Assembly (NCBI RefSeq): GCF_032118995.1
Contig: NC_092650.1
Span: forward strand, 3,100,001-3,164,000
Direction: 5' to 3'
Length of the DNA stretch: 64,000 nucleotides
Source of the DNA: Asterias amurensis
Taxonomy: Eukaryota; Echinodermata; Asteroidea; Forcipulatida; Asteriidae
Made by a program: the position numbers and the translations under genes. Shown in pieces: positions 1 to 64,000 of the stretch. Position 1 is the first letter of the stretch. The number at the start of each line of letters is the position of its first letter. The notes beneath the pieces were generated by a model. That model was not told the origin of the DNA. It did no database searches and worked only from the letters and a program-made list of their open reading frames with translations.

Positions 1-87
1 ATACTAATATCGAAAGAAGGGCCATACTAATATCGAATTAATACTAATAGTAATATCAAAGTCTGGTACAATTATAGAATACAGGGC

Positions 88-160
88 CACTCCAGGGTTA
101 GGGTTAGGGGTAGGGTTAGGCCATTGGGTTAGCGGTTAGGGTTATATAGGGTTAGGTCTG
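88..160. repeat. Telomere-like TTAGGG stretch
   Basis: About ten imperfect GGTTAG/TTAGGG hexamers, interrupted by other bases. An interstitial telomere-like microsatellite; nothing shows a chromosome end here. Confidence 0.7.
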
Positions 161-196
161 TCGCCGAGTGTGGCCCTGTATCCTGTAGTTACTCCC

Positions 197-597
197 AAAG
201 TCTTATATAGCGCCTGTATCTACCAAACAAGGTACTCAAGGCGCTGGGTATATACAAACTTTCAAAAGATAGGTTATTGCAGTGATGAATTCTGAGACCC
301 AATTATTTAGCACCTTATAAGGGTTTACAAGGTGATACATCGCATACAGCAGCCACAGCCAGGAACACCGGGGCGAACCCCTTCTCTTTTCGATTTAAGT
401 GCACTTGGGTTCTTTTACATCAACACACGGGACCAACCAACGGCTTTTTTATGTCCCATCCGAAGGACGAAGCAGTGGTTCAGTGTCTTGCTTATAAAGG
501 ACACAAGTGTCACGGCTGGGGATTCGAACCCATACTCTGCTGATCAGAGACCAGGAGTTTGAGTTCGGTGCTCTTAACCACTCGGCCACGCCACTTC
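197..597 (-). mobile_element. tRNA-Leu-like SINE, full-length copy
   Basis: Read on the minus strand it begins with a class II tRNA head (GTGGCCGAGTGGTTAAGAGC ... GGGTTCGAATCCCCAGC) whose loop TCAAACT/TTCAAAC in sister copies holds a CAA (Leu) anticodon. It continues with CTTGTGTCCTT..AAGCAAGACACT and ends in a GGCGCTATATAAG tail. Box A and box B for Pol III are visible. The same element recurs at least nine times in this window. Confidence 0.85.
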
Positions 598-771
598 CAT
601 GCTACTCCTAGAACCATTGAAAATGAGGTTCAGTCCGCTATTGTGGAGATGAAGATGATAGCGGAACGAACCTCTTAATAGGATCAAGTAGAGACAAATG
701 CGGAACGAACCTCATAGTTCTAGGAGTACCCCCATACCAGAAGCCTAATGTTTTTGGACCCCCTAAGTTTA

Positions 772-902
772 AGGCCGTGTCCGAAACGACGACTTCGGCT
801 ACAGCTACGTCTAGATCAGCGCGTCTACCAGTGTTGAAGAATAGGCAGACGCGCGCAATCTAGCCGTAGCTGTAGCCGAAGTCGCCGTTTCGGACACGGC
901 CT
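772..902. mobile_element. Palindromic MITE, about 130 bp
   Basis: The ends AGGCCGTGTCCGAAACG and its complement at 886-902 begin inverted arms of about 55 bp (CTTCGGCTACAGCTACG pairs with CGTAGCTGTAGCCGAAG). A nearly perfect foldback element with no coding capacity. Confidence 0.75.
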
Positions 903-1098
903 AAGACACAGCTGGACACGGTTGGTAATTGTCAAAAACTCATATTTCCACTTAGCGTATCCCAACATATGCATCAAATAACAACCCTGTGAAAGTTTGG
1001 GCTCACTGTAGTCGAAGTTGCCAAAGGAACAATGAAAGGAAAACATTATGGAAAACTCTTCATTTTAATAACAATATTCTGATTTGAATTCTCCACAG

Positions 1099-4000
1099 GC
1101 GGACATTTTCCATTGTTGGAAATGAAGCAGAGCAAGCCAACCAACGAGCCAGGGAAGATTTAGCAACCTCGTATCGAGGGTTTGATTATTATGGAATGGG
1201 CGAAGGGGTTTGTAATCATCTGACCTTGATGGCACCAGCTCGTAACGGTCAAGGGAAGGTCATGTTGCTCATACCGTATGGACTCCATTGGAGTCAGGTC
1301 AGTTAACTAGTTGTTTCATACTTTAGTTTGCTGAGCTAAATGATAATGATGACTAGAGCAAGCTGTTGGTAATTGGTAAGAATTCACACAGCAATAGTGA
1401 AGCTTATAAGGAGAAGTCCCCTTGATCCACTAAAACAAAAGAAATTCTACCTTCCAACCAGGAGGTAGTAGTTAATAAGCAGGAGAGTTCTTTTCAGAGA
1501 AGTCTCAGGAATTTCCGAATGTTGTAGTATGGGGACATCCAAAATTACCGTTTTGAACCTGTTCTTAAGTACAGAAATTGGAAACCATGCTTTTGAAACG
1601 CACATTATACAATTTACGTAAACACACAGTATCAGCAGGTACAAGTAAGACATTATTTAAAAAAAAAATGAAGAGATTGCTGAGAAATTCAACTTCTCTG
1701 GCCGAGGCAGCTTTTTGAGAGTTAAGAATTTAAAACTGTCTAAACAATATGCACACTATTATGTCCTGACTGTATTCTATTTGATGTCTTACACTCATCA
1801 GGTAACAGCAAAGTCTCTTATCGGTGTGGATATTCATTCTACGAAACTGGTAGAAGGTGATGGTCTTGGGGAGGATAGTGCAGTAGCTATCCATTCATCG
1901 ATGTATCGCGCCTCGGGGGATGCTATCAGCTGTGTCATGCACCTACACCCTCCGTACGCTACAGGACTTGGTAAGAATTGTGTTTGACATCTCCCATATT
2001 TATATACCCAATTTCGTGAAGCCTGTAAGCACAACAACTCTTTAAAGGCAGTGGACACTATTGGTAATTACTCAAAATAATTATTAGCACAAAACCTCAC
2101 TTGGTGATGAGTACTGGGGAGAGGTTGATGGTATAAAACATTGTGAGAAACGGCACCCTCTGAAGTGCCATAGTTTTCGAGAAAGAAGTAATTTTCCACG
2201 AATTTGATTTCGAGACCTCAGATTAAGAATTTGAGGTCCCCAAATCAACCATTTAAATGCACACAACTTCGTGTGACAAGGGTATTTTTTTCTTTCATTA
2301 TTATTTTGCAAGTTTGATGACCGATTGAGCTCAAATTTTCACAGGTTTGTTATTTTATGCATTATGTTGAGATACACCAATTGTGAAGGCTAGTCTTTGG
2401 CAATTACCAATAGTGTCCACTGCCTTTAAGCACATAATAGAATTGCTAATCAGAAACAGGTGGCCAGCCAAACATGCATTAATACGGTTGCATTGTTGTG
2501 GTTAGTGCCAGCCCAAATGACAATAAGTTTGAATTGTTGTGGCTGGTGCCCGACTCACTTTTCGCTTAGCAAAGAAATTTATCATGCAGTATTTTCTGCT
2601 TCCCCGCTTTATGAAAATGGACCCCCAATCAGCTTTTTCACTGGTCAATCTTTCAAAGGTAACTGAACTAGTCAGTCGGACCACTTAAAGAGAATTCTGA
2701 ATGGTCCTGTTACGCTGTAAGAAATGTGTTCCATGCACCTCATACCTCATACATCCATACATAACAGGACTTGGAAATAATTATGTTTCAGAGGGGTGGG
2801 AGAGGGGGGGGCACCCATATCGGGTATGTTATAGATGATGTGACCTCTGACGTCACTCAAAAACCTAATAACATGATTCGCGCGCATACCGCCGGGCAAA
2901 ACCTTTGTATTTGGCATCCAGCTAGAAAGTGTATGCAGTCTTACCATGGCTACGCGTCTTTTTGCCCGGCGAAACATGACGTATATAGTGTTTTGTCAAC
3001 AGAGGGCGGTTTGAATGTAAACATAGGTCACATCGTTTTTAGTATTTTTTAATAAAGCAAAATACAGTGTAAAAAGTCCATGGGTGTTATTGTAACTGTT
3101 ATGTTATAACTATCACGGGGTTGGGCTTTATCTCTTCAGCGTGTTTAAAAGACCCGAGGCTGAAGATGGTCCACCAGACCAGTATGCGTTACTTTGGTAA
3201 GATCGCATACGACCGTGAATATGGAGGCACGGGGGATACGGGGGATGAGAGTGAACGACTGGCGAGAAATCTTCAAGGCAAACAGATCATGATCATGTGT
3301 AACCATGGGATCGTTGGGGTTGGTCAATCCGCCGCAGAAGTCTTCGATAACGTCTATTATTTTGAAAGGGCTGCTATGTTTCAGGTGAGTGAGTCAACCT
3401 TTTAGGTCGCTTAGTGTTATTTGTATGGGTTTGAGAAATTCCTTTTGCATATTTTGGAGCTCCTGGTAATATTGGGGTTTATTGATCAAAAGTGGTCTTC
3501 AGAGTAAATGTTGGTCGAAAAGAAACATTGATTTTCTCAGTCAAACATTCATTTGTTGATTTGGGAATATTTTTTCAAACTCATTATATGCCTTTTCATT
3601 TAAAGCCATTTTATACACTTTCAGAACAGAAAAAAAAATAAAAGTTCACAGATTTACAACTTACTTGCAGGGTTTACAGAAGGTAATGGTAAAAGACTTC
3701 TCTTGAAGTATTGTTCCATGAAATGCTTTACTTTTTGAGAAAACATTAAAACAATTATCAATTCTTGTTAGCGAGAATTACGGATTTATAGTAAACACAT
3801 GTCATGACACGGCGAAACGTGCGGAAACAAGGGTGGGTTTTCCCGTTATTTTCTTCCGACTCCAATGACCGATTGAGCCTAAATTTTCACAGGTTTGTTA
3901 TTTTATATAGAAGTTGTGATACACGAAGTGTGGGCCTTGGACAACACTGTTCACCGAAAGTGTCCACTGGCTTTAACGGTCTTTTGATTATTACAAAAAT

Positions 4001-5860
4001 AAAAATGCTGTTAGTGATCTTATAGTTCTAAGCAGACAATAATGTGGTGTCACAAAGCTTTCAAAAGTATCAAACAGGAAGTTATGCTCCACGACAAATC
4101 ACAACTGGAATGATGCATTTATAATAAACCATACATAGATGTATGCGTTTAACCATTTGCCTTCCACCTCGTGGACCCCGGTTCGAATCCCACAGGGGGG
4201 GGGGGCATTATGTGGATTGGGTTTTCAGTCCCTGTGCGGGTTTCCCTAGAATAGTTCTTTGGGGTTTCCTCTCCCTCATCTAAAACTGAAACTTCCTTCC
4301 TTGTTTTCTCTCCGTTGGGCTCTTGGCTGGGAAAAAAAAAGGTGATAAATTCGCTTTTCTGAGAGTCCTTGGCTTTACAACCAAAATTATTAAGTGAAAT
4401 GAAATCATAGAGTTATATAGAAGAACTAGAGGGCGCACGGGTGATGCTTTTTGCACAAACGCGACGGGACCGCAAGGAGACACGCGCGCGCCATTCTGTA
4501 CGCGCGTTGAATATGAAACGCACATTGGAGTTTTTGTTTATTGAACGCTACGCGATGCTGTTTTGTTCAACTTACAAAATGGCCGCACAAACACACGCTG
4601 TGGGATGCTAGTTTTGTCAACTTAGAAAATGGCCGTCTGTGCGCATGCCGGAGCGCGTATATAGGCCAGTGCGCCCTCTAGTTCTTATATTTAACTCTAT
4701 GAATGAAATAGATACATTGTACCAATGAACCATCTAGAGCTGTTCAATGAGGCAATCATTCTTGACAAGTTGTACAGGTTTTATGCCGACCCCACAAAAC
4801 AAAGAACACTGAATGGTACAAGCCAACAATCCAAGTTGTTTTTGTTGTGGGACATACATGTTTGTTTCGTTTTTTTATTAATGTTGACTTTGATAAGAGT
4901 GTTCTGGTTTGAACTAGTTGATATTGCTTGTTAACTCTGTTTGTGTTGTTGAAGTGGTAGGGCATCATTGTCATGAGCCTGCTTAGGGTCTATATAAAGG
5001 TGGTGGTGTGATATTTAATCTGATAAACCTGAGGGTAAACAAGGATTACCAGATAACTGTCATCCAGACTAAAGTCAATAGAGAGGCCACCCATCAAATG
5101 CACTGAAATTTGGTAATGAGCAAAGGAGAGCTGTTTAAATACATTGTGAGAAAGTGAAGTTGTTTTTGAGAAAGAGGAAATTTCTCACTCTGATAATAAA
5201 ATACTTCAGCACTGGACACTATAGTTATTGGTAATAACTCAAAATAATTGTTTGCATAAAAACTTACTTGGTAATGACCAATGAAGAGCTGTTGATAGTA
5301 TAAAACAACATGAGAAACAGCTCCCTTTGAAGTAACTAAGTTTTTGAAAAAGAGAAAATTTCTCACTGAAGTAGCTTTAAAAAGACTTCAGGCCTGAAGC
5401 GAGCCTTCTATTATCAGTCATCTGAAAGGACACAAAGTTGTGCAACAAGGGTTTGTTTCTTCTTCGTTTTTCTAATGCAACTTTGATTATGTTTTTTTTA
5501 TTTTATGCATACATGTTGGGATCACGAAGTAAGAATACTGGTCTTTGACATTTACCAAACAGGTCCAGTGGTCTAAATTTTTTACTTTTTGTAATTGATA
5601 GCTCAGTTGGTAGAGCGCCGGCATGATAAACCGGAGGTCGTTGGTTCAAATCCTGCTCTAGTTAAGTTTTTCACCCCAAATCCTTTCTATCCCTTCAGAA
5701 TAAAGCCGAGTCTTCAGGCAGAGAAGTTGAGGAGGTGAGTGACAAAGTTGCGAAGGGCGTGGCCGATTATTTTGACGACTGTGGGATCTCCTACAAGATT
5801 GCTCACTTTGAAGGAATCAAAAACCTGCTCCTTAAAAGAGATTCTGATTTTTTGTTGTAG
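1099..5860 (+). CDS. Class II aldolase/adducin-domain protein, 5' partial
   Basis: Four exons read in frame: 1099-1297, 1802-1970, 3140-3384, 5699-5860 (TAG at 5858-5860), giving 257 residues. The first exon starts in phase 1, so at least one upstream exon is missing; I found none in bases 1-1098. Exon 1 encodes an N-terminal aldolase-II segment (YYGMGEGVCNHLTLM). Exon 2 carries MHLHPPYATGL, matching the HxH zinc-ligand region of the family. Exon 3 carries CNHGIVGVG, the position of the further metal-binding histidine, then the YYFERAAMFQ helix. The family includes sugar-phosphate aldolases and adducins; animal single-domain members are mostly uncharacterised. With the metal histidines kept, a metal-dependent lyase is possible, but the substrate cannot be inferred. 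The last exon (54 codons with the stop) is the least conserved and fits the usual helical C-terminus. All junctions are GT-AG. Confidence 0.85.
2046..2425. mobile_element. TTAA-flanked MITE (family A), complete copy
   Basis: Bounded by TTAA on both sides (2042-2045 and 2426-2429), with inverted ends AGGCAGTGGACACTATTGG ... CCAATAGTGTCCACTGCCT. The interior holds a foldback around the GATTTCGAGACCTCAGATT region. It lies in intron 2 of the aldolase-domain gene. TTAA target duplication is typical of piggyBac-type transposases, but no autonomous copy is here. Confidence 0.8.
2775..3065. repeat. GC-rich foldback repeat in intron
   Basis: A stretch with CG-rich composition unlike its surroundings and internal complementary segments (GCCGGGCAAAA at about 2892 and TTTTTGCCCGGC at about 2960). 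Probably a degenerate MITE; no family assigned. Confidence 0.4.
3604..3972. mobile_element. TTAA-flanked MITE, subfamily A2
   Basis: The ends AAGCCATT... and ...GTGTCCACTGGCT are flanked by TTAA. The interior carries TTCACAGATTTACAA, TTCTTGTTAGCGAGAATTA and GGCGAAACGTGCGGAAAC, shared with the copies at 34035-34384, 50155-50501 and 51940-52235. It lies in intron 3 of the aldolase-domain gene. Confidence 0.75.
4406..4701. mobile_element. hAT-like MITE with 8-bp target duplication
   Basis: The ends CATAGAGTTATATAG... and ...TTAACTCTATG pair as inverted repeats, continued by AGAACTAGAGGGCGC and its complement. The perfect 8-bp duplication AATGAAAT (4398-4405 and 4702-4709) flanks the element, as expected for hAT or P-type transposition. 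No coding sequence. Confidence 0.8.
5208..5572. mobile_element. Degenerate family A MITE
   Basis: Starts GCACTGGACACTATAG and contains the family landmarks (CTTACTTGGTAATGAC, GAGAAACAGCTCCCT, GTGCAACAAGGGT). The right end is worn. Confidence 0.6.
5590..5668 (+). repeat. tRNA-like sequence, probable SINE head or tRNA pseudogene
   Basis: GATAGCTCAGTTGGTAGAGC (box A) and GTTGGTTCAAATCC (box B-like) are spaced as in a tRNA, but the acceptor-stem halves do not pair and the T stem is mismatched. Not a functional tRNA. Confidence 0.55.
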
Positions 5861-7300
5861 GTTATAAGTCTATTTGGTTTGCGGTTACACCATAGGCAAT
5901 TGTGAGGTATGGTGGACAAAGTGCTATGGGTGTGACTAGGTTTGGGTAAAATTAGTTTGTCTGTAAAAACCCAAATCAAACAGTGCACTGCTATTAATGT
6001 CCACCATATCTCAAAAAGGCTAATGTAACTGCCAGTTAGAATTTGTTCTACCTAGCAAGTAGTTACCGCAAACCAATTGATATCTCACCAAGCAATGCCT
6101 CAAAGCCCATAATAATGTGTAGGATACTTTTTAAACTGTTGTCCATAGAAATATAACCCAGAGAACGCTGAGTGTGTCATTGTTCGTGCGGTTTTGTTGT
6201 GAGACCATTTTTAAGAACGAGCATATTTTTACGCGTGTTTACAGTAGACGTCACATTGACCAATGAAAACACATAGAGCAGTATATGTGCTCTGCCATCT
6301 TGCAATTTTGCCATACACGCGTGTCATGTGATGCTGATTTTGCCATACACACGTGTCAGACGATGATAATTTTGCCGTATCGCGCGGTATCGATACGCCG
6401 CTACCACAGACAACACAGAGGGTCGCCGAGCTCAGTGTCTCCGGGTTCCATTTCTATGGTTTTACCCAAAAGATTATTATTATTATTCAGAATAACAATA
6501 ATCTATAATTCTACAACAATTTTGAACCTAAGCATCTCATTTTATTTGAAAAAAGGACCACCATGTATTCTTATTCTAAGGTATTATTTGTTTAAGGTGT
6601 TCCCCATCAACAGCCAGAACAAAAAATTAAATTGTTTTTTAAATCAGTATTTCTTTTGCTTATTCGACTCATTGAACCTTGTCTGCAAACATTAAAAAAA
6701 CATAAAGACATAAAAAACATTTAAAATTCATTAAAAGACATTTAAAATTCATTGTGCTAATAGTGAAACCTATTGTAAATAAGTGACATGTAATGTCTGA
6801 ATTATAGTATCAATTTAAGAGCAACGAAACGACTTGGAAAGTACCACATTTTATATATTTTTGGCAGTGGCATAAAGTATACATTTTTATTTGGTGTGTG
6901 GTTATCTGCAAGAAGGCTTACAATTATGCATTTTTCAAACAGCCTGGGTTAGTTTCCAAGTTAAACGCATAGGTTTTGATTGCGAAAACCTTTGATCTCA
7001 TTTGGTGTAGTGGGTGAGAATTTATTCCCAACTGGTTTCCATGCCAATGCAAACTTTGATTATTATTTCAAGTGTTTGTTTACTGTGTATACAAATTCAT
7101 CTGATATATCTCAATATCTTTAATGATGTACCATGCAACGGTATCTATTTATAATTATGATATGTATAAAATTATGAAATATATTAAAGCTTTTTACATT
7201 ATTGGTTTTTAAGGTGGAAGGTATGGAGACATTGGATGAAATAAATAATTTAATAACAAAAGACATTTATCTGATTTTGATTTGTCTTGGGAATTCACAT
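5861..7300. other. Intergenic / 3'-flanking stretch
   Basis: It follows the stop of the aldolase-domain gene and is mostly AT-rich. A CG-rich patch at about 6225-6440 has repeated TTTTGCCATACAC-type units. A candidate AATAAA lies near 7240, but the true 3' end is not determined. No gene seen. Confidence 0.5.
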
Positions 7301-7307
7301 GCTTTAA

Positions 7308-8840
7308 AGGCAGTGGACACTATTGGTAATTACTCAATATAATAATAATAATAATATGAAACATTTATATAGCGCTCTACGGAGAACAGAGCGCTTTACA
7401 TGAGACTATGACAACAAAACAAAAGAAAAACAAACAAACTAGGATGGGTGGGGAAAAAGAAATGTCTTGAGGAGGCTTTTGAAAACAGGCAACGAGATCG
7501 CCTCTCTCAGACCCGCGGGGAGCTCATTCCATAGGCGAGGGGCAGCTATGGAGAATGAGCTATCCCCAGCTTTCCGTCTAGTTCTAGGAACGGAAAGCCG
7601 GGTCTGATCAGCTGATGAGCGGAGTCGTTGCCTGTATTCATCAGCAGTATTGGAGTTTTGGGAATGAACAAGTTCAACCAGATATGATGGAGATTGGGTG
7701 TGGAGGATTTTGTATACATGAGTGAAAATTTTGAAGTTGATACGTTCTTTAACAGGGAGCCAATGCAGCGATGCAATCAGGCCGGCAGAAGGCTGGTCAC
7801 GGCCACACGCAAATACTAGCCGAGCGGCCTTGTTTTGTAGACGCTGGAGTCGAGCGAGGTCATTTTCGCGGGCACCTACCAAAAGAGAGTTGGCATAGTC
7901 AAGACGGGACAAGACCAGACTTCTGACGGCATGATGGCAAGCGCTTTGTGTAATAAACCGGCGAATACGCCATAGATTACGTATGTGGAAATTAACAGTT
8001 TTACATACAGAGCTAATGTGATGAGACATATTCAGAGAACAATCAAGCGAGACTCCTAGGTTCTTAACAGATGTGGAAGCAGGAATTGTAAAGTCGGCCA
8101 ATATTAGTTCAAGATTAGGGAGAGTGGATAAAACATGACTGTTCGCAAAAACAATAAACTCCGTCTTTCCCTGGTTCAGCTGAAGCATGTTTTGAGCCAT
8201 CCATTTGTTGATGGCAAGCACACATGATGATAATTTGCTGAGTACACGCTGACGATCACCTTCAGACTTAGGGTCAAACTCAGCATAAAGCTGAATATCA
8301 TCAGCGTATTCATGAAATGAGATACCATGTTGACGAATGATCTCGCCAATGGGATTGGTGTACAAAATGAAAGCCAACGGACCTACTATGGACCCCTGAG
8401 GTATGGAATAGGTAAAGATATGATGTCTTGAGAAATCGCCTTTTATCGAAACTTTGGTGGTACGGTTTTTGATATAAGTGCTGAACTCAAACAAATTATT
8501 AGCATAAAACCTTACTTGGTAACCAGTAATGGCGAGAGGTTGATAGTATAAAACATCTTGAGAAACGGCTCCCTCTGAAGTGATGTAGTTTTCGAGAAAG
8601 AAGTAATTTTCCACAAATTTGATTTCGATACCTCAGATTTAGGACTTGAGGTCTCAAAATCAAGCATCTGAAAGAACACGACTTCCGCGTGACAAGGGTG
8701 TTTTTTCCTTAATTAGAAATCTAGCAACTTCGACGACCAATTGAGCTAAAAATTTCACAGGGTCGTTATTTTATGTACATGTTGAGATACACCAAGTGAG
8801 AAGACTGGTCTTTGACAATTACCAACAGTGTCCAGTGTCT
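7308..8840. mobile_element. Family A MITE split by a LINE insertion
   Basis: TTAA at 7304-7307 and 8841-8844 bounds a family A element. Its left 30 bases (7308-7337) and its remainder (8485-8840) are separated by a LINE copy at 7338-8484. Confidence 0.85.
7338..8484 (-). mobile_element. 5'-truncated non-LTR retrotransposon (CR1/L2-like)
   Basis: An uninterrupted reading frame (stop at 7439-7441) covers about 347 residues of reverse transcriptase from motif IPQGSIVGPL through EYADDIQLY (catalytic Asp pair) to the thumb and the conserved C-terminal RLWNELPAGLR...KTFLF block typical of CR1/L2-type elements. The upstream RT fingers and endonuclease are absent, so the copy is 5'-truncated and inactive. 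The 3' tail (7338-7400) has AGCGCTATATAAATG followed by TAT/TTA repeats. Flanked by the 6-bp duplication ACTCAA (7332-7337 and 8485-8490). The first about 43 codons of the open frame (8614-8486) belong to the host MITE, not the LINE. Confidence 0.9.
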
Positions 8841-8867
8841 TTAAAGCGATCATTGTTCAATGTGTAT

Positions 8868-9545
8868 TGTGATTTTGTGTGATAAACTATGCCAGTCTGC
8901 AATATGATATCATGGGGGGAATAGATCTACACAGGTAGACAGTCAACCCTCCTACTGTCTGACTATTTAATGTCATTCACTGCACTGTGGTTTTGAATTA
9001 TAAATTTATTTTTTATATGCCATTCTACAGTATAATATAATGTGCTGAATATATTTACACAATACACAGTCAACCCTCCTACTGTCTGACCATTTAATAT
9101 CATTCACGCATGGTGGTTTTGAATTATAAATTATGCCGTTCTACATTATAATATAATGTGGTGAATAGATCTACACAGGTAGACAGTCAACCCTCCTACT
9201 GTCCGACCATTTAATATTTTTCACTGCACTGTGGTTTTGAATTATAAATTTATTTTTACATGCCATTCTACAGTATAATATGTGGTGAATAGATTTACAC
9301 AGTACACAGTCAACCCTCCTACTGTCTGACCATTCTTAATATCATCAACTGTGGTTTTATATTGCAAGTTATGCCAGCCTGCAATATGATATCATGTGGT
9401 GAATAGATCTACACAGTACACAGTCAACCCTCCTACTGTCTGACCCTTTAATATTATCCACTGCGGTTTTACTTTATCAATTATGCCAGCCTGCAATAAT
9501 GTGGCGCATAGATCTACACAGACACAGTCAACACTCCTTCTGTGT
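8868..9545. repeat. Tandem array, about 104-127 bp units, six copies
   Basis: The core CAGTCAACCCTCCTACTGTC recurs with starts near 8941, 9068, 9185, 9308, 9422 and 9526, separated by TGTGGTTTTGAATTATAAA and CTACA-rich segments. Units vary in length, so the array is old. It lies just downstream of the PIPOX 3' end. Confidence 0.85.
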
Positions 9546-9575
9546 TGGCTTTGAGCCTAGTCATCACTTACGCTA

Positions 9576-9581
9576 TTTATT
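9576..9581 (-). terminator. Candidate PIPOX polyadenylation signal
   Basis: AATAAA on the minus strand, about 245 bases beyond the PIPOX stop codon; the nearest canonical signal on that strand. Not confirmed by transcripts. Confidence 0.45.
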
Positions 9582-9650
9582 TTAATGTGTCATATTTACA
9601 ATAATACTTTGAAATAACTTGTATGGCATTTTAATCTGTATATTTTTAAA

Positions 9651-9773
9651 CAGGTTTTCACAGTAAATTTCAACAGAAAATAATCTATTAGCATTGTATT
9701 TTATGCATCTGTTTGAATACACCAAGTGATAACACCTTGTCTTTGACAATTACCAAAAGTGTCCAATACCTTT
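9651..9773. mobile_element. Family A MITE fragment
   Basis: Right-hand end of the family (ATACACCAAGTGATAACACC, CAATTACCAAAAGTGTCCAA, then TTTAA). Confidence 0.6.
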
Positions 9774-9824
9774 AACCTCAATCTGGCCCGATTTACTCCA
9801 AGGGGATTCCCCCTCAATACATGA

Positions 9825-12800
9825 TCACAGTTTAGCTTCTTGGAGTTTAGTGATGCCAAGCTGGAACAGGGGTTTAAAATTAGGATCGGTCAGTGCCTCC
9901 CGATCCAGACTGAAACCCGATATGTCGTATTCCGTGCGGTCGTCTATGGCTAACTCACTCAAAATCCGCCCAAGAACACTTGCAAATCTGAAACGAAATT
10001 ATTGAGAAGTTTGTTAATTTTGGTGACACCGATGCATGGGTGTGTCTGGCTCAATGTATTGTTTAAAAATGTGCCAACTCTTATCTCACGTAAGGCCTAC
10101 TGATTGATTTGCCTTTTTCGACTAGGCTTATAAATGAAAGTAATTGCCACTGAAAATTATGTTCGCATTGTATACTCGGTACTTTCCTGAGTTCTGTTGA
10201 AAAAAAATATCATGCATATTAGGGGGGGTCTACTCAGGTGTTATTCGAACCAACGACCTTTGCAATTCTAGAGCAGTGTCAAAGATCACCAATATCGCCC
10301 GGTAGCTATAAAGACGGTTCGAATCCTACATTTTAACAGCGGGTACCGCAACGATGTATAAATAGATGCTAAAACCAAAAATAAAGTTCTTTATCACCGA
10401 TACAAATTTAACATCTATTTTAGTAGATGTTAAATTTGAGTTTGTTATCAAGAAATTAGAGATAAGTTGTAAGAGTATAATGTATAAAAGTTGAAAACAA
10501 ATGTAAAAAAAACTGTAAAGCCTTACTTGAAGGCGTGACCGGCACCACAGCACATAACAACTTCCGGGTAATTGGTACGATGGCACGTGTCGATTACAAA
10601 ATGGCGGTCTGGTGGCATTGTGTACAGGCAGGTTTTAGCATGTAGAATCGGACCCAGAGACTGTAAAAGAAAATGGATTAATTTCAGATGACATTCGTGT
10701 ATAAATCAGCACGAAACCTTTCAGTTTCAGAAACAAACTGACGAGAACAAAATACTTAAAGCATTTCTCGTATACCGTCATTCAGAAGTAAGAACTCGTG
10801 GGAAAAAAAGGATAAATTTCAGACGTTCATTGCGTCAAACTGCACGAAATCGTTTCAGTTTTCCAAAAATCTTACGAAGAAATCGTGCTTGCATTTTTCA
10901 CAACTGTTTGTCAGAAGTCATAACTTGAAGCAAGGAAAGAACATAAATTTAACTTCAATGGTTTGCTTGAGTGATGGTGTAAATTCTACCTCGCTCGTCA
11001 GTCTGTCCCTTGCTCTATGGTCCAAGCAGATAAAATAGCATACTGATCGAAACGTCGAGTCATTAACCACCGGTTCTTATCAGACCCAGCACTACTCAAA
11101 AGATATATCCACATGGTGTTACCGCAAACCTCTCTGATTTATACTCGCTCCATACAAAGTTTCAAATTCTAAGTCATATAAAAGAGATCCTCAGTTTCTT
11201 GAAATTAGACACGCGCCAAATCTTTGTTGTGTGAGATGGATGACAACGTCCTATCTGGGCTACTCACAAAAACGCCTAAACGAAAACACAATCATCTCTG
11301 AGCAACTCCCAATAAACCTACCCTCGGGATGTGCTCCTTCAAGAAGTCCAGACATTCCTTGAGTCTTTTCTGATCAGGGATGAATGTCCGAGTCTCAGCC
11401 GTGACCGTCTGTCCTCCGGCATCAACCCCTATCTTGACGCCCGAGTTGCCGTGAATTGGCATTCCGTAAAGATCCAGCCCAGTGTCTGAATGGTAGATCC
11501 AGATCGGAAACCTGACATGGGGTACACAGATCAATTTTCAAATGATTTCGATACTTTTTTTTATCTGGCTATATTATATGATCTTGAAGAAACGTCTGTT
11601 GGTGACAGTTGGTGAAATTGTTGTACTTCCCTGGAAAGGTGTTTTAGTGTTCAAGAGATTGTTAATACCTTTTGTAGGGTAGAGTCAAGCTTTTTGGGCA
11701 ATGACATGAATTTCTTTTCACTGTGAATGAAGATGTATGTAATAGTATTTACCTGTAGAAGTTTCAGCTTCATTATAGTCGTCAGTTTTTGAGAGAGAAA
11801 AAGTGAAAACCACAGAGCGATGTTTTCAGGGGAGTCGCGTAAATACGTTGTACATGCAGGCTTAAGTAATTTTCGTCTCCAGAGGCTTTAATGTAAATTA
11901 TGTGCTTTTGTTTTGTACTAGTTTTGTCCTACAAAAAGTACCCAAACCCTTTGAATGATTTCGAACTATTGCATTGATGTGGCTAGCAAAATCTAAGGCC
12001 CGTTTCAAACGTCTCTTGCCGTGCCAAAATTAAAAAGTCCGATTTTGTTTCGAGACGGCAAGAGCACGATGTCTGAAACCACTTTTTGAATTCGGCGCGC
12101 TTAGAGGCCCTGCCGTGTTACAGATGCACGACTTGGTTTCGTAAACGGCGCCGCCCTCCTGCAGCTGTTTGGGCGTTAACAGTGAAAGTGGAAAAGGGGG
12201 CGGTCATACACTTACTTGCTTTTTGTGAACTCCTTCATATTTGGTGTGCCGAGATACACGACCTGTTCCTGTGTGACCGTGAGTGGCAAGGAAACTCCCG
12301 CCGAGTCCAGGACCTCATTCGCCCACGCCCCGGCCGCTACGATGAGACGTCTGCACCGGAACGTGCCACGGTTCGTCAAAACCTTAAAATTTTATAAGAA
12401 TTGAGATGGAATAAAAAAGAAGATGTGGTTCCGGGGCGTGTTTTTGGCGACCATGACGAGACACAAGTTTCTGAAGTAAAATTTGAGTGAAAACGGGTCG
12501 GTAATACATCATCCCTTACCTGGATGGTTCCATCTTCTGTCTTCTTCATTCCTTCAACTTTAGTCTCTTCCAGGACAGTAGCGCCATACTTTCTGGCCAG
12601 TTGTATATGCACAGCGTTAGCCAATGCAGCATCAACCAACCCACTTCCTTGTTGGTATACTGCAACGTAGTTATCACTGGCAGTGAACTGTGGATAACGA
12701 TAATTTAGACGCAAGCCATCGAGCCGCTCGTACCTAGAGAAACACACCATGGTCCAATTTCAAACTTGCTAGACAAATGTTGCTTAGCATAAACAGGTTA

Positions 12801-14598
12801 CCAGCTAACATTCCTTAAATTTTACATTCTTGTGACTGGTGCCCGATTCATGTGTTGCGTTTTTAGCAAAGAAATTTGTTTCAACCGTGTTGTTATTCGA
12901 AACAGACTGCGGTGGTCGAAACGTCAGGCCATTTTGTTGTTGCACTTATAATGGAAATTTTCGGCTGGTAAACAGTTTGCAACAGCTTATTATCTTCCAC
13001 ACAACAAATAAATATATCTTTATTATAATTAGTATCTAGATGTTAAACAATGCAGGACATGGGACACAATGAAAAAAAAAAACCTGAAATGCGAAATACT
13101 TGCAGGACAAATCAAATATGCAAATGCAAAAAATAATAGTTAATGGCCTGACGTGTCGACCCATATATCCACTCTTATCAGAATATGCTAGGGTCGAAAT
13201 GTAAGCCAGACCATTAAATTTTGTTTTGCATTAATATCATAGGTCCTTTTGGTTGGTGAGCAGGTTGTAAGCAAAAATTATATTTTCCCAATGAACCAAT
13301 ATAAACAGACGATTAATTTACTGGATTCCGCATTTCTTCATGGACTCTGCATATCGGTTGACGATAGTTTCCCCGATGCCTCCCTTTCGACTGAAGTTAA
13401 TGCCTCCAGTAGTATGGACGAGTTGCAGGCCTGAGTCTTGCTCAACCTCACGCCAGCAAGAGTACGCCCCAGTAGCTAGCCTTGTATACTGATGGTCACT
13501 GTACGAGAGACGACTACAATAAAAGGTAGAAAACCAAAGACACAATAGTTGTTTTGAAAGTCAGGGAATTATAAAACTGCATTTATTAGGGGGCCTACAC
13601 GAGTTTTGTTTTCGAGGTTGATTTTATAAGTATTTCGTCAGAGTGGCTTCATACGCTCATGTCCGTCAAGACACTTCAACATTCAGTGTTTTCCTTTTTC
13701 TGCAAGGATTGTGGAACTACGTTTGAATTATGAGACCTACTCCTTTTACATAACACCATATGGTTTCACAAGGTGCTGTGACGCAATATGCTGCAAATTT
13801 TTATGCCATTTTAGGTAAGGGGTTTATGATTGTGTTTCACTATCAAAATTGACATCGCCAATTGTCTCGTTATCTTACATGATTCTTGAATGATCTTGTG
13901 AACCGCCATTGTGGTGCCCCAACTTATACTGCTCCAGACCTAGAACCTCTAAATAATAAGTACAAAAACAGAGAAGATTGGAGTTATTTCATTTTGTCGG
14001 CGTAACAGAGACACCTTTTAAAAGTGCATACAATGTTACTTATTTATTAATTGATGGCTTTTCCACCTCTTTAGAGAACTTTTGAAAAGCAGTATTTTGG
14101 AGTCGTCAGAAAGAATTATGAATGAATCTATTGTGTAAAACCCAAACTATAGTATTGAACATATTATTACTATTTTTTGTCGCATAGTAACACGGTCACC
14201 TCATGCAGAAAATATTACTTAAAATATCGTGGTGGCTATTCCTATTCTTTAAAGAACTTTATAAAGTTGTATTTTTGAGTCAGAAAAAAAGATACTAAAT
14301 TATATGAACATCTGGTATATAATCGGTGACCGTTTTCATATAAAATATCAATGTGATTAATGCCCATGCAAAATATTACACATGCCAAGCTAACTAAGCT
14401 AATGAAATGTGATACACACAGTCCTCTTGGAAAATAAAATAACATTTGGAATATTGTTGACTTGTTTGTTGGTTGTGTAATACCATGGTAAAACTTACTT
14501 GACCCAGCTCGTTTTGACAGCCAATAAACAGCACCACTGCCGATGCCTCCACATCCTACGACAATATACTCAAACCAATTCCCTCTCTCTCCTTCCAT
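9825..14598 (-). CDS. PIPOX: Peroxisomal sarcosine/pipecolate oxidase-like flavoprotein
   Basis: Complete on the minus strand. Exons in transcript order: 14598-14499, 13948-13879, 13513-13322, 12733-12520, 12382-12216, 11511-11322, 10660-10527, 9987-9825 (TGA 9827-9825). They total 1230 nt, or 409 aa, close to the about 390 aa of family members. I chose the ATG at 14598 because it lies ten residues before the dinucleotide-binding strand (YIVVGCGGIGSGAVYWLSK); an in-frame ATG further upstream would add about 67 unconserved residues. Exon 2 gives GGSQDHSRII, the flavin-contacting loop of monomeric sarcosine oxidases. Exon 7 gives KTCLYTMPPDRHFVID, where the cysteine (residue about 322) is the site of covalent 8-alpha-S-cysteinyl FAD in the family, followed by GAGHAFK. 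The protein ends in AKL, a PTS1 peroxisome import signal. The expected reaction is oxidative demethylation of sarcosine or oxidation of L-pipecolate with H2O2 release; which substrate is preferred is not visible. Divergent from UBA2, 1.35 kb away. Confidence 0.92.
10190..10345 (-). mobile_element. tRNA-derived SINE B copy in PIPOX intron 7
   Basis: Contains, on the minus strand, the shared TTGCAATTCTAGAGCAGTGT complement, the box B-like GGTTCGAATAA and the GCGGTACCCGCTG leader of SINE B. Worn at both ends. Confidence 0.65.
11655..11967. mobile_element. Family C repeat copy in PIPOX intron 6
   Basis: Shares ACCTTTTGTAG, GAATGAAGATGTATGTAAT, ACCTGTAGAAGTTTCAGCTTC and AAAAAGTACCCAAACCCTTT with copies near 20450, 26610, 30620, 40135 and 54035. 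Confidence 0.65.
12760..13240. repeat. PIPOX intron 3 with repeat fragments
   Basis: Two diverged blocks carry the phrase GGTCGAAACGTCAGGCCATT or its variants (12905-12935 and 13140-13215), also seen at 45018-45065. Family not identified; no coding potential. Confidence 0.45.
13690..13810 (-). mobile_element. 3' fragment of tRNA-Leu-like SINE
   Basis: Matches the segment of the 39149 copy containing the GTAAAAGGAGTAGGTCTCATAATTC-type sequence (in reverse complement). Head absent. Confidence 0.5.
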
Positions 14599-15211
14599 GG
14601 TTTTGCCGAATCCTGTCAACTTGCAAATAATGTTTCTGTCTGATGACAATTGCTGCAAGTGTGTTGTTTTATACCTTGCAGGTAGGCAGCTATATATAGC
14701 TAGGTAGTAGGCGTACTGTGTTGCCCATGTTATAACCTTTGATTCGATCAGCACTACCTGCGTTTCCATGGGCATACAGTCAACTTTATGGACCCCCACA
14801 CAAGTTATTGTATAGGCTAGAATGGTTTAACTTCCATGGTTCAACAAACAGTTCAGTATGATCATGGAAGAACTCCTCTATGGTATAATGTGGGGTTCGT
14901 AACCAACTTTTGGTTGAGTCGTCGAATTTTATAACAATGGTGTGTGTATGTGCATGGTGCATGGTATGTGTGTATGGGTCAAGTAAGAGTTTAGACCTCT
15001 GTTACCATCGCTTTGTGGAATTTCAATTTAATATCGGGTAGCCTAATCTGAATCTCTCAATGAATCAAATAAACCCCCACTTCACAAAGCCTGGGCCCAT
15101 TTTCCAAGATGGGCACCTGCCGTTTTAAAACTATCATGACATTGACAACGATCTGTCATGCAAACATCATACTACAAAAAAACAGTATTACTGCACAATA
15201 TTTATAGTAGA

Positions 15212-15505
15212 GTGTCGTGACCGAATGGTTAAGGGCATCTAATACAAGTTTTGATCCAAAGTCACCGGAGTGTAGGTTGGAATCCCGGTCGTGACACTTG
15301 TGTCCTTGAGCAAGATACTTTACTATAATTGCTTCTCTTCACCCAGGGGTATAAATGGGTACCTGCGACGGTAGAGGTTGATATTGTGAATGAAAAAGCC
15401 TTCGGAACGCCACGGGGATGCATACTCCCTCCCATAGGGAGCTGAGAAAGATTAAAGGGATGTTATTGACCCAATGACCACTGGACTAATGTAAAAGCGC
15501 ATTGA
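15212..15505 (+). mobile_element. tRNA-Leu-like SINE copy
   Basis: Head GTGTCGTGACCGAATGGTTA, box B region GGTTGGAATCCCGGTC, then CTTGTGTCCTTGAGCAAGATAC. Lies between the divergent PIPOX and UBA2 starts. Confidence 0.75.
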
Positions 15506-15603
15506 TGTTTGCACTGATTGCCGTGAGACTGGTAGGCGTTTGTATTTAAAAAAAAAAAAATAATAAAAAAATGCAGCACCCCCCCCCCTTTCGCTCCTGT
15601 CAG

Positions 15604-15849
15604 GGGCCAATTTCATAGAGCTGCTTAAGCAAAATATTTGCTTAAGCACGAAAATAGCTCGCTTATTTTACACATGTTACTGGCCAAAATTTCCTGCCAT
15701 GTACATTGCTTTTGACTAGTATTAAGCTGTTGTTGATTTAAAATTGCAATTGAGTGGAGTCTTGGCCGGTAATCTGATTTTACTAAGCAGCAATGAATTT
15801 TTTGCTTATGCAAAAATTTTTGCTTAAGCAGCTCTATGAAATTGGGCCC
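15604..15849. mobile_element. Foldback MITE (family D) upstream of UBA2
   Basis: Inverted ends CCAATTTCATAGAGCTGCTTAAG and its complement (each 20 or more bases, differing slightly), bounded by GGGCC. The element ends only about 94 bases before the UBA2 ATG. Confidence 0.85.
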
Positions 15850-15943
15850 TGATCTCCGGTCCAGAATGTCCCAACCATCAGCTCCAAACTAACACAAGAG
15901 GGCGCTGTTTAAACTTGTCCACAAAACCTTCAAAACGGTGAAG

Positions 15944-18900
15944 ATGGCGGCTGGCATTAGAGGAGTCTTGCCGGAAGATGTGGCTGAAATGGTGTCAGCC
16001 TGTCGGGTTTTGGTTGTCGGAGCAGGAGGAATAGGTTGTGAACTCCTGAAGAACCTTGTCCTGACTGGATTCCAGGACATTGTGTTGGTAAGAGCTGATT
16101 CTTTCATCATTTCCAATCAACAAATAGATGTAGTTCTATTGTTTATCATTTGCCATTGCTTGCCTTGTATGTCACGCTTGTGAATGTGATCATTCATTCA
16201 ATTCAGTTCAATTCATCACACAAGGTTAAACGTGTGTTCATTGTGGTGAGCATCCGCACGTATGTACAGTAAAGTTTATGCATTACTAACTGAGCCAGGG
16301 CTAAACATTTTAATAAGCTGTTTTCCAGTATTCCAGTTAGTAATTTTTGAGCTTAGCTTAGCCTACCAATCTTTTTAGGAATTGGTAGCTAAGATTTAAA
16401 ATGTTGAAGTTTGACCTTAAAAAAAAGTTCTAGCCCACGCACATTTTATCACACAGACTAGTTATTTAAGTTGCGATAGTCGTAAACAAGAACTATGTCA
16501 TTTTTCTTGACTTGAGTCCTTGTTGTAGTAGAAAACTAGCCCACTCTGACGTCCTACCAGGGCCCAATTTCATAGCGCTGCTAAGCACACAAATTTGCTT
16601 AGCATGAAATTTCTTCCTTGATAAAAACAGGATCACCAACCATATTTCCATTTTTTGCATATTGCTTATTACTTGTAATCAACTGTTGTTTGTTTATCCT
16701 CAAAACCACGTGGAAATTGGGTTGGTAATTCTGTTTTTATCGAGGCCAAAATTTTATGCTAAGCAAATTTTTGTGCTTAGCAGTGCTATGAAATTGGCCC
16801 CTGGGCTAGGTAGTAGTAGAAAACAAGTGTCTATTGCAATGCCCGACTGAAGAACGTTTCTTTTTTTTCTTCATTGTCCATTGAAATAGGTTGACTTGGA
16901 TACAATAGATGTGAGCAACCTCAATAGACAATTTCTATTTCACAAAAAACATGTCGGAAAGTCGAAAGCCCAGGTGAGTTTTTATTTTCTTTTTGTTTAT
17001 CTTTGTTTCTTGTTAATAAAATTTGCTTTTCCTATATGGTATTGCCCTTTAATTGATGCTTATCAATTAATACAATCTTGTCAATTACAAAGAGTTTTAT
17101 TTGATGCTATTTAAGTAATAACAGAGTACTAGTTTGTAGTTTAACGATTAGTCATAAAAAAACCTAAGAGTTGGTTAAGTAATTTAAAGCGTGTGTTACT
17201 ATTTTTGTTTAAATAAAGGTTGCAAAGGAAAGTGCTCTCAGATTTAATCCTAATGCTAAGATAGATGCCAGACATGACAGCATCACCAAGTGAGTAGAAT
17301 TAATTAACTTTATTTACTCTGTTCTTAAATAAACAAATCATGTTGTTTTCTCTTTGTCTTGTTTTGGCATTATTTTATTTTATCATATATATTATTAATA
17401 GCACAATTTTTATACTATTTAAAAATAATAAACCAGTAATGAAGAGAATCAATTTTTTATTTTTTTTTAAGTTTTTTTTTTATATACTTTTTTTTTACTT
17501 ACTAATGTTGATGAACAACTGAAAGAACTCTGTTAATGATTTCCCCCAACTAGCCTTGAGTACAACAGAGAGTTTTATATGCAGTTCACACTGGTCATGA
17601 ATGCTCTGGACAATAAAGGTGGGTTTATTATTATTATTATTATTTATATTGCAGTTAATTACTTTGCAAGTAAAGTGTAGGGACCAATGCTTGATGGTAC
17701 TTTATTATTATTATCATTATTATGTAATTTTATCTCAGCATGCAAAGAAAGATCACATTTTCCTTCGTGTCGTCTACTCCTCAAGTCGGTCTACATCCTG
17801 TAGCCTTAGATCTCAAGGGTCTTTCTCAGGATCCTATTAGGCCAAATAACCAGTTGATCGTCCGGATTTTTCAAAAAGGAGGAGGATGAGGGCCTTACTA
17901 TTTACTTATTTTTTTTCAAGATGGCCGCTTAGTATTTCAAATCAAACAGGCCACCAATTCTTCAGTTTGAATCAACCGCAAACTTATTTATACCTATTAG
18001 TTGCATGAGGACCTGTGTTAACACTAACACTAACAGGGTCGGATAACAATTTTTTTTTTTTTTTACTACAAAAATCGAAAACCAGTAACTAGTAAAAAAA
18101 TTGATGCGGCCCCAAAAAAGGATGCGGGCGGGCACGATCAACTGGTATTTTTTTTAATTTGGCCTTATTATTATTATCATTATTATTATATTTTTCTGGT
18201 ATTATGAAACCAAGGATGCCTCATTTATAAGTAAACTTAATCACTGTAGCTCGCAAGCCCCAGGAAACCTGTAAACAAGGGTGCTCCTTGTGGGAACCAG
18301 AAACACAGGGGTTAACCCCGTACTCTTTAATAACAAATGTCTTGGGTTTTCTTCCGTTATTACCAATTCTGCAACATGGGACCTTCGGTTAAGGTTCCAC
18401 CTGAAGGACAAAGCGCCACGACCTGTTCGTTGAATCCACCTTCCGCTGATCAGAAAAACCAGAACATGAGTCCAGTGCCCATAACCGCTCGACCACGAGT
18501 GCTACAAACTAAGAAACTAAAAATATAGTCTGAAATGATAATTTGTTGTTGTTTTTTATAGCTGCTCGTAACCATGTCAACAGAATGTGTTTAGCTGCAG
18601 ATGTTCCGTTAATCGAGAGTGGATCCGGAGGTTATCTCGGACAGGTGTCTGTCATTAAGAAGGTACCTTGATCAAATAGGATTTCAAAAAAGAGATGTTA
18701 AATTTGCATTGGGGATAAAGATTATTATTTTGTTTTACCCTTAAACCGATATGTGTAAGCACTGTTTACTCAGTACTTTCCTGAGTTTTGTGAAAACCAA
18801 ATTACAGGCATTTTACTCGGGTGGGATTCGAACCCACAACCTTTGGCAACCTAGAGCTGGGGTAGATTTCACAGAGAGCAAGGACTAGTCCCAACTTAGG

Positions 18901-21900
18901 ACTACTCCTAGGAGATATTAAAAACATAAGGCTAGTCCTAAGTTAGGACGAGTAACTCATCCTAACTAGAGATAAAACTAGTCTTAACTCTTTATAGAGT
19001 CCACCCCAGATGTCTTACCAACTAGACCACCGAGATTACCCGGTAGATAGAGGCAGTTAGGTCCATTGACCTGACACACCTGGGTTTTTTAATTTCCAAG
19101 CAATGGCCCCTTGATCTTAATCTTAGTTATACTATTTTTTCAATATTTTTTACCAATCGAATAATTTGTGTATCACGACATATGACTATATTGTTTCTGA
19201 TTCAGAAGGATCATATCACACATTGCAGTTTGTTTTAAATGTATTTGAAGCCGCTGTGGCAGGAGATTCAGTGTCTCCCCCCCCTTAAGATTCAGTCCCC
19301 ATATGGCAAACTGTGTACAAACATCTTCTGATAGCACCCTCTTTTTAGTAGTCCTCCTCAGCCCATGTTAACTTCCCAATTGGGGGACCGAATCTCCGGG
19401 GGACAGAACTCCCTGGGACACCATGTTTAAAATCTTGATATGACTTCATTATTCCTCAGGGCCTAACGGAATGCTACGAGTGTGTACCTCAGCAAGCTAC
19501 AAAGTCTTATCCTGGATGTACAATCCGGAACACTCCTTCAGAACCTATTCATTGTATTGTGTGGGCTAAGCATCTGTTTAAGTAAGTAACTTTGTTACAA
19601 TGAGGGTATTTCCAATCAGTCTATTGAATGATTCAGTCAGCTTTACTGAATGTACTTTTGATTTCCAATCAGTCTATTGAATGATTCAGTCAGCTTTACT
19701 GAATGTACTTTTGATTTCCAATCAGTTTATTGAATTATTCAGTCAGCTATACTGAATGTATTGAATGATTCAGTCAGCTACATGCTAAATGTACTCTTGG
19801 TTTCCAATCAGTCTATTGAATTATTCGGTCAGCTATAACTAAAGCACTCTTGATTTCCAATCAATCTATTAACTTATTCAGTCAGCTATAATCATTGTGC
19901 TCATGATTTCCAATAAGTCTATTGAATGATTTAGTCAGCTATATTGATAGTAATCTTAATTTTCAATGCTGTTGCATGATTCAATCAGCTTCCCCCCTGA
20001 ATGTTTCTATTGAATGGTTCAGTTAGCTAGACTGAATGTACTCTTGATCTTCAATTACTCTATTGACTGATTCAGTCATCGATACTGAATGTACTCTTGA
20101 TATCCAAACAGTCTATTGACTTATTCAGTTAGCTATACTGAATGTATTCTTCACTCACAATCAGTCTATTCCAATCAGTCTATTGACTGATTCAGTTAGC
20201 TTACTGAATGTACTCTTGATTCCCAATCAATCTATTGACTTATTCAGTCAGCTATTTGGTGAGGAGGATCCCGACCAGGATGTATCTCCAGACACCGCTG
20301 ATCCCGAGGCTTCTGGTGATGCCGGCCAAGCTTCAATGAACACAGAGAACCCAAATGATGGTTTAACCTCAACAATGGAAAGGACCTCTACAAGAACATG
20401 GGCAGAGTCCACTGATTATAACGCACAGAAGATATTTAAAAAGGTTAGTTTTGAAAGGCTCGGGTACTTTTTGAAAGTCCACAAACGCCCACAGATTTAC
20501 ATAAGCCTTTTTGAGGTATGGCGGACGTGATACTCGCGCGTCACATGCCGCGACTGATGCCACGTTCACCATGTTGGTGGTCATTAGGTTTACGTGTAAA
20601 CGCCGCGCCGCCTAAAATGCGCACTTCACTGAATAACATACGTTCTATTTCTATGGTCAACACGCACAAATTCACTACAGCTTTACAGTGTTGTAGCATT
20701 GTGTCCGCCATATCTCAAAAAGGCTTATTGAACTTATACGGTTTGAAGATAATGATGGTCAAAAGCTTCCCTAAAAATGATTATTTCCTGAGGTTCTGTA
20801 GTCTTTGAGAAATGATTAAAACAATTTTTCAAAAATAATTTTTGTCTTGGTGAGACGAAAATTATTTTAGCATGTACAACGGATTTGCGCAATTCTCCTA
20901 AAAAAAACATTGCTCTGTGAGTTTCACTTTTCTTTCTTAAAAACTTGACGACTAATGAAGTTGAAACTTCTACAGGTAAATGATATTACACACATCTTCA
21001 TCTACAGTGAGTAGGGATTCATGTCATGGCCGAACCCTTTGTCAACCTTGACTACAAAACAATAAAAGCATTTTTAACCTTGATTCCAACAGTTGTTTCA
21101 TGATGACATCAAGTACCTCTTATCAATGGACAAACTTTGGACGAAACGACGACCACCAGTCCCATTGGTGTGGGATAATTTACCTCAGGAACAAGGTAAG
21201 TTTTACATTTAAATAACTATAATCAAATCAAAATAGCTGCAATTTTAGTAAATTCATTTATGTTCCTGCTGTGTATCTTACTAATGAGGTCACTACCCAT
21301 CAAACCGAGAAAGGAGACTTCCTGCCTCACATTTAAGAATGAACTCCAAACCCATCTGTTTTAATAAGTTCTCAAACCCCACCTTAAATGGTCATGTGAC
21401 CACCTTGCCGCTATGAGCAAGTTTGAGTGTGCACCATGGTTATTTAAAGGTTGACTATTTTGACTTGAACCCAGGCTGATCGACCATTGGTTGACTACTA
21501 ACTATGGTCGACCATTTGGAACCAGCTTCATGACCATGGATTCTTCCGTGGTCCCGATAGCCCGTTCAATTCTAAAATGTGTAAAGCGCGGAGGGGAACC
21601 AGTGAGACTTGACGAAAACGCGGAAGGCAATGGAATGTTGAATACCGTGGTACTGATTGTTGAGTAGGCTTCCAAACGAGTCGTTCGAGTGAGTGCGTCA
21701 CTGACTGCGCATATGCATTGCTGGTCAGTAGTCGACTACATGTGTGCACTCGAACTTACTCCAGTTGGCTGCCTAAACTAACTGGGGTATTTATGAATAA
21801 AATGAAAGGCACTTTAAATTTAACCTAAGCAGTTTGATAGTTTAAGAACATTTATTTTGAAACAGAACTGGAACAGAGCCAAGAGAGCATTGTGTTACAT

Positions 21901-24900
21901 GACCAGAAACAACAGAGTATTAAAGATTGCGTCAGTATGTTCAAAGATAGCCTGGAATCCCTCAAACAACTGTACAAAGAGAGAGGAGAGTTAATGTGGG
22001 ACAAGGTAGGTCAGAAACCCAGGCTAATCTTTGTTAATATCAACTTTTTGAATTAAAGGCAGTGGACGTAACGTAGTTTTTGAGAAAGAAGTAATTTTCC
22101 ACAAATTTGATTTCGATACCTCAGATTTAGATTTTGAGGTCTCGAAATCAAGCATCTGAAAGCACACAACTTCGTTTGACAAGTTTTTTTTTTCTTTCAT
22201 TATTATCTTGCAACTTCGATGACCAATTGAGCTCAAATTTTCACAGGTTTGTTATTTTATGCATACGTTGAGATACACCAAGTGTCTTCAATATAAACTT
22301 TTTGAATGAATTAGAAGGAATTAGAAGCATTAGAGGAAGATTTCTGGAAGAGAATCCTTCCCCGACTGGGCCGAAGATGATGAAACCGATGCCTCAAACA
22401 AAAGTGAAGAACATTTACAACGATGACTAGAGCAAGCTAGTCGAAATGTTGAGACCAGTTAAAAACTCACTCTGCGAAATAGACTGTGCAAGTCTCGCGA
22501 GAAATTGAACTTCCGGGACCATTGTGGTCCCAATCTAATGGAGTTTTACGTAGGGGAGATTTTGTTCTGTCGATAATTTTAGTTTAACATAAGTTATGAC
22601 TCTAAAAAGTGAATATGTCCTTGGGAATGTAAAAATAAGTGATTAAAAACAGAAAAGTGAAATCAATTCAACAAATTAACGAAGAAAACCAAAGGAAAAA
22701 ACTTGACCTCCAGTTTCCGGTTTACTCTAAACAATTAAGAATATTACCCAATTGACGTTCCCATTATCGCTGAACCTATGTGAGGATCGCATCAACTGGA
22801 CGTGATTCACAACCGGGGTGTATTAGAAAAACCATCCAGGTCGATGTCGAACAGCGATCCTCGTCCCGATAAATGTATAATTTTTACGTTAATTTAAACA
22901 AAACAATTATTATGTACATGAATTTAAATAATAGTTATACAAAAAGGACGTTAAAAATAATAATCTTTAAGAATTTTTTAACAAATAACAATTTCAATAC
23001 AATTGGTTTTGTACAAAAATATACTTTTTTTCGAATTAAGTTTATTGGCCCCTGTCTTTTTTACACATTGGACCTGTGCCCAATTTTATGGCTCTGCTAG
23101 TGCTTACCATAAGCATAGAATGGACGATTGCTGAAGCAGGGAATTCTGCGCTTACATTGAAGTTAACAACAAGAATTCCCCTCGATCCACTGAAGCAAAA
23201 GTAGTAGTCACAGCTCATTTACTACCTTCCGCCCAGGTAGTAGTTAGAAAGCAAGACGGTTCTTTTTCAGAACTGAGAAGTCGTCCAAATTCTGAAAATT
23301 CTACATCGCGTTAGTAGAATATAAAGCAAGACAAGTTCTTAAAAGAACATAATCTACCTAGCAAGTAGATACACACTTGGTGTTACCACAAACCAAATAT
23401 ATATTCTCAGGTTAATTTAGGGATATTTTAGAACAAATGGAAGGAAATTAAACATATTGTATTTAATCTCTTTAAAACCTTCCCCCCCCCCCAAAAAAAA
23501 AAAGATATATATATACATATATAATGAATAGGGTAGATGGCCTTAGCTTTCGATTCAATCCGGACCTTCTTCAGAGGCATAAAACAAGTACAAACAAATA
23601 CATATCCATTTATAGAAAAAGAGAGGGGGAAAGGGATTAAGGAAAGGATCCAGAAAGAAGCGGGAAAATAACAGCCAATCAAAGTTTCTATTTCAGAGAC
23701 ATTATTGGTGGCTATGAACCAATAGGAGTGAAGTGGCGAGGACAAAGGATGTTTAGAATGAAATATATATATATTAAAATAATTTTTAAAATTTCGTTTA
23801 GGATGAGGACGCTGCTATGGACTTTGTCACATGTACTTCAAACATCAGGGCTTATATCTTTGGCATTGCAAGAAATACAAGGTTTGACATCAAATGTAAG
23901 TTAGTTTTGCCTCATGATTTCAGTCTTCAGACTACATGGCTATAAAGGCACTGGACACTATTGGTAATTACTCAAAATAATTGTTAGCATAAAAACCTAC
24001 TTGGTAACAAGCAATGGAGAGCTGTTTGATAGTATAAAACATTGTGAGAAACTGCTCCCTCTGAAGTAACGTAGTTTTTGAATAATGTTAACTTCTCACT
24101 TAAATAGTAAGACTTCAGACCTGAAGCCTTTTATTTTATGCATCTGAAAGCACACAAATTTGTGCAACAAGGGTGTTTTTTCTTTCATTATTCTCTTGCA
24201 ACTTCGATGACCAATTGAGTCCAAATTTTCCTTGATTTGTCATTGTATGCATATGTTGGGATACATCAAGTGAGAATATATGGTCTTTGACAATCACCAA
24301 ACGTAGACTAAGAAACTCATACTAAATTTGAAGTAGTCAGTGTGGGTACAAATCGTTCTGGATATGAACCAATTTAGTGAAATAGTGGAGTGAAAAGAGT
24401 GTAATGTTGCCAAGTAAAACTATGACTCATTTTTGTCAACAAGAAAGTGGGCAATCCATCTCCTTCATCCGTTAATGTTGTACTTCCTCTTGACCAATCA
24501 GCTGCTTTCCTGCTCTCTTTGCACCTGTTTTAAAGGAAGTGCTATGAAAACTGGCCGACATCCAAACTCCTTCATTGACAAAATTCCACAAACTAATTTT
24601 GTCTGCTCAGAACTATTCTGTCCTTAGTGCAATTTCTGTGGATTTCATAAAACTGCTTTTTCATAATTGTTAGCTCCTGGTAAATGGGATTCATTGATCA
24701 AGGGTGGTCTTCAAAATAATTCTTTGAAAAAAAAACAAAAAAAACCTTTGCTTTCTAAGTAAAACACATCCCTTTGACTTATTTTTTCCAATTATGTGCA
24801 CTTTTCACAAAAGGACCTAAAAATAATTCACTAAAAAACTGTACCCAAATGCCTTCAATTCAAGTATCCCTAAAGATATTAAAAGTCTATAATCTTTTAA

Positions 24901-27900
24901 AGACACTGGACACTATTGGTAATTGTCAAAGACCAGTCTTCTCACTTGGTGTAGCTCAACATATGCATAAAATAACAAACCGGTGAAAATTTGAGCTTAA
25001 TTGGTCTTCGAAGTTGCGAGATAATAATTAAAGAAAAAACACCCTTGTTACACAAAGTTGTGTGCTTTTAGATGCTTGATTTCGAGACCTCAAATTCTAA
25101 ACCTGAGATCTCGAAATCAAGTTCGTGGAAAATTACTTCTTTCACGAAAACTACATTACTTCAGAATGAGCCGTTTCTCAAAATGTTTTATACGACCAAC
25201 AGCTCTCCATTACTCACTACCAAGTAAGGTTTTATGCTAAAATAATTATTTTGAGTAATAACCAATAGTGTCCACTGCCTTTAATGAAAATGCCGTTAAT
25301 GACCTTATAGTTCTGAACAGACGTTTTTATTTGTTCGTTTTCCTATTTGTTTCCATAGCAATGGCAGGGAACATCATTCCAGCAATAGCTACAACCAATG
25401 CCATCGTAGCAGGACTCATTGTTATGGAGGCTTTGAAGGTTCTGGCTGGTCATATTGACAAATGCAAAATGGTGCGTCTCAAAATCACTATTGCTTTCTT
25501 CCTTACATCTTGATCCTAAATAATAATTTATAGGAATAATATATGGATTTTGAAGATGCTCATTCTTATATACATTCCCCTTTTGAATTTCTGCGCTAGC
25601 TGTGTAAGCGTAGTACCTAGGAATGTGGATTACACACGCACAAAAGACCGAAATGGGAGACTTTCAGGAAGCTTGGTGGCAGCAGACTTAAAATTCCATT
25701 GTTCTCGATAATGTGCGCAGGCTCAGAAACAATGGAAATTTACCTGGTAAGTCTGCTGCAACCTAGCGCCTCAAAGTCTCCCATTCTCCCCTAACCCATG
25801 AAATACGCTAGACTTAAATGCAGAATTCCCTGCTTCAGCAAGCGTCCATTCTTTTCTTATGGTAAGCAGAGCCATGAAATTGGGCAAAGGTCCAATATAT
25901 AAAAAGTACAGGGGCAATTTCATAGAACTGCTTAAGCAAAAAATTGCTAAAGCACGAAAATAGCTCGCTTATTTTACACATGTTACTGGCCAAAATTTCA
26001 TGACATATACATTGCTTGTGACTGGTATTTAGCTGTTGTTTACTTAGCATAACAATTGAGTGGAGTCTTGGCCGGGAATCTGATTTTACTGAGCAAAATT
26101 TTATGCTTAAGCAGATCTATGAAATTGGGCCCTGGTCACCATGGTGTCCTGTGCTGGACCTTGGATCTTTATTAGTTTCTTGCTTACATTTTGGTCCTAA
26201 ATCCATCTGTAATTCATTTGAGTTATTTTATCTGTAGACGTTAAGTAATTTAAACTTTTCAGTTCATGATTTCAATTTAGTTTGTTACAGTGGTTTTCAC
26301 ATCATTTTCTACACTGAAACTATTCTAAATCATTTTGTTCACTATTTGTTGAATTATATTCATTTAAATATGAAATGTGTATGTTTTTGTATAATAAGGG
26401 TAGATAATTCAGTCTAGTGATACATTTTGTACCGTAATATATTTTTTTCCCACTACTTTCAGGTATTTCTGTATAGGACACCGAATGAAAGGAATAAGCT
26501 GTTTCTAACATGTACTTTGGACAAACCAAACCCAAAGTGTTACGTCTGTGCATCTAAACCAGAGGTATGAGTTTTGGGGTAATCCTACATTGAAATATAG
26601 TTCATTGATACACTAAAGGGTTTTGCAACCTTTTGTAGATCAGGTATTTGGCCATGACATGAATCCCTACTCATTGTGAATGAAGATATTTGTAATATAA
26701 TTTGCCTGTAGTTTAAAGACACTGTGAAAATTTTAGCTCAATTTGTTGTCGAAGATGCGTGATAATAATGAAAGAAAAAACACCCTTGTCACACAAAGTT
26801 GTGTGCTTTCAGATGCTTGATTTCGAGACCTCAAAATCTAATTCTGAGGTCTCGAAATCAAATTTGTGAAAAGACTACGTTACTTCAGAGGGAGCTGTTT
26901 CTCACAATGTTTTAAACTATCAACCTCTCCCCATTACTCGTTACCAAGTAAGGTTTTATGCTAATAATTATTTTGAGTAATTACCATTAGTATCCACTGC
27001 CTTTAAGCTTCATGGGTCGCAATGTTTTGAGAAAGAAGTGAGACTCACAGAGCAATGTTTTCAGGATCGAGAGTAGTGTAAATCCATTGAACATGCTAAA
27101 ATAACTTTTGTCTCATTGAGACAAAAATTATTTTCGTGAAATTGTGTTACTCATTTTTTAAATTTCTCAATATTATTTTAGGGGAAGCTTTCTAAAAAAA
27201 TTATCTTAAAACCGTGTAAGTTTAATGTAAATCTGTGTATGTCAGGCATGCAACTCTTCCGCGTTTCCGCGGAATTCCGCGTTTTTAAAAATATGATTAG
27301 CGCTAAAAAAATACATTCCGCGGTTAGCGCGATCTTAAGATAAATTCAACAATGCATCGTAACGCATGGTCTGGCCTCTGCCTCGGTACGCAATCCATTC
27401 TACTGCATGGTCAATATAAAGCCCACAGCAAGCAATGCATACGTTTACACACTGCGTGCGGTCATTAATAGCCGTGTTTACGGTCGAAAAATCTGGAACA
27501 GTGGAACGCACCCCGTGGCGCGGGCGAGTTGTGTGCTAAACCAAGTTATTATACAGCCTTGAAATGAGTCTAAGGTCGTGTCTTCGTCTGGTCCCGCTGT
27601 TTTGCAATAGTATACACGTGTTGTACATGTATGTGTGTGTGAGTTAGTTACCAAACGTACATGTATACTGTGTGCTTGTCTCACATTGCGTTACGAAACA
27701 GTCGCATCTTCAAACGTCCGTCAAAATGACATCCAAAAGAAATTATATTTTAGAGCGGGACCGAGTGGTACCTGGCCAAATTAAAGCCATAGATAAAGGA
27801 GTAAAAACTACCTGGAAGTGGTTCTGGTTGGGAAAAAAAAAAAGACGTAGACGGTAAACTGCTCTCCGAAACCGTCCGGAAAGTGGACAAGCCCAGAATG

Positions 27901-28111
27901 GCATATTGTGTGGTGTGCAAGAGGGAGATTTAACGACGGCAAGCGGGGACAAGTGGCTCGCACCGACCATTGTAAGGTGGCAAAGCATCGGGAGTTGATT
28001 AAGTTGAGGAAAAGTAACTATTGTTTCCCAGGTAGTTATGAAATTTGCATAAAATTATTATTCCCCCCCCCCCCCCAAAAAAAAAAAAAAAAAAAAGATT
28101 TTTTTTTCTTT

Positions 28112-28144
<33 letters not shown>

Positions 28145-31100
28145 GGGGGGGATAATAATTTTATGCAAATTTCATAATTACCTGGACAACAATAGTTAGT
28201 TTTCCTCAACTTAATCAACTCCCAATGCTTTGCCACCTTCGAATTACGGTGCATACATAGGCAAGGTGTTTTTCCATGTTATTTTAGTTGTATAAAACAC
28301 TCCACTTTGTCTTACATGCTAACAATGAACCTAAGAGCATAAAAAACCTCAACACTTTTTAGGGTACCATTGTGGGTCTCGAAAAGTTTCCTCTTTTTTT
28401 TTCATCGGGCAGTTGCATGCCTGGTATGTTTGTGCTTTGTGTGGTACAAAAAGTACCCAAACCCCTTTTAAGTCCTCCTGCTAAAGGAACATTCTCTAAA
28501 CACACTATGCTTTTACTATTCTTTTTAAGTATTGGACTTTCTGACTATCATTTCCAAATTATCTTTTTATTTGCAGGCCTCAATAAAATTGAATTTGTCA
28601 ACTACAACTGTAAAAACCCTTGAAGATAGGGTAAGTAAATACACTTTTCTTGTATGAGTAAGTTGTACAACATCTAGTGTCTGATGTGTGAAATGGAAAA
28701 TAATGAATAACAATTCTTAAGGTTTTTGGTAGTACTGCGTCCTAACTGTACCCTCACTAATAATAATTATAATAATAATAATAGTGGCTTCTTATTTTGC
28801 GCTCAGGTCCGTCACGCAGTGACGCTCATGGCGCTTCAACATTATTACCCCTGGTCACTGGGCCCTAAATCATTCCTTTAACCATCTCAGCTCCCTGGGG
28901 AGTATACAGCCTGTGCAGCCAAATATGTAGCGCAATCAAGGCTAATCCATCACAAGAACCAACTCTGCCCTCACAGGTACCCATTTACTCCTGGGTGGAG
29001 AGAAGCAATTACAGTGAAGTGTCTTGCTCAAGGACACAAGTGTCACGACCGGGATTCAAACCCACACTCCGCTGAACAGAATCACCAATGCTTGAATTCG
29101 GTGCTCTTATCCGCTCGGCCACGACACACCACTAACACCCTAACCAAGAGACTGATTGAGTCAATACACGGCTGTTACGTACAGCATTAAATATCCCGTG
29201 GCAAGACAACATAACAAATCACCAGATATACAGAAACATCCCAAAGGTATTACAGACCTTACTCCAAAGCCGACTGAGATTCAGTGGGCACTGCTGGAGG
29301 AGCAAACAAGAGATGGGTCAACTAGTTTTGCTCTGGGAGCTTCAACACGACGACAGATCAAGGGGTGTCCTGCAACAACATTTTGTGGACACCATGGAGC
29401 GGGACTCTTGCATTAACGGCCGTGACCTACCAGCCATCGTGGAGCGATAAAACATGGCCAAATTTCATAGAGCTGCTTAAGCACAAAAAGATGCTAAGCA
29501 CAACAAAGTTAGGCTTACCAGAATAAGGTTACCAGCCAAACTACCATGTCACACATACCATTTGTGACTGGTATCCTGCTCACTTCTGCTTAGCAGAGAG
29601 TTGTTGAGCAATATTTTCTGCTTAAGCAGCTCTATGAAATTGGGAACAGTGGAGAGCCGTTGATAGAAATTCCAGAGTTCGCTTGAAATGATGATGAGAT
29701 GATGATGTATCATTGAGATTTTGTGCTGAGCTGTTGTCTCTGTAAAGAGTGGACTGTGTAATCAGATTGGTGGTTGTCTTGTTTGATTTTAGATTCTGAA
29801 ACAAGAGTTTGGGATGATGGCTCCTGATGTAGAGATAGAAGATGGTAGAGCATCAATCTTAATATCTAGCGAAGAAGGAGAAACAGAAGGTAAAGCTACT
29901 TCAGTTGCCCTATTCAAGTTAATAGATGTTAAGATTTCATGTTGCTGGCAAATAAAATGAAATGAAATGAAATGAAACTCACATCTAATCCCTTTGCCTT
30001 AGCGCTCTTCACTCGTACTTTTATCAAAGAATAATCTCTCGTTTTGGTCTTTTTTATGAATAATAAGTGTTTGTTGTTTCTTTGTGACCTTCAGATAACA
30101 ACTTTAAGATGCTCAGTAATTTCATGAGGAGTGGCGTCCAACTCAAAGCGGATGACTTCCTTCAGAATTACCAATTATTATTAAACATTACTGACTGGTA
30201 AGTACACAAGTCTGGGAGAGACCAAATCGGTTTAAATTCTCAAGAGATGTAATGTGCATAAGGTTTAATCTAGATTGTACACTTTAGACCAGGGCCCAAT
30301 TTCATGGCTCTGCTTACCGCTGAATTCTGTGCTTAAGATCATGATTCTCCGCTTACGTTCAAGCGCCAAATTTCTGCGCTAGCCTTGTAAGCGTAGAATG
30401 CCTAGTAACGTTGAGTACGCACGCGCAGAAGCCAAAATTCTCCGCTAACCCGTGAAATATGCTTGCCGTAAGCACAGAATTCCCTGCTTCCGTAAGCACC
30501 GATTCTGTGCTTACGGTAAGCAGAGCCATGAAATTGGGCCCTGTTGCTTTTGTGTATGGAAAATTTGGGTATGATATGGCAGATGCAGACAAGTTGTTGT
30601 AGTTTCTCAAGAACAAGAGTTACTTTAAGGGTTTGGGCAATTTTTGTACTCCACAAAACACAAACGTCCACAGATTTACATTAAGCTTCCACGGTTTATA
30701 AGTAGTGATGGTAGAAAGCTTTCTTAAAATTTTATTTGCTGAGGTGCTGATGTTTTTGAGAATTGAGTAAAACAATTTCACAAAAACAATTGTTCGTCTC
30801 GGTGAGACAAAAATTATTTGAGCATAAAAATTGCTCTGTGATTTTCACTCTTTTTTTTCTTCTCAAAAACTTGATGACTTATGAAGCTGAAACTTCTACA
30901 GGTGTTTCTGTCCCACTCACTCTGAATGAAGATGTATATGTGCATCTTCAATCACAGTGAGTGGGGCTTCATGTCGTGGCCAAAAACTTGGATCTACAAA
31001 AGGTATCAAAAGGGATAAAAAAAGTCAATACATATGCAAGAAACATTAAACAACATTAAAAAGATAACTTGGAGGCCTCACTCATCACTGGAATGAACTT

Positions 31101-32114
31101 AAGTAGGATTTGAAACTTTGCATGGTGGAAATAAGATATAGAAGAGTTTGCGGTAACACCATGTAAGGACTGTCTCTAAATGAGTTGGGGTGGTTCTGAA
31201 AAGAACCGTTGGATTAACTCTGTCTCTAAATGAGTTGGGGTGGTTCTGAAAAGAACTGTTGGATTAACTCTGTCTCTAAATGAGTTGGGGTGGTTTTGAA
31301 AAGAACCGTTGGATTAACTCCTACGGTTCTCTTCAGAACCACCCCAACTCGTTTAGAGACAGTCATTACATGGTGTTACCGCAAATTCTTCTATATGGAA
31401 TGAACTTGGTGCTTTGTGAATTGTACAATTTATAATGTGAGTTCTGTTTGATTGATCTTACTAGTGATACGCTCCCAGAGGATGTTGAGTTTGAAGTAGT
31501 GAGTCGATCTGCGGACACTGCACCTCAACCAGAACAATCAACGGAAGACGTTAAGAATGAAAGTCAACCAGGAACCAGTAGCAATGGTATCCAGACTTCT
31601 AACAGTAACAACACAAATGGAAATGGACAAACAGCGGGTAAGTCAGGATATCATTTCATTTTCATTTCATTTTTATGTTGCAAATCTTTTTTCTTTTTTT
31701 TAAGACCCCTTTTGTAACTGTTTTGTATTTATAAAACATTGTTGCCAATCTCTATCTCTTTAGGACATTGTTGCAACTTTTCTGTACTTATAAAACATTA
31801 TACAAAACAGTTGCTATCATTTGTTGCAAGTGGTTTGTATTTATAAGTTATTGTTGCAAATCTCTATCTTTATAAATCCCTGTTTCAACTGTTCTGTCTT
31901 TCAAACAGATGAAGACGATGACCTAGAAATAGTCATGCTGGACGATGAAGACCAAAAGGAAACCACAAAGATCAGCAAGAAGAGGAAATTATCATCGGAG
32001 GATTTAGACTCTAATGCCGCATCCTCTTCAACTCCTGCTAAGAAAGCTAAGATGGTTCAACTAAATCAGCAGGATGAAGAAGAAGATGAAGATATCGTGC
32101 TGCTTGATGATTGA
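15944..32114 (+). CDS. UBA2: SUMO-activating enzyme subunit 2
   Basis: Complete. Seventeen exons: 15944-16087, 16890-16973, 17219-17289, 17554-17618, 18562-18662, 19460-19581, 20248-20443, 21093-21195, 21866-22005, 23802-23895, 25359-25471, 26463-26564, 28577-28630, 29793-29889, 30095-30197, 31465-31637, 31909-32114 (TGA). The sum is 1968 nt, 655 aa; human is 640. With SAE1 it adenylates SUMO and carries it as a thioester to UBC9, mainly in the nucleus. Seen: nucleotide fold [17 protein letters not shown] near residue 20; [19 protein letters not shown] (Cys160/163) and CYVC (Cys437/440), the structural zinc cysteines; PGCTIRNTP with catalytic Cys175; ubiquitin-like domain in exons 13-16; a basic KKRK/AKKAK nuclear-import stretch; and acidic [11 protein letters not shown] and DEDIVLLDD segments resembling SUMO-interacting motifs. 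Intron 6 ends in a minisatellite that duplicates the exon 7 acceptor. Confidence 0.97.
16559..16801. mobile_element. Family D foldback MITE in UBA2 intron 1
   Basis: GGGCCCAATTTCATAGCGCTG ... CAGTGCTATGAAATTGGCCC inverted ends. Confidence 0.85.
17842..18168. mobile_element. Family H MITE in UBA2 intron 4
   Basis: Ends GGCCAAATAACCAGTTGATC and its complement near 18137-18168 (GATCAACTGG...AATTTGGCC). Related copies at 43900-43985 (part), 44288-44755 and 53650-54004 share the GCGGGCGGGGACG/AAAAGGAGGAGG segments. Confidence 0.7.
18250..18520 (-). mobile_element. Degenerate tRNA-Leu-like SINE copy
   Basis: Minus-strand head GTGGTCGAGCGGTTATGGGC, GCTGATCAG and later CTTCAGGTGG/ACCTTAACC segments match the family with many substitutions. 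Confidence 0.55.
18700..19070 (-). mobile_element. SINE B copy interrupted by family E foldback
   Basis: TTTGCATTGGGGATAAAGAT, GTGGGATTCGAACCCACAAC and CCAACTAGACCACCGAG are SINE B landmarks. At 18855-19010 a family E foldback (TTTCACAGAGAGCAAGGACTAG ... ACTCTTTATAGAG, with the CTAGTCCTAAGTTAGGAC arms) sits inside it. Confidence 0.65.
19600..20247 (+). repeat. Minisatellite built from the UBA2 exon 7 splice acceptor
   Basis: About a dozen imperfect units, mostly near 53-55 bp with some shorter, of the type TTATTCAGTCAGCTATACTG...AATCAGTCTATTGA. The last unit runs straight into exon 7: its ATTCAG is the acceptor and TCAGCTA are the first seven exon bases. Internal units keep ATTCAG|TCAGCTA but then read TACTGA. 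Confidence 0.9.
20450..21080. mobile_element. Family C repeat copy in UBA2 intron 7
   Basis: Shares the CACAGATTTACATAAGC, GAAATGATTAAAACAATTTT, GGTGAGACGAAAATTATTTT and GAAACTTCTACAGGTAAATG segments with the other family C copies. A CG-rich insert of 120-180 bp lies at about 20515-20720, bounded by AAAAAGGCTTAT-like and CCTTTTTGAGGTATGGCGGAC sequence. Confidence 0.6.
22054..22290. mobile_element. Truncated family A MITE in UBA2 intron 9
   Basis: Begins TTAAAGGCAGTGGACG, then skips to GTAGTTTTTGAGAAAGAAG and continues to GAGATACACCAAGTG. Internal deletion and right end missing. Confidence 0.7.
23500..23750 (-). repeat. Repeat G copy
   Basis: GGTAGATGGCCTTAGCTTTC ... AATCCGGACCTTCTTCAG ... 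GGGAAAGGGATTAAGG is the reverse complement of 59180-59395. Family unknown; both copies are intronic. Confidence 0.6.
23943..24305. mobile_element. Family A MITE in UBA2 intron 10
   Basis: TAAAGGCACTGGACACTATTGG at the left; the right end is decayed (GACAATCACCAAACG). Same orientation as the 2046 copy. Confidence 0.75.
24901..25280. mobile_element. TTAA-flanked family A MITE, complete, inverted copy
   Basis: TTAA at 24897-24900 and 25281-25284. Ends AGACACTGGACACTATTGG and CCAATAGTGTCCACTGCCT. Opposite orientation to the 23943 copy in the same intron. Confidence 0.85.
25651..25787. mobile_element. Foldback MITE (family J)
   Basis: AATGGGAGACTTTCAGGAAG ... GCGCCTCAAAGTCTCCCATT inverted ends, with TGGCAGCAGACTTA/TAAGTCTGCTGC arms. 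Sister copies at 37231-37379, 43715-43870 and 61873-62162. Confidence 0.8.
25796..26133. mobile_element. Two family D pieces side by side
   Basis: 25796-25885 is a partial element of the CGTAAGC-type (CATGAAATACGCTAG ... GCAGAGCCATGAAATTGGGC). 25913-26133 is a full element (GGCAATTTCATAGAACTGCTTAAG ... GCAGATCTATGAAATTGGGCCC). Confidence 0.75.
26606..27236. mobile_element. Family C repeat carrying a family A MITE
   Basis: Family C sequence (CTTTTGTAGATCAGGTATTTGG ... and AAGTGAGACTCACAGAGCAATG ...) is split at a TTTAA. The insert 26716-27002 is a family A MITE with TTAA at 26712-26715 and 27003-27006; its left end is internally shortened. Confidence 0.75.
27720..28240 (+). pseudogene. Broken transposon-type zinc-finger protein fragment with hairpin
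   Basis: From 27726 the frame reads [20 protein letters not shown], then [16 protein letters not shown] and a stop. A one-base-shifted frame continues as [25 protein letters not shown], and further on HC..KH. The C-x2-C...H-x4-H pattern and the KTTW.W.W lead resemble the BED-like zinc-finger N-terminus of DNA-transposon-derived proteins (inference). An A-run near 27831-27842 probably shifted the frame. The last about 100 bp (27975-28075) reappear inverted at 28143-28240. Confidence 0.5.
27975..28240. repeat. Inverted repeat, arms about 95 bp, with homopolymer core
   Basis: GGTGGCAAAGCATCGGGAGT at 27976 pairs with its complement near 28219-28238. The arms continue through TTTGCATAAAATTATTATTCCCCCC. 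Between the arms are C14, A-, T- and G-runs (28063-28150). Likely hard to sequence and a possible assembly weak spot. Confidence 0.85.
28745..29128 (-). mobile_element. tRNA-Leu-like SINE, full-length copy
   Basis: Minus-strand head GTGTCGTGGCCGAGCGGATA, CTTGTGTCCTTGAGCAAGAC, ACAGGCTGTATACTCCCC, then a tail GCGCAAAATAAGAAGCCACT followed by TAT repeats. Confidence 0.85.
29459..29643. mobile_element. Family D foldback MITE in UBA2 intron 13
   Basis: CCAAATTTCATAGAGCTGC ... GCAGCTCTATGAAATTGGG inverted ends, about 185 bp. Confidence 0.8.
30293..30541. mobile_element. Family D foldback MITE in UBA2 intron 15
   Basis: GGGCCCAATTTCATGGCTCT ... AGAGCCATGAAATTGGGCCC perfect 20-bp ends, CGTAAGC-rich interior. 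Confidence 0.9.
30618..31020. mobile_element. Family C repeat copy in UBA2 intron 15
   Basis: GGGTTTGGGCAATTTTTGTA ... CTACAAAAGGTATCAAA, with GTCTCGGTGAGACAAAAATT in the middle. Inverted ends are weak but visible. Confidence 0.7.
31138..31397. repeat. Foldback element with three 50-bp tandem units in one arm
   Basis: The left end TAGAAGAGTTTGCGGTAACA is complementary to the right end near 31378-31397. Left-arm unit CTGTCTCTAAATGAGTTGGG... recurs at 31170, 31220 and 31270; the right arm (31321-31395) has a single complementary unit. The phrase CATGGTGTTACCGCAAA recurs alone near 11120, 23390, 47055 and 57575. Confidence 0.85.
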
Positions 32115-33159
32115 GACTCACTGCCTAGGAGGATAGTCGACTCTCATCATCATGGTCTTACTGTCCTGAGTATTTGTTTCCGATACTTTGACAAATCAAG
32201 TACCTGAATGATAAGAGACTTTATGAGCATTTGGATTTGCTATGGTTGTACAGTGTATGCTAATGCAGTGTTGTAGCCATGGTGGACTGTGCCTGGTGGG
32301 TCTGCCCAGAACTAACAAATTTCGCTCAGCACTCTGAGCAAAATTACACTGTGCTGCCCAGCTCAGATTTCCCCTAGATTGCACTTCAAAATAGATGGCC
32401 CCATATTTAAAGATGGAAGACGAGCAGAGTATACTGTTCGAAACGTCGAGACCAAACCGGCTCTTTTCAGAGCCAACACTCACCGTAATAAATTTACACA
32501 TGGTTGTTCCGGCAAGTTTACTGTTTATTTATAGTTTCCTCTTAAACATGAATAGTTTTGTTGAACCACTCGCCCTTGGTGGACTAAATTGGATTTACAG
32601 CCCTCCACTAAAATTGGTCTTCCTACAACACTCGTCATCATCCGACATAGACTCGCATAGACAGCTTAGGGCGGCCTCTGCCTCGAATTGTGCCTGTAGG
32701 CAGACCATCTATAGCTGCGCCGGGCAGGCCTCCCTGTCTCATCACATGCGCGCACCATTTTGCTTTCCGCTCTAAGACCTCGTCACTCGTGAGACACCAC
32801 CGTTCACCGATCAGTAGTATAAATCAGACCTACCATGAAATGCTCTTCTTGTAATTCTGAACTGACAGGGTTAATGTGTCTTACATATAAGTTATGTCAT
32901 CAATGGACTACATAGTAAATTGTGTTACAACTGTATGTTGCCTGTCATTTTGTCTTGAGCATTGGCTGTATGACATCAAATGGTTGTATGACATCAAATG
33001 GTTGTTCTGTACCAATACATTTTATTTGTGCTAGAAACGCTTTCAACAAGGGACTAATGATGTCCTCAAGATATGGTTTTTAAAAACTTGCCCTAAAAAC
33101 ACGGTAGTCCCAAAAGGGTCATGTGCGACAATAATGTGCCACACATGGTAGCTGAAATG

Positions 33160-33330
33160 AATATTCATGTAATGAGTTGTCACATGGGTATTGTCATACT
33201 GAATATTCATATAATGAATTGGCACATGGGTATTGTCAAAATGAATATTCATATAATTGGTTGTCACATGGGTATTGTCAAAATGAATATTCATATAATT
33301 GGTTGTCACATTAGGATTGTCGAACTAAAC
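33160..33330. repeat. 42-bp tandem repeat, four copies
   Basis: GTCACATGGGTATTGTC recurs with CACAT starts at 33181, 33223, 33265 and 33307, separated by GAATATTCATATAAT. Exact 42-bp spacing. Probably in the UBA2 3' UTR. Confidence 0.9.
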
Positions 33331-33940
33331 ATTCATAAATAAAAACCTAGAACGCACTAGGGACGTGATGGACGTGGTGTGTCATTTGAAAGTACATATG
33401 CACACAGTTTGTAGCACGTTCATCCCATTCATGGATAGACCCAAATCATTACAAGATTTTAACTGACTAGGGTCACACTGTAGATATTTTTCCAGCCCCC
33501 AAAAAAACATGTTAAGATTTTTTTAGGACGAGTTTGGACGTTTTTAGAACTACTTTGGTGTGACCCAGCCTTAAACCACCACAGGAATGAATACCCATTA
33601 GTTACTGTTGAACTATGAATATATTTTCTCATCTTGTTGTGAGAGGGATTAGTGAAGTTAAGTCTTGTAAGGAGATTGTTACGAGCGCCTCTTTGATAAA
33701 CTACATGTATCAAGTTTTTTTATTGGCGTGATTTTTGTTTAAGTAATCAACAATTGTATATATTATTATTCTACTAACACTGTGGGATGATTAATGTCCT
33801 TTTTCGATGTCTCTCCTCTCACCATTGTTTTCACTGTTTTTCTATATTGTTCAATTCACTATTAGTTGGCTAGGTTTGGTTTATATCTGAGCAACCATGT
33901 TTGTGTATCTCAAGGGTCTGTGTTTTTATTTGTGTTTTCT

Positions 33941-33946
33941 TAATAA
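33941..33946 (+). terminator. Candidate UBA2 polyadenylation signal
   Basis: AATAAA in CTTAATAAACATCAGG, with a T/GT-rich element about 30 bases downstream. Confidence 0.45.
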
Positions 33947-34034
33947 ACATCAGGGATGAATACGTCATACTGAAGTCATCTTGTGTGTTTTCTTAGTGAT
34001 TGTTATATTTTATTTTTTACAATTGGTACTTTAA

Positions 34035-34384
34035 AGCCATTGGACCCTTTCGGTGCAAAAAAAAGAAGAAAAAAGTTCACAGATTTACAAATAACTTACA
34101 GGGTTTACAGAAGGTAGTGGTGAAATACTTCTCTTGAAATATTACTCCACGAAATGCTTTACTTTTTGAGAAAACAGTAAAAAAATATCAATTCTCGTTA
34201 ACGAGAATTCCGGATTTATTTAAAACACATGTCACGACACGGCGAAACGCGCGGATACAAGGGTGGGTTTTCCCGTTATTTTCTCCCGACTCCGATTTTC
34301 ACAGGTTTGTTATTTGATATAGAAGTTAAGATACACGAAGTGTGGGCCGTGGACAATACTATTTACCAAAAGTGTCCAATGGCT
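34035..34384. mobile_element. TTAA-flanked MITE, subfamily A2, complete
   Basis: TTAA at 34031-34034 and 34385-34388. Ends AGCCATTGGACCCTTT and AAAGTGTCCAATGGCT are inverted repeats. Confidence 0.8.
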
Positions 34385-34388
34385 TTAA

Positions 34389-35707
34389 TGGCAATTGATT
34401 TCGGTGACTCATTTCATTCAGTCAATTTGTCAAATACTTAATCACCAGACTGAAGATTTGATGGTCACAAATTCTGTGAAGAATAATTTTTTTAGTAACT
34501 TCCATTTTGGATAACTTTCCAAAGTGGAGGCGCCATGGCCCCATACGGAAACTTTTCGGTATTTTTTTTAAATATTTATTTTATTGACCTTCAATAACAG
34601 TTAACACAGAATTTTTTTTGTAGAAGATTGTTCCTAAAATTTATATAAACTTTAAGTTTTGCGAATCCCCCCCCCCCACCCGGGCCCGCCTTTAAATCTT
34701 TCAAACTTTTGCTTCATTTTTTTCAGTATGCAAAATATGTACAGAAACAAGTATTGTCCCCAGAAGACAGATTTTTGTATTCGCTTATATAACGTTGACA
34801 ATTCTTAAGTAGTCGGGTTCCACTTCATCAAAACACAAAACGCAATGGAAGCGACGGCTTTGATCTGAGTGTGAAGGAAATTCAATATTTTGATGACCAA
34901 GATGGATGAAGTTGCAGAAGAGTGAAAGCTGGAATTGATGTTCACATCTCTAGATTTTCACAGGTTAAGTTTTTTCTGTATATTAGTTCTAACTTGGATG
35001 ATTTGAATGAGTGTTTTAGATTCAACTTTCTGTGTCCAGTTTCCGGACAGATTGGACTGGATCCGTCGCGAAACACACGTACACCACACCCACCACGGGA
35101 AGTTTTTCCATCCATATTGTCAACCTCTCATAATAGTTATTCAATTTAATAAATTCACACCATTTTCAATCCTTATACAAATAAGCATAGAAAGACATGC
35201 TTGTAAATATGGACAGTGACTGATTTTACAGTCACTCAACATCTCAACAAGGCAAGAAATAGAAAATACACCATCCATTGATCTTAAAAATATTTATTAG
35301 TTAAAAATAAATACCAAAAAGCAAAACAATTTTCTTGACAAAGTTTCAGCACATCACAAGCAACCCAAAGAACTTTTAAAAACTCATGGAAATAAAAGTG
35401 GATCGGAGGGCCGATGGGAAAACGGACACTCCTTAAAAAAAAAGTTTTGCTATTTATTTTATTTTTTAGAAAACACACCTATGCTGATGCACAACTCACG
35501 AAAATCCAATAATAAGACTCTTAAGAAATTATTTGTGACATGTCTTTAAATGTAACTTGAAGACAGACGACAAATCTAGGTTTCTTCTTATTGATTTGAT
35601 TGAGTTGTGCATGAGTGTGATTTCTTGATGTCATTGAATGACCATTTTAATTGAATGATTTTTATCATGCCCATGCTATACAGGAGGTTAAGCACACTTG
35701 AAGAAAC
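34389..35707. other. Spacer upstream of the PDPR-like gene
   Basis: AT-rich sequence with a C-run at 34667-34681; I see no gene. A TACAG at about 35679-35683 could be the acceptor of a non-coding first exon, leaving 24 bases to the ATG at 35708. Confidence 0.4.
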
Positions 35708-38700
35708 ATGTTCCGAGCCACCCACCAAGGTATTAAACACCTAGTAGTAAGCCATCGATACAGCAATATCCAACGGACACGCTATCTACCAAGATGCTGT
35801 AGATGTGCCTACTCTCAGGACCACACAGAGAGTACCCCTGCTCTACCCAAACATGCTCAGGTCGTCATATGTGGTGGAGGGATTGCTGGATTAGGCGTTG
35901 CATATCACCTCTCTAAACTGGGATTGACAGATGTTGTTCTCTTGGAACAAGGAAAGTAAGTTAATCGTCTTCAATCTCAAGTTCTTGTTCTCTCAAGTTC
36001 TTGTACATTTTGCTGTATTTGGATTCTGTATTTTTGTCTGAATCTGTACACTGCAAAAACCATAATTGGCATAAACGCAACGGGGGAGAGAGAGGGTTGG
36101 TGTATTTGTTTGTTTGTTTATTCGGAGGAGATAGGATTATGACTAAGGAGGGATTTGAAGGAGTCGACGGACTCAACTTGAATGATGTTTTCTTCCAGGT
36201 GGTTCCAGTCAATAATTGTTCTATTGATGAATGAGTACTTCACACCTATTGTAGTTGGTTGTGAATTGCAGAGTGTTGGAGACCGCATTATTGAAATATT
36301 TGTTAAACTCCATTTGTTTAAATTGTTGACTGTTTTCTCTAGGCTGACGAGTGGCACAACATGGCATGCAGTAGGTTTGCTGGGCATACTCAAGAAGTCC
36401 CATTTCAACACCGTTCTGGCCAAAATGAGCTGCAAACTATATGAAGATTTAGAAGTTGAAACTGGAATAAAGACGGGTAAGTAGTTCCTTCTAGCTTGGG
36501 AGATATTACAAAGTTCATCCACGCACTTAAATTGGGGAGGTAGTGCTTTCTGCTCTACCGGCTAGGCTTCGAACTGAAGATACCCAAGCCTACATCCGTA
36601 TGGACTGTGAAAGGGGTAACCCTGTTTCAGCCCCAAGAGTAGGTGGCAATGGCCTCTGGAAAAAATAATTGTAGCCCACACCTTGAAGTGGCCTTCAGGC
36701 CTTGTGTGTCAGGCGACTTGCATATACAAAAAAACGCATCAAAATTTAGACCAAGTGCAGAAATAAAACTTCAACAATTGTGGATCTCTTGTATAGGTCA
36801 TTGCAGTAATAATAGCACATAATTTTGTCTGGTGTAGTGTGTAGCTTTATGAAGGAAACTATGATAGAAACATAATTTAAAACTAAAACACTAGTTTCTG
36901 TTGGAATCTTTAATTGAATTCCTGTAGGTTTACGACGATGTGGTAGCATGTTTATTGCACAAACTAAAGATCTCATGATAGACCTACAAAAAAGACATTC
37001 AAAAGCACAGTAAGTAGTGATATGTATTTTTTTAGTAAACATCTGTGAAAAATCATTGAGCAAGTTCGGGTGGTGACTAGACTCGACTAGACCGACTGGA
37101 CTAACCAGAAACCATAGAGTGTGGGGAGATTGATCATATCGAACCATGTACTGGAGCAGGGTCGCCTACAGTCACTTCGAGGTCAGTTTTTGGTAAAGTC
37201 TAGTCGCTCACCCGAACTAGCTCATTGCTCAATGGGAGACTTTGAGGCGCTAGGTGGCAGCAGACTTACCAGGTAAATTTCCATTGTTGACGTAGTTCTG
37301 GGCATGCGCGCATTACCGAGAACAATGGATTTTACCTGGTAAGTCTGCTGCCACCAAGCGTCCCAAAAGTCCCCCATTTGTATGGGAATAACAGTGTGAT
37401 GAGCCGGTCTTCACTGTGTGGTAATGACCGGGGTTGGTGGCCGGCCCCTGTGTTAGTGGAGGTCTATTAACAGCGACCAGTCACACCAAAAGGTCATTAC
37501 CATGTAATAAAGGCTGGGTCATCACACTATTCCATGATTAACAATTTTCAACAGAAAACAAACTGGTAAAAATCATCAGAATTTATCATTTTTACAGGCA
37601 CTATAGTGTCCTTGCCAGAAGTAACACAAAATAGTACACTCTAAGAAAACAGATGATTATGTAGTTCCCTCACAACAAGCACATAGTGCATTCAGAGCTT
37701 TTACTCAACAATGTACTTCAATAGGGGCCATTTATTCGCTATTTCACCAAGCTGGCCTATGTAATTATTGTTCTGTGCTTACAGGGTCTGGGGTATAGAC
37801 ACTGAGCTACTCCCAATCAGTAATGTCCAGAAACTGTTGCCATGGATGCGTGTTGATGACATAGAGGGCGGTCTACTGATTAAAGAAGATGCTTGGATTG
37901 ATGCAAAACAAGGATGTCTTGCTTTGGCTCAAGCTGTTAGAAACCAAGGTGAGTCAGCCAGGGCCCAATTGTCATGGTTCTGCTTAACGACCAATCCTGC
38001 GCTTACGATCACCATTCTCCGCTTACTGTTTCAAGCACGGAATTTCTACGCCAGCTGTGTAAGCAAAGAATGTTTAGCAACAGGGAGTACACACAAAATT
38101 CCCTGCTTGTCTGTGAAATAAGTTTGACGCAAGTGCGGAATTCTCTGCTTCCGTAAGCGCTGATTATTTGCTTACCGTAAGCAGAGCCATGAAATAAGGA
38201 CTACTTCACATCTTCATTTTTCTTGACTAATTTAAGTCTGGTTCATACTTCCTGCTAATGCAAATGCGAATGCGTTTCAAATTTTGAAGTCACAAATTCG
38301 CTACGAATTGCAAATCCTGCCAAACATTAGCTGGAAAAACAACCATTTTCTGTCAAAATTTGCTTCGCATTCGCAATCAATATGATATATACCTTAATTT
38401 CAGGTGTGACAATAATCGAGGGGACTGGAATAGACAGAGTTGGAACCACTGATGGGCGTGTATCCAGTGTGCAAACAGACAGGGGTACCATTGAGTGTGA
38501 CAAGTTCATCAACTGTGCTGGCATGGTAAGTATTCTGGGGGTGGCGAGATTTGTATTTGAAGAAGAAAACCATATCAGTTTATTTAGGTTATTTATAATA
38601 CAAATCGTCACCAACACTTGGATGGTGTCAGTTCCTGAAAATGGAAAATGCCTTTTTGCGCTAATTTCCATGCACCGCATACAATATGAAGTTCAAAGCA

Positions 38701-41700
38701 TCAAGTCCCCACTGTAAGAAAACTAGTTTAAAATATCCTGGAATGTTGAACTAAAGCTTGTTTTTTTTTTAAACCATTGATTTTTAAATGATGTTTTCTC
38801 CCATTGCAATTTTTGACTGGTATCTACATGTGTGTCAGTTCGCGGGATTTGCTGACGAAATGTCTGTACTTTTTGTTTTCATTTTAATGTTTTATTTCTA
38901 AACCACTTTCCATATTACAGTGGGCCCGTGATGTTGGTCTTGCTAGTTCACCAGAAGTTGGAATACCTCTCCAAGCAGTCTCCAGACAGTTTCTTATCAC
39001 CAAACCAATCAAGAATGTATCTGTAGATGGAAAAGGCCCATGTAAGTCGAGAATAGTAGAGCCCTCAATACTGAAGGTTCAGATAAAATTCTCTGAATTG
39101 GAAAGTGGCACAAGACAGGATAGAATGAGGAAAGATTGTGTGTGGCGTGTCATGGCCTAGCGGTTAAGAGCACCGAGTTCAAACTCTGGTGTTTCTGATC
39201 AGCGGAGTGTGGGTTCGAATCCCCAGCCTTGACACTTGTGTCCTTAAGCAAGACACTTAACCATTGCTTCGTCCTTCGGATGGGACGTAAAGCCGTTGGT
39301 CCCATGTGTTGTGAACTGCATGTAAAATAACCCAGAGTACCTATTGAAAAAGAGATGGGTTCGCCCCTGGTTTGATTGGCAGCATATTGCACCACAGCAC
39401 CTTGTAAACAATTACATGGTGCTATGTAAAAGGAGTAGGTCTCATAATTCAAACGTAGTCCCGCATACCTTGCAGGAAAATACTGTATGTTAACGAGCGT
39501 CACCGAGTGACAGGTATGAGCGCTATGTAAGAAGCCACTAGTATACCTATCATTAAGATGTAGATGTAATTTATTGATTTGGGTCAATTTTATTTATTCT
39601 TTTTAGATGTTCGAGATCCAGACAGTTTACTCTATATTCAAGAACACGGAGAAGGTCTTTTGTTTGGAGGTTATGCACAGAAGGGAAAGCCTGTCTTTAC
39701 TGATTCGTATCCTATGAAAGCAGACTCAGAATTCATTCAACTTCCTGAAGACTGGGATCATTTCCGTAAGTTTGTTCAGAAAAGCAAGTAGTGCTTAGAA
39801 AAAATTATCAAAATATTTTAACAAAATATTTAAAGAGGTAAAATGACTGAATCTATAAACACAAACAATTATTTATTATAGTGCCTTATCACCATGGAAG
39901 TGAAATTTAACCAAACATGGGATGAGATGTGTTGTTACTTTGCCCAGTTGTGCATCCTTGCAACACCGAGAGAAAAAAAGTGGTTCTTAGGGAAAACCTG
40001 GTGGAGTTAACCGCTGTGCCTCATAGCTCAGTTGGTAGAGCATCTGCTCGGAATGTCAGCGGGTCTTGGGTTTAAATCCCAATGAGGACCATTTGATTTT
40101 TCTCTTATCCCACGTATGGTTGAATCTATAAGGGTTAAAGGGTCTATGTAACTTTTGTAGGACAAAAAACACAATGTCCACAGATTTACACCGAACTTAC
40201 ACAGTTTGAAGATAATGATAGTAGAAAGCTTCCCTGAAAATATGGTGCTGTAGTTTTGGGGAAATGATTAAAACAATGTCATGAAAATAATTTTCGTCTC
40301 ATGAGACGAAAATTATTTGAATCATTTACAAACATACTTTCATTACATTGTTTTACTCATTTCTCAAAAACTACATTATCTTCAAAGCCTGTACGTTTAA
40401 TGTAAATCTATGGACATTTTGAAAAAAGTACCCGAATTCTTTAAACAAAAATATTTGTCCACAGAAATTAATTGATAATGAATAAAATTGTGATTTCACT
40501 TTGTAAAAGTAAAGTTTTTCTTCAACAAATTGATTTTCCCTATTGGTTTGTTTGAACTAGGACATCTGTTGGAGGGTTTCTTACACAGGGTACCGGCGGC
40601 AGCCGATGTGCAATTTGAACAACTCTTTAATGGTCCAGAGAGTTTTACACCTGATGGGGAGTTTATCATGGGGGAAGCTCCAGAGGTAAGTGTTTCATAA
40701 CAAGTACCCTCAGTATTCTTGTCATGCTCTCTTACAGGCACTAGACACTTTTGGTAATTACTTGAAATAATTACTATAATAAAAACTTACTTGGTAACGA
40801 GCAATGGAGAGCTGTTGATAGTACAAAAACATTGTGAGAAACGGCTCCCTCTGAAGTAACGTAGTTTTTGAGAAAGAGGTTATTAATTTTGGTTTTTACC
40901 CATCACCGATGTGTGTTAGCACTGTATACTCGGTACTTTCCCGAGTCCTGTGAAAAAAATCACAGGCATGTTACTTGGGCGGGATTCGAACTCACAACCC
41001 TTGCAATTCTAGAGCAGTGTCTTACCAACTAGACTACCGAGAAAGAGGTTATTGGCCTTTTTTAGGCATCTGAAAGTGCACAAAATTGTGCAACAAGGGT
41101 GTTATTTCTTTCAGAACAGACCAGACCAGCTTTCAAAACAATAGAGACCGTCCCTACACACATTCAGGAATTTAAATAAAATTGTGATTCGGATGAATGT
41201 ACAAGATTTAAATAAAAGGCGGGAAAACTGCCAAGAAAGTACAAATAAAAGAAACTCAAATATTCTGTAATGTTGATTTTTCAGTGAAGCTCAAAACTGA
41301 TCCAAAAACTGTTTTTTTTCTTTTTTCTAATTTGTTTCAAATCCAGGGAATTTTGTGTGTTATATTAACAGGTCAGTAATTATTACATCCTCGCTGGTTT
41401 CAACTCTGTGGGGTTGAGCTTAGCTGGTGGGGCTAGTCGTCTTCTGGCCGAGCTGATCGTTAACGGTCATACCTCCATGGATTTCTGGCCAGTCGATGTC
41501 AAACGATTCGGCTCGCACCATAACAGCAAGAGATTTCTTCAAGCTCGTGTTACTGAGATAGAAGGTAAATTATACTATACAATAGTAGACCCTTCCCATG
41601 AAATATATAAATTGCACATAGCGCAATGGTTGGCAAAATGAGGGAACATCGCGCTGTTTTGTATGCAGTTATAATGGCTGCGTGACGCAGACGTGATTGT

Positions 41701-44700
41701 GCTTCTGCGTAGTGCACATCTCTATGGCGTTTTTTCAACCAATAGGTTCTGTACGCATGCGTGAATACAATTGGAATATTTCATGGGGAGGGTCTGTTTT
41801 CAAAGAGACCAATTTGGAGTTGGAGGTTCGGTCACTTGTAGTACAATATATCAATACTTTTTTTGTTCATTCAATAGACCTTTATCATGCTGCCTCCATC
41901 TTTGTCAGGTTCCTCGTATCCCAAAACAATAATGAATGCTAATAATCATTTTTCCATTAGGAACCAGACTATTTTGGTCTTCCAGCCTCGGCTTGAAACA
42001 TTGATATCAATGGAGAAATTCAAGATGGCGGCACTGTGATATTGGTCTATTCAAATAGTTTTGAATCATTCAATCTGAATTGTCATTTAATTTGATTTGT
42101 TTTGATTCCATGTTGAGTACATACGTAAACAGAGGATGTGATATGGTTTGATTCCTTAGGTGCTGGCTACCGCACAGGTTACCCAAGTAACTACTCTTAC
42201 AGGACTGGGCGTAAGCTACGTTGCCCACCCCTCTACTCTAGGTTAGCTCAAGCAGGTGCTGTATTTGGAGAGAGGATGGGAGTTGAACGACCCAAGTGGT
42301 TCATGAATGCTGATGATACAGGTATGTGACTACATTCTATTTCAATATCTCTAAATGGAGGTACATTGTGAAAATCAGAAAGTTCTTGGAAGTAGTGACA
42401 TGGCATTGAAGGCACTGGGGTCGATTTCACAAAGAGTTAGGAAATTTCTAGCTGTACGTTTTTGATATCTCTTAGGACTAGTCCTAAGTTAGGACTAGTA
42501 ACTCGTCCTAACTCGAGATTAGACTAGTCCTAACTCTTTGTGAAATCCACCCCTGGACACATTTGGTAATTTTCAAAAGACAATATGGGGCTTGGTTCAT
42601 GCTAACATGTGTATGTGTAAAACACGGAAGGCAATAGAGTGTTGAATTACGTGGTACCGATGGTCAACGAGTTGTTTGATTGAGTGCGTCACTGCGCATC
42701 CTAGTTGCTGGTCTGGGCCCAATTTCATGGCTCTGCTTACCGTAAGCACAGAATCGGCGCTTACAGAAGCAGGGAATTCTGTGCTTACGGCAAGCGTATT
42801 TCACGGGTTAGCGGGGAATTTGGGCTTCTGCGTTGCTAGGCATTCTTCACGTTACTAGGCATTCTAGGCTTACAAGGCTAGCGCAGAAATTCGGCGCTTG
42901 CACGTAAGCGGGGAATCGCGATCGTAAGCGCAGAATTCGGCGGTAAGCAGAGCCATGAAATTGGGCCCAGTAGTCGACTAAATGTGCGCACTCGAACTTG
43001 CTCAAAAGAAGGATTTAAAGGATTTCATATGACATACCTAAGGTTGTATTTTTTTCTGCAGATGAGTTTGCTCTGGAGACGCAACGAGGCACATTCTTGA
43101 AACCTCAATGGTTTGATCTGGTCAAGGCAGAGTACTGGGCTTGTAGAGAAGCTGTGTCCTTAATGGACATGTCGGCTTTCACAAAGTTTGAAATCAGAGT
43201 AAGTCTTAGGAATCATTCACATTTATCAACATTTACATAAGCTTACAAACTATACATTTTTCCAATATCCCCTCCCTCCCCCTAAAAGTGTCTGGACTTT
43301 TAAAACAAAATTATGAGGGAGGTCCTTGTTATTTGCTATTTTCCAATTACTATAATGTCTAAGATGGTCACCATAACATATAGATTCTTCTGTCACAGCC
43401 CGAGTTTTAACCAACCAAAGTTGGAAAACTATGGAAAGCCATAAATGCAAACTAAAAACAATTGCCACAGTTTGTAGCAATGTTCATTACACGATTATTC
43501 AAATATAATACTTTGAAATAGTTGTAAACAAATTACTTAATCATAAGAGATATTTTTTCACAATTTTTATAAATTCACAATTGGTTGTTTGAACATGGTT
43601 TCATGAGCATGTAATGCAAGCTGTGGTTGCCAGTCATGGACCAGGGTTGCCCACAGCATACTATTAATTAATTACCAAGGGCAAGCAGCCACATTTTTTT
43701 TACCGAACTGCAAAAATAGGAGACTTTGGAACGCTAGGTGGCAGCAGACTTACCAGGTAAATGTCTACTGTTACTGTTGTCAAAGTTCTGAGCCTGCGCA
43801 CATTACCGAGAACAATGGATTTTACCTGGTAAGTCTGCTGCCACCAAGCGTCCTGAAAGTCTCCTATTCTGAATTAAGGAAGAAACTTTTTTAACAGCGA
43901 TTAAAAAAAAAAAAAAATCTGTGCTGCATCCAAAATCGGAGTGGGCGGGGATGAGCAACATGTTTTTTTTTATTCACTCGGCCATACATCTTTGTGCACA
44001 TTTTGTTTGCATTGGTTTAATAACTGTCAACCTGCTGATGCCTGATTGTTCTGGCTCGTAGTCTGCAGGTAATGAAGCTACCATGTTACTTCAGTATCTG
44101 TGCTCCAATGATCTGGATTGCCCCATTGGTAGTGTAGTCCATACAGGAATGCTGAACGATAGAGGAGGTTATGAAAATGACTGCAGTATAGCACGCATTG
44201 ATACTAATAGGTAGGTTAGAGTTTATAGGATTTGAGGCATTGCATGGGGGATTGGTGAGGTATCAATATATATTTGGTTTGCGGTAAGGCCACATAAACA
44301 AAAAAAAGAGTTGATCGTCCCCGCCCGACCGTTCAAAACTCCCGACCCCATTTTCTTTTTTTTCCCTTTTTTTTCCCCATGTTTGGATATCTCTTTATAC
44401 TTTTACCGGTACTGCCCAGATTTTTCAGCTGATATTTTTTTCAAAATGTACAGGTTTGAAAAGATGTTTAAAAAAGGTTTTTATTCATGTTGGCAAAGCA
44501 AGAGCAATTCTTCAAATATTTACTTGGGCTACACTGTGCTTAGTTGTTTGAAAAAGTTCACAGAAAATTTCACCTAGGAGTTAAATTTGTTTGACAAAAC
44601 TTTTGAAAACATCAAAAACACACAAACCCTCTGTTTTATAGCGATTGTGATGATTTCTTTATTCTTGATTTCACACTCGGCAAAAAAAAAAAACCTCCCT

Positions 44701-47700
44701 CCCTCCCCATCCGCCAAAAAAAAGGACGATCAACAATTTTATTTTAGGTGGCCTAGCACCATGTGTGTATCTACTTGCCAGGTAGAGTTTGTTCTTAGAG
44801 TACTGTCTTTCTTTATTCTACTACCACGGAGAAGCTATAGTAATAATAATAATATAACATTTGTATAGCAGAACATATCCACCTCACAAGTAGGCGCTCA
44901 AGGCGCGACAATAAAGAACAATTTAACAGAAAAACAAGACATATAAATTAAGCTCTTCCCTTGAGGTGGCTAGAGCGATCGAGATGGGTGGATTTGGTTC
45001 CAAGTTTTACAATGCAAAAAATAGTTAATGGCCTGACGTTTCGACCCTAGCAGAGTCTTTCTCGAAGGCTAAATGACAACACAACAAACATGAACAGGTA
45101 ACTAAAGTGAAACATAAGCGGTGAAGTGGAAATACGTGAATGGGGTTAGAAGTTTTACAATGAATTGATGAATAATGTCGATGTGTTTGGTGCAGATACT
45201 TCATCATATCCCCAACCATCCAGCGGATCAAAGGTTTTCATTGGATCAAGAGGCATCTTCCGTCTGATGGATCAGTCACCTTAAAGGATGTAACCAATCA
45301 GTATGCTGGATTGAATGTCTTGGGTCCTAAAGCTAGAGATGTTCTTCAGAGTCTGACCTCGACGTCTCTGAAAGCTGCCGACTTCAAGCCTTTCGTTTGT
45401 AAGGTATGTGTAGTGAGTAAGGCCTAAGTCCATGTGTCTGTCGTGCGAAGTGTGCAACACTTCAAAATGGAAACACCCGCCATGCAAAACACATCATTCC
45501 TACAGGTAACGCAGCACATATTATCTTTAAGCAGGCTTGAATCCTTGACTCTGATTGGTCGATCCATAGCAACAAGAGGTGTGATATAAACTTATATCGC
45601 ACGCCCGTTTCACACCCTGCGTATTGTGTGTTCTAACTCCGCGTATTGTGCTTTTGTAAGCTATTCGCAAAACGCACAGCTTACAAGCAGTAACCGAAAC
45701 TCAAAAAGGGCGTGTTTGGGTCAAGTTTGCTTGAAGATAAATTCGTTATCGCACGCGCGCTCGTGGAATACCTAAAACATAGCGCATCTGCGTCCCATGA
45801 ATAAATGTATAATTTATCTATACTGTTAACATTCAAACCTTTTGAAAAATTATCTTGTTTTGTTCTTTCTATCAATGTTACAACAGGAGATAAATATTGG
45901 CTTTGCTACCAATGTGAGGGCAATGACTATAACTCATGCAGGGGAGGATGGTATGGTGCTGTATATACCAAATGAAGTAAGTTATCAACACAACATAAAT
46001 TAACTCAAACACTTATTTAGCCCTGATCACTGTGTTCTCTTTTAACCCTGCTAAAATCTTTACATTAATGTGGAAGTGTCGTGGCCGAGCGGTTAAGAGC
46101 ACCAAATTCATACTCTGGTGTTTCTGATCAGCAGAGTGTGGGTTCGAATCCCCAGCCGTGACACTTGTGTCCTTAAGCAAGACACATAACCATTGCTTCA
46201 TCCTTTGGATGGGACGTTAAGCTGTTGGTCCCATGTGTTATGTAGAATAGAATAGAATAGAATTATTTTTTTATTGTCCACGTTAAAAACATAGAAACTT
46301 GACATCCACTGGCCAAATTACAAGCACTAACTGTAAATGTAACGCATGTAAAATAACCCAGTGCACTTATTGACAAAAGAAGGAGTTCGCCCTGGTGTTG
46401 TGCCACAGTACCTTGTAAAACATTATATGGTGCTATCTAAGGAATAGGTCTCACAATTCAAAAAAGTAGTCACACATCTTGTAGGAAATACTGTATGTTA
46501 CAGCTAGGAATGTCTGTGTCACTGAGTGACAAACATGTGCACTATATAAGAAGCCACAATTATTATTATTATTATTATTAATGCTAAACCTAACCCTTAC
46601 CCTAACTTAAAACAACACAATGCAACCTAACTCAAACACCAGAGCTTGTGCAATAAGTAATGCTAATTTTTATATGTGAACAAATGATCGTACAGTTATG
46701 TCTTTTTCTTACAAGAGTTTTTGTTGCCAAGTTGTCACAGTCCAAGCAAAGAACCGACTCAGAATGTATTTATTGCTGTTTGTTCCACCACAGAATGCAA
46801 CTCAAGTGTATGACGCCTTATTAGACGCAGGAAAAGACGTTGGTATAACCAATGCTGGATACTATGCACTACGATGGCTGAGAATCGAAAAGTTTTACTT
46901 CTACTGGGGCGAAGATTTCGATTCGACAACAACTCCGTTTGAAATTGGACGAGAAATGAGAGTCAAGTTTGACAAAGTAAGATTGGAAAGTAGGATTTGA
47001 AACTTTAACCATCGGTTCTTTTCAGAACCACCACTACTCAAAAGAAATATTCACATGGTGTTACAGCAAACTTCTTTTAAATTTGCATCGGGGATAAAGA
47101 ATATTAATTTTGGTTTTTACCCATACACCGATGTGTGTTAGCACTGTATACTCAGTACTTTCCCGAGTCCTGTGAAAAAATATCACAGGCATGTTACTCG
47201 GGTGGGATTCGAACCCACGACCCTTGCAATTCTAGAGCAGTGTCTTACCAACTAGACTACCGAGGTTGCCCGGCAGCTAGAGGCAGTTCGAATCCTATGT
47301 TTTGGCAGCGGGTACCGCAACCAAAATTAATAATCTTTATCCCCGATGCAAATTTAACATCTGATATATCGTTGCGGTACCCGCTGCCAAAACATAGGAT
47401 TCGAACTGCCTCTAGCTGCCGGGCAACCTCGGTAGTCTAGTTGGTAAGACACTGCTCTAGAATTGCAAGGGTCGTGGGTTCGAATCCCACCCGAGTAACA
47501 TGCCTGTGATATTTTTTCACAGGACTCGGGAAAGTACTGAGTATACAGTGCTAACACACATCGGTGTATGGGTAAAAACCAAAATTAAAACTTCTTTTAG
47601 TTAAGTAAGATTAATTACATATAATGCATATTTTTAAATTAATATTGTCAAAAGGAATCGATTTTACAAACAACGTTAAACAAATTCTTTGGAGACAGCA

Positions 47701-48230
47701 ATTTTATTTGAAATGGCTTTAAAAAAACCTTGTATGTTATGTAGATTTGAAACTCACACTTCTGTTTTCTACAGTTTTGAAATTATTAAGGTTAATAATC
47801 AGTTTGTTGTTTGTTTATATTGAGACTGTTTTGTTTATCTTGTTTATGTTTACATCAGGGTGTTGAGTTTATCGGCAAGGCAGCACTTTTGAAGCAGCGA
47901 GAGGAAGGCATGAAGCGTCGACTAGCCGGCTTCGTCCTAGAAGACCTTGACATTGACTCTGAAGTTTGGCCATGGGGCAGAGAACCAATTTATCGTAATG
48001 GTCAGTTGGCCGGAATGACCACATGTAGTAGCTATGGCCCCACACAGGGTAAGATGATATGCCTAGGTTGGCTGACGAATAAAGATGAGACGACCGGTGA
48101 GTTAAGGGAAGTGACGTCGGACTTTGTTCATAAAGCACAGTACGAGATCGATATTGGCGGCAAGCGTTTTCAAGCAAAGGCTCGTCTGTACCCATATCAA
48201 CTAGGAGCTAAACAAGGAAGCCTTGGCTGA
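35708..48230 (+). CDS. PDPR: PDPR-like mitochondrial flavoprotein (DMGDH/SARDH family)
   Basis: Complete. Sixteen exons: 35708-35955, 36343-36476, 36928-37009, 37785-37948, 38404-38525, 38921-39041, 39607-39765, 40561-40685, 41372-41564, 42160-42321, 43062-43198, 44062-44210, 45196-45403, 45887-45976, 46794-46976, 47859-48230. The sum is 2649 nt, 882 aa; human PDPR is 879. Residues 1-38 are rich in Arg/His without acidic residues, a likely mitochondrial presequence. The FAD domain begins VVICGGGIAGLGVAYHLSK (about 52-70), then SGTTWHAVGL, GPESFTPDGEFIMGEAPE and the C-terminal GcvT-like folate domain (MLNDRGGYENDCSIAR, NAGYYALRWLRIEKF, WPWGREPIYRNG). The C-terminal half is closest to PDPR, the regulatory subunit of pyruvate dehydrogenase phosphatase. 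His91 in TWHA matches the covalent-FAD histidine of DMGDH and SARDH, which vertebrate PDPR lacks as I remember it. So this may be an active dehydrogenase rather than a pure regulator; the symbol is therefore tentative. Confidence 0.88.
36530..36725 (+). mobile_element. SINE-like repeat K
   Basis: TTGGGGAGGTAGTGCTTTCTG ... TACATCCGTATGGACTGT ... CACCTTGAAGTGGCCTTCAG ... GCGACTTGCATATACAAAAA. It recurs at 59920-60125 and, reversed and diverged, at 56830-57010. The A-rich end suggests retroposition. Confidence 0.65.
37231..37379. mobile_element. Family J foldback MITE in PDPR-like intron 3
   Basis: AATGGGAGACTTTGAGGCGC ... TCCCCCATT ends, GGTGGCAGCAGACTTACCAG arm and its complement. Confidence 0.85.
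37963..38196. mobile_element. Family D foldback MITE in PDPR-like intron 4
   Basis: GGGCCCAATTGTCATGGTTC ... GCAGAGCCATGAAAT, CGTAAGC-type interior. Begins about 14 bases after the exon 4 donor. Confidence 0.75.
39149..39545 (+). mobile_element. tRNA-Leu-like SINE, full-length copy
   Basis: GTGTCATGGCCTAGCGGTTA head, TTCAAACTCTGGTG anticodon arm with CAA, GGGTTCGAATCCCCAGCC box B, GTAAAAGGAGTAGGTCTC body and the tail GAGCGCTATGTAAGAAGCC. Confidence 0.9.
40018..40094 (+). repeat. tRNA-like sequence (probable pseudogene)
   Basis: CATAGCTCAGTTGGTAGAGC D arm, TTGGGTTTAAATCCCAA perfect T arm, and acceptor halves CCTCA/TGAGG pair in five of seven positions. The anticodon stem does not close well, so a working tRNA is unlikely. 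Confidence 0.5.
40134..40450. mobile_element. Family C repeat copy in PDPR-like intron 7
   Basis: TAAAGGGTCTATGTAACTTTTG ... AAAGTACCCGAATTCTTT ends, TTTTCGTCTCATGAGACGAAAA palindrome in the centre. Confidence 0.75.
40736..41120. mobile_element. Family A MITE hosting a SINE B insertion
   Basis: GGCACTAGACACTTTTGGTAATT left end, then typical family A sequence; right end truncated after GTGCAACAAGGGTGTT. Broken at 40885-41038 by SINE B. Confidence 0.8.
40885..41038 (-). mobile_element. SINE B copy with 15-bp target duplication
   Basis: The minus-strand unit begins TCGGTAGTCTAGTTGGTAAG (tRNA box A), has GTGAGTTCGAATCCCGCCC (box B), and ends in GGTAAAAACCAAAATT. The perfect duplication GAGAAAGAGGTTATT (40870-40884 and 41039-41053) defines both ends exactly; 154 bp long. 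Confidence 0.92.
42417..42556. mobile_element. Family E foldback MITE
   Basis: GGGGTCGATTTCACAAAGAG ... CTCTTTGTGAAATCCACCCC ends; interior arms of TAGTCCTAAGTTAGGACTAG type. Copies at 18855-19010, 48411-48566 and 48808-48992. Confidence 0.85.
42714..42968. mobile_element. Family D foldback MITE
   Basis: TGGGCCCAATTTCATGGCTC ... GAGCCATGAAATTGGGCCCA perfect ends, CGTAAGC interior. It seems to be inserted in an older repeat whose halves (GAGTGCGTCACTGCGCAT.. and ..GTAGTCGACTAAATGTGCGC) match 21690-21760. Confidence 0.88.
43715..43870. mobile_element. Family J foldback MITE
   Basis: AATAGGAGACTTTGGAACGC ... GCGTCCTGAAAGTCTCCTATT ends. Confidence 0.85.
44288..44755. mobile_element. Family H MITE in PDPR-like intron 12
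   Basis: AGGCCACATAAAC...GTTGATCGTCCCCGCCCG on the left; GGACGATCAACAATTTTATTTTAGGTGGCCT on the right (inverted). AT-rich centre. Confidence 0.65.
44840..44965 (-). mobile_element. LINE/SINE 3'-tail fragment
   Basis: On the minus strand it ends CTATACAAATGTTATATTATTATTATTA, matching the tail of the 7338-8484 LINE, with GCGCCTTGAGCGCCTACTTG upstream. Confidence 0.5.
46074..46580 (+). mobile_element. tRNA-Leu-like SINE with internal insertion
   Basis: Head GTGTCGTGGCCGAGCGGTTA, body as in the 39149 copy, tail ACTATATAAGAAGCCACAA with TTA repeats. A block of about 100 bp starting with (TAGAA)n at 46243-46345 interrupts the body. Confidence 0.85.
47103..47589. repeat. Two SINE B copies as a 218-bp inverted pair
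   Basis: 47103-47320 and 47372-47589 are nearly perfect reverse complements, centred on 47346, with a 51-bp loop. Each arm holds the long form of SINE B, GCGGTACCCGCTG leader included. In PDPR-like intron 15. Confidence 0.95.
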
Positions 48231-48690
48231 GATGAACCATTAGAAGGAGCTAAACAAGAAAGTCACAGAAATTTCTACTGGAGCATTTCAAGGGCACCGA
48301 GGCAATGACCAGGGGGCATGGAGGCAACCGCCTTTGTTGCTGAAATACTGGTGGTTTCTTCACTGGGTTTTACCCATTGCTCTCACTCCCTGATTCTAAG
48401 TTTTACCCGAGGTTGATTTCACAAAGATAGTCCTAACTTAGAACTAGTCCTAGGAGTTATTAAACACTTAAGGCTAGTCCTAAGTAAGAACGAGTTACTC
48501 GTCCTAACTTAAGTCGTCCTAACTTAAGACTTGTCTTAACTCTTTCTGAAATCCAGCCCTGGGCTCAGATGCGAGTGTGCTGTGGATAAAGTTTTCAGTT
48601 GCTGTATGTTGGTTTTATGAGATCAAGTGTTACTTTTTCTTCCACTTAAAAGTGTAATTTAATTGAAATAAAAATAAAACAACTTTTTTT
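48231..48690 (+). other. PDPR-like 3' UTR
   Basis: Includes a repeat F piece (48262-48345, GGAGCATTTCAAGGGCACCG) and a family E foldback (48411-48566). AATAAA signals near 48667 and 48674 make a plausible end. Confidence 0.6.
48667..48679 (+). terminator. Candidate PDPR-like polyadenylation signals
   Basis: GAAATAAAAATAAAAC contains two overlapping-range AATAAA hexamers about 440 bases after the stop. Confidence 0.55.
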
Positions 48691-48807
48691 AAAAACCAAT
48701 ATGAACAATAAAAGTACTTATAAAAGTAATACTAAATAATTCTAGTGAATTTTATAAAGTGCCCAACTCCAAAGTCCTTATGGTGCTATTACATAACAAG
48801 GACCTGC

Positions 48808-48992
48808 CGCCGATTTCACAAAACCCGTCCTAACTTAAGACTAATATTGGGACTAGGACGAGTCCCAACCCTGCACTGTAGCATGCAGACCTTAAGATTA
48901 ATCCTAAGTTAGGACGAGTTGCTTGTCCTAACTAAGTCAACTCGTCCTAACTTGAGATAAGACGAGTCCTAACTCTTTGTGAAATCGACCCC
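48808..48992. mobile_element. Family E foldback MITE
   Basis: GCCGATTTCACAAAACCCGT ... CTCTTTGTGAAATCGACCCC ends; AGTTAGGACGAGTT arms. Confidence 0.75.
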
Positions 48993-49407
48993 AGATACCA
49001 TAAAAATATAAGTTACAAGAATATAATACAGTTGAAAGGGAATGAACGCTTAGAAAAGAACTTGATGCAAATTCTTCAGTAAAAAGAAGTTTTTAATTTT
49101 ATTCTTAAACTGGATTATGGCAATAAAAACTTACAGCAGCAGCTTTGGAATGTATATTGCATTTTGAGAAACCATTTCACTTCGAAGTAATGCTATTATG
49201 GAAAATAGATATCACTTTTTATCCCCTAAAATTGTAATTTAAGAAAATTACCGTGAGCGGTAGCACTTCTTAGATTGTGTATTCCTATGTGATTATTCTT
49301 TTCCAGATTTAGGATCAATGACGACATAAGAGTTGCCAGTACAGAGTTTGCGAGGAGGATTGTAAGATTTATGCAAATGTATACAGGGGCACTGTTTATA
49401 TTAGTCT

Positions 49408-49663
49408 TGTCCCAAGATGATAGTGCTCGATATTGGATAGTGTACTGCGCTCAGTTGTAAATCGCTATTAGCACGCCCTCTGACTGGGGAGCTTGACTGG
49501 AGAGCTTACTGGAGAGCTTTAAATCTAGCTCGCCAGACTAGTTTAGATTTCAAGCTTGCCAGTCAAGCTCTCGAGTCAAGCTCTCCAGTCAAAGGAGGGT
49601 GCATTTTAGCGATTTACAACTGAGCGCAGTACACTATCCAATATCATTTTGGGACAAGACTAT
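49408..49663. mobile_element. Long-arm palindromic MITE
   Basis: TAGTCTTGTCCCAAGATGAT... and ...ATCATTTTGGGACAAGACTA are inverted ends; the arms extend through GATAGTGTACTGCGCTCAGT and TTGTAAATCGCTA and their complements. TGTTTATA occurs directly outside both ends (with a one-base offset on the left), a possible 8-bp target duplication. Confidence 0.8.
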
Positions 49664-50154
49664 GTTTATACAAGATTTGAGGACTGAGAGCAATAGTTTG
49701 TGCTTAACTCTGCTACTTACTGGTAATCAGTGCAACTCTTTTGAAATAGACTTTTTATGAGAGGACTTTTTTGATAACTCAATCCATTCCAATCATACTA
49801 TACTATATAATACATTCTGACTTGTACAGCACAACATGTTTTGCATTTCAAATGTATTTGATAAACTTTAAGTCACAAATTAAACAAGAAAAATATTCCA
49901 ACTGAAACAGTTGACCAAGACTGTGTAACCAGGTTTCAGAAAGGTTCAAAATTTCTCACTCAAAAGGCTTGACTCATGAATGTTTTTCAACACAAGGTGC
50001 CCATATGTTGAACCGAAAAGCAGTTCTTGAAAATACTCCAAACACCCTGTAGCTTTCAAACTTTCTTGTTTTATTTCTTCTTATTGTATTCTCAATATGT
50101 GCAATTTGAGGATAGCTTTTTACTAAGCATTACTCTCTTTGAATGTGTGCTTAA

Positions 50155-50501
50155 AGCCATTGGACACTTTCAGTAAACAGTATTGTCCAAGTCCCACACT
50201 TCGTGTATCACAACTTATATATAAAACAACAAACCTGTGAAAATTTAGGCTCAATCGGTCATCGGAGTCGGGAGAAAATAACGGGAAAAACCCACTCTTG
50301 TTTCCGCGCGTTTCGCCGTGTCATGGCATGTGTTTAAAATAAATCCGTAGTTCTCGCTAACGAGAATTTATATTGTTTTTAATGTTTTCTCAAAAAGTAA
50401 AGCATTTAATGGAACAATATTTCAAGAGAAGTCTTAACCTTCTGTAAACCCTGTAAATTATTTGTAAATCTGTGAACTTTTTTTTTTTTTTTTCTGTTCC
50501 T
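50155..50501. mobile_element. Subfamily A2 MITE
   Basis: TTAA at 50151-50154, AGCCATTGGACACTTTCAGT left end, TTTCGCCGTGTCATGGCATG body; right end worn before TTTAA at about 50501-50505. Confidence 0.7.
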
Positions 50502-50814
50502 TTAAGCAGCTCTATTAAATTGGGCCCTGGTCATCAACAAGTGAAGCAATATCATTTACAATGTACACTATTTGTATGTTTTTCAGTCATAAAGCTTTCG
50601 TTTTAGAAATTTGTTGGTTTAATTTTGTATTAGTCACTCATGTTGAGTCCTTATGCCATATACACAAATTTTAACTATGAACATTGTATTGTAAGATTTG
50701 CCAGTTTGGTAATTTAGTGTATAAAGTTAAACTGGCCTTCCATAACACACAGAAAGGCATACTTCTAATTGGCACCTATATGTTTTAATAGATGTTTATT
50801 TTTACATGGGGGAT

Positions 50815-51090
50815 AAATATTATTATTTGGTTTGGTTACTGTATATATATACTGTATACTCAAGTACTTTCCCCCAGAGGCACATCACTCAAGTGGGATT
50901 CGAACCTGTGCACGACCTTTACATGCTAAGGACAAACTCGGTAGCTAGGGCAGTTTGAATCCTAAAAAATAATATAGGATTCAGCAGTCTGTATCCTATT
51001 ATATAGGGTTCAAACTCTAGCCACCAAGGTAGTAGCTGTGAGGTACTGAAATGACTCATTAGATGTTAATTTTGCATCGAGGTTAAAGAT
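50815..51090. mobile_element. Degenerate SINE B-like repeat
   Basis: GGGATTCGAACCTGTGC, ATCCTA...CTGTATCC and GATGTTAATTTTGCATCGAG match SINE B segments with many changes. Confidence 0.45.
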
Positions 51091-51099
51091 CATTTATGG

Positions 51100-51840
51100 T
51101 ATTTAGTTTTTTCGGTGACTTTAACTGACTGTTCGTGTTGAAAGACAACTATTTGTATGGTTTGTGTTACGGTATTTATTTACAACTTTTCACATGTTCC
51201 TTTTAAATTGGGTGAAAATTATAGCCAAGTGTTTGATTCAGCTGTGTATAATGATGGTTTTGTATGAAGTTTGAAATATGTGAATAAAGTTTTATTGCTA
51301 TGATCGTTTTATGATAAAATTGAATTAAATATTTTTCTTTACTCAAAAGATAATTCTTCAAGTGCGCCCTCTTCTGGTATGTGTAGGTTATCCGGGATAA
51401 AAGATTGGTACCCATTGTTAACCATGTGAAATTACAAGCTGAAAAACAGGTTGTCAGACCTGTGTGTAGTGTGTGGTGTTCGCGGTCTAAATAGTGCGCG
51501 CGTGCAGTGTGCCAGTTTCGTTTCAAAAGAGTTGTGGTGTGTTTGTGTGTATGGGAAACTCAGTCGTTTGTGCTGGAGATTTCTACTTAAATATTGTCGG
51601 TAAATCAGGCTGAACACCTAGCATTTGAACTTGCTATTCTGGTTCGGTGAGTTACCTTACTTTTCAAAGGTAAATTTAGAGCATATTAAGGAACTCAGGA
51701 AGTAACGTATAATAAAACTATAAGTATAAATTAAGATTGTTATGAAGAAATTGACCGAGACGGAGTTGAGTTCCGTACCGACCTCGGTCACACCACATGG
51801 GATGGGGTCGAAATGGTCGACTGACGGCGGTCGGTACTGC
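51100..51840. other. Spacer between the PDPR-like gene and NUP93
   Basis: No coding sequence recognised. Moderately GC-rich at 51460-51560; it may hold the NUP93 promoter, but no motif settles this. Confidence 0.4.
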
Positions 51841-51850
51841 CTACTCCTAG

Positions 51851-51906
51851 AACTATTTCGGTTTCGTCCGGCTATCGGACGATAGCCGGACGAAACCGAA
51901 ATAGTT
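51851..51906. repeat. Perfect 27-bp hairpin with 2-base loop
   Basis: AACTATTTCGGTTTCGTCCG followed by GCTATCG is exactly complementary to 51880-51906, with GA between. Preceded by CTACTCCTAG, a phrase also near 603 and 718-728. Confidence 0.95.
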
Positions 51907-51939
51907 ATTGTTTATTATATTGTAAACTATTTGTTTTCG

Positions 51940-52235
51940 TTTTGGACACTTTCTGAACAGAACAAAAATTAAAAGTTCACAGATTTACAAATAACTTGCA
52001 GGGTTTAACAGAAGGTAATGGTGAAATATTATTCCATGAAATGCTTTACTTTTTGAGAAAACAGATTCATTTTAAACACATGTCGTCACTCGGCGAAACT
52101 TGCGGAAACACAGGTGTTGGTTTTCCCGTTATTTTCTCCCGACTCCGAGGACCGATTGAGCCTAAATTTTCACAGGTTTGTTATTTTATATAAAAGTTGT
52201 GATACACGAAGTGTGGGCCTTTGGACAATGTTGTG
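51940..52235. mobile_element. Subfamily A2 MITE fragment
   Basis: TTTTGGACACTTTCTGAACAG ... CACGAAGTGTGGGCC; the usual right end is missing. Confidence 0.65.
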
Positions 52236-52756
52236 CGATTGCTTAAAACAAAAACTTAATAAAAATAATTGTACAAAAATAAATTGGGGGGGGGGGAATT
52301 AGCAATAGCATTGCATCATTGACATTTTGAGGCCAAACTGAACCGACAACACAGACAAAGTCAGGACCTAGACCAGGATTGGGGCGTTGTTCGCCCTTTT
52401 AAAGAAAATGTTGATGCTCTAGCATGACGAGCGTAGCGTCCCAGCCAGTGAGCTGTTGTATTGTGGGCCCCTACACATGATCATTAAAAAAAAAATGATG
52501 GGAATTGGCAATTTGCTATCTATTCTATGACCCAAAAAACAACAAAATTCTTACTGCATTATGGGTAGTCTATAGCTGCAGGCACCTTAATTTTTTTCAT
52601 ATAATTCCTTACAAACAGCTGAAGTTTGACAGAAAGTTTGGTAAAGTTGTGTTTATAGTTCTAAAAATTTCTCCCAAAATATTTGAAAAACATTTTTTTT
52701 AAATAGTTGTTTTGATATCTGAAAATTACAGCATTATAGGAACACCACCATCCAAC

Positions 52757-55700
52757 ATGGATACTGATGGATTTGGTGATCTACTGCGTGACGCTGAACA
52801 GCTGACCGCAAATGTGGATAGTGGAGCTGAGTTGCCCCGGGTGGAGCGTAATCTACATCAGATTATGGAATCCAGTCAGCGCTTATGGACCAAGACGGCA
52901 CAAGTTGGGGCTCCTGATGCAGCAGATGTTAAAGCGTGAGAATCACTTTTGATCACTTTCCTTCAAAAGAATTGTGTGCATTTTAAAATGTTTTTACAGC
53001 GGTTTCAGGCCTGGAATTTCATCTTTGAATGGGCAAGGCCATTTTCATTTTGCAAAGGGCACTTCAATTGGAAAGTAAATGGGAAACTTTTGAAGGGGCA
53101 CCAAGGCCGAGAGCAGGGACAACTGAGCCTGTGTGTAATTCCAGGCCTAGTGTTTATTAGAAAAATGTGGGTGGGTTCTAGTGCCAAAACAAAAAGACGT
53201 TTGTTTTGGGCTAAATTTTTGTGTGATACAGATATATCTATCCTTCAGTGTTGCGATATCGGAGACTACGTTAACAGAATGAACATCGCCAATCAATTTG
53301 GTCCTTATAACCTTATCTTGTAGGAATTTGCTAATGCTGCAGTTTGTATGCTTCATTTTTGAAAGGGCAAGGGCACCAAGGCATTTTCTCCTTGGGACAG
53401 GGCACTAAAGGGGCATCTAGGCAACCGGCTACGTGCCTCAGTGAAGTATCAGGCCTGCATTGAATAACTATAAATGGCTTGTTTTATATTCTCTTGCAAC
53501 AGTTCGATTCTTCTAGGATCCAAGGGGATTGATGTTCCAAGGATTTCACAGAGACTTGAAACGCTCAGCACCACCAAAACATTTGAGCCGCTGGAGCCAA
53601 TTGCTGATACAGATATACAGGTAATAAGAAGCTGGTGTTAAGTGCATTAGGCCAAGTGAATAAAGAAACATGATTAGGGTCCGGCTTTCTCAAAAAAAGG
53701 AGGAGGGGCATTTTTTTTTTGTTTTTTAGTTTTTTCAAGATGGACGCCGTTCCTTTAAATGTCAAATATCCATTGTTTTTTCTACTGTTCAAATACACAA
53801 CACATAAATGAAACATTTTGGACCAGACATTCAGATTGTTTTAGCTGAGATCGTTTAAAGTAACCTTTTTTTTTTTCATAAAAAAAAAATTAAATAATAA
53901 AAATCATTAAAACCAAAGTTTTAAAATGTGCAAAAAAAGAAGGAGGCGTCTTCTAAAAAGGAAGCGGGCGGGGACGCTAAACAAGTTTTGTTATTACTCG
54001 GCCTAACTCTCAATGTAGAGAAGGGAATCTCACTCGCCAACTTAAAGGGTTTGGTACCTTTTTGTAGATAAAGTATTTTGCCATGAATCCCTACTCTCTG
54101 TGAATTAAGATGTATGTAATATAATTTACCTGGAGAAGTTGCACATCATCAGTTTGCAAGTTTTTGAGAAAAAAAGGGATAATCGCAGAGCAATGTTTTC
54201 AGGAGAGTAGTGTAAATCCGTTGTACATGCTAAAATAATTTTTGTCTCACTGAGGCAACAATTTTTTTGTGAGAAATTGTTTTACTTTTTTCTAAAAAAT
54301 CACAGTACCCCAGCTAGTGATACTTTAAGGGAAGCTTTCCACGTCATTATCTTTAAACCGTTTAAGTTTAATGTAAATCTGTAGTATGTTAGCGTCTTAT
54401 GTTCACTAAATGGCTCTCAAACAAGATTTAATTTCATAAAGCTGATGTTTATTTTGCAGAGTTTTCTTAGAAATGAGAGAGAAAATGCTGTCCTTGCTGT
54501 CATTCAGGAGACCAAGAAAAATGTAAGAAGGCAATTTTAGAATTTTTTTTTATTGGAAACAATTATCAGGCCTGACAAATATATTGGATGCTTGTTAGGG
54601 AAAGTCACAGAATAGATGTAATTACAAGACCAGATCTAGATTATTTGTTTTGTTTTGTTAATTCTGGTTGTGATGCTAAGGACTCTCGGAAAAGCATTTT
54701 CTTTTAGATTTGGGAGGAAAAACCCTCAAAGTCAAGTAGGGAACTAAAAACCCAATCCACATAGTGCCCTGGTGTGATTTCAACCAGCTTTTTCTAGATG
54801 TGAAAGGCGAGGAAAGATACCACTATGCCAACCCGACCACCCATTAAGTCAAATAGTGGGGTGGGGTGTCAAGGCCGAGCGGGTAAGAGCACCGAATTCA
54901 AGCTCTGATGCTTCTGTTCTGCAGAGTGTGGGTTCGAATCCCGGTCGTGACACTTGTGTCCCTGAGCAAGACACTTAACTATAATTGCTTCTCTCCACCC
55001 AGGGGTAAATGGGTACCTGTGAGGGCAGAGATGGTTCTTGTGATTGATTTAGCTGAGTAGCGCATATTAATGTTGCACAGGCTGCATACTCCCCACCAGG
55101 GAGCTGAGATGGTTTAAGGAGTGAATTAAGGCCCAGTGACCAGGGGTAATAATGTGAAGTGCCTTGGGATGCCCCCGGGTGTGAAAAGCGCTATATAAAA
55201 ACGGGTTATTATTATTAAAAGCCAGATTTAACAGAGTGATTATATTCTATTACAATACCTATCGATTAAGTTAAATGGTTTTTTTTTTTAGCTGCTCGCT
55301 CTTGGTGGATTTAGGGCCCACCACTAAAAATTGGTCTAGCTACAACACTACATCACACAATATGTTACTTGTTACTTTGTAGACACTACAGCAGACCGAG
55401 AAGCGATTCTGGGAGACCATGCAGTCCGAATGGCAGGAGGAGAGACAGAAGATTCTGAACGCTTTGATTAGTACCGGAGAAGACATGATTGATATTGGAC
55501 CGGAGACGGAGTCCATATTGAATGAGACTGTTGGTATGGAGGGCCGTAGTGCTATGGATAGCGTTGAAATGGCCTATGCACGACAGGTGATTATATAGCC
55601 TTGTTAAATTCTGGATCTGGATCTGAATAAATATTCTCAATGCTCTTATTAGAGCCAAACGAGAAGAGAAGATGATGAAGAAATGTCAGTTTTAGATGTG

Positions 55701-58700
55701 GGAGGAAAACCCCAGAGAATAATTTCAGGGAAAACCCACACCGTCTAGTAGGGACTGAAAACCCAGTGCCGCCACCCTTTGTGTATGTTGTGCTTGTTTA
55801 CTGTGAAAGAAGGAAGTAGGCAGATGCCCTGTGTTTATGTTTTGCTTGTTACTGTTTGTTTGTTTGTTTGTTTGTTTGTTTCGTTTGTTTGTTTGTTTGA
55901 GTGGTTAGATGATCTTCCCATCAAGGGAACTTGGCAAACTCCCAGGGGATACAAATGGCAAGCTGGCAACAGCCAATCTCTCTCATACAAACATTGGTTT
56001 AACGTCTATGATTATGAATTATACACACCAAGAATTTGTGATTCAGTAACTGAATGACAATACTTATTCTATAGTCATTGTGAAATCAGTGGTTAGCTGG
56101 GGGGGGGGGGTTGTTTCAAACCCACAACCTTGCTTTTGCAAGTCCTGCAGTCTAACCACTTGACCACGGTGATATACTGTGAATGAATTGCTTGGCGTAG
56201 CTACATTTATTTTCTTTTTACTTTTGTTTATCCATTCAGGTGTATTTGTATAATGATAAGGTCGTACATGGAGGAATCCGACCCAATCTCATCCATGATT
56301 TTGAGCAAGTCAGCCATCAGTTTGATGACAAGGTGGGTACAATCAACTCTTTAACTTGCACAAACAAATTTGCACAAAAATTTGCACAAACTCTTTAATT
56401 TGCAAGGGCACCAAGCCATTTTCTCTTCATTGGTAAAGGGCACCCTATGAGGAAATCGTAAATTTCTACTGGAGCACCAAGGCAGTGACCAGGGGGCATT
56501 ACTGTAGACTAGGCCATGTTTGGTCATTGCATGTTCAAGAGGAATGTTTAACAAAATCTCAAAATTGTTTTTATGCCAAATAGCGTGTGAGTGAACTTTG
56601 GGCCATGGTGCGTGAGATGTCATCAATTCCTCTGATATCATCAAGAGATGCAATCCAGACAAGGTGCTCACAAGAAATGCAGATGTCGTTGATTCGTCAA
56701 GCTCGATCTTACCTTGAGACCAGGTAAAGACATTATTTTAGACTTTAAAGTCTGTCAATATTGGGTTTAAGATGCTTGGTCTGTGTCAGTATAAGGTTTA
56801 AGATTTTTGTAAAGAAAATATATCGCCTAACTCAAAAGGCCGAACGGCCTTATGAAGTTGAGGGCAACACTAAATTGATTTGGGCTATCATATCAACCCA
56901 AATCAACTGTCACCAGGGAAACAATGTAACCTACTCCTGGGGCTGAAATAGGGTTACCCCTTCGCAGGCCGTAAAGGATGTAGGCGTGGGTATCGTTCAC
57001 TAGGAGCCTGGCTGGTAGAACACAATGCAATACATTCCCAACTTTTTACGACGCAATTTTTTTATGGTTAAGTGCCTTGCTCAAGGGCACAAGTGTCATG
57101 ACCAGGATTCGAACCAACACTCTGCTGCTGACAACATCAGAGCTTGGGTCCGGTGAACTTGACCGCTCAGTCGTGAGTTTATAAAAAGCCTCCATAGTAA
57201 TGTTGGATGTTTTTCACTATTTTCAGCTACTTGACTTACATTCGTACGATCGTTGGTGAGAATCTCCAGCGAGCCCAAGTTGGTGGAATCCCAGGAACGT
57301 ATCACTTGGTCCAAGGGTTTCTCAAAGTCAAGTTACTTCATCCTATACCAGGATTAGAGGTAAGAATGTATTTCTCATGATGATGACTAGAGTAAGCTTG
57401 TCAAAACTTTTGAAGTAAATAGTTAGAAGTCCCCTGGATCCACTCAACCGAAAATAGTAGTACGACCCATTTTCTACCTTCCGCCTAGATAGTAGTTAAA
57501 AAGTAGGTAGTAGAACATAATGCAAGACAAGTTCTCCAAAGAACATAATCTACCCAGGAAGTAGATACACACACATGGTGTTACCACAAACCAAAATATG
57601 TAGCCTCTAGCTACCGGGCAACCTCGGTAGTCTAGTTGGTGAGACACTGCTCTAGAATTGCAAGGGTCAAGGGTTCAAATCCCACCCGAATAACATGCCT
57701 GTGATATTTTTTCACAGGACTCGGGGAAAGTACTTAACTTACAGTGCTAACACATATCGGTGTATGGGTAAAAAAAAAAGAAGTCTTTATCCCCGATGCA
57801 AAATGTAACATCTTAAATATATATTGATCATCATACTCACATTCAAGGCACTACATGGTTCAGCTCCACCCTACATACACGATCTCTTGACACCCCGTAC
57901 AACTAGACCAGGTCTAAGATCTATCAGAAATACGCTCCATGTTCCCCGAACTCGACTGGTCAGTTATGGGGACAGGGCTTACTCCAACATAGCACCAAGA
58001 CTCTGGAACTCACTTCCGGATTACCTCAGACAAATACACAACATCACTCTCTTCCAGCAGAAACTCAAAACACACTTATTCTTGCTTGCTTTCCAACATC
58101 TTGACAAAACTTGACCGGCGCCTTTGAATGTTTCTCCTTTTCAGTAAAGTGCGCCTTATAAATGCTGTAGTTTATTATGATACCTCACCATGCAATGCCT
58201 CAAATCCCATGCCTTTCACTTTATTACTATCTTTATTACTCCAACCTTGTCTTTCATTTGTTTGCTTGCTTGTTGTTTAGTTTGTCTTGTTATTTTTCAA
58301 TTAGTTACTGATGTTCCAATGAATATGGTTTAACTTACATACAAAGTAAATTGAGTTTGTATTCTTGGTTTAGGACGGTGAAGTTGATGGACAGCCTGTA
58401 TGGCCAGTCATTTACTACTGTCTTCGCTGCGGGAGTCTGGATGCTGTTCTACACGCAGTCCGAAGAGCATCGTAAGTTTTATTCTTCATGTTCATGAAAT
58501 CCAAAACATTTTTGAAACAAATTATTTATAAATAAAAAAAATTGTGGTTATCCTGAGGATTATAAATAAAATCTTATGGCAAAATTATTGAAAATTCAAA
58601 CATTATTCAAACTGTAGGTTTTTCTCCTTTCCAGTCAAGATCTCGGGCAGTTTGAAGAATACCTTAGAGGCTACATGGAAAATGATGACAGAAGGTAAGA

Positions 58701-61700
58701 TCTTTTAAACCAAAACATGAAATATGCTTGAATCCACCAGCCGTTTCAGTAAATTCAACCCCCCCCCCCCTCCGATTGAATCATATCCCATCATACTACT
58801 GTTGCCCCCACATTCATATATTATTGACTGTACTTTTTTGATGATGATTTGTGGAAATAAACATAGCTTTGAATTGAATTGAGAATCAAAATCATGGATT
58901 TATTTATTTGATTTACTTCCTTTCTGTTGTTATTTTTCTATCAAGGCTTTCTCCAGACATGCAGACAAGATTACGTATCAGTTACAGACGATCTGTGAGA
59001 AACAGCCCTGATGCATACAAAAGGTTAGCTTCTAATTGTACAAATTGTTGATTGTTTTGCTTTCTTTTCCAATTGGCGACTCATGGCACAAACTAGCATT
59101 CTCTTACAATTGATGTTTGTATTGAATTGTAATTTGCTTGTGATTAAGACCACCATTCTCAATTTATATCATGGTATATAGCCACCAAATTGTTTATAAA
59201 TTGGTGACTTTAAATGGCTATAATTTTTCCCGCCTTTTCTGGATCCCTTCCCTTAATTCTTGGTCCTCTTTTCGCTATAAATGGATATGTATTTGTTTGT
59301 ACTTGTTTATGCCTCTGAGGAAGGTCTGGTTTGGATCGAAAGCTAAGGCCATCTACCCTACTCGTATGATATATCTATATTATATATAATTGGATTATAT
59401 TGAGAATAAGTGTGATGCCCAATGATGATAGCAGTCCTTGCGCTCGTAGCATGGTGGGACTCTGGGTACCAGACTCGCTATGCAATGCTAGACAACACAG
59501 GGACCCTTGGCTCAGGGGACCTTTTATTAGGTCACTGGGCCGGGGGGCTGAGGGCAGTACAAGACTTAGAACGTATCTGAATTGGTGGCTACGACTAGAT
59601 TTCCGCAAAACCAAAACAAATATTCTTTATCCCGATGCAAATTTCCATCTATTAATTTGTTGTTGTTTACCCAAACAGAGCTGTTTACTGCCTGATTGGT
59701 TATTGTGACACTGCGGACAGTCATTTTGAAGTTGCTACAAAGACAGAGGATTATCTGTGGATCAAGGTTTGTAAACATTTCAACTCTTTCTATCGTGGCG
59801 TGTCATGGCCTAGCGGTTAAGAGCACTGGATTCAAACTCTGATCAGCAGAGTGTGGGTTCGAGTCCTAATCATGACACTTGTGTCCTTAAGCAAGCAACT
59901 AACCATGATTGCTTCATAAAGTTGGGGAGGTAGTGCTTTTTGCTCTATTTGCCAGACTTCTGATGGATGATACCCAAGCCTACATCTGTATGGATTGTAA
60001 AGGGAGTAACCCTGTTTCAGCCCCACGAGTAGTTGGCAACGGCTTCTGGTAAAAAAGAATTGATTGTAGCTCGCACCTTGAAGTGGCCTTCAGGCCTTGT
60101 GTGTCTGGTGACTTGCATTAAAACAAAAATTGTACACTTCATGTTACTAGAGCTAGACTGGTCAGGTCGGCATTGGTTTGTCATTTTGGGCCACGTTTGA
60201 CTGATTTGTTGAAGTGTGAACTTGAATGACTGATTTGGGCTGTTCTAGCTGGTCTGATTTTGGAGTGTGTGCTGATATTTATTTACTCTGTGATTAAGTT
60301 TCAAATTTTGTTTTTAACAATTTGCCATGTCTTTCCACCATTGTTGTGCTGTGTTCTTTTGTTAACTGGAATTTGTTACTTTCATTTTTGTGTGGTGTTA
60401 CCATTGCTTGACTTTCTAATGTTTGTTCTTTGCAATTTTATCCAACTTTTTATTGCCTTCTTGTGATCTTATTTTGTACTAATTTTGTACTTTATTATGA
60501 ACACTTAATTTGTATACAGAATTATTGTTGTTTGTATCTTTTACTATTCAATGTGTTTTCCTCATGATTCTATCCCAGTTTTACCTAAATTAGTAATTGA
60601 TCTTATATTACTTCTTGAACTCTATATTGAGAACAAGTTAATATTTAGATAGCAAGTTTGGGTATATAATTTTAAATGAATTTCTTTTTGTTTTTTTTAG
60701 TAGATTTCAAATTGTGCATACAGCAGGCCTGATACTTCACGGAGGCAACGAAGGCGATTGCCTCCGTTGCCCCGGTCCATTGCCTTGGTGCCCTTGAAAT
60801 GCTCCAGTAGAAATTTACAATTTACTCATAGGGTGCCCTTTACTAAAGGAGAAAATGCCTTGGTGCCCTTGGCCTTTCAAAAACGAAGCATACAGGCCTG
60901 ATACAGAAAGTCCGCGTGTGTGTTTTAGCTCTAATGGTGTTTTTATTACTAAGTTTTCTAGTGTAGGCCTATTGATTATTTATTTCTTAGCTTGTCACAT
61001 TTCTGGTCAGGTTTCGAAATAAGTTGTGTAAAATAAATGTGGTTTTGACTCTTTGAGCCATTTTTCTTCTTAAGTTAGTTTTAGTGTTCTATATTTTTAA
61101 TCTTTGTACACAACTGACCTGTTACTTTAGTTACTTCTTTGTAAATATAGCCTTCTTGAGTGCATCGAGGGATCTGTGATCCAGAATGCGCTCTACAATC
61201 GCTGTTTATTAATACTATTATCACTATGTTCGTCTTCAGCTAAGTCAAGTGAGTTTTGGAGAGGACTCCACCGGTCCTATCGCCTCGGATCGTCTGACTC
61301 TACAGCAACTTCAAGTCCTACTCCTTGAGGAGTACGGAGAGACTCATTTCAGCGCGAACCAGAATCCCTATCTATACTTCCAGGTTCTGTTTCTATGTGG
61401 CCAGTTTGAGGCCGCTATCGAGTTCTTATCGCGATCCGACGTCAGGTTACGCTGTCACGCGGTACACGTTGCAATCGCGCTGTACGAGATGGGATTGCTG
61501 ATTCTACCACAGAACATTCAGACACAAGTTTGTAAGTTTCGTTTGCTTTCTTTTTTACTTGATTATGTAATGATAGTCTTTCTTCTGAAGTTCAGTTCAG
61601 TTACTTTAGTACCCTCTGTCTTGGTTCATGTTGTTGATATTAAAGTACGTAGTTATTTAGGATTTTTCACCCTTACCTGTAGTGAGTACAGATTTACCAT

Positions 61701-64000
61701 CACATTAAAAAAAGAATTTCTGTTTTAGTGTTTTGTCCGTTTGATCTTTCAATCCTTCTTAATCTGCCCATTTTTACTGTAATATCGTTGTAAACTTGAC
61801 TTGTTCGGTTTTTTTTGGGAATATAGTCAAATTATATTTGTTTTTATTATTGTACAATAAACCCAAAGAAAGCACTGGGAGGCTTTGAACGCTAGGTGAC
61901 AGCAGACTAAAGGCCGGTTTATAGTCGGTCGCGCGATGGGAATCTTGCGCGCGATCCTTAGACTGAGCCCTAAAAGCTGTGTCTTTTTATGATAGCGCGT
62001 CAAGATTTCCATCGCACAACCATCGCCCGACTGACTATAACTTGGCCTTTACCAGGTAAATTTCCATTGTTGACGTAGTTCTGAGCATGCGAACATAACT
62101 AAGAACAAAGGATTTACCTGGCAAGTTTGCTACCACCAAGCATCTTAAAAGTGTCCCATTGAGTTGAACTCATGCCAGCAGCTCAGTATACAATCTCCTT
62201 TATTTGTACTCTCATTACTCACTAACTGACTCCTACACTCGTCTGTATATTCTACCACAGTGAGTAAACATGTGGATGACCCAGCTCCTATCCGAAGACT
62301 CAATTTAGTCTCCTTTATTTGTACTCTCATTACTCACTAACTGACTCCTACGCTCCTCTGTATATTTTATCACAGTGAGTAAACATGTAGATGACCCAGC
62401 TCCTATCCGAAGACTCAATTTAGTCTCCTTTATTTGTACTCTCATTACTCACTAACTGACTCCTACCCTCGTCTGTATATTCTGCCACAGTGAGTAAACA
62501 TGTAGATGACCCAGCTCCTATCCGAAGACTCAATTTAGTCTCCTTTATTTGTACTCTCATTACTCACTAACTGACTCCTACACTCGTCTGTATATTCTAC
62601 CACAGTGAGTAAACATGTGGATGATCCAGCTCCTATCCGAAGACTCAATTTAGTCTCCTTTATTTGTACTCTCATTACTCACTAACTGACTCCTACCCTC
62701 GTCTGTATATTCTACCACAGTGAGTAAACATGTGGATGACCCAGCTCCTATCCGAAGACTCAATTTAGTCTCCTTTATTTGTACTCTCATTACTCACTAA
62801 CTGACTCCTACCCTCGTCTGTATATTCTACCACAGTGAGTAAACATGTGGATGATCCAGCTCCTATCCGAAGACTCAATTTAGTCTCCTTTATTTGTACT
62901 CTCATTACTCACTAACTGACTCCTACCCTCGTCTGTATATTCTACCACAGTGAGTAAACATGTGGATGATCCAGCTCCTATCCGAAGACTCAATTTAGTC
63001 TCCTTTATTTGTACTCTCATTACTCACTAACTGACTCCTACCCTCGTCTGTATATTCTACCACAGTGAGTAAACATGTAGATGACCCAGCTCCTATCCGA
63101 AGACTCAATTTAGTCTCCTTTATTTGTACTCTCATTACTCACTAACTGACTCCTACACTCGTCTGTATATTCTACCACAGTGAGTAAACATGTAGATGAC
63201 CCAGCTCCTATCCGAAGACTCAATTTAGTCTCCTTTATTTGTACTCTCATTACTCACTAACTGACTCCTACACTCGTCTGTATATTCTGCCACAGTGAGT
63301 AAACATGTGGATGACCCAGCTCCTATCCGAAGACTCAATTTAGCTCGTCTGATCAGCATGTATACCTCTAAGTTTGAGAACACTGACCCTAGAGAAGCTC
63401 TACAGTATTTCTACATTCTAAGGTTTGTTAGTCAAATGGTTTGATACAAAGCTTTCTTTGTCTCTAAGGGTTCACTGCACTTAAGAACATTTATTATATG
63501 AATGATAACTACTCCTTTTGCTAAATTCTAATTTTAATACAGTTTGGGCTAAGCCTGGGCGACTAGTGGCTAATATTGATTGCTTAGTCATGTCGTGACT
63601 ACCATTTTTTAACCACTCAGTTATTTGTGCTGCTACGACTACTGCAAAAATAGTCACGACTTACTGCTTTGTGAACCAATTGTGTTGCTCCCGACCATTC
63701 TCGACACCATAGTTTACTTAAGAAACACACAATCAGACATCAGTGACACAATCCTTCAATCCGTTCAGCACGAATTTTACTATATTGCACCTGTGGCAAA
63801 CAATATGCTGCAATGCATCTTGGGAATTAAAATTTGTCGCAACTATTTGCAGTGCGACTAGTCTAGTAGTAAATTTCACTAGTCGCCCAGGCTTAGTTTG
63901 GGCTGAGTTTTCCCACAATTTATATTTTGTTGTTGGTGACAAAGCTGAATATTTGGTCCTATTAATTCCTTTTCATGTTTATCTTCCCAGAGGACTGAAG
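52757..64000 (+). CDS. NUP93: Nuclear pore complex protein Nup93, 3' partial
   Basis: Exons in the window: 52757-52935, 53503-53620, 54460-54522, 55383-55586, 56240-56332, 56584-56723, 57227-57359, 58374-58471, 58635-58694, 58946-59023, 59679-59766, 61240-61531, 63296-63422, and the start of another at 63991 that runs off the edge. About 560 of roughly 820 residues are present. The start [16 protein letters not shown] matches the conserved N-terminus of Nup93, the helical segment that binds Nup62-complex partners. Further matches: [87 protein letters not shown]. It is an alpha-solenoid scaffold of the inner pore ring. A TTACAG at about 52725-52730 just upstream could be the acceptor of a non-coding first exon. 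The intron before exon 13 holds a ten-unit array of that exon's own splice acceptor. Confidence 0.95.
53010..53460. repeat. Repeat F pieces in NUP93 intron 1
   Basis: AGGGGCACCAAGGCCGAGAG and AGGGCACCAAGGCATTTTCTC with GTATCAGGCCTG. Related blocks at 56400-56510, 60725-60900 and 48262-48345. Confidence 0.55.
53650..54004. mobile_element. Family H MITE in NUP93 intron 2
   Basis: TTAGGCCAAGTGAATAAAGA ... TTATTACTCGGCCTAA ends; AAAGGAGGAGGGGCA and GGAAGCGGGCGGGGACG segments shared with 17842-18168. Confidence 0.7.
54035..54390. mobile_element. Family C repeat copy in NUP93 intron 2
   Basis: TAAAGGGTTTGGTACCTTTTTG ... GTTTAAGTTTAATGTAAATCTG; central TTTTGTCTCACTGAGGCAA. Confidence 0.75.
54867..55218 (+). 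mobile_element. tRNA-Leu-like SINE, full-length copy
   Basis: GTGTCAAGGCCGAGCGGGTA head, TTCAAGCTCTGATG arm, CACTTGTGTCCCTGAGCAAG, then tail GCGCTATATAAAAACGGG and TTA repeats. Confidence 0.88.
55855..55896. repeat. (GTTT)n microsatellite
   Basis: About ten GTTT units with one interruption. Confidence 0.9.
57050..57175 (-). mobile_element. Partial tRNA-Leu-like SINE
   Basis: Minus strand: TGAGCGGTCAAG...CCGGACC, GGTTCGAATCCTGGTC, CACTTGTGCCCTTGAGCAAG; tail lost. Confidence 0.65.
57601..57810 (+). mobile_element. SINE B copy in NUP93 intron 7
   Basis: CCTCTAGCTACCGGGCAACC leader, TCGGTAGTCTAGTTGGTGAG box A, GGGTTCAAATCCCACCC box B, GGTAAAAAAAAAGAAG and CTTTATCCCCGATGCAAAAT end. Directly preceded by ACATGGTGTTACCACAAACC. 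Confidence 0.85.
57824..58165 (+). mobile_element. LINE 3' fragment (CR1/L2-like)
   Basis: Open frame of about 96 codons: [16 protein letters not shown] ... [15 protein letters not shown] ... [20 protein letters not shown] ... KTHLF, the conserved C-terminal block of CR1/L2-type reverse transcriptase ORFs. Tail AAGTGCGCCTTATAAATG. Different subfamily from the 7338-8484 copy. Confidence 0.85.
59180..59395 (+). repeat. Repeat G copy
   Basis: CCCTTCCCTTAATTCTTGG ... TATGCCTCTGAGGAAGGTCT ... GGATCGAAAGCTAAGGCCAT; reverse complement of 23500-23750. Confidence 0.6.
59796..60125 (+). mobile_element. Truncated tRNA-Leu-like SINE joined to repeat K
   Basis: 59796-59910 has the GTGTCATGGCCTAGCGGTTA head and box B. 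At about 59920 the sequence switches to repeat K (TTGGGGAGGTAGTGCTTTTTG ... GGTGACTTGCATTAAAAC). Confidence 0.7.
60730..60905. repeat. Repeat F copy in NUP93 intron 11
   Basis: GGCCTGATACTTCACGGAGG ... TTGGTGCCCTTGAAATGC ... ACAGGCCTGATAC; reverse-complement match to 53345-53455 and 56400-56510. Confidence 0.6.
61873..62162. mobile_element. Family J MITE interrupted by a second MITE
   Basis: Outer element: CACTGGGAGGCTTTGAACGC ... GCATCTTAAAAGTGTCCCATT. Its left arm breaks at AGCAGACTA and resumes at TACCAGGTAAATTTC. Confidence 0.85.
61910..62049. mobile_element. 140-bp palindromic MITE nested in family J
   Basis: Ends AAGGCCGGTTTATAGTCGGT and its diverged complement ACTGACTATAACTTGGCCTT; arms carry GCGCGATGGGAATCTTG and its complement. 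TA on both sides (61908-61909 and 62050-62051) fits a TA target duplication. Confidence 0.85.
62192..63343 (+). repeat. Ten-unit 115-bp array of NUP93 exon 13 acceptor plus exon start
   Basis: Each unit has 67 bases of intron ending in TATATTCTACCACAG and 48 exonic bases starting TGAGTAAACATGTGGATGAC and ending CAATTTAG. Exon starts fall at 62261, 62376, 62491, 62606, 62721, 62836, 62951, 63066, 63181 and 63296, spacing exactly 115. Only the last continues into the full exon (63296-63422). The exonic parts differ at just two third-codon positions. Confidence 0.97.
63423..63990. other. NUP93 intron 13
   Basis: Between exon 13 and the partial exon at 63991. It contains an inverted pair AGTTTGGGCTAAGCCTGGGCG...CTAGTG (63540) and CTAGTCGCCCAGGCTTAG (63876-63894), probably the ends of a further foldback element of about 350 bp. 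Confidence 0.6.

Follow-up and report, generated by a model that had tools for sequence, protein, structure and literature searches.

The 3' splice site of intron 12 of the nuclear-pore gene NUP93 lies within a tandem array of ten units (62194..63343, forward strand) in the window, a 64,000-nucleotide stretch of the Asterias amurensis genome. Each unit joins 67 bp of the 3' end of the intron to the first 48 bp of exon 13; the units follow each other head-to-tail, and every one of the ten is exactly 115 bp long. The interval was delimited by TRF (period 115, 10.0 copies, 97% matches, 0% indels), by alignment of the units, and by a repeat listing. With 10.0 copies of 115 bp, it shows the several head-to-tail units of tens to about 100 bp that characterize minisatellites, and the array can be classed as an acceptor-spanning minisatellite. 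Its occurrence is beyond chance, since the acceptor region of intron 12 reached a copy score of 155, while none of 40 shuffled versions of the intron exceeded 25. The first nine units (62194..63228, forward strand) are decoys, all of which yield a premature TAA, and their first exonic bases are located at 62261, 62376, 62491, 62606, 62721, 62836, 62951, 63066, and 63181 of the same strand. The tenth unit (63229..63343, forward strand) carries the real acceptor together with the initial 48 bases of exon 13 and continues into the complete exon (63296..63422, forward strand; 127 nt), which ends at the donor AAG/GTTTGT (slashes mark exon-intron junctions). Branch-point-like motifs CTAAC and CTGAC are present in unit 10, where their A precedes the final base of the acceptor AG by 35 and 31 nt, respectively, and as this stretch contains no variable column, both motifs are identical across all ten units. 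A preliminary description of this DNA had reported ten exact 115-bp units with the tenth entering the real exon, which is borne out by TRF and the unit alignment; it had placed the array at 62192 to 63343, of which the end stands, whereas the start moves to 62194.

The assignment of the gene to NUP93, likewise made in the preliminary description, is confirmed by protein matches. Exons were placed by tblastn, using a human NUP93 sequence as the query, together with splice boundaries and the open frame, resulting in a map that covers exons 1-13 plus the beginning of exon 14 (52757..64000, forward strand) and encodes 561 of about 828 aa. This partial protein is 100% identical to P0001, a protein of 828 aa named for Asterias amurensis, and the 143 aa encoded by exons 12-14 have matches among PDB chains of Nup93 with E-values of 8e-47 to 3e-45. 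The mapped exons are 60-292 nt long. Exon 12 (61240..61531, forward strand; donor TTT/GTAAGT starting at 61532) leaves one base, a T, for the reading frame that is continued by exon 13.

When exon 12 is joined to any of the nine decoys, the frame runs through an identical short tail into a stop (9/9), and only the tenth acceptor keeps it open; the corresponding claim of a common dead-end tail followed by TAA thus withstood in-frame translation of all copies. After decoy 1, the frame ends at the TAA contained in CTAAC (62338..62340, forward strand), and for decoys 2-9 the stop lies one unit further each. The use of a decoy would add 115 to 1035 nt to the transcript, with decoy 9 giving an exon of 242 nt, which is also of normal size. 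A stop that is located far enough upstream of a junction, according to the 50-nt rule, predicts nonsense-mediated decay. As the stops after decoy use precede the donor of exon 13 by 162-1082 nt, decoy transcripts would be expected to undergo this decay. P0001 runs through the tenth acceptor, but we take it as a predicted protein model, in which minor isoforms need not appear. A similar stretch is found at the exon 12/13 junction in models from Acanthaster, Amphiura, and Lytechinus (LSKHLDDPPPMRRLNF, LSKDVDDPAPMRRINF, and LSRDPQDPLPMHRLNF, respectively). The strength of the acceptors was scored with a position weight matrix (PWM), a small one built from 28 acceptors within this window. By this measure, the array acceptors (5.0-7.1) rank low compared to the 28 others (range, 5.1-17.9), and within the array the real acceptor is outscored by that of unit 2: it reaches 5.8, compared to 7.1 for unit 2 and 5.0-5.8 for the other units. 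The earlier statement that correct mRNA needs the most distal acceptor holds for the normal protein, but is slightly too strong, as two in-frame detours via very weak donors are conceivable on paper (see below). Three other kinds of repeated arrangement were ruled out. A coding repeat is incompatible with the stop after every decoy; a Dscam-type array of mutually exclusive exons does not agree with copies that consist of 48-nt exon fragments followed by a stop; and a recursive splice site would need a GT at the junction, while exon 12, because it ends in T, gives T/TGAGT, so that no donor is rebuilt where it joins a decoy.

The acceptor junction itself, CACAG/TGAGT, contains the donor-like sequence ACA/GTGAGT in every unit, a feature that was absent from the preliminary description. 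In unit 1, the GTGAGT is located at 62260..62265 (forward strand), overlapping the acceptor by one base, and it is repeated every 115 bp up to 63295. From the acceptor of one unit to the GTGAGT of the following unit, the distance is 114 nt in 9/9 cases, and each of these cassettes contains an in-frame stop upstream of the later junctions. Measures of donor strength disagree for this site. Pairing with the 5' end of U1 gives -7.3 kcal/mol, compared to -5.4 for the exon 12 donor and -6.0 for the exon 13 donor, within a range of -4.3 to -12.5 kcal/mol over the 29 mapped donors, and a consensus table likewise ranks it higher (6.6 versus 5.7 and 5.4 for exons 12 and 13, respectively). A local PWM built from the 29 window donors, however, scores it at 3.9, below all 29 (minimum, 5.3), including those of exon 12 (6.8) and exon 13 (9.1). 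The site is thus fair by U1 energy and poor by the local PWM, and ACA/GTGAGT can be regarded as a possible, candidate donor.

The ten units differ from each other at 7 of 115 alignment columns, and their mean pairwise identity is 97.7%. Unit 2 shows five differences from the consensus, while units 6 and 7 are identical. Among the 21 pairs of variable columns, four contain all four allele combinations, and these combinations indicate exchange between units or repeated mutation. With columns numbered from 0, the base of unit 10 at column 60 recurs only in unit 3, and that at column 43 recurs in units 1, 4, and 9. Neighboring units are not especially alike (22 observed compared to a mean of 23.4 for shuffled orders, p = 0.36), and a stepwise duplication of neighbors, for which clustering of like units was considered, is therefore unsupported. 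Both exonic variants are synonymous transitions, which has a chance expectation of p about 0.13, and the diversity of the exonic part (0.021) is close to that of the intronic part (0.024). Purifying homogenization from the real exon is weakly supported, as two synonymous variants at p about 0.13 are weak evidence. The preliminary description had concluded from the near identity of the units that the array expanded recently or is being homogenized with the real exon; the 4/21 column pairs fit exchange, or recurrent mutation, whereas the synonymous variants lend this conclusion little weight.

The same description had considered an array across an exon boundary to be unusual. However, it is not a one-off, as intron 6 of UBA2 in the same window holds an older-looking counterpart. 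About 96% of this intron (19582..20247, forward strand; 666 nt) is occupied by an array of 53-bp units that repeat the intron's own acceptor, with the percentage based on an array start placed at 19609 by eye (the TRF row begins at 19608). The array contains 13 acceptor copies ending in ATTCAG/TCAGCTAT or near variants, the 13th of which is the real acceptor, ATTCAG/TCAGCTATTTGG, of exon 7 (20248..20443, forward strand), and the units comprise this acceptor plus about 8 exon bases. The exon after the thirteenth acceptor begins N-QLFGEED, and the Asterias rubens protein P0121, to which our hand-joined query from the window is 98% identical, reads HLFNQLFGEED across the junction. On average, the units are 78% alike (55-96%), with indels and lengths of 31 to 67. 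The AG is kept in 10/12 decoys and lost in 2/12, and all 10 AG-keeping decoys lead to a stop within 15 codons. GTGAGT was not found in the UBA2 units upon inspection by eye. The higher conservation around the decoy acceptors (0.89 versus 0.73) was set aside as evidence, since the units had been located and anchored by that same motif. Judged from sequence, these features suggest an older-looking array of the same design as that of NUP93.

A total of 29 introns (13 from NUP93 and 16 from UBA2; median length, 670 nt) were surveyed with 40 shuffles each. Acceptor regions were copied upstream far above the level of shuffles in 2/29, i.e., NUP93 intron 12 (155 versus 25) and UBA2 intron 6 (78 versus 22), a proportion that refers to these two genes of the window and is no estimate for the genome. 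UBA2 intron 16 was considered as a third, decayed array, but its score (25 versus 20 in shuffles) goes back to one short gapped match and is too weak, and TRF revealed no such unit in this intron. On the acceptor side, NUP93 intron 4 is marginally above its shuffles (23 versus 21). On the donor side, the highest score belongs to UBA2 intron 4 (38 versus 29), where the signal, by inspection, lies in an ATT microsatellite; NUP93 intron 5 and UBA2 intron 6 score 27 versus 22 and 28 versus 24, respectively.

We consider it probable that a tandem duplication straddling the acceptor grew into a ten-unit minisatellite that lengthens the intron, with the last unit still providing the working acceptor and decoy transcripts being discarded. 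Such a history would start with a tandem duplication across the acceptor of NUP93 intron 12, followed by growth to ten units. The spliceosome would then mostly take the tenth acceptor by exon definition, since this acceptor alone is continuous with the whole of exon 13 and lies close to the exon's donor, while the decoys carry 48 exon bases. Short exons in combination with medium-length introns favor exon definition, which is likely here in view of the size of the NUP93 exons and the median length of the 29 introns. Furthermore, as acceptor and donor share one base, an acceptor bound by U2AF should mask the donor of its own unit, and with these donors masked, that of exon 13 would be the sole free one, again favoring the tenth acceptor. 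Transcripts spliced to a decoy would meet the TAA within the branch-point-like motif and be removed by nonsense-mediated decay. As splicing would pick the acceptor on the full exon and the products of decoy use would be eliminated, the array may be tolerated, and each round of duplication would lengthen the intron at little cost. The array in UBA2 intron 6 would then have arisen earlier by the same route, its decoys now decaying. In favor of this explanation are the nine dead-end decoys, the protein models that continue across the tenth acceptor, the matching design in UBA2, and the exclusive use of the distal site in beta-globin constructs (PMC5389562). Against it speak the higher PWM score of unit 2, the normal size of the exon that decoy 9 would give, the low efficiency of distal splicing in beta-globin, the proximal acceptor used in a BRCA1 duplication (PMC11839443), and a potato duplication that reportedly yielded a new intron instead of a silent decoy (PMC4974935).

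The overlapping sites also allow a different reading, in which the units splice mutually into 114-nt stop-bearing exons and the array, as a series of poison exons, tunes or lowers the output of NUP93, with the copy number setting the amount of waste. The overlapping acceptor and donor in every unit, the constant 114-nt spacing with an in-frame stop in 9/9 cassettes, and a U1 energy that is better than those of the exon 12 and exon 13 donors, in agreement with the consensus table, speak for this reading, and human UBC is reported to splice through tandem dual-specific sites (PMC10809524). Nevertheless, we regard this reading as unlikely: the local PWM places the site under all 29 donors, its exon-side bases ACA are poor, and, with one base shared, the use of the donor should exclude that of the acceptor and vice versa. 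It is still less probable that the array arose from misassembly and that the true copy number is one or few. While tandem repeats are a classic site of assembly error, the seven variable columns in mixed combinations and the five differences of unit 2 are unlike a copied piece of contig, and a published Asterias amurensis assembly, not necessarily that of the window, is based on PacBio HiFi reads with a mean of 12.5 kb, about 10x the array (PMC10625585).

New introns could also have formed inside the array, so that splicing enters at a proximal acceptor, retains a few exon bases, and leaves through a unit-internal donor to the tenth acceptor, giving an in-frame protein. A gain of this kind after a single boundary-crossing duplication has been reported for a potato gene (PMC4974935), and acceptors are present in all units. 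Between the acceptors of units 1 and 10, the frame stays open from 2 of the 6 GT sites per unit pitch, i.e., TGA/GTAAAC, which would add one Met, and TTT/GTACTC, which would add 20 residues. These in-frame donors are very weak, however, with local PWM scores of -1.3 and -3.3, respectively, against a minimum of 5.3 in the 29 real donors, whereas the measures for GTGAGT conflict; the U1 energy of -7.1 kcal/mol obtained for TGA/GTAAAC is probably due to the neighboring GTGAGT register. As the database protein P0001 contains no such insert either, we judge this route to be very improbable. Least credible of all is selection for the array itself, e.g., as a reserve of intact sequence from which gene conversion could restore the real exon. 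Both exonic variants being synonymous and variant combinations that point to exchange would fit such a function, but chance alone would yield two synonymous transitions at p about 0.13, and exonic and intronic diversity are alike.

Beyond our preferred explanation, in which an acceptor-straddling duplication grew into an intron-lengthening minisatellite, the NUP93 and UBA2 arrays together suggest a route of intron lengthening via acceptor-spanning minisatellites. A bolder generalization, to which we give limited credence, is that introns in sea stars lengthen as their own 3' splice sites, each with a short piece of exon, are tandemly duplicated again and again, with the working acceptor always moved to the far end. 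A single common process would then be seen at two ages, young in NUP93 intron 12, with units 97.7% alike, and old in UBA2 intron 6, where the units are 78% alike and make up 96% of the intron. The number of live decoys would, while an array is young, act as a heritable dial on transcript waste. The use of the acceptors could be directly readable from RNA, because near-identical acceptors with branch-point-like motifs compete and exon 13 is needed for the normal protein. The array bears on whether acceptors are chosen by exon definition or by first-come scanning in an animal with medium-length introns. Moreover, if the copy number varies between animals, a natural series would be available for measuring the cost of decoy acceptors.

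The underlying process, tandem duplication, is ordinary. What is likely new is the tenfold scale within the coding part of a core gene of the nuclear pore, as well as the fact that two such arrays, one young-looking and one old-looking, lie 42 kb from each other. Among the open-access matches listed, no title or start of an abstract describes an acceptor-spanning array of more than two copies, which is no proof of absence. Within the window, the UBA2 array resembles that of NUP93 in that an intron's own acceptor and the start of its exon are arrayed, the last copy is the real one, and AG-keeping decoys lead to early stops; it differs in its 53-bp units, which are 78% alike with indels, in the loss of the AG in 2/12 decoys, and in having no GTGAGT discernible by eye.

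Several published systems share individual features with the NUP93 array. In the potato RdRp gene, a new intron is reported to have arisen from a tandem duplication that crossed the border between an intron and an exon (PMC4974935). As in NUP93, the duplication carries the 3' end of an intron (branch site, tract, and acceptor) together with some exon; however, it occurred once, compared to ten units in NUP93, and the new intron takes its donor from the duplicated exon piece, whereas a working internal donor in NUP93 is doubtful. A partial duplication of BRCA1 exon 10, comprising 395 intron and 1617 exon bases, is likewise a tandem duplication of an intron end and an exon start that leads to an early stop (PMC11839443). 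The duplicated block was found in RNA with the proximal acceptor in use, in an assay that amplified the altered allele only, so that other isoforms were not quantifiable. With its single extra copy, its 1617 exon bases, and its nature as a disease allele, it differs from the NUP93 array. The human UBC array consists of head-to-tail units and has, at unit pitch, a site of both acceptor and donor character (PMC10809524), which is mirrored by the ten NUP93 sites located 115 bp apart from 62260 to 63295. UBC, however, has an AGGT core and coding units of 228 nt that keep the frame, whereas the NUP93 junction, CACAGTGAGT, lacks this core, with AG and GT overlapping by one base, and its 115-bp units are not a multiple of 3, so that a decoy leads to a stop.

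An experimental precedent comes from beta-globin, in which Reed and Maniatis reportedly engineered duplicated 3' splice sites in 1986. In a later study that used these constructs again, when a duplicated 3' splice site was accompanied by 14, 55, or 205 exon bases, only the distal site was spliced, and splicing to it in these constructs was very inefficient (PMC5389562). Like NUP93, where the stretch amounts to 48 bases, the constructs present a proximal acceptor followed by a short exon stretch and then the full acceptor and exon. While the beta-globin arrangement was engineered and twofold, that of NUP93 is natural and tenfold, making the NUP93 array a natural tenfold counterpart of the classic duplicated-acceptor experiment.

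Upstream of the NUP93 array, the ten tandem 115-bp units that carry the 3' end of intron 12 and the start of exon 13, the same intron contains a long hairpin at 61908-62051, with a predicted folding energy of -74.5 kcal/mol and a z-score of -9.0 (161 nt folded), which by eye looks like a foldback mobile element. A donor-like site, CAG|GTAAAT, lies at 62056, approximately 140 bp upstream of the array, and scores 9.05 against a donor consensus table; it is a candidate site that is not known to serve in splicing.

Elsewhere in the window, an open frame of 397 aa on the minus strand (7439-8632) resembles, on visual inspection, the reverse transcriptase of a non-LTR element, and a short run of telomere-like TTAGGG repeats is located close to the window start (94-144).

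Within UBA2, intron 15 harbors at 31170-31370 three tandem units of 50 bp followed by what appears by eye to be an inverted unit copy. The acceptor of intron 16 (31638-31908) is weakly matched by sequence upstream of it, with a score of 25 versus a maximum of 20 in 40 shuffles of that intron; this may be a decayed array. Furthermore, nearly all of UBA2 intron 6 (19582-20247) is filled by 13 copies, each of approximately 53 bp, of its own 3' splice site, and this array represents an older-looking twin of that in NUP93.
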